Shown here one piece after another: positions 1-64,000 of a stretch of 64,000 nucleotides of DNA (positions are counted from its first letter, which is position 1; the number at the start of each line of letters is the position of its first letter). The translations under genes were made by a program, and so were the position numbers. The stretch spans positions 1,116,001 to 1,180,000 of the forward strand of contig NC_013523.1 of NCBI RefSeq assembly GCF_000024985.1, written 5' to 3'. The stretch comes from Sphaerobacter thermophilus DSM 20745 (lineage in GTDB: Bacteria; Chloroflexota; Chloroflexia; Thermomicrobiales; Thermomicrobiaceae). The notes beneath the pieces are model-generated. The model did not search any database and was not told the DNA's origin. It worked only from the letters and a program-made list of their open reading frames with translations.

Positions 1-810
1 GCCGACTCCGCGGACGGGGGTGACCCGCTCCCCACCCTGCAGTGCCTCCAGAACCCCCGGCACCTCCGCCAGGCTCCGCTCGAAGTAGCTTGCAGTCGGC
101 TCACCGGGCGGCTTCCTGCCCAGCGGTCCGACCAGACCGACGTTCACGACGCCCTCACCGACTGGCGCCAATCCGCAGTACAGGTCTGGGCCGACCCGCA
201 TCTCCCCGGTGCTGTCGAGGCGGGTGACGCCCGCGTAGCGTGCGACGAGGCCCAGGCGGCGGGGCCAGCGGACGGGACGGGTGAGACCCAGTGACCGGGC
301 GATGGTTGAGTGGACCCCATCGGCGCCGACGACGAAGCGGGCGCGGAGCACCGAATCGCCCCCTTGAGGCCCGATCCCGGACACCGTGACGCCGACGACG
401 CGGCCCTCTTCCACGACCGCGCCGCGGACGCGGGCACGCTCGCACATGCGCGCTCCGGCCGCCACGGCATGGTCGACCAGGATCTGGTCGAGGACGACCC
501 GCGGAATTCCAAGGCCGCGGCGTGGCGGGTCGGCCGAGGCGAAGTTGAGGTGGATCTTTCCGCGGGCGGTGGCGACCCGCATGCCTCTCAGCCACTTTCC
601 ACCCTTCTCGGCCACCGCGTCCAGCACGCCCAGATCGTCGAGTTGTTCGACGACTCCAGGGCTGAGGTACTCGGCACAGGGCTTTTCGCGTGGGAAGGCG
701 GCGCGGTCAAGAAGGAGTACGTCGCAGCCCGCCCGTGCCAAGCGCGCCGCGGTGGCCGCGCCGGCCGGGCCGGCGCCGACGACGATCACATCCGCATCCA
801 TCCGGCTCAT
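1..810 (-). CDS. FAD-dependent oxidoreductase, geranylgeranyl-reductase type (3' end cut by window)
   Basis: A flavoprotein of the geranylgeranyl reductase / aromatic hydroxylase group, expected to bind FAD and reduce or hydroxylate a lipid or aromatic substrate. The N-terminus carries the dinucleotide-binding motif VVGAGPAGAATAARLARAG within the first 30 residues, and a second FAD motif (VVGADGVHSTIARSLGL) lies about 150 residues in. The frame stays open for 270 codons to base 1, so the C-terminus lies outside the window. The ATG at 810 overlaps the stop codon of the upstream methyltransferase (ATGA), so the two are probably translated together. Such reductase/methyltransferase pairs occur in lipid or quinone tailoring and beside type III polyketide synthases; no synthase is visible here, so the substrate is unknown. 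Confidence 0.85.
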   Translation of the reverse strand, partial: MSRMDADVIVVGAGPAGAATAARLARAGCDVLLLDRAAFPREKPCAEYLSPGVVEQLDDLGVLDAVAEKGGKWLRGMRVATARGKIHLNFASADPPRRGLGIPRVVLDQILVDHAVAAGARMCERARVRGAVVEEGRVVGVTVSGIGPQGGDSVLRARFVVGADGVHSTIARSLGLTRPVRWPRRLGLVARYAGVTRLDSTGEMRVGPDLYCGLAPVGEGVVNVGLVGPLGRKPPGEPTASYFERSLAEVPGVLEALQGGERVTPVRGVG

Positions 811-1580
811 GGCATCACCGCCGTCACGGCCGCGCGGTAGCCGAGAAAGGTATCAGCGGCCACGACGCGGAGCCCGGCTGCCGTGAGCAGATCGGTCATC
901 TCGGCCAGCGTGTAGGCGCGTCGCGCGGAGAGCGGCGCGTCGTGGCGCGTGAGCGGGTTCCTCGTGGCCACGTGCCCGAGGAGCCACGCTCCTGCGAGAC
1001 CGATCCGGCTGCGCACAAGGTCGTTGACGATCACGCCCCGGCGGGCGACGCGGGCCATCTCGGCGAGGAGCGGGACCGCGTCGGGCGGGTCGATGTGGTG
1101 CAGCAGCAGCGAGCAGTGCGCGACATCGACGGCGCCATCTCGCAAAGGGAGACTGCGTCCCTCTGCGGCGACGAGCCCGAGGTTCGGCCCCGCATCGCGT
1201 GCGTGCCGGAGGATCGCGACGCTGCGATCGACGCCGAAGGCCTCGAGGGGGATCTTCCTGCTGCGCGCCCAGTCGATCATCGCGGTGGGGATGTCGCCCG
1301 CACCGGTCCCGACGTCGAGCAGGCGAACCGTGTCCCCCGGCGTGCAGGAGGCGAACAGGCGAGAGAGCGCGCGCTCGGAGAGCTGGATGCCACCCAGGAG
1401 GCGATTGACCCGGGCGAGATCCTCAAGGTTGCCCTGAAGCGCGGCAGGGTCCACATCGGGGAGGTCGAGCAACTCGGGCCGGTCGGCACACGGCAGGCGC
1501 TGCATCGACCAGCCCATCCGGCTGCGTGACAGCCGGGTAGGGATGTGCAGCGGTCTCTGGCGCTTGGACCCGATGTCCAT
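807..1580 (-). CDS. Class I SAM-dependent methyltransferase
   Basis: Methyltransferase of about 257 residues with the Rossmann SAM-binding motif I (LLDVGTGAGDIPTAM) near residue 90 and an acidic post-I segment (GVDRS). A motif like AHCSLLLHHIDPPDA resembles the UbiE/Coq5-like group. It would transfer a methyl group from SAM to a small molecule, in the cytoplasm. It is the first gene of a leftward pair and its stop overlaps the start of the FAD-dependent reductase, suggesting both modify the same product. The start is uncertain: the first 25 or so residues are basic and atypical, and an ATG (MGWSMQ, about 21 codons in) is an alternative. The substrate cannot be told from sequence. Confidence 0.8.
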   Translation of the reverse strand: MDIGSKRQRPLHIPTRLSRSRMGWSMQRLPCADRPELLDLPDVDPAALQGNLEDLARVNRLLGGIQLSERALSRLFASCTPGDTVRLLDVGTGAGDIPTAMIDWARSRKIPLEAFGVDRSVAILRHARDAGPNLGLVAAEGRSLPLRDGAVDVAHCSLLLHHIDPPDAVPLLAEMARVARRGVIVNDLVRSRIGLAGAWLLGHVATRNPLTRHDAPLSARRAYTLAEMTDLLTAAGLRVVAADTFLGYRAAVTAVMP

Positions 1581-1754
1581 CAGGCACTCCCACCGCTCGC
1601 GGAAGCTGGTCGTTCCCGGTCAGGGTGGCATGTATCGCAGCTTTCGAGCCAGCGGCGCGCTGGGGATTGCCTTGCGCGGGCGCAACCGCCATGATTGCCC
1701 GGCGCGGCCGCGATGCTGGCCGAGGGAATGACAATGTGGCAAGGAGGCAAGACC

Positions 1755-2738
1755 GTGGCTGCTCGCACACTCCCCGATAGGTTCATCGCGCGTGCGCCCG
1801 TGCCGGCCGATGCCCCTGCAATCGCCCGGCTGATCGCGGCGTGCCAGGAGGCCGACGGCGACGAGCCGGATGCGTCGGCGGAGGAGGTACTGCGCGACTG
1901 GGAAGGGCTCGATCTCGGGCAGGAGGCGGTGCTCGTGGTCGCGCCCGACGGAGAAGCCGCGGCGTACGCCGATGTGCTCAACCGCCGGTATGTCCAGCTT
2001 TCGGTGTATGGGTACGTCCATCCGCGGTTCCGGGGCATGGGGCTGGGCACCTGGCTGGTTCAGTGGGGCGAGGAATGGATCCAGGACCGGATGCACCTGG
2101 CACCCGCGGAGGCGCAGGTCACCGTCCAACACTACATCCGGGCCTCTAGCACCTCTGCCCTCCGCCTCATGGAGCAGCACGGCTACCGACCGGTGCGAGA
2201 CATCTGGGTCATGGCCATCACGCTCGATCAGCCCCCGCCCGCGCCGGAATGGCCGGAGGGCATCACGGCGCGGACATTCGTGCCCGGCCTGGACGAGCGA
2301 GCGACCTACGAAGCGGTTGAGGAGGCATTCGGCGATATCTGGGGCCGGCCGCCCAGCACCTTCGAGCGCTGGCTTTCAATGACGCAGTCGGAGCGGAAGG
2401 ATCCAGAGCTCTGGCTCTTGGCGGTCGAAACGGATTCCGGGCACATTGTCGGAACCTGTCTCGGCCAGGAGACCGCGGGGAAGGGATGGATCGGCTCGGT
2501 CGGCGTGCGGCGCCCATGGCGTGGTCGGGGCATCGCGCTTGCCCTTCTGCAGGAAGTCTTCGGCGTCTATTACCGACGTGGCGTGCGAGAGGTGGAGCTC
2601 AGCGTGGACGCGGAGAGCCGGACGGGCGCCCCTCGGCTCTACCGAAGGGCGGGGATGCACGTCAAGCACCGCTACGTCCTGCACCGCAAAGAGATCCGCC
2701 CCGGGATCGACCTGAGTACCACGGCGGCTCATTCGTGA
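1755..2738 (+). CDS. Tandem GNAT N-acetyltransferase
   Basis: Protein of about 327 residues made of two GNAT acetyltransferase domains. Each has the acetyl-CoA pyrophosphate-binding pattern: RGMGLGTWL near residue 95 and RGRGIALALL near residue 265. Double GNAT proteins of this kind resemble mycothiol synthase-like enzymes, but the acceptor here is unknown. The reading frame is open further upstream, but the GTG at 1755 is chosen because a strong AAGGAGG site lies at 1741-1747, seven bases before it. It is divergent from the methyltransferase and ends before a hairpin shared with the convergent thiamine-diphosphate enzyme. One domain may be inactive, as is common in tandem GNATs. Confidence 0.85.
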   Translation: MAARTLPDRFIARAPVPADAPAIARLIAACQEADGDEPDASAEEVLRDWEGLDLGQEAVLVVAPDGEAAAYADVLNRRYVQLSVYGYVHPRFRGMGLGTWLVQWGEEWIQDRMHLAPAEAQVTVQHYIRASSTSALRLMEQHGYRPVRDIWVMAITLDQPPPAPEWPEGITARTFVPGLDERATYEAVEEAFGDIWGRPPSTFERWLSMTQSERKDPELWLLAVETDSGHIVGTCLGQETAGKGWIGSVGVRRPWRGRGIALALLQEVFGVYYRRGVREVELSVDAESRTGAPRLYRRAGMHVKHRYVLHRKEIRPGIDLSTTAAHS

Positions 2739-2846
2739 CGCAGCCGCTGTGCCCCTTGTGCGACACAACAACAAGCGGCGTGCTGCGAGGCCGAGGAGCG
2801 TCGCGCGCCTACTCGCCCGCTTCGGTTCACGAACCTTGCCGCGAGA

Positions 2847-2887
2847 GCCGCTCCGGGAGAGGGCACGGTGTGCCTCACCGGAGCGGC
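2847..2887. terminator. Bidirectional hairpin between convergent genes
   Basis: A perfect ten-base inverted repeat (GCCGCTCCGG at 2847-2856, CCGGAGCGGC at 2878-2887) encloses a smaller stem GGCAC/GTGCC. It sits in the gap between the ends of two convergent genes (2738 and 2900), where a shared terminator is expected. There is no T-run, which is common in high-G+C genomes. Confidence 0.55.
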
Positions 2888-2899
2888 CGATTCTTGCAC

Positions 2900-4504
2900 C
2901 TAGTACTCGAAGTGAATGGGCGTATCGATGATGGTTGGAAGGTCGCGCTGGGCCGCAGCACGAATCGCCTCGGCCAGTGCGTCGGGTGACTCGGCGCGCA
3001 CGCCGGGAATGCCGTAAGCATCCGCAAACTTGACGTAATCCGGATTCACCAGATCCACCGCGATGAAGCGGCGGTCGAACTCGCGTGCCTGGGCTTCCTT
3101 CACTGCCGTGTAGGTTGAATCGTTGAAGATCACGATGGGCAGCCCAAGGCGGAACTGGACGGCCGTGGCTACCTCCTGCATGGTGAACTGGAAGCCGCCG
3201 TCGCCCACGATCGACACCACCGTCGCATCGGGCCGGGCGATCTTGGCGCCGATGGCGGCGGGGAGGGAGAAGCCGAGGGTGCCGTATCCAGCCGGGAAGA
3301 AGAACGTGCGCGGCTCGTAGACCGGGTACAAGCGGCAGGCGACGTAGCTCATCATCGTCATGTCGGTGACGAGGATCCCGTCCCGGGGAATGGCCGACCG
3401 CAGCGCGTCGATGTACGGCTGCTGTTCGGCGCCCCATGCAACGGCGCGTGCCCGCTGCCGGATGTCGGCCACCTGGACGGGCGTCCAGCCCTCCTTGCTA
3501 ACTCCCCGTGCGGCCAGGTGCTCCACCAGGGCACGAGCGGTGAGCGCTGCATCGGCGACGATCGCCTGGGTCGGCGTGTAGTTGCGCCCGATCTCCTCGG
3601 GGTCGATGTCCACCCGGACGATCGTAGACGGAAGTGGCATGCGCTGGTACTCGGTGTCCTGGGCACCCAGTTTCGAGCCGAAGACCAGAGCCAGGTCGGC
3701 GCTGCGCAGCACCTCCTCAACGGGGCTGCCCGGCTCCCACAGGTTGCCCAAGGCCATCGGATGGTCCTCAGCGATCGAGCCCTTGCCCATGATCGAGGTG
3801 AGGACCGGCGCGCCGAGGCGCTCGGCCAGGTCCGTGATCGCCTGGTGGGCCCCGCTTGCCACGGCGCCGCCGCCCGCGTAGATCACCACGCGCTCGGCTG
3901 CTTCGATGGCGTCCACGGCGCGTTGGACCTCCTGTGGATCTGGAGCGACCGGGGCGATCGGCTCAGGCGGTGTCACCTCAGCCTCGCCGAAGGCGCGGAG
4001 GACGTCCAGCGGGACCTCGACGTGCGTCGGGCGCGGTCGGCCGGTCGTCATCTGGCGGAAGGCCTCGGCGATCAACTGGGGAACGGCGGACACGGTGGTG
4101 GCACGGTCGTTCCACTTCGTCACCGCGCGCATGACCCCGAGCTGGTCCTTGAGATCGTGCAGGTGGCCCAGCATCTTCCCGGCCCACTGCTGCTCGACGT
4201 TCGCTGAGACGACCAGCACCGGGACGGAGTCGGAGTAGGCCTCGCCAATGGGGGTCGCGACGTTTGTGATGCCGGGACCGGTAATAATGATCGCGACGCC
4301 GGGGCGCCCGGAGGCACGGGCGTAGCCGTCGGCCATGAAGCCGGCGCCCTGCTCATGGCGGGCAAGGATGTGGCGGATCGGCGAGTCGCGGAGCGCATCG
4401 TAGATCTCGAGCGTATGCACTCCCGGGATTCCGAATACAACATCGACCCCGTGGGCCTCCAGGGCCCGGACCACCGCCTGACCGCCTTTTATGCGCTCAC
4501 CCAT
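2900..4504 (-). CDS. Thiamine-diphosphate-dependent enzyme, acetolactate synthase-like
   Basis: A 534-residue member of the acetolactate synthase / benzoylformate decarboxylase family. The N-terminal ThDP pyrimidine-binding domain has the catalytic Glu in ILARHEQGAGFMADGYAR (near residue 50). A central Rossmann-like domain follows, and the C-terminal domain carries the Mg/ThDP motif GDGGFQFTMQE..IFNDS. These enzymes cleave or join 2-oxo acids; no small regulatory subunit gene is nearby, so a dedicated branched-chain acetolactate synthase is less likely than a catabolic decarboxylase or lyase. The frame is open to 4891, but the ATG at 4504 follows a GGAGGAGAGGG site and begins the conserved family sequence (MGERIKGGQAVV). 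Substrate undetermined. Confidence 0.85.
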   Translation of the reverse strand: MGERIKGGQAVVRALEAHGVDVVFGIPGVHTLEIYDALRDSPIRHILARHEQGAGFMADGYARASGRPGVAIIITGPGITNVATPIGEAYSDSVPVLVVSANVEQQWAGKMLGHLHDLKDQLGVMRAVTKWNDRATTVSAVPQLIAEAFRQMTTGRPRPTHVEVPLDVLRAFGEAEVTPPEPIAPVAPDPQEVQRAVDAIEAAERVVIYAGGGAVASGAHQAITDLAERLGAPVLTSIMGKGSIAEDHPMALGNLWEPGSPVEEVLRSADLALVFGSKLGAQDTEYQRMPLPSTIVRVDIDPEEIGRNYTPTQAIVADAALTARALVEHLAARGVSKEGWTPVQVADIRQRARAVAWGAEQQPYIDALRSAIPRDGILVTDMTMMSYVACRLYPVYEPRTFFFPAGYGTLGFSLPAAIGAKIARPDATVVSIVGDGGFQFTMQEVATAVQFRLGLPIVIFNDSTYTAVKEAQAREFDRRFIAVDLVNPDYVKFADAYGIPGVRAESPDALAEAIRAAAQRDLPTIIDTPIHFEY

Positions 4505-4620
4505 GTGTCGTCGCCCTCTCCTCCGAAGCGTCGGCTGCTGGGCAGCCAATCGCGCACTAGGACCCTGGCATGGCAAGACCGGGCGCCATTCTACGACAAG
4601 GTGGTGCCGTGCGCCTCGCG

Positions 4621-6354
4621 TCATTCGAGCGGTGCGGCCAGGAGCTGGTCGGTTGAGGCCCAGACTCGGTCGAGGATCGCGGTCATCTCCTGCCCGTCGA
4701 CGATGCGCGGGCGGTAGTAGTTCTCGATGAGGACCGGGACGAGGCGCACGGCGGCGAGGCGGCTGCCGTGGAAGGCGAGATGCATGATGAGCCCCTGCTT
4801 CGTCTCCAGCGACCACTCCTGATCGAATACGAAGTTGCCCAGCGAATAGACGATCGGCTTTCCCTGATAGATCTCCATACCCTGGACCCAATGCGGGTGT
4901 GACCCGACCACCAGCGCCGCGCCGGCGTCAATCGCACGGCGAGCGATCAGTCGCTGCTCGTCGCTCGGGGTCAGGGTGTACTCGATGCCCCAATGGATGA
5001 AGGGGATAACCAGGTCGGGCTGCTGGCTCGCCTGCTCGATGTCAGCCACCATGTAGTCCACCACCATTGGCGCTGTGCCCGGGCTCACGTCGGTGGCGCC
5101 GTGCACGTGGCCAGTGATGCCGTCGTATCCCAGGTAGGCGACCTGCACACCGCGGATGTCGAAGATCGCCGGAGCACGTGCGGTGGCGAGGTCGGGGCCG
5201 ATGCCGAACGGGACGATCCCGGCTCCTTGGAGTGCGGCTAACGTGTCCGCCATGCCGGCTTCCCCGAAGTTCATGCTGTGGTTGTTTGCCTGGGAGACGG
5301 CGTCGATCCCGGCGAGGCGGAGGCCCTCGACTCCCGCTGCCCGCGTCATGAACGAGAACGTATAGGGGTCGGTCGGTGGTGGGATGGTGTCTGAGAGGGT
5401 CCACTCCAGGTTGCCGACGGTCAGGTCGGCGGCCTTGAGTTCGTCGGCGACGAGGTGGAACGGCGCGGTGTAATCGCCAAGGCGCGTCATGATGGTGTGC
5501 ACGGTCCGTCCCAGGATGATGTCCCCGACCATGGTGATGGTGACGGCGTTGCCGGGCAGGAGCTGGGCCGGGGGGCCGACGTCGTCCGCTGAGGCGGGGT
5601 CGGCGCCTTCGATGACGAGATAGCGGTGGAACGGGTAGGGTTCGGCCTGGTCCGGATAGCGCACGGGATCGAGCCCATCGACGGGCAGGGTTCCAACGCG
5701 GAAGTCGACCGTCGAGAGTGGTACCAGCGCGACGCCGCCCGGTTCGCTCGCGAATTGCCCGACGAGAGCCTCGTAGTCGGATGCCACGCTGCCGGGAGCA
5801 TCCAGCGGCAGCCGCACGACCGGTCCCGGAGTCGGTGAACCGACCTCGACCCAGTCACTCGTGGCGCCGCTTAGGAGGCTACGCGCCTGCTCGGCGCTGA
5901 GGGCGTGTAGCGGTAGGCGTGGCGAGACAGCGACGACGAGCGGCTCACGCGCGACGGTAATGGCGTCGTCCCCTGGTGTGGTCGTGAGGACGACCCGCAG
6001 GTCTGCGTCGTCCGGGCTGGTCACCGGGGTCAGCCGCGCGTCGCTCAGCGTCGTCTGGAGGGTGGTCATTGCCTCTTGCGCCACGTGGGCGAAGTGCGGA
6101 GGGAGTGTGGGGTCGACCCAGATCGAAACGCGGGGCGGCTCTGGCGTCGCGGTCGGAGTCGGTGTTGGCGTCGCGGATGGAGTTGGCGCGGGGGACGCCG
6201 GGGACGATGGAGGAGTCGGGAACCGTTGCCCCGACGCAACCTCCGAACGCGGGCCTGCCGACGACGGACCGCTACAAGCGGCGGCCACTGCCCCGGCCAA
6301 GGCCGTTGCCACCGCGGTCACGAACGCGCGCCGGCTGAGCATTTCCCCTCGCAT
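4621..6354 (-). CDS. CapA-family lipoprotein with N-terminal binding-protein-like domain
   Basis: A 577-residue exported protein. The N-terminus has a twin-arginine-like signal (SRRAFVT), a hydrophobic stretch and a lipobox ending AAAC, so it is probably a Tat-exported lipoprotein. A Pro/Thr-rich linker follows (about residues 40-75). Residues about 75-255 look like a periplasmic phosphate-binding-protein-like domain. Residues about 265-577 form a CapA/PgsA metallophosphatase-like domain, with motifs MVGDIILGR, GNLEWTL, QANNHSMNFG, GSHPHWVQG and SLGNFVFDQ. CapA proteins are linked to poly-gamma-glutamate or envelope polymer handling; the role here is not established. A second ATG (MLSRR, 6342) is an equally possible start. 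Confidence 0.85.
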   Translation of the reverse strand: MRGEMLSRRAFVTAVATALAGAVAAACSGPSSAGPRSEVASGQRFPTPPSSPASPAPTPSATPTPTPTATPEPPRVSIWVDPTLPPHFAHVAQEAMTTLQTTLSDARLTPVTSPDDADLRVVLTTTPGDDAITVAREPLVVAVSPRLPLHALSAEQARSLLSGATSDWVEVGSPTPGPVVRLPLDAPGSVASDYEALVGQFASEPGGVALVPLSTVDFRVGTLPVDGLDPVRYPDQAEPYPFHRYLVIEGADPASADDVGPPAQLLPGNAVTITMVGDIILGRTVHTIMTRLGDYTAPFHLVADELKAADLTVGNLEWTLSDTIPPPTDPYTFSFMTRAAGVEGLRLAGIDAVSQANNHSMNFGEAGMADTLAALQGAGIVPFGIGPDLATARAPAIFDIRGVQVAYLGYDGITGHVHGATDVSPGTAPMVVDYMVADIEQASQQPDLVIPFIHWGIEYTLTPSDEQRLIARRAIDAGAALVVGSHPHWVQGMEIYQGKPIVYSLGNFVFDQEWSLETKQGLIMHLAFHGSRLAAVRLVPVLIENYYRPRIVDGQEMTAILDRVWASTDQLLAAPLE

Positions 6355-6434
6355 CCCCCTTACTATTGCCGCGCGGGGAGAGGGTAGGGTAGGCGGTGAA
6401 GGGTGTCAAGCGCGGCCGGGCCGACGCCGAAGCG

Positions 6435-7094
6435 TCACGCGCCGCCCGCGCTCCCCGCCGGTTCCATGATCCAGACGCGCACCTGGTCCGGGACGAGCTC
6501 GGCAAAGCGACGGGCGTCCTCGACTGACCCCACAACGGCGCCGTAGTGGATCGGAATGGCGATGCTCGGCTGCACGCGCCGGGCAGCCTCGGCAGCTTCC
6601 TCGGCGGTCATGACGTACGTGCCACTCACCGGCAGGAACGCGTAGTCCACCGGGCCGATCTCGTCCATCTCCGGGATGACGTCGGTGTCAGCCGCGAAGT
6701 AGAAGCTCAGGTCGTCGATCTCGAGCACGAAGCCGGTGTGCTGCTCCTCGCGCGGGTGGAAAGGTACGCCGGGCGATCTGAACTTGTCGATGTTGTAGGC
6801 CGGAACCGCCCGAATCCGGAGCGACCCGACGGTCGTTGTCTCGCCAGGCGCGAGAACCTGAACCGGCTGCTCAAGCCGGCTCGCAGCCGCCGGACTGGCC
6901 ACGACCGTGGTCTGCTCGGTGCGGACCTTTGCCAGGTCGTCCGGGGAGAGGTGGTCGCCGTGGTGGTGGCTGACGAGAAGGACGTCGGCCGGTGTCACGT
7001 CGTCGGGCAGGTGGTAGGGGTCGATGTAGATGGTGAGGTCACCCACCTCGATGCGCACTGCGGACTGGGCAAACCAGGTGATCCGGGGCTCCAT
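6435..7094 (-). CDS. MBL-fold metal-dependent hydrolase, UPF0173/UlaG-like
   Basis: A 219-residue metallo-beta-lactamase-fold protein. The metal-binding signature LVSHHHGDHLS lies near residue 42, a metal-bridging Asp is in FYFAADTDVIPEMDE near 130, and a late His is in PIHYG near 185. It resembles the UPF0173 / L-ascorbate-6-phosphate lactonase-like group of small cytoplasmic hydrolases; the substrate is unknown. The ATG at 7094 overlaps the stop of the upstream creatininase-like gene (TGATG) and is preceded by AGGAGGAG inside that gene, so the two are co-translated. Confidence 0.85.
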   Translation of the reverse strand: MEPRITWFAQSAVRIEVGDLTIYIDPYHLPDDVTPADVLLVSHHHGDHLSPDDLAKVRTEQTTVVASPAAASRLEQPVQVLAPGETTTVGSLRIRAVPAYNIDKFRSPGVPFHPREEQHTGFVLEIDDLSFYFAADTDVIPEMDEIGPVDYAFLPVSGTYVMTAEEAAEAARRVQPSIAIPIHYGAVVGSVEDARRFAELVPDQVRVWIMEPAGSAGGA

Positions 7095-7897
7095 CAGACG
7101 CTCCTCCTGGATCCTCGAACGGGCTCCCGATGCCCTGCCAGCGCCTCAAGGACCGCGGCGCGGACGATGCCTGCCAGGCTGGCCAGCAGACGCTCGCCCT
7201 CGGCCGCGTTGGCGCGGGCCGGGTCACCGAAGTAACCGAGCGTGCCGCCGGCTTCGGAGAGCGTCCGGGCGCCCTTGCGGAGCCGGGCGGGAAGATCGAT
7301 TGGCACTTCAGGCAAGTGTGCCATACCGTCGTGCAGGACGGCACCGGGCTGTGCTGCCAGCATAATCGATGTCTCGGCGCGACCGGCGTGTCGCGGGCGA
7401 CTGCGGAACTCATCGCCGAGGACACTTGCCCAGCGGGAGTCGCGCACATCGGGGAAGACGGCCGGCACCCCGGTCGCGGCGGCCGCGGCGCGGGCGCTTG
7501 CCCACACCGCTTCGGCATGCGCCGGCTCCCGGTGGGCGTTGCAGATGCAGATGCACCGGTATCCCTGCGGCAACAGGTTGAGTAGCACGGAGGTCAAGTA
7601 GGCGCGGAACGCGTCGGGCTCGGCGGGGGAGGTGCCAGGGAAACACGTAGCGATAAAGCTGGCGCCGTACGGTAGCGGTGGGAGGACCAGGACAGGGAGC
7701 CCTTCCTCGGTCAGCAACGCGGCGGCCCGCTCGGCGATGGCCGTGGCGATGATGACGTCCGTGCCGAGGGGTAGGTCCGGCCCGTGGGCCTCGATCGCCC
7801 CGATCGGCAGGATCCCAACCGGGCGCTGCTTCAAGAGATCGGCCGCCTCCTGCCAGGTGAGGGCTGCCAGGCTGTGGAGATGGTGGACGTTGTTCAT
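7094..7897 (-). CDS. Creatininase-family amidohydrolase
   Basis: A 267-residue creatininase (creatinine amidohydrolase) family protein. Family motifs are visible: LPIGAIEAHGPDLPLGTD near residue 30 (metal ligands Glu, His and Asp) and HAGRAETSIML near residue 168 (metal-binding Glu). The usual NGHGGN stretch appears changed to CNAHREP, so the active site differs from true creatininase. Members act as cyclic-amide hydrolases in several pathways. A GTG six bases upstream is in frame, but ATG at 7897 has a better-placed GGGAG site. The MBL hydrolase is translated directly downstream, suggesting two steps on one substrate. Confidence 0.8.
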   Translation of the reverse strand: MNNVHHLHSLAALTWQEAADLLKQRPVGILPIGAIEAHGPDLPLGTDVIIATAIAERAAALLTEEGLPVLVLPPLPYGASFIATCFPGTSPAEPDAFRAYLTSVLLNLLPQGYRCICICNAHREPAHAEAVWASARAAAAATGVPAVFPDVRDSRWASVLGDEFRSRPRHAGRAETSIMLAAQPGAVLHDGMAHLPEVPIDLPARLRKGARTLSEAGGTLGYFGDPARANAAEGERLLASLAGIVRAAVLEALAGHREPVRGSRRSV

Positions 7898-8007
7898 TGG
7901 CACTCCCGTCGCTCACCTCTGGCGCACGCGTACATCTCTCCAATGGGGTTCCTTGCGCACAGATGTTGCCACGTTCTGGGCCAAAGCGGTTTCCTGCGTG
8001 CCGGTTA

Positions 8008-8016
8008 TGCTATAGT
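8008..8016 (+). promoter_or_regulatory. Extended -10 promoter for the PII-like receptor gene
   Basis: TGC followed directly by TATAGT (8011-8016) forms an extended -10 element 45 bases before the start codon at 8062. No good -35 box is seen, as is usual for extended -10 promoters. Read by eye only. Confidence 0.45.
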
Positions 8017-8061
8017 CCGTCACGCGATACGGCCACCCCGGCGAGGAGCGGAGCGAGGCGG

Positions 8062-8388
8062 ATGAAACTGGTAGTCGCTATCGTCCAAGACTACGACGCG
8101 AATCAACTGCTGGATGCGATCACGCGGGCAGGTTTCCGTGCGACGCGCATCGGCAGTACGGGTGGCTTCCTCCGGGTGGGCAACACGACCCTCCTGATCG
8201 GCGTCGAAGACTACCAGGTCGGCCGTGTGCTGCGGCTCATCGAAGCGAACTGCCGCGAGCGGACCGAGGTGGTACAGCCCGAGATTATCGGGGATATCCA
8301 CGAGTGGTACCCGCCGGAGCTGGTCGAAGTAACCGTCGGCGGTGCGACCGTCTTCGTCCTCGATGTCGAGCGATTCGAGCGCTTGTGA
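8062..8388 (+). CDS. PII-like cyclic-di-AMP receptor (DarA/PstA family)
   Basis: A 108-residue protein matching the DUF970/YaaQ family, now known as the PII-like cyclic-di-AMP receptor. It opens with MKLVVAIVQDYDANQLLDAI, contains the T-loop-like segment ATRIGSTGGFLRVGNTTLL, and ends with the family-typical VTVGGATVFVLDVERFERL. Such proteins form trimers that bind cyclic-di-AMP between subunits; their downstream target is poorly known. The ATG at 8062 follows a purine-rich GAGGAGCGGAGCGAGGCGG stretch; the longer upstream frame is rejected. Its stop overlaps the start of a small downstream frame. Confidence 0.9.
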   Translation: MKLVVAIVQDYDANQLLDAITRAGFRATRIGSTGGFLRVGNTTLLIGVEDYQVGRVLRLIEANCRERTEVVQPEIIGDIHEWYPPELVEVTVGGATVFVLDVERFERL

Positions 8389-8687
8389 TGGCAGCGACCG
8401 GGATGGGGATGTCCCAGTCACGATCACGACGCGGGCTGCGCCGCTGGGTGGCCAGTTGGATGGCCGCAGCTGCGATCAACTTTGAACTCGTCAACGGACC
8501 CCGCGGTAGCCGGGCGCGTTTCGCGCCGGTTCCGTATGTCCGAACGCTCCATGCCTCAGCCGAGACCGGGCCGTGGGCTCCGGGGGAACTCGTGACGGGT
8601 CCGCGCCCCGGTGTCGTCGTGCGGGACTGTGTGCCGTATGACGGCGTCGTCGCGGTACGCAGGGGATCGTTCGTGTCGGCGAACTAG
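8388..8687 (+). CDS. Small protein of unknown function, coupled to the receptor gene
   Basis: A 99-residue frame whose ATG overlaps the TGA of the cyclic-di-AMP receptor (TGATG), so it could be translated by coupling. It starts with a basic, Ser/Arg-rich segment, then WVASWMAAAAINFEL, and ends with Val-rich sequence. No family is recognised. It ends just before a strong hairpin, which fits a two-gene unit. High-G+C sequence makes chance frames common, so it may not be real. Confidence 0.4.
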   Translation: MAATGMGMSQSRSRRGLRRWVASWMAAAAINFELVNGPRGSRARFAPVPYVRTLHASAETGPWAPGELVTGPRPGVVVRDCVPYDGVVAVRRGSFVSAN

Positions 8688-8714
8688 TTCCCTACGCTAA
8701 TGCGGCTCGGCGAA

Positions 8715-8745
8715 CCGGCGGCGGGCGCCCGCTACCCGCCGCCGG
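8715..8745. terminator. Strong hairpin between convergent genes
   Basis: A perfect eleven-base inverted repeat (CCGGCGGCGGG at 8715-8725, CCCGCCGCCGG at 8735-8745) with a nine-base loop, between the end at 8687 and the convergent gene end at 8770. Likely a shared terminator without a T-run. Confidence 0.6.
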
Positions 8746-8769
8746 GGGTGCGTGACCGAGGGAACGACC

Positions 8770-9042
8770 TTAGCGTGCCCCAGCGAGCTGCCCGCTCACG
8801 GGCACGTCCTCAGGGAGCATCGGGCCGAGCAGGCGCTCTACCGCCATGATGTGGCTGCAGGTGCCGAGGCCGAGTGCCTCATAGGAGTGGCACGTGCAGG
8901 TCCACCGGGCGTCCTGAAGCCGGACGTCGTACACATCGTGGTCGCCACGGAACACGATGTGGAGCGATCGGATAGCAGCCCGCTCGGGCTCTTCCGCATA
9001 GCGGCGCGCCTTCTCGATCTTCCCGATGATGCTCGAGTTCAC
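8770..9042 (-). CDS. SWIM zinc-finger protein
   Basis: A 90-residue protein with a SWIM-type zinc-binding pattern, Cys-x-Cys-x10-Cys-x-His, in WTCTCHSYEALGLGTCSH near residue 58. SWIM domains bind DNA or proteins; the partner is unknown. The upstream frame is open to 9276, but GTG at 9042 follows AAGGAG with good spacing and starts the plausible domain sequence VNSSIIGKIEKA. It is divergent from mobA. Confidence 0.75.
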   Translation of the reverse strand: MNSSIIGKIEKARRYAEEPERAAIRSLHIVFRGDHDVYDVRLQDARWTCTCHSYEALGLGTCSHIMAVERLLGPMLPEDVPVSGQLAGAR

Positions 9043-9298
9043 GAGCCTCACTCCTTTCCGCGGCTGACGGGGCGTTGTCCCCGTATGGCCGCGCGTCACC
9101 CGATCGTCCGCGCTCCCAAATCTCGCCAATAACAAACGAGCACCGCGGCGCGCTGCCGGGTGCTCTCCCTTGAACCTATTCTGATGTCTGGACGACCCTG
9201 CATGGTTCCGTCGTCCCTTCGTCGCCACCAGAGGTTGTTCGGCAGAAGTATACCCCCTGGGCGACGAGTGGGTCAAAGGTCGCGACCTGGCCCTTTAG

Positions 9299-9304
9299 TA
9301 CAAT
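9299..9304 (+). promoter_or_regulatory. Possible -10 box for mobA
   Basis: TACAAT at 9299-9304 lies 51 bases before the mobA start. No convincing -35 element is seen at normal spacing. Confidence 0.3.
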
Positions 9305-9355
9305 GCCCGGGAATCGTCCGGAGCGGCCACGGGCCAGCAGCGGAAGGACGGACGG

Positions 9356-10030
9356 GTGACTGCACTAGAACCGCTCAGCGTGGCGATCCTGGCTGGTGGA
9401 CAGAGCCGCCGGATGGGCCGGGACAAAGCGCTCCTCGATGTCGCTGGGCGCGCGCTGATCGAGCACGTGATCGAACGCGCGCGGCCCGTGGCCAGTGAGA
9501 TGATGCTGATCGCCAGCGACCGACCGGCCTACGCACGGTTCGGCCTGCGTGTGGTTCCGGATCGTTGCCCGCAGAGTGGGGCGCTCGGCGGGATCTACAC
9601 GGCGATTGCTGAGGCCGAGCACCCTCATTGTCTCGTGCTCGCGTGCGACATGCCGTTCGTCAATACCGATCTGCTGCGCTACATGGCTGCCGTGCCTCGG
9701 GACTACGATGTGCTCGTGCCATCCCTGGCGGCCGAGCGGAGCACGCAGGGCGAGCGGGAGACGCTTGAGACGCTCCACGCTATCTACGGCAAGTCGTGCC
9801 TTCCCGCGATCGAGCGGCAGCTCCAGGAAGGGATCCTGAAGGTGATCGGCTTTTTCAGCCAGGTGCGCGTCAAACGGATCCCGGAGGAGGAGATCCGGCA
9901 GTACGACCCGAACCTCTTGTCCTTCTACAATGCCAATACGCCGGAGGAGTACGAGTGGGTGCGTCGGCGATACGCGGCCGGGGACGGCCGCGGAGAAGCT
10001 GGCGATCCGGTGGGGGGGTCGCCTGAGTGA
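9356..10030 (+). CDS. mobA: Molybdenum cofactor guanylyltransferase
   Basis: A 224-residue nucleotidyltransferase of the MobA type, which links GMP to molybdopterin to make the guanine-dinucleotide cofactor. The GTP-binding loop LAGGQSRRMGRDKALL is at residues 11-26, the Mg-binding Asp is in LACDMPF near 100, and the C-terminal family motif FYNANTPEEYE is near 200. Start is GTG at 9356, with GGAAGGACGG upstream. It is followed 18 bases later by a SAM hydrolase gene. No other molybdenum-cofactor genes are in the window. A related nucleotidyltransferase role (for example cytidylyl transfer) cannot be fully excluded. Confidence 0.85.
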   Translation: MTALEPLSVAILAGGQSRRMGRDKALLDVAGRALIEHVIERARPVASEMMLIASDRPAYARFGLRVVPDRCPQSGALGGIYTAIAEAEHPHCLVLACDMPFVNTDLLRYMAAVPRDYDVLVPSLAAERSTQGERETLETLHAIYGKSCLPAIERQLQEGILKVIGFFSQVRVKRIPEEEIRQYDPNLLSFYNANTPEEYEWVRRRYAAGDGRGEAGDPVGGSPE

Positions 10031-10048
10031 GAGTGACAGGAGGTGTCG

Positions 10049-10858
10049 ATGCGCGACGGGGGAGCGCGCAGCGGGATCGTCAGTCTCATCACCGACTTCG
10101 GACTGAGTGACACGTACGTGGGGCAGATTAAGGCCTCGCTCTTGACGGTCGATCGGGGCCTGCAACTGGTGGATCTGACCCACCAAATTCCAGCCCAGGA
10201 TGTGGCGGAGGCGGCATTCCAGTTGGCGACGGCGTGGGAGGCGTTTCCTCCGGGGACAGTGCACCTGGTTGTTGTCGATCCGGGTGTGGGAACCCCGCGG
10301 CGGCCGGTCGCCTTCGCGTACTGCGGCCACCTGTTCGTGACCCCGGACAACGGGCTGGGCACATTCGTATTGCAGGATCAGGAGCCGGAGCAACTGGTGG
10401 TGCTAGACCGGCCCGAGTTTCACCGGCCACGGGTGTCGAAGACATTCCACGGGCGCGACGTCTTCGCACCGGTGGCTGGCCACCTGGCGAGCGGGCGCGA
10501 GCTGACCGAGGTGGGGACCGAGGTGCCGCCGTCGTCGCTCGTGCGCCTGCCGCTCCCGGCGGTGGAGCGCGAGGAGCGGGTCGTCCGCGGTCCCGTCGTG
10601 TCGATCGACCATTTTGGCAACTGCCGCACGCTGATCCACCCGGAGGATGTGCCCTGGCCGCGCGACAAGGTGTGGGTCCGCTGTGGCTCAGCCATGGTGC
10701 GGGGCATCGTGGAAACCTATGGCTCGGTGCCTGAGGAGCACACGCTGGCGTTGTTCGGCAGCCACGGCGGACTGGAGATCGCCGTTCGGATGGGGAACGC
10801 AGCGCGGGCCTGGGAAATCACGCGGGGCATGTTCGTTGAGGTGATGCCCGCGGAGTAG
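10049..10858 (+). CDS. SAM hydroxide adenosyltransferase (DUF62 family)
   Basis: A 269-residue member of the SAM hydrolase family related to fluorinase and chlorinase, which converts S-adenosylmethionine and water to adenosine and methionine. Family motifs are in order: LITDFGLSDTYVG (residues 10-22), VVVDPGVGT (near 75), TPDNGLGT (near 98), SKTFHGRDVFAP (near 130) and SIDHFGNCRTLI (near 185). Most non-halogenating members have this pattern, so hydrolysis is more likely than halogenation. ATG at 10049 is five bases after AGGAGG; an in-frame GTG at 10043 overlaps that site and is less likely. Confidence 0.88.
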   Translation: MRDGGARSGIVSLITDFGLSDTYVGQIKASLLTVDRGLQLVDLTHQIPAQDVAEAAFQLATAWEAFPPGTVHLVVVDPGVGTPRRPVAFAYCGHLFVTPDNGLGTFVLQDQEPEQLVVLDRPEFHRPRVSKTFHGRDVFAPVAGHLASGRELTEVGTEVPPSSLVRLPLPAVEREERVVRGPVVSIDHFGNCRTLIHPEDVPWPRDKVWVRCGSAMVRGIVETYGSVPEEHTLALFGSHGGLEIAVRMGNAARAWEITRGMFVEVMPAE

Positions 10859-10875
10859 GGCGCCAGAGAGGCCGC

Positions 10876-10884
10876 TGGTATACT
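10876..10884 (+). promoter_or_regulatory. Extended -10 promoter
   Basis: TGG followed by TATACT (10879-10884) is an extended -10 element 81 bases before the GTG of the small membrane protein gene. There is no clear -35. Confidence 0.45.
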
Positions 10885-10964
10885 CAGGTGAATGCGACCC
10901 CAGGTCGGATGTTGCCGCAGGCGCGCCTAGCGCGACGCCACGGAACAGAGGAGCGGGACGAGCA

Positions 10965-11234
10965 GTGGCGAAGAAGACCAAGACGCGACGAAGCGGACGT
11001 CCACGGCTGTCGGAAGCCCAACTTCAGGCGTATCGGCAGCGGCGCGCCATGCTGGAGGCTGCGCAGGCTGAGACACCGACGCCTTCGGGATCGGAGCCGG
11101 CTCGGGTTGCCGAGACGCATTGGGGTCGGCTTCCTGACGAGTACGCCATGATCCGGTCCGATCTCATCCGGCTGCTGATTATTTCCGCCCTGATGGTGGT
11201 CATCCTGGTGGCGCTGACCTTCGTCCTGAACTGA
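10965..11234 (+). CDS. Small basic protein with one C-terminal membrane segment
   Basis: An 89-residue protein. The first 40 residues are basic and polar (MAKKTKTRRSGRPRLSEAQ), and the last 20 form a hydrophobic helix (LIRLLIISALMVVILVALTF) that ends the protein, so it is probably a tail-anchored inner-membrane protein with its N-terminus inside. Start is GTG at 10965 with GAGGAG upstream; a promoter lies just before and a strong terminator just after, so it is a single-gene unit. No family is recognised. Confidence 0.7.
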   Translation: MAKKTKTRRSGRPRLSEAQLQAYRQRRAMLEAAQAETPTPSGSEPARVAETHWGRLPDEYAMIRSDLIRLLIISALMVVILVALTFVLN

Positions 11235-11258
11235 TCCGATATCGGAGTGAAGAAGACG

Positions 11259-11286
11259 ACAGCCCCGGCCTTCTGGCCGGGGCTGT
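11259..11286. terminator. Terminator hairpin
   Basis: A perfect twelve-base stem (ACAGCCCCGGCC at 11259-11270 and GGCCGGGGCTGT at 11275-11286) with a TTCT tetraloop, between the ends of two convergent genes. No T-run. Confidence 0.75.
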
Positions 11287-11342
11287 GACGTGTTCGCCGC
11301 CGTACGCACGTCCTGAAAACCAGGGACGGCCCGCACTCGGTG

Positions 11343-12200
11343 TTACTCGTCGAGCGGGACGTCGTCTTCCGGCTCCTCGTCGTCGACGAAGTCGTCTTCC
11401 TCGTCCACATCGTCGCCGACGGCCTCGAGCTCCTCCGGCTCCTCGTCGTCGAGTTCCTCTTCTTCCTCGTCGGAATCGAGCAGGAGGTCCGGTTCAAGCT
11501 CGCGCTCTGCACGTCCGGTGTCGCGCAGGTACGGCCGCGGCGGCGGCATCTTGGCCTGGCGCGGGAAGGAGAGGTGCGCGGGCGCGTCGGGGTCGCGGTA
11601 AACCTCGCGCAGAATAATGCGCACCGTATCCTCGTTCGTGGCTACGACGTACGCCTGATAGCGGTTGCCGGCCTCCAGGAGCTCGAGCAGCCGCTGAGCG
11701 ATGCGGGGCTCGAGCTGGCCGAGCCGCTGCCCGTCCTGGCTGTAGATGTGCACCACGCCGTTCTCCGGCCGAATCTCGACCTCTTCAGCGGGTGACACCA
11801 GCCGGAGGACTGATTGCGGGCCGGGGCGGACCAGGTCGGTCACGTAAGTCTTGCCCACCTCTTCAACGAAGACACTCGGGCGGAAGCCAGGCGTGGGACT
11901 GACCTGTGGCGCCGGCTCACCGATGTCCTCAAGGCGCTCGATGTTGCGGCGCGCGATCACGTTGCCCGGGTCGATGTCGAGCGCGGCGCGGTACGCCTCG
12001 ATCGCCTCGTTGAACCGTCCGAGCTCTATCAACGCCTTGCCGAGGCGGTTGTGCGCCTCAACGTCGCGCGGGGCCTGCGTCAGGATCGCGCGGTTGATCT
12101 CGACGGCTTCCTCCCAGCGGCCCTCCATTGCGAGCCGTCGCGCTTCCTCGGCCTGGCGCCGTACTGTGCGATTGCGTCCGTCAGGTTGATAGGTCGTCAA
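11343..12200 (-). CDS. TPR protein with long acidic tail
   Basis: A 285-residue protein. Residues about 15-90 hold two tetratricopeptide repeats (EGRWEEAVEINRAILTQAP; LGRFNEAIEAYRAALDIDP), which mediate protein binding. Residues about 140-205 form a small mixed domain of unknown type (VVHIYSQDGQRLGQLEPR..). The last 45 residues are almost all Asp and Glu. A cytoplasmic adaptor is likely, as no signal peptide is seen. It lies four bases downstream of miaB in the same direction, so it is probably in its operon. The acidic tail could hold basic proteins or RNA-binding proteins; that is inference. Confidence 0.75.
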   Translation of the reverse strand: MTTYQPDGRNRTVRRQAEEARRLAMEGRWEEAVEINRAILTQAPRDVEAHNRLGKALIELGRFNEAIEAYRAALDIDPGNVIARRNIERLEDIGEPAPQVSPTPGFRPSVFVEEVGKTYVTDLVRPGPQSVLRLVSPAEEVEIRPENGVVHIYSQDGQRLGQLEPRIAQRLLELLEAGNRYQAYVVATNEDTVRIILREVYRDPDAPAHLSFPRQAKMPPPRPYLRDTGRAERELEPDLLLDSDEEEEELDDEEPEELEAVGDDVDEEDDFVDDEEPEDDVPLDE

Positions 12201-12204
12201 TACT

Positions 12205-13587
12205 TCAGACCACCCTCTCTACTCCGGCGCGAGCGTGATCCCGAACTGCCACCGGTTCGCCGAGCAAGTACCAGGGCGAGGCCTCGGTGATCCGCACGTC
12301 CACGAACTTGCCCTTCCAGTCGCCCGGCGCCTCGAAGAACACCAGATCGTTGCCTCTGGTCCGTCCGCGCCAGCGGCCCTTCGCCATCCCGTCGACCAGG
12401 ATCTCGAACGTGGCGCCCAGGTAGCCCCGATTGCGCTCGCCGAGAATTTGTGCCTGGAGCTTCTCCACCGCCTGGTGGCGCCGCCGCTTCTCATCCCAGG
12501 GGATGTCGTCCTCCCAGCGGGCCGAGAGCGTCCGCGGGCGCGGAGAATACATCGCGACGTGGACCTTGTCCAATCGCAGCTCGGCCAGGAGGTCGAGTGT
12601 GCGCTGGAACTGTTCCTCGGTCTCGCCCGGGAAACCAACGATGATGTCGGTCGACACCGTCACGCCCGGGATCGTCTCACGGATGTACGCGATCCGCTCC
12701 CGATAGAAATCGACCGTGTAGGTGCGGCGCATGCGCCGAAGGACCTCGTCGTCGCCGGCCTGCACCGGCAAGTTGATGTGCTCGCAGGCTTTCGGCAGCG
12801 TCGCCACCGCCTGGACGATCCGGTCGGACATGTACTTGGGGTGCGAGGTGAGGAAGCGGATGCGCTCGATCCCCGGGATCTCGTTGACGGCGGTCAGCAA
12901 GTCCGCGAGGTCCGGGCTCCCCGGGAGGTCGTGGCCGTAGGCATTGACCGTCTGCCCCAGGAGGGTCACCTCCTTGACGCCACGCTCCGCAAGGCGCTCG
13001 ACCTCAGCTATGACCTCGGCCATTGGCCGGCTACGCTCCCGGCCCCGGCGATAGGGGACGATGCAGTAGGAGCAAACGAAGTTGCAGCCGTAGATGATGG
13101 GTACGAAAGCCGTCACGTCGGAGCCCGCCGCGTCTGGCTGGTAGAAGTGCGGTAGCTCCGCGAGGTCGGTGTCGACGTGAGCCAGCTCCGGAGCGATCTC
13201 GACCAGCCGCTCGAACTGGGACGGGCCGTAGAACAGATCAACATGCGGGAAGCGCTCGGCCAGTGCCTGCTCCTGGCCGGTGACCATGCACCCGGTCAGC
13301 GCGATGCGCACATCTGGGCGGACGCGCTTGAGACGAGCCAACGAGCCGAGCTTGCCCGCGACTTTGTCCTCGGCCGCCTGGCGCACGACGCAGGAGTTGA
13401 CGATGATGACGTCGGCTTCTTCTTCGAGATGAGTCTGCAAATAGCCGGCCTGGCTGAGCATGGCGGCGGCCTTCGCGGACTCGGCCTCGTTCATCTGGCA
13501 ACCAATCGTCCAGATGCAGTAGCGCTTCGCCGCTTGGACGCCGGCGGGTTCGGGCGCTCGGGCCAGGCGCGGGTTCAGTGGAATCAC
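12205..13587 (-). CDS. miaB: tRNA-2-methylthio-N6-dimethylallyladenosine synthase
   Basis: A 460-residue radical-SAM methylthiotransferase that adds a methylthio group to isopentenyl-adenosine 37 of tRNA. The N-terminal UPF0004 domain has its three cluster cysteines in TIGCQMNEAES, NSCVVR and TGCM. The radical-SAM motif CNFVCSYC follows in GCNFVCSYCIVPYRRGRERSR. A TRAM domain forms the C-terminus (RGNDLVFF..). Length fits the family. The frame is open upstream to 13911, but GTG at 13587 is chosen because GGAGGAG lies just before it; the upstream part is basic, low-complexity sequence. MiaB is preferred over MtaB or RimO by its overall motifs. Confidence 0.9.
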   Translation of the reverse strand: MIPLNPRLARAPEPAGVQAAKRYCIWTIGCQMNEAESAKAAAMLSQAGYLQTHLEEEADVIIVNSCVVRQAAEDKVAGKLGSLARLKRVRPDVRIALTGCMVTGQEQALAERFPHVDLFYGPSQFERLVEIAPELAHVDTDLAELPHFYQPDAAGSDVTAFVPIIYGCNFVCSYCIVPYRRGRERSRPMAEVIAEVERLAERGVKEVTLLGQTVNAYGHDLPGSPDLADLLTAVNEIPGIERIRFLTSHPKYMSDRIVQAVATLPKACEHINLPVQAGDDEVLRRMRRTYTVDFYRERIAYIRETIPGVTVSTDIIVGFPGETEEQFQRTLDLLAELRLDKVHVAMYSPRPRTLSARWEDDIPWDEKRRRHQAVEKLQAQILGERNRGYLGATFEILVDGMAKGRWRGRTRGNDLVFFEAPGDWKGKFVDVRITEASPWYLLGEPVAVRDHARAGVERVV

Positions 13588-13641
13588 GGGGCTCCTCCGA
13601 ACGTGCGGGACAGTCACCGTGCGAGCGATCTCCGGGCGCGA

Positions 13642-13647
13642 ATTATA
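13642..13647 (-). promoter_or_regulatory. -10 box for miaB
   Basis: TATAAT on the minus strand, about 55 bases before the miaB start. A -35 box is weak (CCCAGT at 17-base spacing). Confidence 0.45.
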
Positions 13648-13869
13648 CTCGGTTCGCGGCTGCGACTGGGAGCCGTTCCCAGCCACGCGACCGACGCGGC
13701 GATTGATCGTCATGGCGGTGGCTGTCGTCCGAAGCGCCGGCCCGCAGCCACATGGCGCCGAGCGTCGCGGGACCCTCCGTGGGCTCCTCTTGCGTGACCG
13801 CAAGATGCGCAAGAAATCATGGAATGTCTCCATTATGCGCGAATCGCCGAGATAGACTGTACGGACACG

Positions 13870-13898
13870 CTGGCGAGACGGGGTGTCTGTGCTACAAT
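13870..13898 (+). promoter_or_regulatory. Promoter for the four-Cys protein gene
   Basis: CTGGCG at 13870-13875, a 17-base spacer, then TACAAT at 13893-13898, with TGC before the -10 box (extended -10). Transcription would start near 13905. Confidence 0.5.
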
Positions 13899-14044
13899 GC
13901 GCTCGGAACATTTTGCGACCTCGACCCGCGGAGTCGGGCGCTCCGGTGTTGTCGCCAAGGGGGGTGGGCGCACTCCGGACGGACTCTGTGGTCCCCGTCC
14001 TCAGCCGGTCGATCTACACTGACCACGATCGAAGGGGCACCGAC

Positions 14045-15295
14045 GTGACCCAGCGCAAGTGCGGGACCTGCCGTCACTTTGAAGAGGGAGGATTGGCGGG
14101 ATCGGGATGGTGCCGACACCCGCTGAGGCAGGATCTCCAGCACATGGTCCTCGTCCGCCGCACCGAGTTAGCCTGCCGAAACGGTTGGGATCACGACCTG
14201 TGGGAACCACGCGAGCCCAGCCAGACCGACGGGAAGGGTGACGCGAGCGCGCCGGCGGCAACCGATTCCAACCCGCCGAACGGAGGCGACTCGGCGCGGA
14301 CCGACACGCTCGAGACGATATCGATCGCTCCGTTACGGCCGGTCAGCCGCGCGACTGCGCCGGCGTCCGGGCGGGCCGCGGATCACGCACTGCCTTCCGC
14401 GTCCCGGGAGGCCGACGGTGCCAGGACCTCACATCTCCGCGAGGAGGTCACGCCTGAGCGTGGACTTCATACCCCGAACGGCGAGTCGGCGAGCGGGGAG
14501 CGCCGCGGGATGGGATCTGAGCCGCCTGAGCCGCGATCGGTCGCACCCGCGGCACGGGAGACCAGCATTCCTCGCTCGAACCGAGTGGGCACCGCGCCGC
14601 GACGCACAACACCCGTGCGCTTCAGCGGCGCGGCACAGTGGGCGACCCCAGAAGAAATGGATCCCATCCCCGAGAGCCCTTTGGTTCGCCGGCCTGTGAC
14701 GCCGCGGCCCGGCACGGGGCGGGCGGCGTCTCCGCCCGCAGGCCCGACTCCGACGCGCTCCCGGCCACTGGCACCGCGGCGGGTGGCGGATCCCGAGCCA
14801 GTCACACCGAGCAGGTTCGGCGCAACCTGGGTACAATCACGCAGCGGCTCCACGGAGCCGTTCATGGTCATCCCGGATGCCGAGCCGCCGGTGCCGCCCA
14901 TGGCGGAGTCGCAGGAGCCCCGCGTACAGGCGGCCCCGGAGGTGGAAGCGCCCCCAGGGGGGGATGAGCAGCCCGCGGGGGAGCCTTTGGCACTGACCGG
15001 GACGTCCGCGGCGACGCTGCCACGTTGTTGTCGGACATGCCGCGATTTCCGGCCGGCCGAGACGGGAGACCGCGGGTGGTGCAATAATCGATACGCGTTC
15101 GAGCACCCGCAGATGGTGCAGGCGGACGACCTGGCCTGCGAGAGCACGATCGGCACGTGGTGGGTGCCTGCTGATGATTGGTGGCTGCAGCGGGCCGATA
15201 TCGCGCATCACGCGCGACCGACGCCGATCGTGGATGAGTACCTGCACCAGTTGCTCCAGCAGCGAGCGGAGGCTCGGCGGCGCGAAGCGCGCTAG
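14045..15295 (+). CDS. Unrecognised protein with two terminal four-Cys modules
   Basis: A 416-residue protein with no known family. A four-cysteine module lies at each end: residues 6-44 (CGTCRHF..GWCRHP..LAC) and 329-365 (CRTCRDF..GWCNNR..LAC). Both follow Cys-x2-Cys-Arg-x-Phe-x8-Gly-Trp-Cys, then 18-20 residues to a last Cys in Leu-Ala-Cys, so they are an internal duplication likely to bind zinc or an iron-sulfur cluster. Between them lie about 280 residues rich in Pro, Arg, Ser and Thr, predicted disordered. There is no signal peptide. GTG at 14045 is chosen over the upstream open frame because AAGGGG precedes it and it starts right at the first module. It precedes the rodZ-like gene in the same direction. 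Confidence 0.75.
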   Translation: MTQRKCGTCRHFEEGGLAGSGWCRHPLRQDLQHMVLVRRTELACRNGWDHDLWEPREPSQTDGKGDASAPAATDSNPPNGGDSARTDTLETISIAPLRPVSRATAPASGRAADHALPSASREADGARTSHLREEVTPERGLHTPNGESASGERRGMGSEPPEPRSVAPAARETSIPRSNRVGTAPRRTTPVRFSGAAQWATPEEMDPIPESPLVRRPVTPRPGTGRAASPPAGPTPTRSRPLAPRRVADPEPVTPSRFGATWVQSRSGSTEPFMVIPDAEPPVPPMAESQEPRVQAAPEVEAPPGGDEQPAGEPLALTGTSAATLPRCCRTCRDFRPAETGDRGWCNNRYAFEHPQMVQADDLACESTIGTWWVPADDWWLQRADIAHHARPTPIVDEYLHQLLQQRAEARRREAR

Positions 15296-15381
15296 ACGGG
15301 CCGCGGGTGCAACGTCGGGGAACTCACCCTGGCGGCTTGGGCAGGGCGCCGTGGTGAGGAAGGGAAGCTGACGGGGAACTC

Positions 15382-16206
15382 ATGTCCGAATTCGGCGAAC
15401 TGCTGCGGCATGCCCGCTCGTACAAGGGCGTGAGCCTGCGCGAGGCGGAGCGGGCCACCAAGATCAACCGCCATCACCTTGCCGCCCTCGAGCGCGAGGA
15501 GTTCGAGGAGCTGCCGCCACTCATCTACGCCCGCGGGATCGTACGCAACTACGCACAGTACCTGGGCCTCGACCCGGTTGCGGTGCTGGCGCTCTTCGAG
15601 GAGGTCCACGGCCAGCGCAGCGGTGGCTTCCGGGTGGTTCCCGCCACGAAGCCGCTCAACATCCCGTCGCACTGGGCGCCCAACTTCGCCATCATCGCCT
15701 TCATGGTCATCATGTCGGCGGTGATCTTCGCTTTTCTCTACAGCGCCTACTTCGCGCCGGAGGATGCGCCGCCGACCGGGCCGGCCGGCATCGTGGGTCT
15801 TGCCTCGCCCACCCCGTCGGCGGAGGCTTCACCCACCGGGAGCGAGGGTGGCTCGATCACCATCGCGACGCCGACCACCGAGCCGACCTCGACGCCGGTG
15901 CCGGAGCCGACCGTGCCTGCCGCGGCCGAGACGCCGACCGAGGAGCCTACCCCGACACCGGAGCCGACGCCGGTATCCACCACGCACACCTTTGCCGTCA
16001 CAGCCACCAGTTCCGTGTGGGTGCAGGTGACGGTCGACGGGCAGGTGGTCTTCTCTGACGTGCTGCCGGGCGGGGAGACCCGGGTGTTCGAGGGCGAGCA
16101 GATGTATGTAACGGCAGGAAACGCGCCGTTCATCCAGGTGGCGGTCGACGGGGTCGATCAAGGCCTCTTGGGCGAAACCTGGGACGCCTCGCGAACCTAT
16201 CCGTAG
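15382..16206 (+). CDS. rodZ: RodZ-like helix-turn-helix membrane protein
   Basis: A 274-residue protein built like RodZ, the cell-shape protein that links the MreB cytoskeleton to the membrane. Residues 1-75 form a Cro-like HTH domain (LLRHARSYKGVSLREAERATKI; the RGIVRNYAQYLGLD segment is typical). One membrane helix is at about 98-122 (FAIIAFMVIMSAVIFAFLYSAYF). A Pro/Thr linker follows (about 125-205), then a periplasmic DUF4115-like beta domain (VWVQVTVDGQVVFSDVLPGGE). No mreB gene is nearby. It is followed by a terminator hairpin. Confidence 0.82.
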   Translation: MSEFGELLRHARSYKGVSLREAERATKINRHHLAALEREEFEELPPLIYARGIVRNYAQYLGLDPVAVLALFEEVHGQRSGGFRVVPATKPLNIPSHWAPNFAIIAFMVIMSAVIFAFLYSAYFAPEDAPPTGPAGIVGLASPTPSAEASPTGSEGGSITIATPTTEPTSTPVPEPTVPAAAETPTEEPTPTPEPTPVSTTHTFAVTATSSVWVQVTVDGQVVFSDVLPGGETRVFEGEQMYVTAGNAPFIQVAVDGVDQGLLGETWDASRTYP

Positions 16207-16219
16207 CCAGCACCAAGTG

Positions 16220-16242
16220 CACCCGGCCCGACGGGCCGGGTG
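16220..16242. terminator. Terminator hairpin between convergent genes
   Basis: A perfect ten-base stem (CACCCGGCCC at 16220-16229, GGGCCGGGTG at 16233-16242) with a three-base loop, between the ends at 16206 and 16268. Confidence 0.7.
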
Positions 16243-16267
16243 TCCTCCACTTGCCGAAGTTGGACAC

Positions 16268-17176
16268 TCAGCGCGCGATTGGCTCCCCGGCGCCGCGGGG
16301 GACGATTACCTGGATCGCTGCTGGGCAAACTTTCATCTCCAGCGGCGTGGTCCCCGCATAATCCCCGTCCAGCTCGATCGGGGCGGGCGGCGACGCTTCC
16401 ACTCGGACGTGCCGCCCCCGCAGCCGCCGGGCGAAGCGTGACCGGCCAACGTGCCCCACCAGGAACCAGAGGAGCAGCGTCAGTGTCGCCGCGAGGTGCG
16501 GCGGATCGAACACACAAACGTCGAGCACGCCGTCATCCGGCCTGATGTCGTCGCCGAACCGGAGCCAGGGATCCAGGACAAACGCGCCATTGGCGACAAG
16601 CACCATCCGGGCCACGCACTCCGTCGTCTCGCCGTCAACTGTGATGCGGTACCGCGTCATTGGGACGGTCAGGTGCTTGAGCGCCGGCGGCACATAGGCC
16701 AGCCAGCGAGCAAGCCGCTTAAGGGAGCGCTGCGCGTCTCGCATGACCAGCGCGTCGTAGCCGCTGCCCGCCATGTGCACAACGGCGCGCTCACCGGCGA
16801 GCGCGACATCGAGGGTGCGTCTGTCATGCGGCCGCACGAGGATGCGTGCCGCCGCTGCCGGTTGCAGTGGGATTCCGAGCGAGCGCGCGACCGCGTTGGC
16901 CGAGCCGGTCGGGATGATCGCGAGCGGGGTGTTGCTTCCCACAAGTCCGCTCGCCACGTCCGCAACGGTGCCGTCGCCGCCAACTGCCAGGACCACGTCG
17001 GATGACTTGGCGGACTGCCGCGCGAGGTCGCGGGCATCGCCGGGGTAGCCGGTGCGGAGCACCCGCACGTCGTAGACACGCCCCAACGTGCTCTGGAGCA
17101 TGGCCTCCAGCTCGTGGGCTTCCCGCCTGCCGGTGTGCGGGTTGATGATCGCGGTGGCGCGTGGGCGGGTTGTCAG
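16268..17176 (-). CDS. Diacylglycerol/lipid kinase, YegS/DagK type
   Basis: A lipid kinase of about 302 residues with a diacylglycerol kinase catalytic domain: AIINPHTGRR at the start, the ATP-binding glycine motif VVLAVGGDGTVADVASGL near 65-80, and the family motif IIPTGSANAVARSLGIP near 90-105. It would phosphorylate a membrane lipid or sphingoid-like base. The frame is open to 17407, but that part overlaps the upstream gene and is not family-like. No ATG, GTG or TTG lies near the start of the domain; a CTG at 17176 overlaps the upstream stop as CTGA and gives a normal family length, so it is the probable start. Confidence 0.8.
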   Translation of the reverse strand: MTTRPRATAIINPHTGRREAHELEAMLQSTLGRVYDVRVLRTGYPGDARDLARQSAKSSDVVLAVGGDGTVADVASGLVGSNTPLAIIPTGSANAVARSLGIPLQPAAAARILVRPHDRRTLDVALAGERAVVHMAGSGYDALVMRDAQRSLKRLARWLAYVPPALKHLTVPMTRYRITVDGETTECVARMVLVANGAFVLDPWLRFGDDIRPDDGVLDVCVFDPPHLAATLTLLLWFLVGHVGRSRFARRLRGRHVRVEASPPAPIELDGDYAGTTPLEMKVCPAAIQVIVPRGAGEPIAR

Positions 17177-18333
17177 CCTTCGCTCTGGCTCGTCAGGCTG
17201 AACCGCAAGAGGGCGCCGATCCGGCCCAGGTCGCGCATCGGCTCCTGCGTCTCCGGCTGCGTCAGGAACAGCAGGTTTGCTCCCTGCCGGAACGCCCCGG
17301 TCACGATTTCCGGCACCACGTTGTCCAGCGCCTGGAGCGGTCCGCCGCAGAAGACGCACTGTTGACCCGTCCCACCCTCTCTCTGTACCGATCGGCAATT
17401 CAAGCACACAGCACCCGGGGCCTGGTAGCTGTCGTCGACCAGGAGGGTGAGAATCTGGCCCTGCTGCAACGCCATGAGCGTAGGCTCGAGCCCGGCGACG
17501 CCCCGGTCACCGCTCAGCACCTCGTTGCGGAGCATCTCGATGGCGCGCAGCTTCTCATCCAGGATCCATCGCCGGATGATCTCGCAGCTCTCCTCGTGCA
17601 CCTCGTTGATGTTGGCCTCCATCAGAACGCGCACCGTCCCGGCGTGGCGCTCGCGAACGTAGGGGTGGAGTTGCTCGAGGAAGGCGGCGACGACTTCGTC
17701 TGGGCCACCCAGGATCAGCCAGCGGTACGGCTGCTCCTCGAAGATGTGGAACAACTCGTCGGCGACCCGCTTGAAGTGAGCGCGTGCGTGTTCATCGATG
17801 TGTCGCTCGTAGCGGGCCTGTGACCAACCGCCCTGATCGTGCTGGCCAGGTACCTCTTCGTCGACGATCTGCTGGAGCTCTTCGAACTTCCCAAGCCGAC
17901 CGTAGAACAGTCGCGCGCTGTCGCGGGCGATGAGGCAAGTCACGAACGGTTCGAGCTGCTCCAGGATCTTGATCAGCGGGGCGACATGTGCCTCGAAGCC
18001 GATCGCGATCTGGCTCTCCACGTCCCGGGGGAGTTCGTGCACCTGCCAGATGCCCGCCTGCGAGGCGGCGAACACGGCTACACCCCGCCCGAACCGATCC
18101 CCTTCGTCGCGGAAGAACTCGCGGATCCGCTCGAGGTCCTCCAGGACCGCCTTGCGTTGCTGTGGATTAAAGCGATCGTCGAGGGTGTCGGCGGCCTCGC
18201 GAAGGAGATTCTTGAGGCGGATAGTGTAGTCGTCGTCGATTCGCTCCTTGTCGACCCGAAGGATCAGACTGACGATCGGCCACTGGTCGGAGCCGAGCCG
18301 GCTCAGGGCATCGACGTCTGCGCGCGTGATCAC
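17173..18333 (-). CDS. Vms1/eRF1-like protein (bacterial archaeo-eukaryotic release factor family)
   Basis: A 386-residue protein resembling the bacterial VLRF1/baeRF10 family, relatives of eRF1 and of the peptidyl-tRNA hydrolase Vms1. The central RNase H-like domain includes FVTCLIARDSARLFYG, the conserved loop GGWSQARYERHIDEH near residue 175, and LILGGPDEVVAAFLEQL near 208. A C-terminal zinc ribbon has CLNC and CVFC (about residues 315-340). By homology it may act on stalled ribosomes or peptidyl-tRNA; this is inference. GTG start at 18333 with GGAGG upstream. A membrane microprotein lies upstream and the lipid kinase is coupled downstream. Confidence 0.75.
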   Translation of the reverse strand: MITRADVDALSRLGSDQWPIVSLILRVDKERIDDDYTIRLKNLLREAADTLDDRFNPQQRKAVLEDLERIREFFRDEGDRFGRGVAVFAASQAGIWQVHELPRDVESQIAIGFEAHVAPLIKILEQLEPFVTCLIARDSARLFYGRLGKFEELQQIVDEEVPGQHDQGGWSQARYERHIDEHARAHFKRVADELFHIFEEQPYRWLILGGPDEVVAAFLEQLHPYVRERHAGTVRVLMEANINEVHEESCEIIRRWILDEKLRAIEMLRNEVLSGDRGVAGLEPTLMALQQGQILTLLVDDSYQAPGAVCLNCRSVQREGGTGQQCVFCGGPLQALDNVVPEIVTGAFRQGANLLFLTQPETQEPMRDLGRIGALLRFSLTSQSEG

Positions 18334-18411
18334 GAGGGTACCTCCAGCCTGACTAGCAGCGCTTCGGGGTTGCGGCCCCGTTGGCCGTCCGCGGGTGGTG
18401 CGTCCACCCGG

Positions 18412-18531
18412 CTAGTCGTGAAGCTCCTCCTCTTCCGGGCCGAAGATGCGGTCGGTCAGGTAGTTCGCCAGCCAGGTTGCGGCCGCCGCCAGAACCAGGT
18501 TCAGAATGCCGCGGACCACGTTCCGGAGCAT
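18412..18531 (-). CDS. 39-residue membrane microprotein
   Basis: A short gene with an excellent ribosome site (AAAGGAGG, four bases before ATG at 18531). The product has one hydrophobic helix (residues about 4-24, ILNLVLAAAATWLANYL) and an acidic end (EEEELHD). It lies 78 bases before the Vms1-like gene, same strand, so it is probably in one operon. No family is recognised. The site quality and clean membrane-protein pattern support it. Confidence 0.65.
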   Translation of the reverse strand: MLRNVVRGILNLVLAAAATWLANYLTDRIFGPEEEELHD

Positions 18532-18656
18532 GATCCCTCCTTTCCCTCTGCCAGCGGGCCGCTATCGCAGCGCCGTGGCAACCCCCGGGGCACCGGGTGA
18601 TTGGGCTTACGCACGACGCTTGCCGAGCGCGGCGGCGGCGCCGCGCATGCGTGCGA

Positions 18657-19049
18657 TCAGTCTAACATGCGCTTTCGGCGTTCCACCGGCGCGAGATGCC
18701 CATTCGTGTCGCGCTCATGGCCCCCCTCGGCCTCCCAGCCGGCGATGGTGCCCACGGCGAGCGCGGCGAGCAGGACGAGCATGGCGGCCGTGACCAGATC
18801 GGCGAGCGTCAGCGCGCGGATGAGATGAATCCCGCCCCCGGGCACCTGCGCCACGGGCCAGACCAGGGGCTCGGTGGCCCGGACGAACCAGCGCGTGAAC
18901 TCGGAGCGTTCCGGCCCCGGAACCGCGAGGATGACGATGCGGGCAAGCAGGAGCGCTCCGAGGACGGCGCCGAGTTCCACGATGACCGCACGCCCTAGCC
19001 GGCTAAGCGGCTGCGTACCTTTCGGGCGGCGCTGGCGCGGAGGCTGCAT
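18657..19049 (-). CDS. YggT-like small membrane protein
   Basis: A 130-residue protein with two hydrophobic segments (VELGAVLGALLLARIVILAV near 25-44 and LVTAAMLVLLAALAVGTIAGW near 84-104) and between them a TEPLVWPVAQVPG stretch resembling YggT-family loops. Both ends are basic and polar. Its ATG overlaps the coaBC stop (TGATG), so it is co-translated with coaBC. YggT proteins are inner-membrane proteins of uncertain function. Assignment to the family is tentative. Confidence 0.65.
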   Translation of the reverse strand: MQPPRQRRPKGTQPLSRLGRAVIVELGAVLGALLLARIVILAVPGPERSEFTRWFVRATEPLVWPVAQVPGGGIHLIRALTLADLVTAAMLVLLAALAVGTIAGWEAEGGHERDTNGHLAPVERRKRMLD

Positions 19050-20260
19050 CAGTCGCGCTCCGATGTCCGGCGGGAGCGGAGCAGGCTCGCGACCCGGTCG
19101 ATGATCACTTCAGCGAGTTCCGCTTTCGAAGTTGGTCCCACCTCTTCCGCCTCCTTGCCCGGCTCCAAGAGGTAAGCCCAGCCCTCATCACTGCCCATGC
19201 TGGTACGGGCATCGTTGGCGACGATCAGGTCGAGGTGCTTGGCGCGGAGCTTATCGCGCGCATAGTCGAGGAGACTGGTCGTCTCGGCGGCGAACCCAAC
19301 CTTGAGGAGGCCGGGACGGTCGATCGATGCCAGGATGTCGGTCGTCCGGGTCAGGTTCAGTGTCAGGTCGTCGCTCGACTTCTTGATCTTGTGCTCGGCG
19401 ACGCTGGCCGGGCGGTAGTCGGCCACGGCCGCGGTCATGATCAGGACGTCGGCATCCTGGACCGCAGTTTGGACAGCGTCAGCCATCTCGGCGGCGGACT
19501 CAACTCCGATCACGGAGGCTTCGCTGTGGGGGGTTAACGCCGTCGGCCCTGTGATGAGCGTGACCGAGGCGCCGGCGTCGATGGCCGCTGCCACCAGGGC
19601 GTATCCCATCTTGCCGCTGGAGCGGTTGCTGAGGAAGCGCAACGGGTCGAGGGGCTCCCGCGTCGGACCGGCGGTGACGACGACCCGTACCCCGGCCAGC
19701 GGTCCGTTCGAGCCCAGCGTAGCGCGGATGGCGTCCATCAGCCGCGTCGTCGGCACGAGGCGGCCCGGTCCGACCAGCCCCGAGGCGAGCAGACCCTCGT
19801 CCGGCCCGACGATGCGGACGCCGCGGTCGGCCAACGTGCGCAGGTTCGCCTGCGTCGCGGGGTGCTGGTACATGTGGTAGTCCATGGCCGGTGCGACGAT
19901 GACAGGTGCAGGGGTGGCCAGGGCGGTCACGCTGAGCATGTCGTCGGCCAGGCCGTGTGCCAGCTTGGCGATCACCTGGGCCGTCGCCGGCGCGATGATC
20001 ATCAGGTCGGCGCGCTCACCGAGTGAGACGTGGCCCGATTCTGCCTCGGTCCACTGCTCGAAGACCTCGGTCCGCACGGGTCGTCGGGTGAGTGTCTCGA
20101 ACGTGAGTGGCCCGACAAACTCCCGCGCCGCGCGCGTCATAACCACGTCGACCTGGGCACCGGCCAGGGTCAACTCGCGGGCCAGCTCGACCGACTTGTA
20201 GGCGGCAATCCCGCCTGAGACGCCGAGCACGATACGCTTGCCCTTCAGGATGGTCGTCAT
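19049..20260 (-). CDS. coaBC: Bifunctional phosphopantothenoylcysteine decarboxylase / phosphopantothenate-cysteine ligase
   Basis: A 403-residue enzyme for two steps of coenzyme A synthesis: ligation of cysteine to 4'-phosphopantothenate (CoaB), then flavin-dependent decarboxylation (CoaC). The CoaC half has VLGVSGGIAAYKSVELAR at the start and a PAMDYHMYQHPA segment near 155. The CoaB half has TAGPTREPLDPLRFLSNRSSGKMG near 200-223 and a KIKK substrate motif near 290. The frame is open to 21178, but ATG at 20260 starts the conserved sequence, follows AAAGGACC, and overlaps the upstream stop (ATGA). Confidence 0.93.
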   Translation of the reverse strand: MTTILKGKRIVLGVSGGIAAYKSVELARELTLAGAQVDVVMTRAAREFVGPLTFETLTRRPVRTEVFEQWTEAESGHVSLGERADLMIIAPATAQVIAKLAHGLADDMLSVTALATPAPVIVAPAMDYHMYQHPATQANLRTLADRGVRIVGPDEGLLASGLVGPGRLVPTTRLMDAIRATLGSNGPLAGVRVVVTAGPTREPLDPLRFLSNRSSGKMGYALVAAAIDAGASVTLITGPTALTPHSEASVIGVESAAEMADAVQTAVQDADVLIMTAAVADYRPASVAEHKIKKSSDDLTLNLTRTTDILASIDRPGLLKVGFAAETTSLLDYARDKLRAKHLDLIVANDARTSMGSDEGWAYLLEPGKEAEEVGPTSKAELAEVIIDRVASLLRSRRTSERD

Positions 20261-20868
20261 CCGAGGTGGTCCTTTCGTGCGGGCGCTGCGAGCGGCCGGA
20301 CCCGTCCCTCGCGAGCCAGCCGGTCGAAGCGCGCCCTCAGCACGGCCTCGATCTCTGCGAAACCCTCGTTGAGTCGCGGGAAGACGATCCAGGCGACGCC
20401 AAGCGCAAACAAACCGCCGGTCAGCACACGCAGCGTGGGCGTGCTTTCGCGCAGGCCGACGAGCTGGGTTAGTCCATCCACCGCCATCGGTGCAGCGAGA
20501 AGGGCTCCGATCCAGAGCGAGGCGGGGCGGACGCGGTGCCGGACGACGGCGTAGAGCAGGCCGAAGAGCAGCAGCCCGCCGTAGATAGCCGTGTCGCGCT
20601 GGCAGAACGCGACCTGATGGCCGGCGATGAAGAAGCTGTGCTCCGGCTTCTGATGGCAGGTCAGGCTGAAGAATCGGTAGATCCAGCTCGCGGCCACGGT
20701 GTGCCCGGTGGCGGCGAGGTACGGTGCCACGAGGGGTGGGACCACGAAGAGCGCCGCGATCCCGTTGAGGAGCCAGACCCAATGCCGTGCCAGGTGATAG
20801 ATAACCCGGTCCACGGCGATGATGAGGCGCTCCTGCCCGGGAGAGAGCGTGTGGCTCGGCTGTGACAT
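20257..20868 (-). CDS. DUF2085 membrane protein
   Basis: A 203-residue membrane protein. The DUF2085 signature SLTCHQKPEHSFFIAGHQVAFCQRDTAIYGG is visible near residues 68-98, with Cys and His residues that may bind a metal. Four or five hydrophobic segments are seen. The function of the family is unknown. It is first in a run with coaBC and the YggT-like gene, joined by overlapping start/stop codons. A weak minus-strand -10 (TAGAAT, 20925-20920) lies upstream. Confidence 0.82.
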   Translation of the reverse strand: MSQPSHTLSPGQERLIIAVDRVIYHLARHWVWLLNGIAALFVVPPLVAPYLAATGHTVAASWIYRFFSLTCHQKPEHSFFIAGHQVAFCQRDTAIYGGLLLFGLLYAVVRHRVRPASLWIGALLAAPMAVDGLTQLVGLRESTPTLRVLTGGLFALGVAWIVFPRLNEGFAEIEAVLRARFDRLAREGRVRPLAAPARKDHLG

Positions 20869-20989
20869 GGTGGTGTCCCTCAGCGTCCTCGTCGCTCGGC
20901 GCGCGTTCGCCGCGCCCGGATTCTAACTGAGGCCTTTCCGACACGGCCAGGGGGACACAGTCCTGTTTGTGCTGGCCTGGAATCGCCGG

Positions 20990-21019
20990 TTGGCCGAGGA
21001 GGGGTGGATAGGGTATACT
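20990..21019 (+). promoter_or_regulatory. Upstream candidate promoter for rpoB
   Basis: TTGGCC at 20990-20995, an 18-base spacer, then TATACT at 21014-21019. It is weaker than the next promoter, 98 bases downstream. Confidence 0.45.
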
Positions 21020-21117
21020 GGGCGACACGCATCTTTGCGCCCCGTGCGGTGGTGGCTGCCGCATAGGGGCGATCCGACGCGGGGAGACAGCTCGCGCGGG
21101 GAGGACAGCCAGCGGCC

Positions 21118-21146
21118 TTGACAGCCATCCAGCAGCAGCGTATAAT
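21118..21146 (+). promoter_or_regulatory. Consensus sigma-70 promoter for rpoBC
   Basis: TTGACA at 21118-21123, exactly 17 bases, then TATAAT at 21141-21146: a perfect housekeeping promoter. Transcription would start near 21153, giving a leader of about 230 bases before rpoB. Confidence 0.85.
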
Positions 21147-21227
21147 TGGCGTTTGCGGATGGGTGGTCGCTCGCGCATGCGGATGAGTCAGATAACACAG
21201 GGTCTGAGACCGAACAATCAGATGCTT

Positions 21228-21257
21228 CGGGAGGGTGGATGCCGCCTTCCCGGCTTT
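21228..21257 (+). promoter_or_regulatory. Terminator-like hairpin in the rpoB leader (possible attenuator)
   Basis: GGGAGGGTGG (21229-21238) and CCGCCTTCCC (21242-21251) pair along all ten positions, two of them G-U, around an ATG loop; a flanking C-G pair extends the stem. TTTT follows at 21254-21257. The position, about 75 bases into the leader, would allow partial termination before rpoB. Confidence 0.5.
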
Positions 21258-21385
21258 TCGTCTTCCCGACGCACCCACCAGTCGAGCGGTCATCCCGGTC
21301 GGTGTGATCTGCCGCGGTAACGGCGACCCGGCAGCACCGAGTCTACGCGACCCCGTTTTTCTCAATCTCACAAAAGGAGCGGTGA

Positions 21386-24300
21386 ATGGCCGTAACTCTC
21401 CGGTCCCAAGGCGCCCCGGACGCTGGCACGAGGCAGGTGCTCTCCAACCTCGGCATTGACCGGGTTTCCTTTGCCAGCATTCCGACGGTCCTGGAGATGC
21501 CCAATCTGGTGCAGCTCCAGATCGAGTCATTCGAATGGTTCAAGACGGAGGGGATGCGCGAGCTCCTCGAAGAGATCTCGCCCATCGTCGACTACAACGG
21601 AAAGATGGAGCTCCGGTTCCTGGAGCATCGCTTCGACGAGCCGCGCTACGATGAGGAGACCTGCCGCGAGCGGGACATGACGTACGCAGCGCCGCTCCGG
21701 ATTCGGGTCCAGCTCCTCATCCGCGAAACCGGAGAGATTAAGGAGAGCGACGTCTTCCTGGGCGACTTCCCGATTATGACCCCGCACGGCACTTTCCTCA
21801 TTAATGGGGCCGAGCGCGTGGTCGTGTCGCAGTTGGTGCGATCGCCCGGCGTCTACTTCGACCTGACCACCGATCCGACGACCGGGCGCCAGCTCGCCGG
21901 GGCGAAGCTGATCCCCAGCCGCGGCGCCTGGCTTGAGTTCGAGACGTCGAACAAGAACGTGCTGTCGGTCAAGGTCGACCGGAAGCGGAAGCTGCCGGTG
22001 ACCGTGCTGCTGCGCGCCATCGGCATCGTCGACGACGATGAGATCCGGGAGCTCTTCGCAGACGTCGACGACCCGGAGCACCGCTTCATCGAGAGCACGC
22101 TGGAGCGTGACACCACCAAGACGCGCGAGGAGGCCCAGGTCGAGCTGTACCGGCGCCTCCGGCCGGGCGACCCGCCGACGCGGGAGAACGCCGCGTCGCT
22201 CTTGGACGGGCTCTTCTTCAACCCGCGCCGGTACGACCTGGCGAAGGTCGGGCGCTACAAGCTGAACAAGCGGCTGGGGCTCGACATCGGGCTCGATACC
22301 CGCGTGCTGACGCGCGAGGACCTGGTCGAGGTCGTGCGGACGCTGATCCGGGTCAACACCGGGCAGGATCAGCCGGACGACATCGACCATCTGGGCAACC
22401 GGCGCGTGCGCGCGGTTGGCGAGTTGATCCAGATGCACGTCCGCACCGGGCTCCAGCGGTTGGAGCGGGGCATCCGGGAGCGGATGACGATTCAGGATAT
22501 TGAGACGGTCACCCCGAACGGGCTGATCAGCACGACGCGGCCGGTGATGGCGGCGGTCCGGGAGTTCTTTGGCGGCAGCCAACTCTCTCAGTTCATGGAC
22601 CAGACCAACCCGCTGGCCGAGCTGACCAACAAGCGGCGCCTGTCGGCTCTCGGGCCGGGTGGCTTGAGCCGCGACCGGGCCGGATTCGACGTCCGGGACG
22701 TGCACTACTCGCACTACGGCCGCATCTGCCCGATTGAGACCCCGGAAGGTCCGAACATCGGTCTGATCGGCTCGCTGGCGACCTACGGCCGGATCAACGC
22801 GTACGGGTTCATCGAGACGCCGTACCGCCGGGTCTATCGCCAGCTCAACCCGCAGGAGGATCACGAGCTGATACTCGGGCGGATCGTGGCGGTCGACGTG
22901 AAGCACCCGGAGACGGGCGAGGTGCTGGCCGCGGCGGGCACGCAGATCGACGAGGCGCTGCGTGCTCGGCTGGCCGAGGCCGGCATCACGATGGTGCGCA
23001 TCGTCCCGTTCGTCAGCGACCAGATCGAGTATCTGTCCGCTGACCGGGAGGACCAGTTTGTCATCGCCCAGGCGAACGCGCCGCTGAACGAGCGCGCCGA
23101 ATTCATCGAGGAACGCGTGTCGGCGCGCTACGGCGACGGGTTCGTTTCCGCGCCGCCGGAGCGGATCGACTACATGGACGTGTCGCCGAAGCAGTTGGTG
23201 TCGGTGGCGGCGGCGCTCATCCCGTTCCTGGAGCACGATGACGCGAACCGGGCGCTGATGGGCGCCAACATGCAGCGCCAGGCCGTGCCGCTGCTGCGGC
23301 CGCAGGCGCCGATCGTCGGCACCGGCGTCGAGTATCAGGCGGCGCGCGACTCGGGCCAGGTCGTCGTGGCCGAGAAGGCGGGCGTGGTGACCTCGGTCAC
23401 GGCTCGGGCCATCACGGTGCGCGAGGACGACGGCACCGAGCGGGTGTACAAGCTGCGCAAGTTCATCCGCTCGAACCAGGACACGTGCATCAACCAGCGT
23501 CCGAGCGTGAACAAGGGTGACCGCGTGGAGCCGGGCCAGATCATCGCCGACTCGTCGAGCACCGACAACGGCGAACTGGCACTGGGCCAAAACGTCCTGG
23601 CGGCGTTCATGTCGTGGGAGGGTGGTAACTTCGAGGACGCCATCCTCATCTCCGAGCGGCTGGTCCGCGACGATGTCTACACCTCGATCCACATCGAGAA
23701 GTACGAGACGGAGGCGCGCGATACCAAGCTCGGTCCGGAAGAGATCACGCGGGACATCCCGAATGTCGGTGAGGACAGCCTGGCGAACCTCGACGAGAAC
23801 GGGATCATCCGGATCGGCGCCGAGGTGCGGCCGAACGACATTCTGGTCGGAAAGGTGACGCCGCGGGGTGAGACCGAACTCTCCGCGGAGGAGCGGCTAC
23901 TCCGCGCGATCTTCGGTGAGAAGGCCCGCGAGGTTAAGGATACGAGTCTGCGGGTGCCGCACGGCGTGCACGGCAAGGTGATCGACGTCAAGCGCTTCAA
24001 GCGCGAGGAAGGCAGCGATCACGAGTTGCCGGCCGGCGTCAACGAGATGGTCCGCGTCATGATCGCCCAGAAGCGGAAGATCTCCGAGGGCGACAAGATG
24101 GCCGGGCGGCACGGCAACAAGGGCGTGATCTCGCGCATCTTGCCGATCGAGGACATGCCCTACCTGCCGGACGGGACGCCGGTGGACATCGTGCTGAACC
24201 CGATCGGTGTGCCGTCGCGTATGAACATCGGACAGGTGCTGGAGACGCACCTGGGCTGGGCCGCGGCGGCGCTCGGGCTGAAGATCGCCTCGCCGGTGTT

Positions 24301-24865
24301 CGACGGCGCGAAGGAGTACCAGATCCGGGAGATGCTGGAGCGGGCCGGCTTGCCGAGCGACGGCAAGGTCGACCTGTACGACGGGCGCACCGGCGAGAAG
24401 TTCGACCGGCCGGTGACGGTGGGCGTCATGTACATGATGAAGCTGGCCCACCTGGTGGAGGACAAGATCCACGCCCGGTCCACGGGCCCCTACTCGCTGG
24501 TCACGCAGCAGCCGCTGGGCGGCAAGGCTCAGTTCGGTGGGCAGCGCTTCGGCGAGATGGAGGTCTGGGCGCTGGAGGCGTACGGCGCGGCCTACACGCT
24601 CCAGGAGATGCTCACGGTCAAGTCGGACGACGTTGTGGGCCGCGTCAAGACGTACGAGGCGATCGTGAAGGGCGAGCCGATCGTGGAGGCCGGCGTGCCC
24701 GAGTCGTTCAAGGTCCTCGTCAAGGAGCTGCGGAGCCTGGGCCTTTCGGTCGAGGTCATCAACGAGGACGAGGAGACGATCGACTTTGCCGAGGATACCT
24801 CGCGCGACTTGCTGACGAATCTCGATCGGATCAATCTGAGCGGGTTCGAGCGGTCCGAGGATTAG
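21386..24865 (+). CDS. rpoB: RNA polymerase subunit beta
   Basis: The 1159-residue beta subunit of RNA polymerase, forming one side of the active cleft. Family motifs are clear: the rifampicin region [23 protein letters not shown] near 395-418, [43 protein letters not shown] near 745, and [12 protein letters not shown] near 910. Residue 415 is Asn at the position of E. coli His526, which contacts rifampicin. Start is ATG at 21386 after AAAAGGAG. rpoC follows 22 bases later. The usual upstream rplJ-rplL genes are absent here. Confidence 0.98.
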
Positions 24866-24887
24866 TGGGACTGGTGAGCGACGAATC

Positions 24888-29327
<4,440 letters not shown>

Positions 29328-29350
29328 TCCTCCCCGCTCCCCGCACCCGC

Positions 29351-29388
29351 GCAACCCGCCCGTGTTTCCTTGACAGGGCGCGGGTTGC
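29351..29388 (+). terminator. Second hairpin after rpoC, overlapping the rpsL promoter
   Basis: GCAACCCGCCC pairs with GGGC(GC)GGGTTGC across a 14-base loop, with a two-base bulge. The TTGACA of the rpsL promoter lies in its loop and right arm, so rpoC termination and rpsL initiation share the same DNA. Confidence 0.45.
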
Positions 29389-29398
29389 TTGCTAGACT
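29370..29398 (+). promoter_or_regulatory. Promoter of the str operon (rpsL onward)
   Basis: TTGACA at 29370-29375, a 17-base spacer, TAGACT at 29393-29398. Transcription would start near 29405, giving a leader of about 136 bases that is strongly folded. Confidence 0.75.
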
Positions 29399-29406
29399 GT
29401 GTGCTT

Positions 29407-29524
29407 GTGGCCGTCCACGGACGGCCACTCCAGTGAGGAAGAGACTTCCTCAAGGACAGCCGACGCCGCAGCTGAGGAGCCCACCTCCTCAGAGCACGGC
29501 GACACGATGAGAACGGCTGTCTTG
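29407..29524 (+). promoter_or_regulatory. Folded rpsL leader with three tandem hairpins
   Basis: Three perfect inverted repeats follow one another: GTGGCCGTC/GACGGCCAC (29407-29428), TGAGGAAG/CTTCCTCA (29434-29452) and CTGAGGAG/CTCCTCAG (29472-29492). CAAGgACAGCCG (29451-29462) can also pair with CGGCTGTCTTG (29514-29524), closing a helix around the third hairpin and ending three bases before the AAGGGG ribosome site. The second and third stems share GAGGA/TCCTC and could swap partners. A regulatory leader is inferred. Confidence 0.55.
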
Positions 29525-29540
29525 AGAAGGGGTAACGGAC

Positions 29541-29966
29541 GTGCCGACGATCAACCAGTTGGTCCGAAAAGGGCGGAAGCGGGTCATCAAGAAGACCAAG
29601 GCGCCGGCGCTGCGCTACACCAACAACGCGCTGGGTCGGTATGCCGGTCGTCTGCGGCGCGGTAAGGGGTCGCCCCAGAAGCGTGGGGTGTGCACCCAGG
29701 TCCGCACCATGACTCCGAAGAAGCCCAACTCGGCGCTCCGCAAGATCGCCCGTGTGCGCCTCAGCAACGGTATGGAAGTGACGGCGTACATTCCGGGCGA
29801 GGGGCACAACCTCCAGGAGCACTCGACGGTGCTGATCCGGGGTGGTCGTGTGAAGGACCTGCCCGGGGTGCGGTACCACATCATTCGCGGTGCCCTGGAT
29901 GCCCGCGGTGTCGAAAACCGCAAGCAGGGGCGGTCGAAGTACGGAGCCAAAAGGCAGAAGTCCTAG
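29541..29966 (+). CDS. rpsL: 30S ribosomal protein S12
   Basis: A 141-residue S12, which lines the decoding centre. The conserved block [20 protein letters not shown] includes the Lys that is altered in streptomycin resistance elsewhere, and it is unaltered here; EGHNLQEHS and [14 protein letters not shown] follow. [12 protein letters not shown] stretch near residue 40 slightly lengthens the N-terminal part. GTG start at 29541 with AAGGGG upstream. First gene of the str operon. Confidence 0.97.
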
Positions 29967-30220
29967 GCAGCGGCGGAGCTGCGCTCCGGCGCGGTGAATC
30001 CGACGCTGCCGAGGTCTTCGGTTAGATCGTTCGGTACGAAAGCGGCCTCACGACGTGTAACGCGTGCTGACCGCTTTTTCGTGTGATCAGCAGCCGAAAA
30101 GCCTCTGGCGCCACGTGTGGTGCCGGGGTGGTGAGTGCTCCACGGGCCGCCGTTTGGCGAGTCCGGGCGATGGATGAGTGGCGCGCGCGCCACAACGGGT
30201 ACGCGGGAGGCGACAGACAG
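29967..30220 (+). other. rpsL-rpsG intergenic region
   Basis: A 254-base gap, unusually long inside a str operon. It contains a long GGCAGCG/CGCTGCC inverted repeat (about 29968-30011) and a hairpin with a T-run (30041-30079). An open frame in phase with rpsG crosses part of it but has no conserved content. Confidence 0.5.
30041..30079 (+). terminator. Possible attenuator between rpsL and rpsG
   Basis: AGCGG (30041-30045) pairs with CCGCT (30071-30075), with an inner CACG/CGTG stem, followed by TTTTT at 30075-30079. It is a modest stem with a real T-run, so partial termination between rpsL and rpsG is possible. Confidence 0.4.
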
Positions 30221-30691
30221 ATGCCGAGACGGGCCAAGGTCGTTCGACGGGAGATCCCCCCTGATCCGCGCTACGGTAGCGAGCTGGTGCAGCGCTTCAT
30301 CAATAAGGTGATGCAGCGCGGCAAGAAGGGCACGGCCGAGCGCATCGTCTACGACGCGCTGGACATCATCCAGCAGCGCACGGGGCGTGATCCCGTCGAG
30401 GTGTTCCAGCAGGCAATCCGCAATGCGACCCCCGTGCTCGAGGTCAAGCCGCGGCGCGTGGGTGGCGCGACCTACCAGGTCCCGATCCAGATTGAGCCTG
30501 CCCGGCGGCTATCGCTGGCGATCCGCTGGCTGCTGCAGTCGGCACGTGCTCGCACGGGGCGCTCGATGGCCGAGAAGTTGGCCGCCGAGTTGATGGACGC
30601 GGCGAACAACACCGGTGCCACCATCAAGCGGAGGGACGATACTCACCGCATGGCGGAGGCGAACCGAGCGTTCTCGCACTATCGTTGGTAA
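30221..30691 (+). CDS. rpsG: 30S ribosomal protein S7
   Basis: A 156-residue S7, the primary binder of the 3' major domain of 16S rRNA and the classical autoregulator of the str operon. Conserved [20 protein letters not shown] start, [12 protein letters not shown] and the end [17 protein letters not shown] are visible. The ATG at 30221 follows GGGAGG and gives the standard family length; the longer frame from 30083 is rejected. Confidence 0.97.
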
Positions 30692-30746
30692 CAGCCTCGT
30701 TTCGGCGCCGGACGCCGGGGCGGACAGAGAGACGACACTGTAGATT

Positions 30747-32852
30747 ATGAGTACCACTGTAACGCAGACAGCTCAGCAGCAGCGCCTGGAGCTGGCGAGG
30801 ACCCGCAACATCGGCATCATCGCGCACATCGACGCGGGTAAGACGACCACCACCGAGCGCATCCTCTTCTACACCGGGCGCGTACACCGGCCCGGTGAGA
30901 CCCATGAGGGCTCCGCCACCATGGACTGGATGGAGCAGGAGCGCGAGCGGGGGATCACCATTACCTCGGCGGCGACCACCTGCTTCTGGCGGGACCACCG
31001 CATCAATATCATCGACACACCCGGCCACGTGGACTTCACCGTCGAGGTGGAGCGCTCGCTGCGCGTGCTCGACGGCGGCGTTGTCGTGTTCGACGCAGTC
31101 GCGGGCGTCGAGCCGCAGTCGGAGACGGTGTGGCGGCAGGCCGATAAGTACCACGTCCCGCGCATCTGCTTCGTCAACAAGATGGACCGAACGGGCGCGA
31201 ACTTCCCCCGGACGGTCGAGATGATCAAGGACCGCCTCAAGGCGAAGCCGGCGGTGGTCCAGTTGCCGATCGGCAGTGAGGCGGACTTTGTCGGCCTCAT
31301 CGACCTGCTCACCCTCCAGGCGTACATCTACCGGGATGACCTGGGCCAGCAGATCGACGTGGTGGATGTCCCGGCTGATATGCAGGAGGAAGTCGAGCGG
31401 GCCCGGCAGGAGCTTATCGAGCAGATCGCCGAGACCAACGAGGAACTCACGCTGCGCTACCTCGAGGGTGAGGAGCTCAGCGTCGAGGAGCTGCGCGCTG
31501 CGCTGCGCGCGGCCACTATTTCCGGCGAACTGGTCCCGGTGCTGTGTGGCTCCGCGCTCAAGAACAAGGGCGTGCAGCGCATGCTGGACGCTATCGTCGA
31601 CTACCTCCCGTCCCCGGCGGACATCCCGCCGGTGCGGGGCACCAACCCGAAGACGGGCGAGGAGGAAGAGCGCACGGTGGGCGAGGATCAGCCGCTGGCG
31701 GCGCTCGCGTTCAAGATCGTGGCGGACCCGCACGTCGGCCGTCTGGCCTATGTCCGTGTCTATTCCGGTCAGCTTCAGGCGGGCACCTACGTCTACAACT
31801 CCACCAAGGGGACCCGCGAGCGCGTCGGGCGTCTCCTCCGGATGCACGCCAACCACCGAGAGGAAGTGCCGGAGATCTCGGCTGGCGATATCTGCGCCGT
31901 CATCGGCCTGAAGGAGACCTTCACTGGCGATACGCTGTGCGATCCGGCACACCCCATCCTGCTGGAGGCGATCCAGTTCCCAGAGCCGGTGATCGCCGTG
32001 GCGGTCGAGCCGAAGACGCGCGCCGACCAGGACAAGATGGGGATCGCGCTGGCGCGCCTTGCCGAAGAGGATCCGACCTTCCAGGTCTACACCGACCCTG
32101 ACAGCGGGCAGACGATCATCCGGGGTATGGGCGAGCTGCACCTCGAGGTGATCATCGACCGGATGCTGCGTGAGTTCCGTGTCAGCGCGAACATCGGGAA
32201 GCCGCAGGTGGCCTACAAGGAGACCATCGCCAAGCCGGTGCGGGTCGAGGGTCGCTTCGTGCGGCAGACGGGCGGTCGCGGTCAGTATGGGCACGTCTGG
32301 CTGGAGCTCGAGCCGCTCCCGCGTGGTGAGGGCTTCGTCTTTGAGGACCGCATCGTCGGCGGCGTGGTCCCGAAGGAGTACATCCCGGCGGTCGAGGCTG
32401 GTATCCGGGAGGCGATGGAGTCGGGCGGCGAGGCCGGACACCCGATCGTCGACATCAAGGCGGTGCTGGTCGACGGGTCGTACCACGAGGTCGACTCGTC
32501 GGAGATGGCGTTCAAGATTGCCGCCTCGATGGCGCTCAAGGAGGGCGTGCGGCGTGCGGGTTCGGTCGTCCTCGAGCCGTACATGAAGGTCGAGGTCACG
32601 ACCCCCGAGGAGTTCATGGGCGACGTGATGGGCGACCTGAATGCCCGTCGCGGTCGGATCGAGGGCATGGAGATGCGAGCCGGCGCTCAGGTGATTCGCG
32701 CCTACGTTCCCCTTGCGTCCATGTTCGGCTACGCCACGGACCTTCGGTCGATGACCCAGGGTCGGGCGACCTACAGCATGGAGTTCGATCACTATGAGCC
32801 AGTGCCGGAGAGCCTGGCAGCGGAGATGAAGGCGAAGGCCCAGCGCGACTAG
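30747..32852 (+). CDS. fusA: Elongation factor G
   Basis: The 701-residue translocase GTPase that moves tRNAs and mRNA through the ribosome. GTPase motifs are in order: [18 protein letters not shown] near residue 22, [12 protein letters not shown] near 65, DTPGHVDFT near 90 and [10 protein letters not shown] near 143. The later domains match the family ([12 protein letters not shown], and [15 protein letters not shown]). Length is standard. The ribosome site before ATG 30747 is weak (GAGAGACG), so translation may depend partly on coupling to rpsG. Confidence 0.98.
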
Positions 32853-32906
32853 CACGAAAGGGGCGGCCGGGAGGCGGTTGCCCGCAGGGACTGGAGGAGA
32901 GCAGCC

Positions 32907-34106
<1,200 letters not shown>

Positions 34107-34125
34107 GGATCTGGGGGAACGGACG

Positions 34126-34446
34126 ATGGCGACGCGACGCCCGACGCAGAAGATCCGGATACGCCTCAAGGCGTACGATCATAAGATCCTCGACCAGTCG
34201 GCGGCGAAGATCGTCGATACGGCCGAGTCGACCGGCGCCAAGGTCTCTGGCCCGGTGCCGCTCCCGACGCGCATCGAGCGCTTCAGCGTGATCCGGTCGC
34301 CGTTTATCGACAAGGACTCGCAGGAGCAGTTCGAGATTCGGACGCACAAGCGGCTGATCGACGTGCTCGAGCCGAGCCACGCGACGATCCGGGCGCTGAT
34401 GCGCCTGAATCTGCCGGCGGGTGTGGATATCGAGATCAAGTTGTAA
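34126..34446 (+). CDS. rpsJ: 30S ribosomal protein S10
   Basis: A 106-residue S10, which also acts as a transcription antitermination partner (NusE) with NusB. Core sequence [19 protein letters not shown] near residue 9 and [19 protein letters not shown] near 40 are typical. ATG at 34126 is used; the open frame upstream lies inside tuf. First gene of the S10 operon. Confidence 0.97.
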
Positions 34447-34501
34447 GCATGGGTAATCATGCTCTGTATGCGGCAGCGGGCGGTTAACCGTCTTCTGCCG
34501 C
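34447..34501 (+). promoter_or_regulatory. Two hairpins between rpsJ and rplC
   Basis: AGCATG/CATGCT (34446-34463) and GCGGCAG/CTGCCGC (34470-34476 with 34495-34501), the latter enclosing the palindrome CGGTTAACCG. They fill the only sizeable gap in the S10 operon and end ten bases before the rplC ribosome site. A regulatory role, such as binding by L4 or another ribosomal protein, is inference. Confidence 0.4.
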
Positions 34502-34522
34502 GTCCTGATCGGGAGAGAGCCA

Positions 34523-35173
34523 ATGATCCATGGCCTCTTGGGTAAGAAACTCGGCATGACCCAGATCTTCAACGAGGCGGGGCAGGCAATCCCTGTCACC
34601 GTCCTTGAGGTCGGGCCATGCGTGGTGACGCAGGTCAAGACGCGCGAGCGTGACGGCTACGAAGCCGTGCAGCTCGGCTTCGGCCACAAGAAGCGGCTAA
34701 ACCAGCCCGAGCGTGGCCACCTGCGAGCGTCCGGCGCACAGCCCCGGTATCTCCGGGAAGTGAAGGCGGACAACATTGAAGAGTACTCCGTGGGACAGGT
34801 GATCGACTGCTCCGTCTTCAAGGAGGGCGAGCGGGTCGACGTCACGGGGACGAGCAAGGGCCGCGGCTTCGCCGGCGTGATGAAGCGCCACGGCTTCGGC
34901 GGTGGGCCGGCCACGCACGGCCAGTCCGACCGGAAGCGCGCACCGGGTTCGATCGGTGCGAGCGCGACCCCGGGGCGTGTCTTCAAGGGGCTGCGCATGG
35001 CGGGCCACATGGGGAATCAGCGGGTGACCGTTCAGAATCTCGAGGTGGTCCGCGTTGATCCGGAGCGCAACGTCGTGCTCGTGCGCGGCTCGGTTCCGGG
35101 TGCGAATGGCCAGTTGGTGCTCGTGCGGCGGGCGGTCAAGTATCGTGAGCGCGCTGCCGCGGCGGCGTCGTAG
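34523..35173 (+). CDS. rplC: 50S ribosomal protein L3
   Basis: A 216-residue L3, an early assembly protein near the peptidyl transferase centre. Start [16 protein letters not shown] and the block [20 protein letters not shown] are family signatures, with the loop [18 protein letters not shown] after them. A GGGAGAGAG site precedes ATG 34523. Its end is followed 20 bases later by rplD. Confidence 0.97.
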
Positions 35174-35193
35174 AGGAAGAGGAGCGACAAGCC

Positions 35194-35823
35194 GTGCAAG
35201 TTCCGGTCTACGATGTCACCGGGCAGGAGACAGGGCAGATCGAGCTGGCCGACTCGGTGTTCGGTATCGAGCCGAACGTGCCCGTGATGCACCAGGCGTA
35301 TGTGCGCCAGATGGCCAATGCCCGGCTGGGAACCCACGATACCAAGACGCGGGGTGAGGTGCGTGGCGGCGGCCGCAAGCCGTGGCGCCAGAAGGGCACC
35401 GGACGCGCGCGGCACGGGAGCATCCGGTCGCCGTTGTGGCGCGGTGGTGGTGTCGTCTTCGGGCCGCACCCGCGCAAGTACACGCAGCGGATGCCCCGCA
35501 AGATGCGCCGTCTGGCGATCCGGTCGGTGTTGTCGGCCAAGATGAAGGCGGATCAGGTCGTGGTGGTCGAGGGGCTCACCGAGCTCGAGCCGCGCACCAA
35601 GGCGATGATCCAGACGCTGGCGCGCCTGCCCAAGGGCGACGCTCGCTCGACGTTGATCCTGGTTGATGAGCCGCGCGAGAACCTGCGCCGCGGCGCGAAC
35701 AACCTGGAGCACGTGCGGGTGTTGCCGGCCCAGTACGTCAATATGCGCGACGTCTTGAAGTACGAGCGGCTGCTGCTGACCCGAGAGGCGGTGGACGTCA
35801 TCCACCGGCTCTGGGCGCAGTAG
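35194..35823 (+). CDS. rplD: 50S ribosomal protein L4
   Basis: A 209-residue L4; in enteric bacteria it represses its own S10 operon. The extended exit-tunnel loop is present as [26 protein letters not shown] near residues 49-74, followed by [18 protein letters not shown] start at 35194 after AGAGGAG. No unusual changes seen. Confidence 0.97.
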
Positions 35824-35834
35824 GGGGTGCAGGG

Positions 35835-36134
35835 ATGGATTATCAGGACGTCTTGCGTCGCCCGCTGATCACCGAGAAGAACACCCGGCTGATGGAGTTG
35901 GGGCAGTACACGTTCGAGGTGGCGCGCGACGCGAACAAGATCCAGATTAAGGACGCGGTCGAGCGGACCTTCAACGTCGAGGTCGTCGCCGTGAACGTGA
36001 TCAATGTCCGCGGTAAGGAGCGGCGGCGCGCCCGGCGCGGCCGGCCGGCTAGCGTGGGCCGCACCCCGAATTGGAAGAAGGCGATCGTGACCCTTAAGGA
36101 GGGTCAGACGATCGACCTGTTCGGTCAGCTGTAA
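35835..36134 (+). CDS. rplW: 50S ribosomal protein L23
   Basis: A 99-residue L23, at the peptide exit where trigger factor and SRP dock. The start [17 protein letters not shown] and the block [34 protein letters not shown] are typical. ATG at 35835, 11 bases after rplD. Confidence 0.96.
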
Positions 36135-36166
36135 CGGCGGCGGGCAGGCTAGCGAGGAGAACAGCC

Positions 36167-36997
36167 ATGGGAATACGCAGATACAAGCCGACATCGCCCG
36201 GGCGCCGGAATATGACGGTCTCGACCTTCGAGGAGATCACCAAGCGGGAGCCCGAGAAGAGTCTGCTCGAGCCGCTGAAGAAGCATGCCGGGCGTAACAA
36301 CCAGGGGCGGGTGACCGCCCGTGGGCGTGGCGGCGGCAACAAGCGCTTCTACCGGCGCATCGACTTCAAGCGGAACAAGTTCGGCATCCCGGCCAAGGTG
36401 GCCGCGATCGAGTACGACCCGAACCGGTCGGCGCGCATCGCGCTCCTCCACTACGTTGACGGGGAGAAGCGGTACATCCTGGCGCCGCTCGGCCTGAAGG
36501 TCGGCGACATTGTGCAGTCGGGGTCCGGCTCGCCGATTCGGGTGGGTAACGCGCTGCCGCTGTCTGACATCCCGACCGGCACGCCGATCCATAATATCGA
36601 GCTGTACCCGGGCCGCGGCGGACAGTTGGTGCGGTCCGCCGGGGTGGCGGCGCAGATCATGGCCAAGCAGGACGGCTACGCCCAGGTGCGAATGCCCTCG
36701 GGCGAGGTGCGCATGATCCGGCTGAACTGCATGGCGACGCTGGGCCAGGTCGGCAATGTGGACCACGAGAACGTGCGGATCGGTAAGGCCGGTCGCTCGC
36801 GGCATCTTGGCCGGCGGCCGATCACGCGGGGTTCGGCCATGAACGCGGCCGACCACCCGCACGGCGGTGGTGAGGGCAAGGCGCCGATCGGCGGCCAGCC
36901 GCGAACGCCGTGGGGTAAGCCGACGCTCGGGTACCGGACCCGGCGCAACAAGAAGACGGACAAGTTCATTGTGCGCCGCCGGGGCAAGGGGCGGTAG
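36167..36997 (+). CDS. rplB: 50S ribosomal protein L2
   Basis: A 276-residue L2, the large conserved protein of subunit association and the peptidyl transferase region. The conserved C-terminal histidine-bearing stretch appears as [18 protein letters not shown] near residue 225, and [19 protein letters not shown] near 43. Ribosome site GCGAGGAG before ATG 36167. Standard length. Confidence 0.97.
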
Positions 36998-37027
36998 CCC
37001 ACGTGCGCGGCGGAACGGAGGAGCACA

Positions 37028-37312
37028 TTGGGTAGGTCGTCGAAAAAGGGCCCGTACATCGATCCAAAGCTGCGGGAGAAGATCCAGCAGGCCAACGCGA
37101 GTGGCGACCGCCGGGTGATCCGGACGTGGGCGCGGGATTCGACCATCTTCCCGGAGATGATCGGGCACACCGTGGCGGTCCACGATGGGCGCCGCTTTGT
37201 GCCGGTCTTCGTGACGGAGCAGATGGTGGGCCACAAGCTCGGGGAGTTCGCGCCGACCCGCACCTACCGCGGCCACGGCAAGGACGCCGAGCGCTCGTCC
37301 CGCCGGCGCTAG
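37028..37312 (+). CDS. rpsS: 30S ribosomal protein S19
   Basis: A 94-residue S19, located in the head of the small subunit. Conserved [15 protein letters not shown] start and the end [14 protein letters not shown] are clear. The start is TTG at 37028, after GGAACGGAGGAG; a TTG start for S19 is normal in other G+C-rich genomes only occasionally. Confidence 0.96.
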
Positions 37313-37342
37313 GCGTCGAGGGCGGCAAAGGGGAGACGGCAC

Positions 37343-37687
37343 ATGGAGGTCATGGCCAAAGCACGGGGGCTCCGGGTGTCGCCGCGAAAGGCGCGACTGG
37401 TGGTCGACATGGTCCGCGGCAAGTCAGTGCCGGAGGCGCTGGCGATCCTGCGGTTCGTGCCGAACAAGTCCGCCGAATACGTGGCGAAGGTGGTGAAGTC
37501 GGCCGCAGCGAACGCCGAGCACAACCACGATCTGGACCCCGATCGGCTCTATATCAAGCAGATTTACGCCGACGAGGGGCCGACGTATCGCCGGTGGCGA
37601 GCCCGGGCCCGAGGTCGGGTGAACCGTCGTCTCAAGCGCACGGCGCACATTACGGTTATCGTCGACGAGATGGAGAAGGGGGCCTAG
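37343..37687 (+). CDS. rplV: 50S ribosomal protein L22
   Basis: A 114-residue L22, whose hairpin lines the exit tunnel. The core [21 protein letters not shown] near residue 14 and the tip loop region [22 protein letters not shown] near 83 are typical. AAAGGGGAG precedes ATG 37343. rpsC begins one base after its stop. Confidence 0.97.
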
Positions 37688-37688
37688 C

Positions 37689-38363
37689 TTGGGACGGAAG
37701 GTACATCCCATCGGCTTCCGCCTCGGCATCGTGCACGACTGGGAGTCGAAGTGGTACGCCGAGCGGAACTACACCGAGCAGTTGCATGAGGATCTGACGA
37801 TCCGGCGGCTCATTAACGCTGAGCTGACCCGCGCCGGGATCTCGCGCATCGAGATCGAGCGCGCGGCCAACCGGATCGAGGTGACGATCCACACGTCGAA
37901 GCCCGGTATCGTCATCGGCAAGCAGGGCGCGAATGTCGAGCGGATCCGCCAGCTCATTGAGCAGCAGGTGGGTAAGAAGGTCCACCTGAAGATCGAGGAG
38001 ATCAAGGATCCGGAGCTGGACGCGCGCCTGATCGCCGAGAGCATTGCGGAGCAGATCTCCCGGCGGGTGTCGTTCCGGCGGGCGATGAAGCACGCGGCGA
38101 CCCAGGCGATGCGCAAGGGCGCCAAGGGCGTGAAGATCCGCCTGAGCGGCCGCCTAGGCGGTGCCGAAATGGCCCGCACCGTGACCGAGATGATGGGTCG
38201 GGTGCCGCTGCACACCATCCGGGCTGACATCGACTTCGCGGTCGTCCACGCCCACACGACGTATGGGCGCATCGGAGTCAAGGTGTGGGTTTATCGGGGT
38301 GACGTGATGCCGGAGGCGCGCAGTGGGGCTGAGCTGCCCGAACTGGCGGCCACGGCGGAGTAG
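37689..38363 (+). CDS. rpsC: 30S ribosomal protein S3
   Basis: A 224-residue S3, at the mRNA entry site. The start [13 protein letters not shown], the KH motif [16 protein letters not shown] near residue 74 and the C-terminal block [20 protein letters not shown] are present. Start is TTG at 37689, with its AAGGGGG site inside the end of rplV, so the two are closely coupled. Confidence 0.97.
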
Positions 38364-38405
38364 CGGCCGCGCTGACGGACGGCGGCGGAGATAGGAAGCA
38401 CAGCC

Positions 38406-38858
38406 ATGTTGATGCCGAAGCGGGTGAAGCACCGAAAGGTCCAGCGCGGCCGGATGACCGGCCAGGCCTCGCGTGGCAACACCGTTGTGTTCGGTGAGTA
38501 CGGGATCCAGGCGCTCGAGCCGGCCTGGGTGACCAGCCGGCAGATCGAGGCGGCCCGGCGTGCCATCACCAACTACGTGCGCCGCGGTGGGAAGGTCTGG
38601 ATTCGGATCTTCCCGGACAAGCCGGTCACGCAGAAGCCGGCCGAAACGCGCATGGGTAGCGGCAAGGGCAACCCGGAGTACTGGGTGGCCGTGGTGAAGC
38701 CGGGCCGGGTCATGTTCGAGCTCGGCGGCGTGCGCGAGGAGCTCGCGCTCGAGGCGCTGCGCCGCGCCATCCACAAGATGCCGATGAAGTGCCGCGTCGT
38801 GCGCCGAGAGGTTGTCGCCGCCGGGTCTGAGAGCGGAACCGGAGGTGGCCAGGCATGA
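38406..38858 (+). CDS. rplP: 50S ribosomal protein L16
   Basis: A 150-residue L16, which helps hold the A-site tRNA. Conserved [17 protein letters not shown] start, [32 protein letters not shown] central block. Start at ATG 38406, with a second ATG two codons on. A GGAGGTGG site inside its 3' end serves rpmC. Confidence 0.97.
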
Positions 38859-39076
38859 AGCCGGACGAAATCCGTGCGATGAGCGACGCGGAGCTGATGC
38901 AGAAACTCGATGAGCTGCGCTCCGAGTGGCGCGATCTGCGCTTTGATGAGGCAATCGGCAAGCTGACGAACACTGCGCGTATCCGGCAGATCAAGCGGGA
39001 TATCGCGCGGATCAAGACCATTCAGACTGAGCGACGCATTGCCGCCGAGATGGAGAAAGCGCGGGCGCAGTCGTAG
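38855..39076 (+). CDS. rpmC: 50S ribosomal protein L29
   Basis: A 73-residue L29, near the exit tunnel. Typical two-helix protein: [20 protein letters not shown] then [26 protein letters not shown]. Its ATG overlaps the rplP stop (ATGA), so it is coupled. Confidence 0.95.
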
Positions 39077-39118
39077 CGCCGCGCCGTGTTCGGCGGGGAA
39101 GGACGGGCAGACCGGACC

Positions 39119-39406
39119 ATGCAAGCAAGTGAGACAGCGAGCGAGACGAGGCCACGGCGCCGCTTGACGAAGGTGGGCCGGGTCGTCTCGGACAAGATGG
39201 ACAAGACGGTCGTGGTGTCGGTGGACTACCTTCGCCGCCACCCGCTGTACCGAAAGACGATCCGGCGGACCAGCAAGTTCAAGGCGCACGATGAGCACAA
39301 CCGCTGCAAGGTCGGCGATCTGGTGCTGATCGAGGAGACGCGCCCCCTGAGCAAGACCAAGCGCTGGATCGTCCGCGAGATCCTCGAACGGGCCCAGGAG
39401 ATCTAG
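39119..39406 (+). CDS. rpsQ: 30S ribosomal protein S17
   Basis: A 95-residue S17, an early 16S rRNA binder. Core [18 protein letters not shown] near residue 20 and [20 protein letters not shown] near 72 are typical. ATG at 39119 is preferred; an in-frame GTG at 39086 would add eleven non-conserved residues and has no ribosome site. The site before 39119 (AAGGACGGG) is rather far away. Confidence 0.93.
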
Positions 39407-39441
39407 CACGCGGCTCGGCGGCGAGGAGGAGGAAAGGCGCG

Positions 39442-39810
39442 ATGATCCAACAGGAGAGCAGGCTCAAGGTCGCCGACAACTCCGGCGCGCGAGAGATCCT
39501 CTGCATCCGTGTGCTGGGGGGCTCGGGTCGGAAGTATGCATCGGTCGGCGACGTCATCGTGGCGACGGTCAAGTCGGCGCAGCCAAACTCGGCCGTCAAG
39601 AAGGGTGACATCGTGCGGGCGGTCGTGGTCCGGACGGCGCAGGAGTATGGTCGGCCGGACGGCACGCACATCAAGTTCGACGACAACGCAGCGGTCCTGA
39701 TCAACCAGCAGGGCAACCCGCGCGGGACCCGCATCTTCGGCCCGGTTGCGCGCGAGCTGCGGGATCGGCAGTTCATGCGGATCGTCTCCCTTGCGCCGGA
39801 AGTGCTCTAG
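39442..39810 (+). CDS. rplN: 50S ribosomal protein L14
   Basis: A 122-residue L14, at the subunit interface. [27 protein letters not shown] start and [16 protein letters not shown] near the end are diagnostic. GAGGAGGAAAGG precedes ATG 39442. First gene of what is the L14 (spc) group in enteric bacteria; no separate promoter is seen here. Confidence 0.97.
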
Positions 39811-39837
39811 GGCGAGCAGGAGAGCGAGGGAGGAGTC

Positions 39838-40164
39838 ATGGCCGAGAAGATTGTGACCGGCGACGAGGTGCTGGTCATCCGCGGACGAGACAAGGGCGCC
39901 CGGGGCCGTGTGCGGCAGAACATGCCGCGGGTCGATCGGGTGATCGTCGAGGGTGTGAATCGGGTCAAGAAGCACCAGCGTGCCCTCCCCGGGGGCCGGC
40001 CTGGGGGCATCATCGAGGTCGAGGCCCCGTTGCATGTCTCGAAGGTGATGCTCATTTGCCCGTCCTGCGATAAGGCGACTCGGGTGGGGTTCCGGTTCAC
40101 CGAGTCGGGCGAGAAGGTCCGGTACTGCAAGAAGTGCGACGCGGTGATTCCGCGGCCGAGGTAG
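39838..40164 (+). CDS. rplX: 50S ribosomal protein L24 with zinc-ribbon cysteines
   Basis: A 108-residue L24, an assembly initiator. The KOW region appears as GDEVLVIRGRDKGARGRV near residue 7, and GGIIEVEAPLHVSKVMLICP near 60. The C-terminal half keeps two Cys pairs, CPSC and CKKC, a zinc ribbon of the cysteine-containing form. Site GGGAGGAG before ATG 39838. Confidence 0.96.
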   Translation: MAEKIVTGDEVLVIRGRDKGARGRVRQNMPRVDRVIVEGVNRVKKHQRALPGGRPGGIIEVEAPLHVSKVMLICPSCDKATRVGFRFTESGEKVRYCKKCDAVIPRPR

Positions 40165-40201
40165 CCGGGAGCCCGGTCGCCGGATGAGGTGAGGATTCGA
40201 G

Positions 40202-40747
40202 ATGGCAGCACGCCTTCGGGAACTCTATCGCAACGAGATCGTACCCAAGTTGATGGCGGAGTTTGGGTACCGGCATGTGCATGAGGTGCCCCGCCTTGAG
40301 AAGATTGTTCTGAACATCGGCCTGGGCGAGGCGATCCATAACGGGCGAGCGTTGGATGCAGCGGCCGACGACCTAGCCACGATTACCGGGCAGCGGCCGG
40401 TCGTGACGCGTGCCAAGCGCTCGATCGCCGGTTTCCGGCTGCGCGCCGGGATGCCCATCGGAGTCATGGTCACCCTGCGCGGCGACCGGGCCTACGAGTT
40501 CCTCGACCGGCTGATCGGGACGGCGCTGCCGCGGATCCGGGACTTCCGAGGGCTTTCGCCGCGCTCCTTCGACGGCCGTGGCAACTACACCCTGGGGCTG
40601 CGTGAGCAGTTGGTCTTCCCGGAGATCGACTACGATAAGATCGACAAGGTACGTGGTCTGGAAGTGACGATCGTGACCACGGCGAAGACCGACGAGGAGG
40701 GCCGCCGACTCCTCGCGCTGCTGGGCATGCCGTTCCGCGAGTCGTAG
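40202..40747 (+). CDS. rplE: 50S ribosomal protein L5
   Basis: A 181-residue L5, which binds 5S rRNA and the P-site tRNA elbow. Blocks [38 protein letters not shown] and [21 protein letters not shown] are family signatures. Ends [25 protein letters not shown] precedes ATG 40202. Confidence 0.97.
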
Positions 40748-40764
40748 GGAGAGTCGGAGGAGAA

Positions 40765-40950
40765 ATGGCGAGAAAGGCACTCATCGTCAAGGCGATGAAG
40801 CCGCCCAAGTACCCGGTGCGGCATGTCAACCGGTGCAAGCTGTGCGGGCGCTCCCGCGCCTACATGCGGAAGTTCGGCGTCTGCCGGATCTGCTTCCGGG
40901 AGCTGGCGGCGAGCGGCAAGCTGCCCGGCGTGACCAAGTCGAGCTGGTAA
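40765..40950 (+). CDS. rpsN: 30S ribosomal protein S14, zinc type
   Basis: A 61-residue S14 of the short zinc-binding type (Cys-x2-Cys near residues 24-27 and Cys-x2-Cys near 40-43, CKLC and CRIC). The C-terminal LPGVTKSSW is invariant in this type. Strong site GGAGGAGAA before ATG 40765. Confidence 0.96.
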
Positions 40951-40978
40951 TGGACGGCGAGCGGAGTAGCGACGGACG

Positions 40979-41377
40979 ATGACGATCAACGATTCCATTG
41001 CAGACATGCTCACGCGAATTCGCAACGCGGGCATGGCGCGCAAGCCGGAGACCTCCATGCCGTCCAGCAAGATCCTAGTGGCGATCGCCCGGATCTTGAA
41101 GGAAGAGGGCTACATCGAGGACTTCCGGGTGGAGGAGCGCCGGCCGTACCCGGTGCTGACGATCAAGCTCAAGTACACGCGGGATCGCCGGCACGCGATT
41201 CGGGAACTGCGTCGGATCTCCAAGCCCGGGCTGCGCGTCTATGCCGGGAAGGACGAGATTCCGCGGGTGCGCAACGGCCTCGGCATTGCCATCGTCAGCA
41301 CCCCGCAGGGCGTGATGTCCGGGCATGAGGCTCGGCGCCGCGGCATCGGCGGCGAGGTGCTCTGCACCGTCTTCTAG
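40979..41377 (+). CDS. rpsH: 30S ribosomal protein S8
   Basis: A 132-residue S8, a central-domain 16S rRNA binder and, in enteric bacteria, the repressor of the spc operon. [20 protein letters not shown] start and [26 protein letters not shown] end are typical. Confidence 0.97.
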
Positions 41378-41413
41378 CGACGCGCGGGCCTGTCGCGCTA
41401 CGGAGGAAGCAGG

Positions 41414-41959
41414 ATGTCACGGATAGGCAATCTCCCCATCCCGATCCCGGCGGGCGTCGAAGTCCAGATCGATTCGGGGGTGGTGCGCGTCAAGGGGCCG
41501 AAGGGGGAGTTGGAACAGCGGGTTCACCCCGCCATGCGCTTCGAGCGCGAAAGCGGGACGTTGCTGGTGCGCCGGCCGTCCGACGAGCGCCAGTTCCGCG
41601 CGCTGCACGGGCTGACGCGGACGCTGGTGGCAAATATGGTGCACGGCGTCACCGAGGGGTACCGCAAGGACCTGGAGATCCACGGCGTGGGGTACCGCGC
41701 GCAGCTTGAGGGCAAGACCCTCGTGCTGTCGCTCGGCTTCTCCCACCCGGTGCGGATCGACCCGCCGGAGGGGATCACATTTGTGCTCGAGTCCCCGACC
41801 CGGATCGGTGTCCAGGGGATCGACAAGCAGTTGGTTGGCGAGATCGCTGCGCGGATTCGCCGGGTCCGCCCGCCGGAGCCCTACAAGGGCAAGGGCGTGC
41901 GCTACCTGGGCGAGCGCGTGCGCCGCAAGGCCGGCAAGGCCGGCAAGGTCGGCAAGTAG
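41414..41959 (+). CDS. rplF: 50S ribosomal protein L6
   Basis: A 181-residue L6, near the factor-binding site. [17 protein letters not shown] start, [19 protein letters not shown] near 78, and the end [35 protein letters not shown] site before ATG 41414. Confidence 0.97.
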
Positions 41960-42065
41960 CACGATGCGGGTGGGTCCGGGTAGCCATCAGTGGCGTTGCC
42001 CCGGCAGGGGCCGCCATCGGGTGGGCATCTCGGGCTGATACCCCTTCAAAGGAGTCACGACGCGG
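41960..42065 (+). other. rplF-rplR gap
   Basis: A 106-base gap in the spc operon with a GCCCC/GGGGC hairpin (41998-42011) and an AAAGGAG site upstream of rplR, about 13 bases before its ATG. Nothing else is recognised. Confidence 0.4.
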
Positions 42066-42443
42066 ATGGGAAAGTACGAGTACAAGCGGACCCTTTCTCC
42101 GCGAAAGCGGCGCCACCTGCGTGTTCGCGCGAAGGTGAGTGGAACGCCGGAACGGCCGCGGCTCAACGTGTTCCGGAGCAACGAGCACATCTACGCGCAG
42201 GTGATCGACGACACGGTCGGTCATACGCTGGTGGCGGCGTCCACCCTTGAGAAGGCGGTGCGTGAGCGCTTCCCGGAGGAGCATCCCAAGGTTGTGGAAG
42301 CCCGCATCGTCGGCATGGTGGTCGGTGAGCGCGCCCGCGAGAAGGGCATCACCCGCGTCGTCTTCGATCGGGGTGGCTACAAGTACCACGGGCGGGTCCG
42401 TGCCCTGGCCGAAGCGGCGCGCGAAGCTGGGCTAGAATTCTAA
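42066..42443 (+). CDS. rplR: 50S ribosomal protein L18
   Basis: A 125-residue L18, a 5S rRNA-binding protein. [20 protein letters not shown] near residue 32 and [29 protein letters not shown] at the end are typical. Confidence 0.96.
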
Positions 42444-42485
42444 GCAGCGGGCACGCAGCCCGTGGGGAGTGAGCGGCATAGAGAC

Positions 42486-43028
42486 ATGGACAGACGCAGT
42501 GACGGCAGGCGACCCCGCGGCGACGACGCACCCGAGTTTCAGGAGCGGGTCGTACAGATCAACCGCGTCGCCAAGGTGCAGAAGGGTGGCCGGCGGTTCA
42601 ACTTCAGCAGCCTTGTCGTAGTCGGCGACGGCAATGGCCGCGTCGGCGTCGGGCTGGGCAAGGCCGCTGAAGTGCCGGACTCGATCCGCAAGGCGGCGGA
42701 TGCTGCCCGGAAGAACATGATCCGGGTGCCGCTGGCGGGGCGGACCATTCCACATGAGGTTGAGGTTAAGTTCGGAGCGGCGCGCGTGCTGCTCAAGCCG
42801 GCTGCGCCGGGTACCGGCGTGATCGCCGGGGCGGGTGTGCGTGCGGTCGTCGAGGCTGCCGGCATCCAGGACATCCTGGCGAAGTCGCTGGGAAGCGACA
42901 ACCCGATCAACGTCACCCAGGCGGCTCTCCTCGCCCTGAAGAGCCTGGAGTCGGTCGAGCAGGTGGCGGAGCGGCGTGGTATTCCGCCGGAGCGGTTGCG
43001 GCGCCGAGAGCGGGCGGTGCAGGCATGA
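42486..43028 (+). CDS. rpsE: 30S ribosomal protein S5
   Basis: A 180-residue S5, important for decoding accuracy. [21 protein letters not shown] near residue 18, [20 protein letters not shown] near 44, and [21 protein letters not shown] near 104 are typical. ATG at 42486 is chosen; an upstream GTG at 42462 is in frame without a ribosome site. Its stop overlaps rpmD (ATGA). Confidence 0.95.
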
Positions 43029-43219
43029 GCCAGAAGACGATCCGGGTGACCTACTATCGCAGCGCAATCGGGTACAGCCAGGATCAGAAGGACACGATCC
43101 GGGCGCTCGGGTTCCGGCGGCTCAACCAGACGCTGGAGAAGCCGGACAACCCGTCCGTGCGCGGCATGATCTATAAGGTGCGCCACCTGGTGCGGATCGA
43201 GGGCGAAGACGAGTCCTAA
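43025..43219 (+). CDS. rpmD: 50S ribosomal protein L30
   Basis: A 64-residue L30. [30 protein letters not shown], then the conserved [16 protein letters not shown] end. ATG overlaps the rpsE stop. L30 is missing from many bacteria; it is present here. Confidence 0.95.
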
Positions 43220-43267
43220 CATGTGCGCCCAACTCGCGAGGGCGTACAGGTAGAGGAGTGAAACCCG

Positions 43268-43708
43268 ATGCAGTTGCACGATCTGAAGCCCGCGCCGGGA
43301 TCGCGGAAAGAGCGGACCCGCGTCGGCCGTGGTGACGGGTCCGGCAAGGGGAAGACCGCCGGGCGCGGTACCAAGGGCCAGAAGGCGCGCGGCACCGTGC
43401 GCCGCGGTTTCGAGGGTGGCCAGAACCCGATCTACAAGCGCCTGAGCTACCGCCGCGGCTTCGTCAACATCTTCAAGAAGGTCTATGAGGTGGTGAACGT
43501 CGGCCGGCTCAACGAGTTGGACATCGACGGCCCGATCACCCCTGAGGTGCTCTACGAGCGCGGTGTGACCCGCGGCCTGGAGTACCCGGTGAAGATCCTG
43601 GGCGACGGTGAGGTGACCCGACCGCTGACCGTGCGGGCGCACAAGTTCTCCAAGAGCGCCCGTGAGAAGATCGAGGCCGCCGGCGGCACCGTGGAGGCCA
43701 TCAGCTAA
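43268..43708 (+). CDS. rplO: 50S ribosomal protein L15
   Basis: A 146-residue L15, a late-assembly protein. [41 protein letters not shown] is the classical start; the end has SARKIEAAGG-like sequence ([17 protein letters not shown]). Its TAA overlaps the secY ATG (TAATG). Confidence 0.96.
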
Positions 43709-45006
43709 TGCTCGAAGCAGCCATCAACGCCTTCAGGATCCCGGAGCTGCGGCGCAAGATCCTCTTCACCGTCGGGATCCTGGTCCTGTTCCGCTTCATC
43801 GCGACCATCCCTGTCCCCGGCGTGGACCGCGAGGTATTGCAGCAGCTCTTGGAGCAGAACCAGCTCCTGGGCATGCTGAACCTGTTCTCCGGTAGCACGC
43901 TGGCGAACTTCTCGATCCTGGCGATGGGCGTCTACCCATACATCACGGCGTCGATCATCATGCAGCTCCTGACGCCGATCATCCCGCGCCTGGAGGAACT
44001 GTCGCGGGAGGGACAGCAGGGGCGGAACCGGATCAACCATTACACGCACTGGCTGACCGTGCCGCTGGCGCTGCTGCAGGGCTACGGTCAGGCGGTGTTG
44101 ATGGCGAACGCCGGGGTGCTGAGCGACTTCGGGCTGTTCAACGCCGATACCGCGCTCCGCAGCATCTCGATCCTGCTCGTCATGACGGCCGGTACCGTCT
44201 TCCTGGTCTGGCTTGGTGAGTTGATCACCGAGAACGGGATCGGGAACGGCGTCTCGATCATCATCTTCGGCGGTATCGTGGCCAGCCTCCCGCAGTCGGT
44301 GGCGAATCTCATCGGTGGTGGGACGGCGACGCAGAACGTCCTGGGCACCGTCGGCTTCATCCTGATCGGACTGATCACCATCGTCGGCATCGTGCTGCTG
44401 AACGAGGGGGTGCGCCGGATCCCGGTGCAGCATGCCAAGCGCATCCGCCGCGGGCGGGTGTACGGTGGCGGCAGCACCTACATCCCGCTGAAGGTCAACT
44501 CCGCCGGGATGATCCCGCTGATTTTCGCCATTAGCATCATGGTCTTCCCGGGGATGATCGCCAACTTCCTGCAGACGTCCGACCGGGATTGGGTTCGCAA
44601 CCTGGCGGGCTCGGTGGCCACCGCCTTCAACCCGAACGGGTTGCTCTACCAGGTCATCTACTTTGTGATGGTGGTGGCGTTCACCTACTTCTATACGATG
44701 GTGCTGTTCCAGCAGCAGAACATCGCGGAGAACCTCCAGAAGCAGGGTGCCTTCATCCCTGGCGTTCGGCCGGGGAGGAACACGGAGGCCTACCTCACGC
44801 GGGTGCTGATGCGGATCACCCTCGTGGGCGCGCTCTCGCTCGGTGTGGTGGCGGTGCTCCCGTACATTGCGGCCCAGATCACCGGGGTCACGACGCTGTT
44901 CCTGGGCGCGACGTCGCTGCTGATCGTCGTGGGTGTCGCCATCGACACCATGCGCCAGCTTGAGGCGCAGTTGATGATGCGGAACTACGAGGGCTTCCTC
45001 CGCTGA
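43708..45006 (+). CDS. secY: Protein translocase channel subunit SecY
   Basis: The 432-residue core of the SecYEG channel, in the plasma membrane, with about ten hydrophobic segments. Family signatures: [14 protein letters not shown] near residue 31 and [15 protein letters not shown] near 73 (both signature blocks), with [19 protein letters not shown] near 340 in the last cytoplasmic loop. Coupled to rplO by TAATG; adk follows 14 bases later. Confidence 0.97.
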
Positions 45007-45020
45007 GGAGAGGGCGCGTC

Positions 45021-45710
45021 ATGGGTGTGGACGGCGCACGACACGTCGTCATCATGGGCCCGCAGGGTGCGGGCAAGGGGACGCAGGCGGCGATCATCGC
45101 GCCTCGGCTCGGGCTGGTACACGTTGCCACCGGGGACCTGTTCCGGCAGGTGATGGCCAGCGATACGGAGCTGGCGCGGGAGATTCGCAGCTACTACGAC
45201 CGCGGCGCGCTCGTCCCTGACGAGCTCACCCTGCGAATGCTCACCGAGCGGCTCGACGAGCTGGCAACCGAGCAGCCCGACGCGCGGGGTGCGCTGATCG
45301 ACGGCTTCCCGCGCAACCAGGCCCAGGCTGAGGCGCTGGATGCAGCGCTGGCAGCCCGGGGCGACTCAATCGCGGCGGTGATCCACATCGCGGTGCCGCG
45401 GGAGGTGCTCATCGAGCGGCTGAGCGGGCGCCTGGTCTGCCGAAACTGCGGGGCGACGTACCACAAGGTGTTCAACCCGCCGAAGCAGCCGGGTGTCTGC
45501 GATGCCTGCGGCGGGGAGCTGTACCAGCGGAGCGACGACACTCCGGAGGCTGTCGAGCGACGCCTGTCGATCTACTACGAGCAGACTGAGCCGGTCCTGC
45601 AGCACTACGCGCAGGCCGGGTTGCTGGTGGATGTCGACGGTAACCAGCCGATCGAGGCGGTCACCGAGGCGATTCTGACCGCGCTCCGGCCGCGGGTCGA
45701 GGCGAGCTAA
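45021..45710 (+). CDS. adk: Adenylate kinase, zinc-lid form
   Basis: A 229-residue kinase interconverting ATP + AMP and two ADP. P-loop GPQGAGKGTQA near residue 13, NMP-binding Arg in ALIDGFPRNQAQAEAL near 91, and a LID domain with two Cys pairs (CRNCG..CDACG, about 140-162) that bind zinc, common in Gram-positive and thermophilic forms. ATG at 45021 after GAGGAGAGG. Coupled to map by TAATG. Confidence 0.96.
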   Translation: MGVDGARHVVIMGPQGAGKGTQAAIIAPRLGLVHVATGDLFRQVMASDTELAREIRSYYDRGALVPDELTLRMLTERLDELATEQPDARGALIDGFPRNQAQAEALDAALAARGDSIAAVIHIAVPREVLIERLSGRLVCRNCGATYHKVFNPPKQPGVCDACGGELYQRSDDTPEAVERRLSIYYEQTEPVLQHYAQAGLLVDVDGNQPIEAVTEAILTALRPRVEAS

Positions 45711-46474
45711 TGGCGATCGCGCTGAAGTCGGCCCGCGAGATCAAGTTGATGCGCGCAGCGGGACTGGTTGTGGCCGAAGTGCTCGACCTGATGCGCGAGC
45801 GGGTGGCGCCCGGGATCACCACGCGGGAGCTGGACCGGTTGGCCTACGAACTGATCACGGCGCGAGGTGGGAAACCGTCCTTCCTCGGGTACCAGGGCTA
45901 CCCGGCCAGCATCTGCGCCTCGGTCAACGAGGAGATCGTCCACGGCATCCCGAGTGACCGGGTACTGGTCGAGGGAGACATCATCTCGATCGACGTCGGG
46001 GTGATCATGGAGGGCTACCACGGCGACGCAGCGATCACGCTGCCGGTCGGGCAGGTCAGTGACGAGGCCCTGCGACTGATCGCTGCCACCGAGGGTGCCT
46101 TCCACGCCGGCGCCGCCGCCGCGGTCGCCGGGAAGCGGCTAGGTGACATCGGCGCGGCGATCGAGTCCTACGCCGCGGAGCACGGGTTCGAGGTCGTCCG
46201 CGAGTACACCGGGCACGGGGTCGGGCGTGCGATGCACGAGGAACCGACCGTGTTCAACTACGGGCGGCCGGGAACTGGGATGCGGCTCCGGCCGGGGATG
46301 ACGCTCGCGATCGAGCCGATGCTCACCGCGGGGTCGGCTCGGACGCGAGTGCTGCCGGACGGCTGGACGGTGGTGACGGCGGACGGCTCGCTTGCCGCCC
46401 ACTACGAGCACACAGTGCTCGTCACGGAGGATGAGCCGGTGCTGTTGACCGCGCCGGCCGAAAGTGTGGTATAA
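45710..46474 (+). CDS. map: Methionine aminopeptidase, type I
   Basis: A 254-residue metalloprotease that removes the N-terminal Met. All five metal ligands are visible in family context: Asp in SIDVGV, Asp in YHGDAAIT, His in [12 protein letters not shown], Glu in AIEPMLT and Glu in HYEHTVLV. Start overlaps the adk stop (TAATG). The 3' end of map carries the -10 box of the next promoter (TATAAT over its stop codon). Confidence 0.96.
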
Positions 46475-46475
46475 T
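46445..46475 (+). promoter_or_regulatory. Extended -10 promoter for infA-rplQ, inside map
   Basis: TTGACC at 46445-46450, a 19-base spacer, TGG then TATAAT at 46470-46475, which contains the map stop codon (TAA). The TGG makes an extended -10, offsetting the long spacer. Transcription would start near 46482. Confidence 0.65.
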
Positions 46476-46486
46476 CCCGCTTTGTG

Positions 46487-46521
46487 GCGCACACACGCGG
46501 TCCGCCGGTTTTCGCGTGCGC
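46487..46521 (+). promoter_or_regulatory. Hairpin in the infA leader
   Basis: GCGC..ACGCG (46487-46499) pairs with CGCGTGCGC (46513-46521), with a four-base bulge, ending just before the GAGGTG ribosome site of infA. It may affect infA translation. Confidence 0.4.
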
Positions 46522-46539
46522 GGGTTGAGGTGTGGTTCG

Positions 46540-46761
46540 GTGGCAAAGAAGGATGTCATCGAGGTCGAAGGTCGCGTCACAGAGCCCCTGCCGAACGCCA
46601 TGTTTCGCGTGGAGTTGGACAGCGGGCACGAGGTATTAGCCCACATCTCGGGCAAGCTGCGGTTGAACTTTATCCGCATTCTGCCCGGAGACCGCGTCCG
46701 CGTCGAGTTGTCGCCGTACGATCTGGCGCGCGGCCGCATCACGTATCGACTGCGCACGTAA
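46540..46761 (+). CDS. infA: Translation initiation factor IF-1
   Basis: A 73-residue OB-fold factor that blocks the A site during initiation. [54 protein letters not shown] is near-invariant in the family. GTG at 46540 is chosen, giving the standard length; a GTG eight codons upstream is in frame but non-conserved. First gene after the internal promoter. Confidence 0.96.
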
Positions 46762-46797
46762 TCGACGTGGCGCCCAGCGTGTGAGGGGTGGAGAGAT

Positions 46798-46911
46798 ATG
46801 AAGGTGACGGCATCGGTCAAGCGCCGGTGTGACAACTGCCGGATCATCAGGCGCCGCGGGGTGGTGCGGGTCATCTGCACGAACCCGAAGCACAAGCAGC
46901 GGCAGGGGTAG
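46798..46911 (+). CDS. rpmJ: 50S ribosomal protein L36, zinc form
   Basis: A 37-residue protein, [20 protein letters not shown] to HKQRQG. The zinc ligands Cys-x2-Cys, Cys and His (CDNC, then CTNPKH) are all present, so it is the zinc-binding form. ATG at 46798 lies 36 bases after infA, before rpsM. Confidence 0.97.
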
Positions 46912-46926
46912 GGAGGACGGACGCTG

Positions 46927-47301
46927 ATGGCTCGAATCGCGGGTGTAGACCTCCCCCGAGACAAGCGGGTCGAGATCGCCCTGACCTATATCTACGGCAT
47001 TGGGCTGTCGACCAGCAAGAAGCTGCTGGAGCGCACGGGCGTGTCGCCGGACACCCGCGTGCGGGATCTGACGGATGACGAGGTCGGCCGGCTCCGCGAC
47101 ATCATCGAGAAGGAGATGGTGGTCGAGGGGGACCTGCGGCGCGAGATCAACATGAACATCAAGCGGCTGATGGACATCGGCTGCTACCGCGGGCTGCGGC
47201 ATCGCCGCGGGCTTCCGGTGCGCGGGCAGCGCACGCGGACCAACGCGCGCACCCGCAAGGGTCCAAAGCGGGCCATCGGCGTTCGCAAGCGCGGGCGCTA
47301 G
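46927..47301 (+). CDS. rpsM: 30S ribosomal protein S13
   Basis: A 124-residue S13, in the head of the small subunit. [26 protein letters not shown] start, [22 protein letters not shown], and the basic end [35 protein letters not shown] precedes the ATG. Confidence 0.97.
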
Positions 47302-47359
47302 GCTGCGCAAGGTTGGCCGGTAGGCAACTGGGAACCAGCAGAGGGAGGACAGCAACTCA

Positions 47360-47770
47360 ATGGCGGATCGACGGCGAACGGGCCGAGGGCGGTCGGCGCG
47401 TCCGCGCCGGAGGGACAGGAAGAATATCCCCCGGGGGCGGGCGTACATCCAGTCCACGTTCAATAACACGATCGTTACCCTGACTGACCAGGCCGGCAAC
47501 GTGGTGGGATGGGCCAGCGCGGGGTCCTCTGGCTTCAAGGGCTCGCGCAAGAGCACGCCCTACGCCGCCCAGGTGGCCGCGGAGAACGCGGCGCGGAAGG
47601 CGATGGACCACGGCATGCGGCAGGTCGATGTGTTCATCAAGGGGCCTGGCGCCGGCCGGGAGATGGCCATCCGGTCGCTGCAAGCCGCCGGGATGCAGGT
47701 GCTGTCGATCTCCGACATCACGCCGGTTCCGCACAACGGTTGCCGCCCGCCGAAGCGGCGGCGCGTCTAG
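47360..47770 (+). CDS. rpsK: 30S ribosomal protein S11
   Basis: A 136-residue S11, on the platform. A basic N-terminal extension (about 20 residues) is followed by the core [46 protein letters not shown] and the end [26 protein letters not shown] precedes the ATG at some distance. Confidence 0.97.
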
Positions 47771-47809
47771 GCCGAGTCCCAGTACGGCTTACTGGGCTGA
47801 GGAGGACGA

Positions 47810-48454
47810 ATGGCAAGGTACACCGGTCCCGTGTGCCGGATCTGCCGCCGCGAGGGCATGAAGCTCTTCCTGAAGGGCGAGCGCTGCTTCGGCCCCAAGT
47901 GCCCGATCGTGCAGCGGCAGCCGGCCAAGAATTTCCCGCCGGGGCAGCACGGGCAGAAGCGAACGCGGCGCCCGTCGGAGTACGGTCTGCAGCTCCGCGA
48001 GAAGCAGAAGATCCGCCGCATGTACGGCATCATGGAGCGGCAGTTCCGGCGCCACTTCGAGGAAGCGGAGCGCCGCGGCGGCGTCACCGGCGAGAACCTG
48101 CTCCAGATTCTGGAGATGCGCCTGGATAACGTCGTGTACCGGCTCGGATTCGCCGACTCGCGCAACCAGGCGCGTCAGTTGGTCCGCCACGGCCACTTTA
48201 CGGTCAACGGGCGGAAGACCAACATCCCGTCGTTCATCGTCAAGCCGGGCGATGTGGTCGCAGTGCGTCCGCAGAGCCGGGAGCGCGAGTACTTCAAGAT
48301 CGTCGCCGAGACGGCGGGCTCGAAGCAGGTTCCCGAGTGGATCTCGCGCGACATGGAGTCGTTGAGCGGCCGCATCATCAACGCACCGACGCCGGACCAG
48401 ATCGAACGACCACCGTTCAACGAGCAGCTGGTCGTCGAGTTCTACAGCCGATAA
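47810..48454 (+). CDS. rpsD: 30S ribosomal protein S4, zinc form
   Basis: A 214-residue S4, a primary 16S rRNA binder and, in enteric bacteria, the repressor of the alpha operon. [16 protein letters not shown] start with four Cys (CRIC, CFGPKC) in a zinc site; S4 RNA-binding domain near residue 100 ([29 protein letters not shown]). GAGGAGG before ATG 47810. Confidence 0.97.
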
Positions 48455-48537
48455 CCATATGATCCTGGCGCAGCGGGGCCGCTGCCTGGCGCGACGGCCC
48501 CGCCCGCACTGGGGATGCCCAGAGGAGGCTGATTCGC

Positions 48538-49560
48538 TTGTTGGAGATAGCCCGACCGAGAGTTCAACAGACCCACGCCGGTGTCAACTACGGCCGCTTC
48601 GAGATCGAGCCGTTGGAGCCCGGCTATGGCATCACCATCGGGAACGCCCTCCGGCGCATCCTGCTCCGGTCACTCCCGGGCACGGCCATCGTGCGGGTGC
48701 GCATCGCCGATGTCTGGCACGAGTTCTCGACGATCGAAGGCGTGCGCGAGGATGTGACCGAGATCGTGCTCAACCTCAAGCGGGTGCGGCTGAAGGCGTT
48801 GACCGAGTCGTTCCGCGAGGGGCGCGCCAGCCTGTACGCACAGGGTGAGGGAGTCGTACGCGCAGGGGACATCGACTGGCCGGGCGACGTCGAGGTGGTC
48901 AACCCCGAGCACGTCATCGCGACGTTGGACAACGACGACGCGCGGCTGGAGATGGACCTGGTCATTGCCCGTGGCCGCGGTTACCAGCCGGCCGAGACGC
49001 AGGAGATCTACACGATCGGTGAGATCCCGGTCGATGCGATCTTCACGCCGATCGAGAAGGTCAACTACGTGGTCGAGCACACCCGCGTCGGCCAGATGAC
49101 CGACTACGACCGGCTCATCATCGAGATCATCACCGATGGGACGATCGAGCCGGCTGATGCGCTAAGCGAGGCGGCCCAGATCCTGGTCGACCACGCCCGC
49201 CTGATTGCGGACTTCAACCGGGAGCCGAGCGAGCCGGAAGAGGAAGAGGACAAGACTCCGAGCATCGTCGACAACCGGCCGCTGGCGGAGCTGGGGCTGT
49301 CGCCGCGGGTGCTGAACGCGCTGCGCAGCCGGCAGATCGAGCGCGTCGGGCAGGTGCTCTCGCTTCCGCAGGAGCAGTTGCTGTCGATCCGGAACTTCGG
49401 TCCGCGCTCGCTGCAGGAACTCCGGGAGCGGCTGGCCGAGCACGGCTACACGCTGGCGATGGACGCGGAGAAGAAGGACAGCGAAGCCGCGTCCGAGGGG
49501 GAGGCTGCCGAGGACGCCGAGGCGGCGCTCTCCAGTCAGGTGGAGGAGACCAACGAATGA
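48538..49560 (+). CDS. rpoA: RNA polymerase subunit alpha
   Basis: The 340-residue alpha subunit, which nucleates polymerase assembly. N-terminal domain: NYGRFEIEPLEPGYGITIGNALRRILLRSLPG near residue 18; C-terminal DNA-binding domain: LAELGLSPRVLNALRSRQIERVGQVLSL and NFGPRSLQELRERLAEHGYTL near 240-305. A 30-residue Glu/Ala tail follows. The start is TTG at 48538 after AGAGGAGG; a second TTG is next to it. Confidence 0.97.
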   Translation: MLEIARPRVQQTHAGVNYGRFEIEPLEPGYGITIGNALRRILLRSLPGTAIVRVRIADVWHEFSTIEGVREDVTEIVLNLKRVRLKALTESFREGRASLYAQGEGVVRAGDIDWPGDVEVVNPEHVIATLDNDDARLEMDLVIARGRGYQPAETQEIYTIGEIPVDAIFTPIEKVNYVVEHTRVGQMTDYDRLIIEIITDGTIEPADALSEAAQILVDHARLIADFNREPSEPEEEEDKTPSIVDNRPLAELGLSPRVLNALRSRQIERVGQVLSLPQEQLLSIRNFGPRSLQELRERLAEHGYTLAMDAEKKDSEAASEGEAAEDAEAALSSQVEETNE

Positions 49561-49910
49561 GGCATCGGGTCGCCGGACGTAAGTTCGGCCGTTCGACCAA
49601 GGAGCGGAAGGCGCTCTTCCGCAACCTGGCAATTTCACTGATCCTGCATGAGCGCATGACGACGACCGAGGCGAAGGCCAAGACGGTTCGCCCGATCGTC
49701 GAGAAGTACGTCACTATGGCGCGCGAGGACACCGAGCACCGGCGCCGGCTGCTGATGGCCCGGCTGGGTGATGAGCGTGCCGTGGCCAAGCTGTTTGAGG
49801 TGCTCGGGCCGCGATTCGAAGGGCAGGCGGGCGGTTACACGCGCATCTACAAGCTCGGGCCGCGGCGCGGCGATGGCGCGCCGATGGCGGTGATCGAGTT
49901 CGTCGCCTAA
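49557..49910 (+). CDS. rplQ: 50S ribosomal protein L17
   Basis: A 117-residue L17. [42 protein letters not shown] start and [31 protein letters not shown]-type end. ATG overlaps the rpoA stop (ATGA). Confidence 0.96.
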   Translation: [117 protein letters not shown]

Positions 49911-49930
49911 GGCCCGGGCGCGGGTCGGCG

Positions 49931-50746
49931 ATGGGGCAGCCGATCGCCGTTCGCACCTTCCGAGTGGACCTCGGCTACGATGGCAGCGCGTTTTTCGGTT
50001 CACAGCGCCAGCCGGGCGTCCGGACGGTGCAGGGGGCTCTCGAATCGGCTGCCGAGCGCCTGGCCGGGGAGCCAACGCGGGTCGCGCTGGCGGGGCGCAC
50101 AGATCGCGGCGTACACGCGGTCGGGCAGGTCGCCAGCCTTCGCATCCGGTGGGCGCGCTCGGCCGATGAACTGGCGCGGGCGTTGATGGCCCTGACACCG
50201 GACGATCTGGTGGTTTACGGGGCCAGGGAAGTCGACGAGCGCTTTCACGCCCGCTTCTCCGCCCGCTGGCGGGAGTACCGGTACTTCGTCTGGGAGGGGC
50301 CGGTACCCACGTTGATGCGGGGACGGGTGTGGGTCGTCCGGACGCCGCTGAACCTCGCCGCGATGAACGCCGCGGCGGATGCCTTCATTGGGAGGCGAGA
50401 TTTCGCAGCGGTCGCGGGCGCCGGGGTGGGAGTGCCGTGGTCGGGCATCGACACGACCCGTACGGTATCCTTAGCTCGCTGGCGGATCGTCGACCAGCCG
50501 TTCGAGCGGCACGACCGCAGCGGGCGACTGCTGGAATTTCGCATCCGGGCTGACGGCTTTCTGCCGCACATGGTGCGGAACATTGTCGGAAGCCTGGTGG
50601 CGGTCGGCCGGGGAGACCGGCCAATTGGGTGGACAGAAGAGTTGCTAGCCGGCCGGGACCGCCGTCGCGGCGAGGCGCCGGCCCCGGCGCAGGGTCTCGT
50701 TCTCTGGCGGGTCGCCTACGACGACGACCCGGATGGCGCCGAGTAA
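49931..50746 (+). CDS. truA: tRNA pseudouridine synthase A
   Basis: A 271-residue enzyme that makes pseudouridine at positions 38-40 of tRNA. The catalytic Asp is in AGRTDRGVHAVGQVA near residue 58; family motifs FHARFSARWREYRYFVWEG near 103 and FLPHMVRNIVGSLVAVGRG near 215. ATG at 49931, 20 bases after rplQ; the rplQ-truA-rplM-rpsI order is common. Confidence 0.94.
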   Translation: MGQPIAVRTFRVDLGYDGSAFFGSQRQPGVRTVQGALESAAERLAGEPTRVALAGRTDRGVHAVGQVASLRIRWARSADELARALMALTPDDLVVYGAREVDERFHARFSARWREYRYFVWEGPVPTLMRGRVWVVRTPLNLAAMNAAADAFIGRRDFAAVAGAGVGVPWSGIDTTRTVSLARWRIVDQPFERHDRSGRLLEFRIRADGFLPHMVRNIVGSLVAVGRGDRPIGWTEELLAGRDRRRGEAPAPAQGLVLWRVAYDDDPDGAE

Positions 50747-50783
50747 TCGGATGACGCCGCAGGCAACACGGGAGTAGAGGGTG

Positions 50784-51218
50784 ATGAAGACGTATACGCC
50801 AAAGGCCTCCGAGATCGAGCGCCAATGGTACATCGTCGATGCGGAGGGCAAGACGCTGGGGCGGCTCGCTTCCCAGGTGGCGACGATCCTCCGCGGCAAG
50901 CACAAGCCGACCTTCGCCACGCACATGGATACCGGTGACTTCGTCATCGTCATCAACGCGGCGAAGGTGAAGGTGACCGGGAACAAGGAGCGCGACAAGA
51001 TCTACTACCGGCACTCCGGCTACCCGGGCGGCTTCAAGCAGACCCGGTTCGCAGACCTGATCGCCAAGCATCCCACGCGGCCGGTGGAGCGGGCGGTGCG
51101 CAACATGCTGCCTAAGAACGCGCTCGGCGAGAGGATGTTCAAGAAGCTGAAGGTGTACGCCGGGCCCGAGCATCCGCACCAGGCGCAGCGCCCGACGGAA
51201 CTCCGAATCGAGGGATAG
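50784..51218 (+). CDS. rplM: 50S ribosomal protein L13
   Basis: A 144-residue L13, an early assembly protein. [44 protein letters not shown] start; signature [23 protein letters not shown] near the end. An in-frame GTG directly before the ATG is an alternative. Forms a pair with rpsI. Confidence 0.96.
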
Positions 51219-51234
51219 AGGAGGGGCGAACCAG

Positions 51235-51678
51235 GTGGAAGCAACTGCGAGCACGGCACCTGCCGAAAACCAGACGAACAGCGAGAGGCCGCGCTACTAC
51301 TACGGGGTCGGTCGGCGGAAGACTGCTGTCGCGCAGGTCCGGCTGTACCCGGGCAACGGCCGCATCACGGTCAACAAGAAGGAGCCGCGCGAGTACTTCG
51401 GCGGCCGTGACATCTACCAGCTCATCATCTCGGAGCCGCTGCGGCTGACTAACACGTTCGACCGCTTCGACATCCGCGTCCGCGTGCGGGGCGGTGGTTT
51501 GAGCGGCCAGGCCGGCGCGGTGCGGCACGGTATTGCCCGCGCGTTGCTCCGGCACGATCCGGAGCTGCGGCCGGTGCTGCGCCGGGCAGGGCTTCTCACC
51601 CGCGACGCGCGCGTGAAGGAGCGGAAGAAGGTCGGGCTCAAGCGTGCCCGCAAGGCGCCGCAGTACACCAAGCGCTAA
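51235..51678 (+). CDS. rpsI: 30S ribosomal protein S9
   Basis: A 147-residue S9 with a basic C-terminal tail that reaches the P-site t[25 protein letters not shown] near residue 20, [15 protein letters not shown] near 90, and the end [18 protein letters not shown] are diagnostic. GTG start after GAGGAGGGG. An N-terminal Ala/Thr/Asn extension of about 18 residues is non-conserved. Last gene of the block. Confidence 0.96.
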
Positions 51679-51707
51679 ACGGCGTCTACCCTCAAGAGCA
51701 CAACCTG

Positions 51708-51741
51708 CGAGGCGTCGGCCATGCCGGCGCCTCGTTTGGTT
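51708..51741 (+). terminator. Terminator after rpsI
   Basis: CGAGGCGTCGGC (51708-51719) pairs with GCCGGCGCCTCG (51723-51734) along twelve positions, one G-U, with a three-base loop; TTTGGTT follows. It ends the ribosomal block and also lies between convergent gene ends. Confidence 0.7.
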
Positions 51742-52606
51742 ACGGACGACCTGGGTGGTGGGTGGTACGACCCGCTCGTAGGGCTGTGAAGATGGCCGCG
51801 CGGCAACGGCCGATCGCCGCGGCCAGCCGCCGCTCGGCGGACGGGAGCCACGGGACGCGGAGGGCGACGGGACTCAACTCAAGCGTCACGAGGCCGTCGT
51901 ACCCGGCCTGAACCAATCCGGCCAGCACGTCATCGAGTGGGAGAACACCCGAGCCTGGAAGCTGATGGTCTCGTAGCAGGGCATTCGCCAGGCCGATGCG
52001 GAACGTATGCCGTCCGTAGTCGCTCAAGTGTACGTTGGCGAGATGAGGAGCCAGCCGCGGCACCACATCCAGCACGTCCCATCCCTGGCTGGCGGCGTGG
52101 GCACTGTCGAAGGTGATCGCCACGCCCCACTCCTGGGCAAACCGAAGCAATCGGTCCGGATGGTCGAGAAATGGATCCGGATCGGAGCGCCGCAGCCGCC
52201 CGGTGTTCTCGACCGCGATGCGCGTGCGCCCCTGCTCCGTCACGGCGAGCGCCGTCTCGATCGCGTCGAACCAGATGCGTGTGCCGGGCGCGTGGAGGGT
52301 TGGTGCATTGGGGATGTGGACCACGAGCGTATCGCAGTGGGCCAGGCTGTGTGCGAAGCGTGCCGAGAGGAGGATATCGTCGGCCGCCTGATGAAGTGAG
52401 GGCTCGCGCAGGCGCATGACCGCGTGCACCGCGCGGACCGGTACACCGGTCCAGTTCTCCAGTGCCTGAATCCGCTCCGGTCCACGGCGGACCAGGCGAC
52501 CGGTAAGCATCAATTCGACGCCATCGGCGCCGGCCCGGCGAGCCAGGTCGAAGGCAGTCCGCAGTGGGATGCCGGTCAGCGACCCTGTCGAGATGAGAAT
52601 GTCCAT
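51740..52606 (-). CDS. TIM-barrel sugar-phosphate isomerase/epimerase-like protein
   Basis: A 288-residue member of the AP-endonuclease-2-like sugar isomerase family. Barrel motifs: ISTGSLTG at the start, ADGVELMLTG near 28, VHIPNAPTLHAPG near 95, RIAVENTGRL (metal-binding Glu) near 130, ITFDSAHAA near 163, LANVHLSDYG near 188 and LVTLELSP near 238. It probably isomerises or epimerises a sugar or keto acid, or acts as a deoxyribonuclease; substrate unknown. ATG at 52606 has GAGGA upstream; a TTG just before is in frame. Confidence 0.78.
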   Translation of the reverse strand: MDILISTGSLTGIPLRTAFDLARRAGADGVELMLTGRLVRRGPERIQALENWTGVPVRAVHAVMRLREPSLHQAADDILLSARFAHSLAHCDTLVVHIPNAPTLHAPGTRIWFDAIETALAVTEQGRTRIAVENTGRLRRSDPDPFLDHPDRLLRFAQEWGVAITFDSAHAASQGWDVLDVVPRLAPHLANVHLSDYGRHTFRIGLANALLRDHQLPGSGVLPLDDVLAGLVQAGYDGLVTLELSPVALRVPWLPSAERRLAAAIGRCRAAIFTALRAGRTTHHPGRP

Positions 52607-52706
52607 CAATACGTCCTCGGTCTGAGGATGACCGCTCCACCGAGGGTCGGCTATTAGGGCCCGCCTGGGAGGTCCGCTCCCAGTCTAACACGTCCCGCGC
52701 TTCGAA

Positions 52707-53651
52707 TCAGCCCTGACCCTCAGGACGGCGAACACTCCGGACAATAGCCTCGGCCACGGCACGCTGCGCCGCCGTACACCACGTCAGCACCGCGTTGTCG
52801 GGCGGCGATCCCTCCCGGCGTGCCAGGACGAAGACGACATCGCCGTCGAAGAGGGTATGCGCGGGGCGAACTGCGCGGGCGATCCCGTCGTGCGCGGCGA
52901 CAGCCACCCGCACGAGTGCGTCGCGGTCCATCTCCCCGTCAATGGCGACCACCCCGATCACCGTGTTGAATGCTGAGTCCTCGTCCGACGATCCGCCACG
53001 TAGGATGGCTCGTTCGGTGTCGGCCCAGGTACCAGGCGCGTCGCCGCGTGTTCCGGCGAGGATCTGCCCGGTCTCGGGATCAACCACATCACCGTAGGGG
53101 TTGACGACGAACAGCGCGCCGAGCGCGCCTAACTCTGTCTGGACATAGGTCGATCCGATCCCCGTCGGCGTCGCGCGGGCGCGCCCCGCCAGCTTGCCGG
53201 CAGTCGCTCCGCTGCCGGCACCGACACGGCCCGAGATCCACCCGTGGGGCACCGCGTTGGCGGCTGCCTCGTAGCCTGAATCTGCCGTCGGCAGCGGCGG
53301 CGTTGGGCCGTCGAGATCGAAGATCACCGCACCCGCGACGATGGGAACCGGGATACTGGAGGTTGGGAAACCACGCCCGTGCTCGCGCAGCCACGCAACG
53401 ACGCCGTCGGCGGCAGCGAGACCGAACGCGCTCCCGCCGGTGAGGAGAACGGCGTCGACGCGCTGGACCAGCCGTCCCTGCTCCAGCAATGCGACCTCAC
53501 GAGTTCCCGGTGCGCCGCCGCGCACGTCGGCCACCGCCAGCGCGGGCGCATCAGCGACGATCACCGTGCAGCCGGTCGCACCGGTGGGATGCGTCCAGTG
53601 ACCCACGCGGAACCCGGCAATCTCGAACGGCTCCCACTCGCCGTCACTCAC
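52707..53651 (-). CDS. P1-family peptidase (DmpA/BapA-like aminopeptidase)
   Basis: A 314-residue Ntn-hydrolase-like protein of the P1 family, which self-cleaves to make an aminopeptidase acting on D-, beta- or L-amino acid peptides. Motifs: TGATGCTVIV and VRGGAPGTRE near 25-50, LLTGGSAFGLAAADGVVAWL near 70, GRVGAGSGATAGK near 140, and AFNTVIGVVAIDGE near 225, where the nucleophile usually sits (Thr here). GTG start overlaps the upstream MBL gene stop (GTGA), so the two are coupled. Chemical target unknown. Confidence 0.83.
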   Translation of the reverse strand: MSDGEWEPFEIAGFRVGHWTHPTGATGCTVIVADAPALAVADVRGGAPGTREVALLEQGRLVQRVDAVLLTGGSAFGLAAADGVVAWLREHGRGFPTSSIPVPIVAGAVIFDLDGPTPPLPTADSGYEAAANAVPHGWISGRVGAGSGATAGKLAGRARATPTGIGSTYVQTELGALGALFVVNPYGDVVDPETGQILAGTRGDAPGTWADTERAILRGGSSDEDSAFNTVIGVVAIDGEMDRDALVRVAVAAHDGIARAVRPAHTLFDGDVVFVLARREGSPPDNAVLTWCTAAQRAVAEAIVRSVRRPEGQG

Positions 53652-54451
53652 GCGGTGCTGCTCCCGTCCCCGGCCTTGTCGGAACCAAGCTTGAACGTTG
53701 CATAGGGCGTGGCGACCTCCACGGGGCCGCCGAATGCATCCATCGCCTCAGCGCGCAGCCGGTCGCGCCCCAACTCTACCCAGTAATGGGTGAGGAGCAG
53801 AGTACGGGCCTCCGCAGCCGCTGCCATCTCCCCGGCTTGCCGCGCGGTTAGATGGCCAACCGTCGCGCTGAATTCCGGGTCGTTCAGGGTGGCCTCGCAG
53901 ATGACGAGGTCGGCCCCGTGGGCGAAGCGCGCGACGTCCGGCGTGGGTGCCGTGTCGGCGAGGTAGACGAGCGAGTGCTCGCCGTCCTCGATGCGCATCG
54001 CCCAGCACGGGATTGCGTGCCGGGTGGGGTGGAATCGGATCGTCAGCGTTCCGACGGTGAGCGTGCTCGCCGGGTCGTACTCAGTGAGCGCGAAGACGGA
54101 TTCGAAGAAGTCGCCTGCCGGTTCGCCGTCGGTCGCCAAGGCTCCCGCGATGCGGTCGAGGAATGCCAGCCCACCGGGCGGGAGAAAGACCGGTAGACGG
54201 CGATCGGTCGCGCCCGGCCCGTACTTCAACCCGTAGCGCAGCGGCACAAGGTCGAGCGTGTGGTCGGCGTGCAGGTGGGAGATGATGATCGCGTCCAGCG
54301 TGCGCATGTCGGTAAGATCGCGCAACACCGGGAGGATCCCCGGACCGCAGTCGAGGACAACGCGCGTGCCTTCGTGCATGACAAGGTATCCGGCGCACCC
54401 CTGTGCCGGGTTGGGGCAGGCGGCTGCGCCGCCTAGGACGGTAAGGTCCAC
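53648..54451 (-). CDS. MBL-fold hydrolase, RNase Z-like
   Basis: A 267-residue metallo-beta-lactamase-fold protein. VLGGAAACPNPAQGCAGYLV at the start resembles RNase Z-type glycine-rich openings; SHLHADHTLDL near 58 supplies metal ligands, with YLADTAPTPD near 165 and LLTHYW near 220. True RNase Z has further tRNA-specific features not seen here, so a small-molecule hydrolase or cyclic phosphodiesterase is equally possible. GTG start. It is in a leftward run with the histidine phosphatase and the peptidase, with overlapping ends. Confidence 0.78.
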   Translation of the reverse strand: MDLTVLGGAAACPNPAQGCAGYLVMHEGTRVVLDCGPGILPVLRDLTDMRTLDAIIISHLHADHTLDLVPLRYGLKYGPGATDRRLPVFLPPGGLAFLDRIAGALATDGEPAGDFFESVFALTEYDPASTLTVGTLTIRFHPTRHAIPCWAMRIEDGEHSLVYLADTAPTPDVARFAHGADLVICEATLNDPEFSATVGHLTARQAGEMAAAAEARTLLLTHYWVELGRDRLRAEAMDAFGGPVEVATPYATFKLGSDKAGDGSSTA

Positions 54452-55086
54452 CCGGTTGCCTCCGTTGTTTGGTCGAGATGAGAGATGTCGTTCCAGCAGT
54501 GGAGCGCAACGGCCCCGGACGGTGCAATTTCAAGGTGCGTGACGCTGCAGTTGGCGACCAGGAACTCGTCCCACCGATTGGGGTCGCCGGTCAGGAGCTG
54601 CGCCAGCCCGGACCCGATCACCATGAGGTGGCTCACGATAACCAGTCGCGACCCGGCGTACAGCTCGCGGAGGGCATCGAGGGCGCGCGCGACGCGGGCA
54701 TGAAACTCCCGGCGTGTCTCGCCGTTGGGGAAGCCTGCATCGAGATCACGACTGTCCATCAGCCGGGCGTAGAGGTCGGGGTGCTTCTGCTGTAGTTCCT
54801 GGAGCGTGTGTCCCTCCATGTCGCCGAAGTTCAATTCCATGAGGTCGTCGTGCAGCGTCGGAGTCAGGGAGAGTCGTCGCCCGATCGTCTCAGCGGTGGC
54901 GCGCGCTCGCTGGAGAGGGCTGCTGTAGAGCGCGCCGATATCCGTGAGGCCGGCGAGCCGCTCAGCAACGCGCTGCGCCTGCAGCCGCCCGCGCTCGGTC
55001 AGCGGGAGGTCGGTCCGGCCGTGCAGGCGCCCGTCCAGGTTTCCGGCGGTCTCCCCGTGTCGCACAAAGATGATCTCAGTCCCCAT
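54433..55086 (-). CDS. Histidine phosphatase (phosphoglycerate-mutase superfamily)
   Basis: A 217-residue phosphatase. The phosphohistidine motif FVRHGETAGN is at residues 6-15, followed by GRTDLPLTERGRLQAQRVAE, SSPLQRARATAE, ELNFGDMEGHT, and the second catalytic His in LVIVSHLMVIG near 155. Many such proteins are broad phosphatases (for example CobC or PhoE) rather than mutases. ATG at 55086 follows GGGGGACACC; an open frame to 55122 is also possible. Its 3' end overlaps the next gene by 19 bases. Confidence 0.85.
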   Translation of the reverse strand: MGTEIIFVRHGETAGNLDGRLHGRTDLPLTERGRLQAQRVAERLAGLTDIGALYSSPLQRARATAETIGRRLSLTPTLHDDLMELNFGDMEGHTLQELQQKHPDLYARLMDSRDLDAGFPNGETRREFHARVARALDALRELYAGSRLVIVSHLMVIGSGLAQLLTGDPNRWDEFLVANCSVTHLEIAPSGAVALHCWNDISHLDQTTEATGWTLPS

Positions 55087-55164
55087 CGGTGTCCCCCACT
55101 GAGTGACCACCACGCGGGACAAACCGTTCGACTGTGCTATTCATCATAACACCGGGGCGCCGCT

Positions 55165-55908
55165 TCACGTTCCCGCCGCGGCTTCCTGGCGCGACGACTG
55201 ACACCCTGCCTGGTAGTAGTCACAGAGGTCGCTGATACAGCACTCGTCGCAGCGTGGCCTCGTGGCCTTACAGACCCGCCGCCCGTGCCGGATGAGGCCG
55301 ACATGGAACGGGTAGACTTCGTCTGGTTTCAGAAGCGGCTCCAACCGGTCGTGCGCCGCAGCTTCGCTGACGCCCTGGTCGATCAACCCGACCCGGCGGG
55401 ATACGCGATAGACATGGGTGTCGACCGGCAACGCAGGGCGTCCGCAGGCGAAGAGGAGCACGCAGGCCGCGGTCTTCGGGCCGATCCCCGGCAGGCTCGT
55501 CAAGCGGCGCTTCGCTTCGGGAAGCGGCAGGGTGAACAGCGATGCCAGCGGCGGGTCCTCACCCGAGTTCAGGGCAGCCGCCAGCGCCGCCTGAATGCGC
55601 GGCGCCTTCTGCCGCGCGAGCCCGCCGCTCCGAATCGCGTCGGCCACCTCCTCCACCGGCGCAGCGACGACCTCGTCCCACGTTGGAAACCGTTGCCGGA
55701 GCTCGGCGTAGGCGCGAGCCGAGTTCACGTCCGAGGTGTGCTGCGACAAGATCGTCTGAACCAGCTCCTCGACGGGCGTGCCGCTTGGCTGCAACGGGCC
55801 GACTCCGTGGGCCACGCGCAGGCGGCGCGTGATTTCGGCAGCTCGCTTGCGACGGTCGCTGCCGTCGAGGGATGCCTGCGCGGTCTCTCGGTACTCCATG
55901 GTCCCCAT
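55165..55908 (-). CDS. nth: Endonuclease III-family DNA glycosylase
   Basis: A 247-residue base-excision glycosylase/lyase of the Nth/HhH-GPD family. The helix-hairpin-helix is LPGIGPKTAACVLLFACG near 137, containing the catalytic Lys of LPGIGPKTA, and the catalytic Asp follows in PVDTHVYRVSRR near 157. The C-terminal iron-sulfur site is present as Cys-x6-Cys-x2-Cys-x5-Cys (CKATRPRCDECCISDLC). It removes oxidised or mismatched bases. Start uncertain: ATG 55908, or ATG 55899 nearer a GGGG site. First gene of the leftward run. Confidence 0.85.
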   Translation of the reverse strand: MGTMEYRETAQASLDGSDRRKRAAEITRRLRVAHGVGPLQPSGTPVEELVQTILSQHTSDVNSARAYAELRQRFPTWDEVVAAPVEEVADAIRSGGLARQKAPRIQAALAAALNSGEDPPLASLFTLPLPEAKRRLTSLPGIGPKTAACVLLFACGRPALPVDTHVYRVSRRVGLIDQGVSEAAAHDRLEPLLKPDEVYPFHVGLIRHGRRVCKATRPRCDECCISDLCDYYQAGCQSSRQEAAAGT

Positions 55909-56000
55909 TGTAGTCGACGCCTATCTCTGACGGCACGCCATGGCATCATTCCGGCGCGGGGTGGGCGGAGAGTACCGCGCAGAGGGAAGGCGGGACCAGC

Positions 56001-57509
56001 GTGGTAGTGTCTGGCAGGACGGCAGGGATCCTTCTTCACCCGACGTCGCTCCCGGGGCCACATGGGGTCGGGGATCTTGGCGGGTCGGCGGCGCGGTTCA
56101 TCGACTGGCTCAGCGAGGCAAGGCAAGGTCTGTGGCAGATCCTGCCGCTGGGGCCTCCCGGCGCCGGGGACTCGCCGTACGACGCGCGGTCGTCGTTTGC
56201 GGGCAACCCGCTGCTGATCGCATTGTCCCCGCTGGTCGAGTGGGGTCTGCTTACCGCCGACGAGGTGCCGCCACCGCTGATGTCCGACCCGGAGCGTGCC
56301 GACTTCGCCGGGGCGACCAGCGTCAAGCTGACCGCCCTTGCGCGGGCATTCGAGCGCTTTGAGGCAAGCGGCGATGGCGAGTTGCGCGTTGCCTATGAGG
56401 AGTTCTGGGAGCGGGAGAGGGCCTGGCTGGCCGATTACGCGCTCTATGCTGCGCTGCGCACGGCGCACGACGGCCTGCCCTGGTACCGCTGGGAGCCGGG
56501 CCTCGTTCGGCGCGAGCCCGCAGCACTTGCCGAGTGGCGGGCGCGGTTGGACCGTGAGGTCCGCTTTCACGCCTTCCTCCAGTTCGTCTTCGATCGCCAG
56601 TGGACCACTCTGAAGCACTACGCCAACGAGCGGGGCATCCGTATCGTGGGGGACATCCCGATCTACGTCTCCCACGACAGTGCCGACGTATGGGCGCACC
56701 AGGACCTCTTCACCCTGGATGAGGCGGGCCAGCCGACAATGCGCGCCGGGGTTCCGCCCGACTACTTCTCCGCGACCGGTCAGCTCTGGGGTAACCCGTG
56801 CTACCGCTGGGATGTGCTGGCCGCCACCGGCTACCGCTGGTGGATTGACCGGTTCCGCCGTGTCCGTGAGCTCGTGGATCTGGTGCGGGTGGACCACTTC
56901 CGGGGGTTCGCCGCTGGGTGGCAGATCCCGGCCGGGGAGCAGACGGCGATCAACGGCGCGTGGGTACCCGGTCCGGGTCTGGACTTCTTCCGCCGTCTGC
57001 AGAGCGAGCTAGGCCCTGTCCCGATCATCGTGGAGGATCTGGGGATCATCACGCCGGACGTCCATGCGTTGCGGGAGCAGCTCGGCTACCCGGGCATGCG
57101 GGTCCTGCAGTTCGCGTTCGGTAGCGGCAGCGACAACCCGTACCTCCCCCACAACTACGAGGCGGACACGGTCGTCTACACCGGAACGCATGACAACGAC
57201 ACTACCCTCGGCTGGTTCCGAAGTTGCCCGCCCCACGAGCGGGACCACGCTCTCCGTTACCTGGGGACCGACGGCCACGACATCGTTTGGGATCTGATCC
57301 GGCTCGCGTTCATGTCGGTGGCGAGCATAGCGGTGGTCCCGCTGCAGGATGTGCTGGAGCTGGGCAGCGAGGCGCGCATGAACGTCCCGGGCACGGCGAG
57401 CGGCAACTGGAGGTGGCGTGTTCGCGAGGACGCGCTCACCCGAGAACGCGCGCATCGCCTGGCTTCCCTCACGGAAATCTACGGCCGTGTGGGAGGCGCG
57501 GGACAGTAG
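56001..57509 (+). CDS. malQ: 4-alpha-glucanotransferase (amylomaltase)
   Basis: A 502-residue glycoside hydrolase family 77 enzyme that transfers maltodextrin chains in glycogen/maltose metabolism. Start RTAGILLHPTSLPGPHGVGDLG is typical. Active-site motifs: LPLGPPGAGDSPYDARSSFAGNP near 48, VRVDHFRGF near 295 (nucleophile Asp), IIVEDLGIITPDV near 340 (acid Glu) and TGTHDNDTTLGW near 395 (third Asp). GTG start at 56001 with a GAAGGCGGG site. Divergent from nth; convergent with the DUF983 gene. Confidence 0.93.
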   Translation: MVVSGRTAGILLHPTSLPGPHGVGDLGGSAARFIDWLSEARQGLWQILPLGPPGAGDSPYDARSSFAGNPLLIALSPLVEWGLLTADEVPPPLMSDPERADFAGATSVKLTALARAFERFEASGDGELRVAYEEFWERERAWLADYALYAALRTAHDGLPWYRWEPGLVRREPAALAEWRARLDREVRFHAFLQFVFDRQWTTLKHYANERGIRIVGDIPIYVSHDSADVWAHQDLFTLDEAGQPTMRAGVPPDYFSATGQLWGNPCYRWDVLAATGYRWWIDRFRRVRELVDLVRVDHFRGFAAGWQIPAGEQTAINGAWVPGPGLDFFRRLQSELGPVPIIVEDLGIITPDVHALREQLGYPGMRVLQFAFGSGSDNPYLPHNYEADTVVYTGTHDNDTTLGWFRSCPPHERDHALRYLGTDGHDIVWDLIRLAFMSVASIAVVPLQDVLELGSEARMNVPGTASGNWRWRVREDALTRERAHRLASLTEIYGRVGGAGQ

Positions 57510-57519
57510 CGCCGATGGG

Positions 57520-57948
57520 CTATACGTTCGCGGTCGTCTGGTCGCGGATACGGCGCAGTTCAGCGGTCTCGCGGACCTCGTCATCCTCCAGGGGGTGGAG
57601 GAGCAGATCGATCGCGATCCAGATGGTGCGGGCGATCGGGTAGAACGTCACGGCTACTACCGCGTTGACCGCCAGGCCCACCAGGAGCAGCGGGAGCATC
57701 GGCACGTCTGGCCAGGTTATGATCACGGTGGCCACCATGATGGCGGCGAACACCAGCTCGGTGACGATCAGGTTGATCGCCATCGCGCCGGTCCAGTAAC
57801 CCTCTTCGCGCTCGAAATGGAGCCCACACTGGCGGCAGCGCAACCGCATCTTCCACCACCAGCGATAGGGGCCCGGGTCACCACAGTTCGGGCAGCGGCG
57901 CAAGAACCCGCGTAGAAGCACGCGCAGAGACGTCCCAAGGTTTTGCAT
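57520..57948 (-). CDS. DUF983 membrane protein
   Basis: A 142-residue protein with a DUF983 pattern: an N-terminal zinc-ribbon-like RCPNCGD..LRCRQCGLHFEREEGYWTGAMAINL stretch (two Cys pairs, about residues 18-45), then two membrane helices (IVTELVFAAIMVATVIITW; LLLVGLAVNAVVAVTFYPIA). Function unknown. ATG at 57948 follows GGAGGATGCG. Confidence 0.85.
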   Translation of the reverse strand: MQNLGTSLRVLLRGFLRRCPNCGDPGPYRWWWKMRLRCRQCGLHFEREEGYWTGAMAINLIVTELVFAAIMVATVIITWPDVPMLPLLLVGLAVNAVVAVTFYPIARTIWIAIDLLLHPLEDDEVRETAELRRIRDQTTANV

Positions 57949-58197
57949 TCACGCATCCTCCGTCGAAGAGGACGAGTGCGTCCTCCACGATCTAACCAAT
58001 TGTACCACTCCCGGCTGTGCCCTTCGGTTCCGCTTGCAGCCCGCTGCACAGCGAGCGCGCTCCCCGTGGAGGTTGTCGCAACACTGTGACTGGCGGGTGA
58101 CCGACCTGACGAGATTGTAATACCCCCTGGGCTACAGTGTCAGTGGGCGCGAGGCGCCCTCTGCCGGAAGAGCGGCCGGCTGTGAGGGGAACTGACG
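57949..58197. other. Divergent gap between DUF983 and sigma-like genes
   Basis: A 249-base gap. No clear promoter; a GAGGGGAAC ribosome site precedes the sigma-like gene. Nothing else is recognised. Confidence 0.35.
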
Positions 58198-58707
58198 ATG
58201 GGACACGCAGTCTCAGCCAGCACCGGTGGTGATGACCTGGTGCGAGCGGCTCGCGGGCGCGAGGCCCGGCGCGCCGACGTTCTCGAGCAGAGCCTGCGTC
58301 TCTTCCGGCCCCTGGCACGCTACACCCAGCAGGAGATCGAACGCCGCTGCTGTGAGGCCGGCGTACCGGCAGCGCGCGTGCCGACCCGGGATATCCTCGC
58401 TCGTGTGTACCTCACCGCGAGCATCGAGCCGGACGGTGCGTCGCGGATGGGGATCTATCCCTGGCTCCGCAGCCTGGTTCGCGACGAGATCGATGCGGCG
58501 CTGGCGGTGTGCGCGCCGAGTCCGTCGCCGGACGTGCAGCGCGTGCCCACGTCTTCCGGCGCGACGTCGGTGCCGGAGTCGTGGCAGGAGATCCACCTGC
58601 TCCACCACGTGGATGGGTGGCCGCTGGAGGCGATCGCTGAGGTCGAGGGGCGGGACATCGAAGAGGTCGCCCGCATCATTGGGCGCATGCTCGGTGACGA
58701 GCGCTGA
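58198..58707 (+). CDS. Sigma-factor-like protein, degenerate
   Basis: A 169-residue protein. Residues about 60-100 (PTRDILARVYLTASIEPD..YPWLRSLVRDEIDAAL) resemble region 2 of ECF sigma factors, and residues about 128-165 (WQEIHLLHHVDGWPLEAIAEVEGRDIEEVARIIGRM) resemble the helix-turn-helix region 4. Overall similarity is weak and conserved -10-binding aromatic residues are not obvious. It could be an ECF-like regulator or a relative that has lost promoter binding. ATG at 58198 after GAGGGG. Convergent with the acyl-CoA dehydrogenase gene, which begins ten bases past its stop. Confidence 0.55.
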   Translation: MGHAVSASTGGDDLVRAARGREARRADVLEQSLRLFRPLARYTQQEIERRCCEAGVPAARVPTRDILARVYLTASIEPDGASRMGIYPWLRSLVRDEIDAALAVCAPSPSPDVQRVPTSSGATSVPESWQEIHLLHHVDGWPLEAIAEVEGRDIEEVARIIGRMLGDER

Positions 58708-58716
58708 TCGCCGACC

Positions 58717-59901
58717 TCAACGCGACGCGAGGTCTGCGGCCGTGGGTGCGGGGCAGCGCGGGATGCGCTCCTGCCGGTAGCCCAGTGCGTGGCCGGCCTG
58801 CATTCCGGTGTGGATCTGGCTCGTCCCGCCGAAGATGACGCTCCCCTTGGCGTTCCACAATAGGCGCTCGAACGGCTCGTAGGGCGGCGGCCCCAGTGTC
58901 TCGCGGATCTCCAGCGCGTCGCGGCAGGCCTGATACGCGGCTTCGGTCGCTTGCCACTTTGCCAGGCCCGTCTCGCGCGCGTTGGGCACTCCCTTGTTCT
59001 TCAGTGCGCCTGCCCGGTGGATAAGGAGGCGGCTGCGCTCGACTGCACAGACCATGTTTGCCACGCGCTGCTGGACCCACTGGCTTCGCGCCGGGCCCGT
59101 GCCGTGCGGGTCGATCTCCCGCAGGAAGGTCACGATGGCATCGAGCGCGGCCTGGGCCACCCCCACGGCACCGGCTCCCACCGTGTACAAACCGTTGCCC
59201 AGGGCTGACATGGCGACCGCGAATCCTTCGCCCTCGTGGCCGAACAGCGCGTCCTTCCCGACCCGCACGTCTTGCAGCACCACGCTCCCCGTGCTCCCGG
59301 CCCGGATGCCGAGCTTGCCTCGATAGCAAGTCGTGCTGAGGCCGGGAGTCCCGCGCTCGACCAGGAACGCCGTGATGCCGTGATGGCGGCGGGAGCGATC
59401 GACGGTGGCGAAGACCAGGAAGAGGTCTGCCTCGTCTACGAGGCTGATCCAAGCCTTCTCGCCGTTCAGGACGTAGCCGTCGCCGCAGCGGCGTGCGCTG
59501 GCGATCAGCGAGCCGACGTCGGAGCCCACGCCGGGTTCTGTCAGGGCGAAGGTGGCGATTCGCTCGCCCCGCGCGAGCCGAGGCAGCCAGTACGAGCGCT
59601 GCTCCTCCGTACCCCACTGGAGGATCGCCAGGCCGACCAGGGCGAGGTGGACGGTCACGGTGATCTGATGCGCGGTGTCGATCCGTCCGAGTTCCTCGCA
59701 GAGGACGGCGAGGGCGCGGTAGTCGTACCCAAGGCCGCCGTAGCGGGGCGGGAGGCTCCATCCGAGAAAGCCCTCGGCCGCCATGGCGGGGATCGCCTGC
59801 GCGTTGGACCGGCCCTCGCGGAACTCTGCCGCGATGGTGGGTGCGAGTACCCGCTCGCCGAAGGCACGGACACGCGCCGCCAGTTCCTGGTATTCCTCCA
59901 T
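58717..59901 (-). CDS. Acyl-CoA dehydrogenase homologue lacking catalytic Glu
   Basis: A 394-residue member of the acyl-CoA dehydrogenase fold. N-terminal helices, the FAD-binding FALTEPGVGSDVGSL near 118-132, and NGEKAWIS near 146 are normal. The catalytic base, a Glu in YEGT of the medium-chain enzyme, is Gly358 here (IFGGTSQIH), and the alternative position used by isovaleryl- and long-chain enzymes is Gly237. The adjacent Arg is also lost, and RDAK reads WNAK. It may not oxidise acyl-CoA in the standard way. ATG at 59901 chosen; upstream frame to 59988 is open. Substrate unknown. Confidence 0.82.
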   Translation of the reverse strand: MEEYQELAARVRAFGERVLAPTIAAEFREGRSNAQAIPAMAAEGFLGWSLPPRYGGLGYDYRALAVLCEELGRIDTAHQITVTVHLALVGLAILQWGTEEQRSYWLPRLARGERIATFALTEPGVGSDVGSLIASARRCGDGYVLNGEKAWISLVDEADLFLVFATVDRSRRHHGITAFLVERGTPGLSTTCYRGKLGIRAGSTGSVVLQDVRVGKDALFGHEGEGFAVAMSALGNGLYTVGAGAVGVAQAALDAIVTFLREIDPHGTGPARSQWVQQRVANMVCAVERSRLLIHRAGALKNKGVPNARETGLAKWQATEAAYQACRDALEIRETLGPPPYEPFERLLWNAKGSVIFGGTSQIHTGMQAGHALGYRQERIPRCPAPTAADLASR

Positions 59902-60307
59902 GGCCGTCGTGTTCCTCCGGATGTCGTGCCGCCGCCCGACCCACACGCGATCGCTGCGCAAGATCCGGGAGAGAGTGGGGCACGCCATTATAGCGCAGTC
60001 CGTCAGGTTGTCTTTGTGGCCGCGGTCTCAGCGGGAATTCCCGCGGCGCCGGAGTCGTTGCGACCGGTAGCGAAAGGAGCCGGCCGCCGTGCTGGATCGC
60101 CGGCCCCACCGTCGGGGTGGGCCGGTTGCTTCGCATCGGCGGCCGAACGGTCCAGCGTGTCGAACGCATGGCCGCAGGGTCAGCAGCGAGAGACGTGGAC
60201 GGGCATATGCTGATCCCGCCGATACGGTCCCCCTCGGCTCCCTGGGGCCGCCAGTCGCCTGGTACACTTCACGGACGTCAACGGCAGGGGGCAGAGAGGA
60301 TACAGTG
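59902..60307. other. Divergent intergenic region before the rhodanese gene
   Basis: A 406-base gap containing a strong hairpin, CCGGCCC(C)ACC paired with GGTGGGCCGG (about 60100-60125), of unknown role. No clear promoter or RNA gene is recognised; several chance frames cross it. Confidence 0.4.
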
Positions 60308-60652
60308 ATGGTGATGGTCACCGGAAAACGGCCTGTCGTTCCCGAGATCGATCCCCAGCAGGCGTGGGAGCGGGCATCACGCGGCGACGCCGTGATCGTG
60401 GATGTGCGCGAGCCGGATGAGGTCGCGGAGGTCGCCGTGCCTGGCGCCTTGGTGATTCCACTGGGCAAGTTGGATGAGGAGGTGGAGACCATCCCCTCCG
60501 ATCGGGAGGTGCTCTTCCTGTGTCGCTCGGGAAATCGCAGCGCCTACGCGACGGACTTCTACCGGCAGCGCGGGCACGAACGCACCGCAAATATCACGGG
60601 CGGCATCATTGCCTGGACCAAGGCGAATCTCCCGACGACGCGCGGCCGGTGA
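60308..60652 (+). CDS. Rhodanese-domain sulfurtransferase
   Basis: A 114-residue single rhodanese domain, which moves sulfane sulfur by a cysteine persulfide. The active loop is LFLCRSGNRSAYATD near residue 76, with VIVDVREPDEVAEVAVPGALVIPLG before it and NITGGIIAWTKANLP at the end. It stands alone between divergent and convergent neighbours. ATG at 60308 chosen from three in-frame starts; GAGAGGA lies upstream. Confidence 0.88.
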   Translation: MVMVTGKRPVVPEIDPQQAWERASRGDAVIVDVREPDEVAEVAVPGALVIPLGKLDEEVETIPSDREVLFLCRSGNRSAYATDFYRQRGHERTANITGGIIAWTKANLPTTRGR

Positions 60653-60701
60653 CGAACCCCAATACTTGACCTTGGGCGCGGCGTGAACGTGATCCCGCAG
60701 C

Positions 60702-62393
60702 TCACCGAAAGCGGCGCCCGTTCCGGCGGGCGCGGAGGGCGAGGAAGAGGCCGAGCGCCAGCGTGACGAGCACGCCTGCGCCGACCAACGGAGCGAGCCA
60801 CGTCAGCAGCCACGGCGGGTGGTAGACGGTCAGCAGGAGGCCCAGGCTGACCAGGCTGGAGGCGATCAGGATAGCACCGATCAGACGGTTGACCAGCAGG
60901 TGCGCTTGGCGCGTCATCTCCTCGATCCCGATCACCCGCATCGCAACCTCCAGATCGCCGTGCTCGGCGCGAGTCAGGAGCCGGTTGGCGCGACGAGGAA
61001 GGGTGGTGAGCAAGCGCATCGCGTCGTCACCCGCGGCGAGCAATTGCGGCACCCAGGTTTGGGGCAGGTATTGCTCCAGGACTGCCCGCCGCACGTAGGG
61101 CGCGGCCACGGCGAAGGGCTCGAAGTCCGGGTCCAGCTTGCGACCCAGTGCCTCGTACATCGCGAGCGTCTTCAACAGCAGGCTGAGTTCGGCGGGGAGC
61201 TGGAGCCGGCGACGGCGCACCATCTCCATCAGGTCTTGAAAGATCTCGTTGAAGCGGTACTCGCTCAGGCTTACGCCGTAGTACCGGTCCAGAAGGTGCT
61301 GGATATCGCGCCGGAGACCGTCCCGGTCAGTGCCGCGGCCCACGACCGAAAGCGCGGCCAACCCGTCTACCAGACCATCGGCGTCCTGGTTCACCGCCGC
61401 CAGGACGACGCTCATAAGCGCGTCGCGCGTTGCGTCGTCGATGCGGCCGATCATGCCGAAGTCGAACGCGGCGATGCGGCCGTCTGGTAGCACGGCGAAG
61501 TTGCCGGGGTGTGGGTCCGCGTGGAACATGCGGTGGACAAAGACCTGATCGAGGATGAGGTTCGCGGCGTTGCGGGCCAGGCGCCGGCGGTCGATCCCGG
61601 CGCGGTCCAGCGCGTCGATGTCGTCGATGTGGATGCCGTGGAGCCGCTCCAGGGTGATGACGCGGGACGTTGTGTGCTCCCAGAAGACAATCGGGATCAC
61701 GACGTAGGGTGAGTCCGCGAAGTACTGGCGAAGCTGGTCCGCATTGCGGCCCTCGCGCATGTAGTCCAGCTCGCTGCGGAGCGTCCAGCCGAACTCGTCC
61801 ACCAGCGCGACCAGGTCGTAGGCCTCAGCAAGGGGGGCGCGACGCTGGGCGAACCGCGCCATCTGCATCAGGATCGCCAGATCCTCCTCGACCTGCGCAG
61901 CGATCCCCGGCTTCTGGACCTTCACTACCACCGGCGTCCCGCCTGGGAGGCGCGCCGCGTGGACCTGCCCGATCGACGCGGCGGCGATCGGAGTCGGGTC
62001 GAACTCGCTGTAGAGGTCGGACAGTGGACGGCCGAACGACTCCTCGATGGTGGCGATGATGGCCTCGGCGGGGACTGGCGGCACATGCTCGCGCAGCTTG
62101 CTCAGCTCCGCCACGTACTCCGGCGGGAGCAGGTCCTCACGGGTCGAAAGGATCTGACCGAGCTTGATGAAAGTCGTGCCCAGCTCCTCGAGCGCGAGGC
62201 GCAGGTGCTCGGGTTGGGTGTATCGCGGAACCCGTTTGGCGTGGCGCAGCGGCAACCGCTGGAGTGGCACCAGCGTGCTCAGGCCAAGCTGGTACAGGAG
62301 CCAGCCCAGCCCGTGGCGAGAAAGGACGGTGATGATCTCCGCGTAGCGGCGCCGGTGGAGGAAGACCGGGCCGCGGAGCGAGAGCGACGGCAT
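60702..62393 (-). CDS. ABC1/UbiB-family protein kinase-like protein
   Basis: A 563-residue ABC1 (UbiB/ADCK) family protein. Its atypical kinase features are clear: LGTTFIKLGQILSTREDLLPPEY (KxGQ motif) near 75, AAASIGQVHAARLPGG (alanine-rich loop) near 140, VVVKVQKPG near 160, HADPHPGNFAVLPDG near 300 and DFGMIGR near 320. Two hydrophobic helices end the protein. These proteins support quinone or lipid homeostasis by ATP-dependent activity. ATG at 62393 follows AGGAG; a GTG at 62405 is possible. Downstream of the ABC transporter genes. Confidence 0.88.
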   Translation of the reverse strand: MPSLSLRGPVFLHRRRYAEIITVLSRHGLGWLLYQLGLSTLVPLQRLPLRHAKRVPRYTQPEHLRLALEELGTTFIKLGQILSTREDLLPPEYVAELSKLREHVPPVPAEAIIATIEESFGRPLSDLYSEFDPTPIAAASIGQVHAARLPGGTPVVVKVQKPGIAAQVEEDLAILMQMARFAQRRAPLAEAYDLVALVDEFGWTLRSELDYMREGRNADQLRQYFADSPYVVIPIVFWEHTTSRVITLERLHGIHIDDIDALDRAGIDRRRLARNAANLILDQVFVHRMFHADPHPGNFAVLPDGRIAAFDFGMIGRIDDATRDALMSVVLAAVNQDADGLVDGLAALSVVGRGTDRDGLRRDIQHLLDRYYGVSLSEYRFNEIFQDLMEMVRRRRLQLPAELSLLLKTLAMYEALGRKLDPDFEPFAVAAPYVRRAVLEQYLPQTWVPQLLAAGDDAMRLLTTLPRRANRLLTRAEHGDLEVAMRVIGIEEMTRQAHLLVNRLIGAILIASSLVSLGLLLTVYHPPWLLTWLAPLVGAGVLVTLALGLFLALRARRNGRRFR

Positions 62394-62461
62394 CGGGCAC
62401 CACACTCCTGAGGGTACAAGTCAGGAACGGCAGGGAGCGCAGGCGTGTAGCCGGCAGCGTA

Positions 62462-63199
62462 TCAGGGGATGTTCATCTGCCGCAAGCGGAGGGTCGCGAG
62501 CGCCAGCGCGGCGATGACCAGCACCGCGAGGACGATCGTGGCGGAGGAGAGCTGCAGCGCACTATCGAGCCGGACGGCCGGGTTGTCGAGGAGCCGGACG
62601 AAGACCGACTGGGCGAAGTGACGCACGCTCAGCATCTTGATGCCAGGAATGAAGCGCGCCAGTGCCGACTCCCAGATCAGGACGTAGATGATCCCTACCA
62701 GCAGGGCCCGCGGGACCAGCAGGCTGACCAGCAGGAAGAGCGCACCGTAGGCGGCGACCCCGGCCAGGGTTCCTCCCAGCAGGGCGCCCAGCATGCGCCC
62801 CGAGCCGCTGCCCCCAGACGCGACGACCCACGTCGCCACCAGTCCGATCGTGAAAGCCAGAGCCGTCACGAGTGCCGAGGCAATGAACTTCTCGACGATC
62901 AACCGGCTGCGTGCCACGGGCTTGAGGACGATGTAGACGAGCGTCCGGTCGGCGATCTCGTTGCCGAGCGCGTTGGTCGCCAGGATCAACGTGGCGAGGG
63001 GCAGGATGGTCGGCGCCAGAATCTCAAGGAACAGGTTGGTCAGAAACTCGGCGGCGTCTCCCGTCTCACTGCTCCAGCGGAAGATGGCGGCGAAGAGGAC
63101 GGGGGTTGCTGCGAAGAGAGCGACCAGGAGGGTGGCTCGACCGGCGCGAAACTGGCGCAGCGTGAGCCACAGGATCGGCGCGCGGCGGGTAATCGACAT
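62462..63199 (-). CDS. ABC-2 type transporter permease
   Basis: A 245-residue membrane protein with about six hydrophobic segments (for example LLVALFAATPVLFAAIF near 23 and TIVLAVLVIAALALATL near 220). The ALGNEIADRTLVYIVLKPVARSRLIVEKFI stretch near 80-108 is typical of ABC-2 exporters. It pairs with the upstream ATP-binding protein, 24 bases away. ATG at 63199 after GGAGGGCGGAG. Substrate unknown. Confidence 0.85.
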   Translation of the reverse strand: MSITRRAPILWLTLRQFRAGRATLLVALFAATPVLFAAIFRWSSETGDAAEFLTNLFLEILAPTILPLATLILATNALGNEIADRTLVYIVLKPVARSRLIVEKFIASALVTALAFTIGLVATWVVASGGSGSGRMLGALLGGTLAGVAAYGALFLLVSLLVPRALLVGIIYVLIWESALARFIPGIKMLSVRHFAQSVFVRLLDNPAVRLDSALQLSSATIVLAVLVIAALALATLRLRQMNIP

Positions 63200-63223
63200 G
63201 CTGCTCTCCGCCCTCCTCGGGGT

Positions 63224-64000
63224 CTAACGTGCGGTCACGTAGGCGAAAACGCTGGCCAGAGAGTCGTCGAGCGCCGTGACCTCGTACAGCCGGATACCGA
63301 GCTCTCGCGCAACCTTCGGCACGGCGCGGTAGAGATCCCGGACGTCGCCGGTCTCGATCAGCACGGCGTCGCCGTCGACGCGGACGCTCTCAAGTGCCGG
63401 CAGGCGGATCAGCGCGGCCGCCAGGGTACGGGCGTCATCGGCGCGCACCCGCACCCGGCGGGCGTGCTCGTCGATCTTGTCGCGAATCGCGCGGTAGTCA
63501 CCCGCCGCGGCGAGCTTCCCGTTGACCAGCACCAGAATCTGATCTGCCAGGCGCTCGACCTCGTGCAGGATGTGGGAGGAGACGATCACCGTGCGACCTT
63601 CGGCGCCGAGCGACCGGATGAGCTTGATGAGCTGGAGGCGCTGCAACGGGTCGGTGCCGGTCAGCGGCTCGTCCAGGATGAGCACTTCCGGCTCGTGGAC
63701 CAGGGCGGCAGCCACCTTGATCCGCTGGCGCATCCCCTTCGAATAGCCGCCGACCGGTCGATCCGCGGCCGCCGTCATCTCCACCCGGGCGATTGCCGCG
63801 GCTGCGGCGGCGTCTGGATCGGGCAGCCGCTGAAGGATTGCGTTGAGCCGGACGAACTCCCGACCGGTAAGGAAGGGGTAGACCACCTCCTGCTCGGGCA
63901 CGAGGCCGACGCGTCGGTAGAGCCCCGGATTGGCTCGTACCGGCTCGCCGAGCACGCGCACGGTCCCCATGGATGGGGTAAGCAGCCCGGCCAGCATCTT
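63224..64000 (-). CDS. ABC transporter ATP-binding protein (5' end cut by window)
   Basis: The last 258 residues of an ABC-transporter ATPase. The Walker A motif lies outside the window. Visible: Q-loop LVPEQEVVYPFLTGREFVRL, signature GGYSKGMRQRIKVAAAL near residue 95, Walker B VLILDEPLTGTDP near 118, and the switch His in SSHILHEVERLADQI. The C-terminal part (about residues 160-257) is a non-catalytic extension common in ABC-2 exporters. It energises the permease that follows. Confidence 0.88.
   Translation of the reverse strand, partial: KMLAGLLTPSMGTVRVLGEPVRANPGLYRRVGLVPEQEVVYPFLTGREFVRLNAILQRLPDPDAAAAAAIARVEMTAAADRPVGGYSKGMRQRIKVAAALVHEPEVLILDEPLTGTDPLQRLQLIKLIRSLGAEGRTVIVSSHILHEVERLADQILVLVNGKLAAAGDYRAIRDKIDEHARRVRVRADDARTLAAALIRLPALESVRVDGDAVLIETGDVRDLYRAVPKVARELGIRLYEVTALDDSLASVFAYVTAR

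Follow-up and report, generated by a model that had tools for sequence, protein, structure and literature searches.

A conserved structured RNA leader before rpsL in Sphaerobacter thermophilus and part of its order

In Escherichia coli, ribosomal protein S7 represses the str operon by acting in the spacer between rpsL and rpsG (PMC10931766). Attenuators before rpsL have been described in Listeria, Xanthomonas, Pseudomonas and Rickettsia, with a structure that differs by lineage and with S7 as the suggested ligand (PMC2965389). The Pelagibacter rpsL motif, a structured RNA lying between rpoC and rpsL in 'Candidatus Pelagibacter ubique', has Pelagibacter and marine metagenomes as its only known sources (PMC2704228). 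Twenty new ribosomal leaders were reported by Eckert and Weinberg, none of them with rpsL (S12) or rpsG among the regulated genes (PMC7247131).

The leader considered here lies before rpsL of Sphaerobacter thermophilus DSM 20745, in a window (the whole stretch of DNA that was analysed) of 64,000 nucleotides; all positions are those of the window and all features are on the + strand. An earlier reading made from the sequence only had not recognised the leader as a described RNA family. That it belongs to none holds for Rfam 15, in which no family's gathering score was reached and no relevant match was obtained at E up to 10, and for the open-access literature, in which no description was found, a description elsewhere being possible.

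Locus, promoter and leader structure

The genes in the window follow the order rpoC (ending at 29327), rpsL, rpsG, fusA and tuf. The rpsL gene (ribosomal protein S12; 29541-29966) begins with a GTG start codon, and S12 homologs were found in 51 of 61 related genomes; rpsG (ribosomal protein S7) occupies 30221-30691 and is followed by fusA and tuf. The promoter at 29370-29398 consists of TTGACA (29370-29375), a spacer of 17 nt and TAGACT (29393-29398). It agrees with the consensus at 10 of 12 positions, where 0.1 such matches were expected in shuffles, and the same promoter was also found in the rpsL leaders of relatives. Because of this strong match the mRNA leader should span about 29405 to 29540, transcription presumably starting at about 29405-29407. 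An inverted repeat (ACCCGCGCAACCCGC / GCGCGGGTTGC region) was seen at 29345-29388, 3' of rpoC, where it overlaps the rpsL promoter at the -35 box; it is possibly the rpoC terminator.

The folding energy of 29407-29523 was -78.2 kcal/mol, against -63.4 +/- 4.6 kcal/mol for dinucleotide shuffles (z -3.2), and 0 of 200 shuffles folded as well. The leader is a genuine structured RNA, as the sequence-only reading had proposed, and the three perfect hairpins that it had listed are present as P1, P2 and P5. P1, the 5'-terminal mRNA hairpin (29407-29428; TTGTGGCCGTC..GGACGGCCAC), has 9-10 bp. P2 (29434-29452) has 8 bp, a 3-nt loop and a conserved GUGAGG/CCUCAC core, and the apical hairpin P5 (29472-29492; CTGAGGAG CCCAC CTCCTCAG) has 8 bp and a 5-nt loop and is variable in length and sequence. 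The helix said to close just before the ribosome site was also found (GACAGCCG/CGGCTGTC, 29455-29462 paired with 29514-29521). It lies within P3, whose 5' strand is at 29453-29462 (AGGACAGCCG) and whose 3' strand, at 29514-29523 (CGGCTGTCTT), ends beside the ribosome-binding site. The Shine-Dalgarno region (29524-29532; GAGAAGGGG) adjoins this 3' end, and its 5' part is predicted to be mostly open once P3 forms.

The hairpins had been described as lying back to back in tandem, and this part of the description did not stand for P5. The closing helix P3 is connected to P5 by a 5-bp helix that had been overlooked, P4 (CGCCG at 29464-29468 with CGGCG at 29497-29501), through an internal loop of CAG (29469-29471) and AGCA (29493-29496; the proposed protein contact), conserved on both sides. 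Since P4 bridges the closing helix and P5, P5 is nested within the closing helix and is no free tandem hairpin. The unpaired 3' strand linking P4 and P3, J4/3 (29502-29513), was variable in the alignment. The putative functional core is the P3-P4-P5 arm with its near-invariant asymmetric internal loop CAG/AGCA, not the three hairpins.

Regions upstream of rpsL were read in 48 loci of related genomes, and the same core was found in about half of them. In an alignment made from sequence only (A1) the structure was 89.8% paired, against 32-44% when it was slid. A second alignment (A2) was fitted to a model and is hence biased towards the structure; its slid controls were 30-42% paired, against 89% for the true register. 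Covariation in related genomes, the check suggested with the sequence-only reading, was seen in A2 as two-sided changes at 14 of 20 pairs (33 cells), and 0 of 500 shuffles reached any of five measures. By helix, two-sided changes were found at 9 of 11 pairs in P3 (helix columns 2-13/107-117), at 2 of 4 modelled pairs in P4 (97.9% of cells paired) and at 3 of 5 pairs in P5 (100% of cells paired). A held-out model (R3), built from eight leaders of family f3 only, recovered the window copy and six other copies of family f1. Its sole match on the window's 4-Mb genome was the rpsL leader, at an E-value (3.2e-5) that is rough, as are all those of R3, owing to short calibration. The covarying conserved RNA structure expected of a ribosomal leader was thus found in the A1, A2 and R3 tests.

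The CAG side of the loop was invariant in 24 of 24 aligned copies and the AGCA side in all aligned copies except L046 (AACA), while P3 and P5 vary freely around this constant loop. In L026 the loop was kept though the flanking pairs were flipped, and a model built without this leader recovered it at E 2.3e-5. L028, examined by eye, also kept the loop with flipped flanking pairs and gave no model match. The GAGG/CCUC of P2 was invariant across 13 leaders, and P2 was substituted or lengthened in some genera.

P1 is a module separate from the core. Its spacing was scored by script in the 41 leaders in which a promoter was found, the nearest suitable GTG at 4-12 nt being taken, and P1 opened exactly 8 nt past the -10 hexamer in 40 of the 41, drawn from five families; the fixed spacing was also found in families without the core. 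For L015, the sole exception, the script had used another promoter, and 8 nt is obtained again if the TATAGT box is read. The opening triplet was GTG, or GCG in one leader; 97% of cells in P1 were paired, with two-sided changes at two pairs and many G-U variants. As P1 is fixed at 8 nt from the -10 box, the mRNA should start at P1. Stem-loops at the 5' terminus can protect mRNA 5' ends, and structured 5' ends commonly stabilise mRNA; because it should occupy the first nucleotides of the mRNA, P1 most likely serves such 5'-end protection. The hairpin was absent at two other promoters of the genome with TTGTG in the same place (L176, L178) and at three other TTGAC promoters of the window. A hairpin also stands just 3' of the -10 box in the rpsL mRNA region of E. 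coli, a likeness of analogy only. Two of the f1 genera that lack the core (L033-L036, L038, L041-L045) had a longer P1 palindrome, which reached the -10 box through a further 7 bp or so on its upstream side and formed a stem of 15-17 bp.

Distribution of the core and a second RNA in the rpsL-rpsG spacer

With model R1 and a confidence cut-off of E below 1e-6, 24 confident matches were obtained among 158 class genomes, one per genome and falling in two families of one order. All (24/24) lay directly before rpsL, the consistent position upstream of ribosomal protein genes expected of a ribosomal leader, and no confident match outside the same order was found among 301 genomes drawn across the phylum. 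Two weak model matches (L077, L079) were rejected, no ribosomal gene being present there. No recognisable core was seen in families f2, f4 and f5, in three f1 genera and in a few f3 members, so the core is not essential in the order. Other rpsL leaders of the class (L183-L185, L187, L190, L191) were observed to share another motif, TCTAAGGCGNAG..CTNCGACCAGA with close variants among them; the T-rich sequence after it ends in TTTTGTCT or the like, and the whole is attenuator-like by eye.

A search of 84,980 named genomes/species with the exact core pattern matched 91 stretches. Among the titled matches listed, those directly before rpsL were named only as Thermomicrobia/Thermomicrobiales, Thermomicrobiaceae, Sphaerobacteraceae, Sphaerobacter, Chloroflexia or Chloroflexi. 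The group L165-L175 was left out of this titled taxonomic listing; two of them, L168 and L169, are also before rpsL, and their cores are the same as in L029 and L021. The core of Sphaerobacter sp. Bu17 matches L003. L094 was not counted, as its rpsL starts about 2.7 kb beyond the pattern match, and L086, a pattern match away from rpsL, sits in a coding frame and was rejected. The remaining pattern matches had no rpsL adjoining the match. A plasmid search with the leader DNA gave no match.

A second conserved RNA was found in the rpsL-rpsG spacer at 30015-30088, an AGCGG..CCGCTTTTTCGTGTG stem with an internal loop. Model R2 matched this spacer in 41 genomes of the order. Every one of the 24 genomes with the leader core was among them, as were members of several families that lack it, so that the spacer RNA is the more widespread of the two in the order; when 201 genomes were drawn across the phylum, the window genome was the only one to score. 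The outer stem of the element hardly varies and shows little covariation, so the element may be either a stem of attenuator type or a site for a protein. Its place is that of the S7 site of E. coli, but no resemblance in sequence to E. coli was noticed.

Proposed function of the leader

The mRNA of the str operon (rpsL-rpsG-fusA-tuf...) probably begins with a ribosomal-protein leader that acts on translation and is confined to Sphaerobacter and part of its order, a reading to which a probability of about 0.64 is given. A leader of ribosomal-protein type had been raised by the sequence-only reading, and covariation, the strict rpsL context and the helix abutting the Shine-Dalgarno sequence argue well for one. 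The simplest mechanism would be feedback at the level of translation. A ribosomal protein encoded in the operon and present in excess over rRNA would bind the CAG/AGCA loop and keep the P3-P4-P5 arm in place against the Shine-Dalgarno sequence; 30S loading would thereby be blocked on rpsL and, through coupling, on downstream genes. A ligand site is usually marked by a loop that hardly varies while the helices on both sides of it do, and CAG/AGCA, being just such a loop, was counted as support for one. A scan of 29300-30300 with a terminator consensus gave no + strand terminator, and the feature that defines rpsL attenuators, an intrinsic terminator with a U-run before the start codon, was absent there; for a leader without a terminator, translation would be the natural control step.

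By analogy with the S7 repression of the str operon in E. coli, S7 is the first candidate ligand and S12 the second, at odds of about 45% for S7, about 30% for S12 and about 25% for another protein. When mimicry of rRNA, such as of the S7 site, was looked for by eye in an Rfam alignment of the 16S rRNA of the window genome, the resemblances to the CAG/AGCA loop were short and unconvincing. Two further points count against the main reading: some relatives lack a recognisable core, and in E. coli the site of S7 action is the rpsL-rpsG spacer, where these genomes have a separate conserved element. Should S7 bind that element, the leader may serve a different protein. A fuller scheme, in which the leader core is an S12 site and the spacer element an S7 site, giving two independent conserved RNA sensors plus a promoter-locked 5'-terminal hairpin, is doubtful; to our knowledge, S12 has no described autoregulatory leader.

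The structure might instead be constitutive, bind no protein ligand and serve ribosome standby or the stability or processing of the mRNA. The common stabilising effect of structured 5' ends and the fixed promoter distance of P1, kept even in genomes without the core, are in its favour; however, stability requires no invariant CAG/AGCA loop between freely changing helices, and such a role for the whole is unlikely. It is less probable still that the leader senses an input other than a ribosomal protein, whether a small molecule, a processing enzyme or an elongation factor. EF-G and EF-Tu are encoded in the operon too, but for the known conserved leaders before rpsL and other ribosomal operons the ligands are taken to be ribosomal proteins (PMC7247131, PMC10931766).

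In many f3 leaders the 3' strand of P3 (CUCCU) is complementary to the Shine-Dalgarno sequence (AGGAG), and when opened it could pair with and mask that sequence, in which case a ligand stabilising P3 would activate expression. Sphaerobacter and its f1 relatives, however, lack this complementarity, and a masking switch is very improbable as the account of the leader.

The resemblance of P2 and P5 in GAGGA/TCCTC, from which partner exchange had been suggested, does exist in the window. The alternative pairing itself was not borne out: the swapped helices reached -9.0/-9.5 kcal/mol against -12.6/-13.1 kcal/mol for the native ones. The swap is formable only in two near-identical Sphaerobacter genomes, where the native pairing is stronger; it is not conserved, 12 other genomes reaching at most -6.6 and mostly -5 to +1 kcal/mol. 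Transcription attenuation, or a switch by P2/P5 strand exchange, can therefore be set aside as scarcely credible, although the complementarity is present and attenuators before rpsL are described in other bacteria (PMC2965389), because no + strand terminator was found in the leader, which had been thought a possible attenuator, and the exchanged helices, weaker than the native ones, do not occur beyond the two closest genomes.

Comparison with known systems

A translational ribosomal-protein leader at this locus would share with the leaders of Eckert and Weinberg a lineage-limited, covarying structure before ribosomal protein genes (PMC7247131). With the S7 repressor site of E. coli it shares the operon, and S7 is the likeliest ligand by this analogy (PMC10931766). 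The E. coli site, however, lies between rpsL and rpsG rather than before rpsL, and it contains none of the core words of the Sphaerobacter leader.

Like the Pelagibacter rpsL motif, the leader is conserved, limited to a lineage and thought to control ribosomal protein genes (PMC2704228). The Pelagibacter motif has a bulged P1 leading into a three-stem junction with a conserved J2-3 (PMC2704228), whereas the covarying core of Sphaerobacter is an unbranched arm with an internal loop. The rpsL attenuators likewise occupy the 5' leader of the same operon, but those described end in an intrinsic terminator (PMC2965389), and none was found in the Sphaerobacter leader. With a three-stem junction in the one and terminators in the others, neither system fits the Sphaerobacter leader.

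On this comparison the Sphaerobacter rpsL leader would be new, within the known class of ribosomal leaders. It adds a well-supported str operon leader for a lineage with none in Rfam or the open-access literature, and its compact near-invariant loop makes the question of the ligand directly testable. It also bears on the question raised for the rpsL attenuators of whether very different rpsL leaders all bind S7 (PMC2965389).
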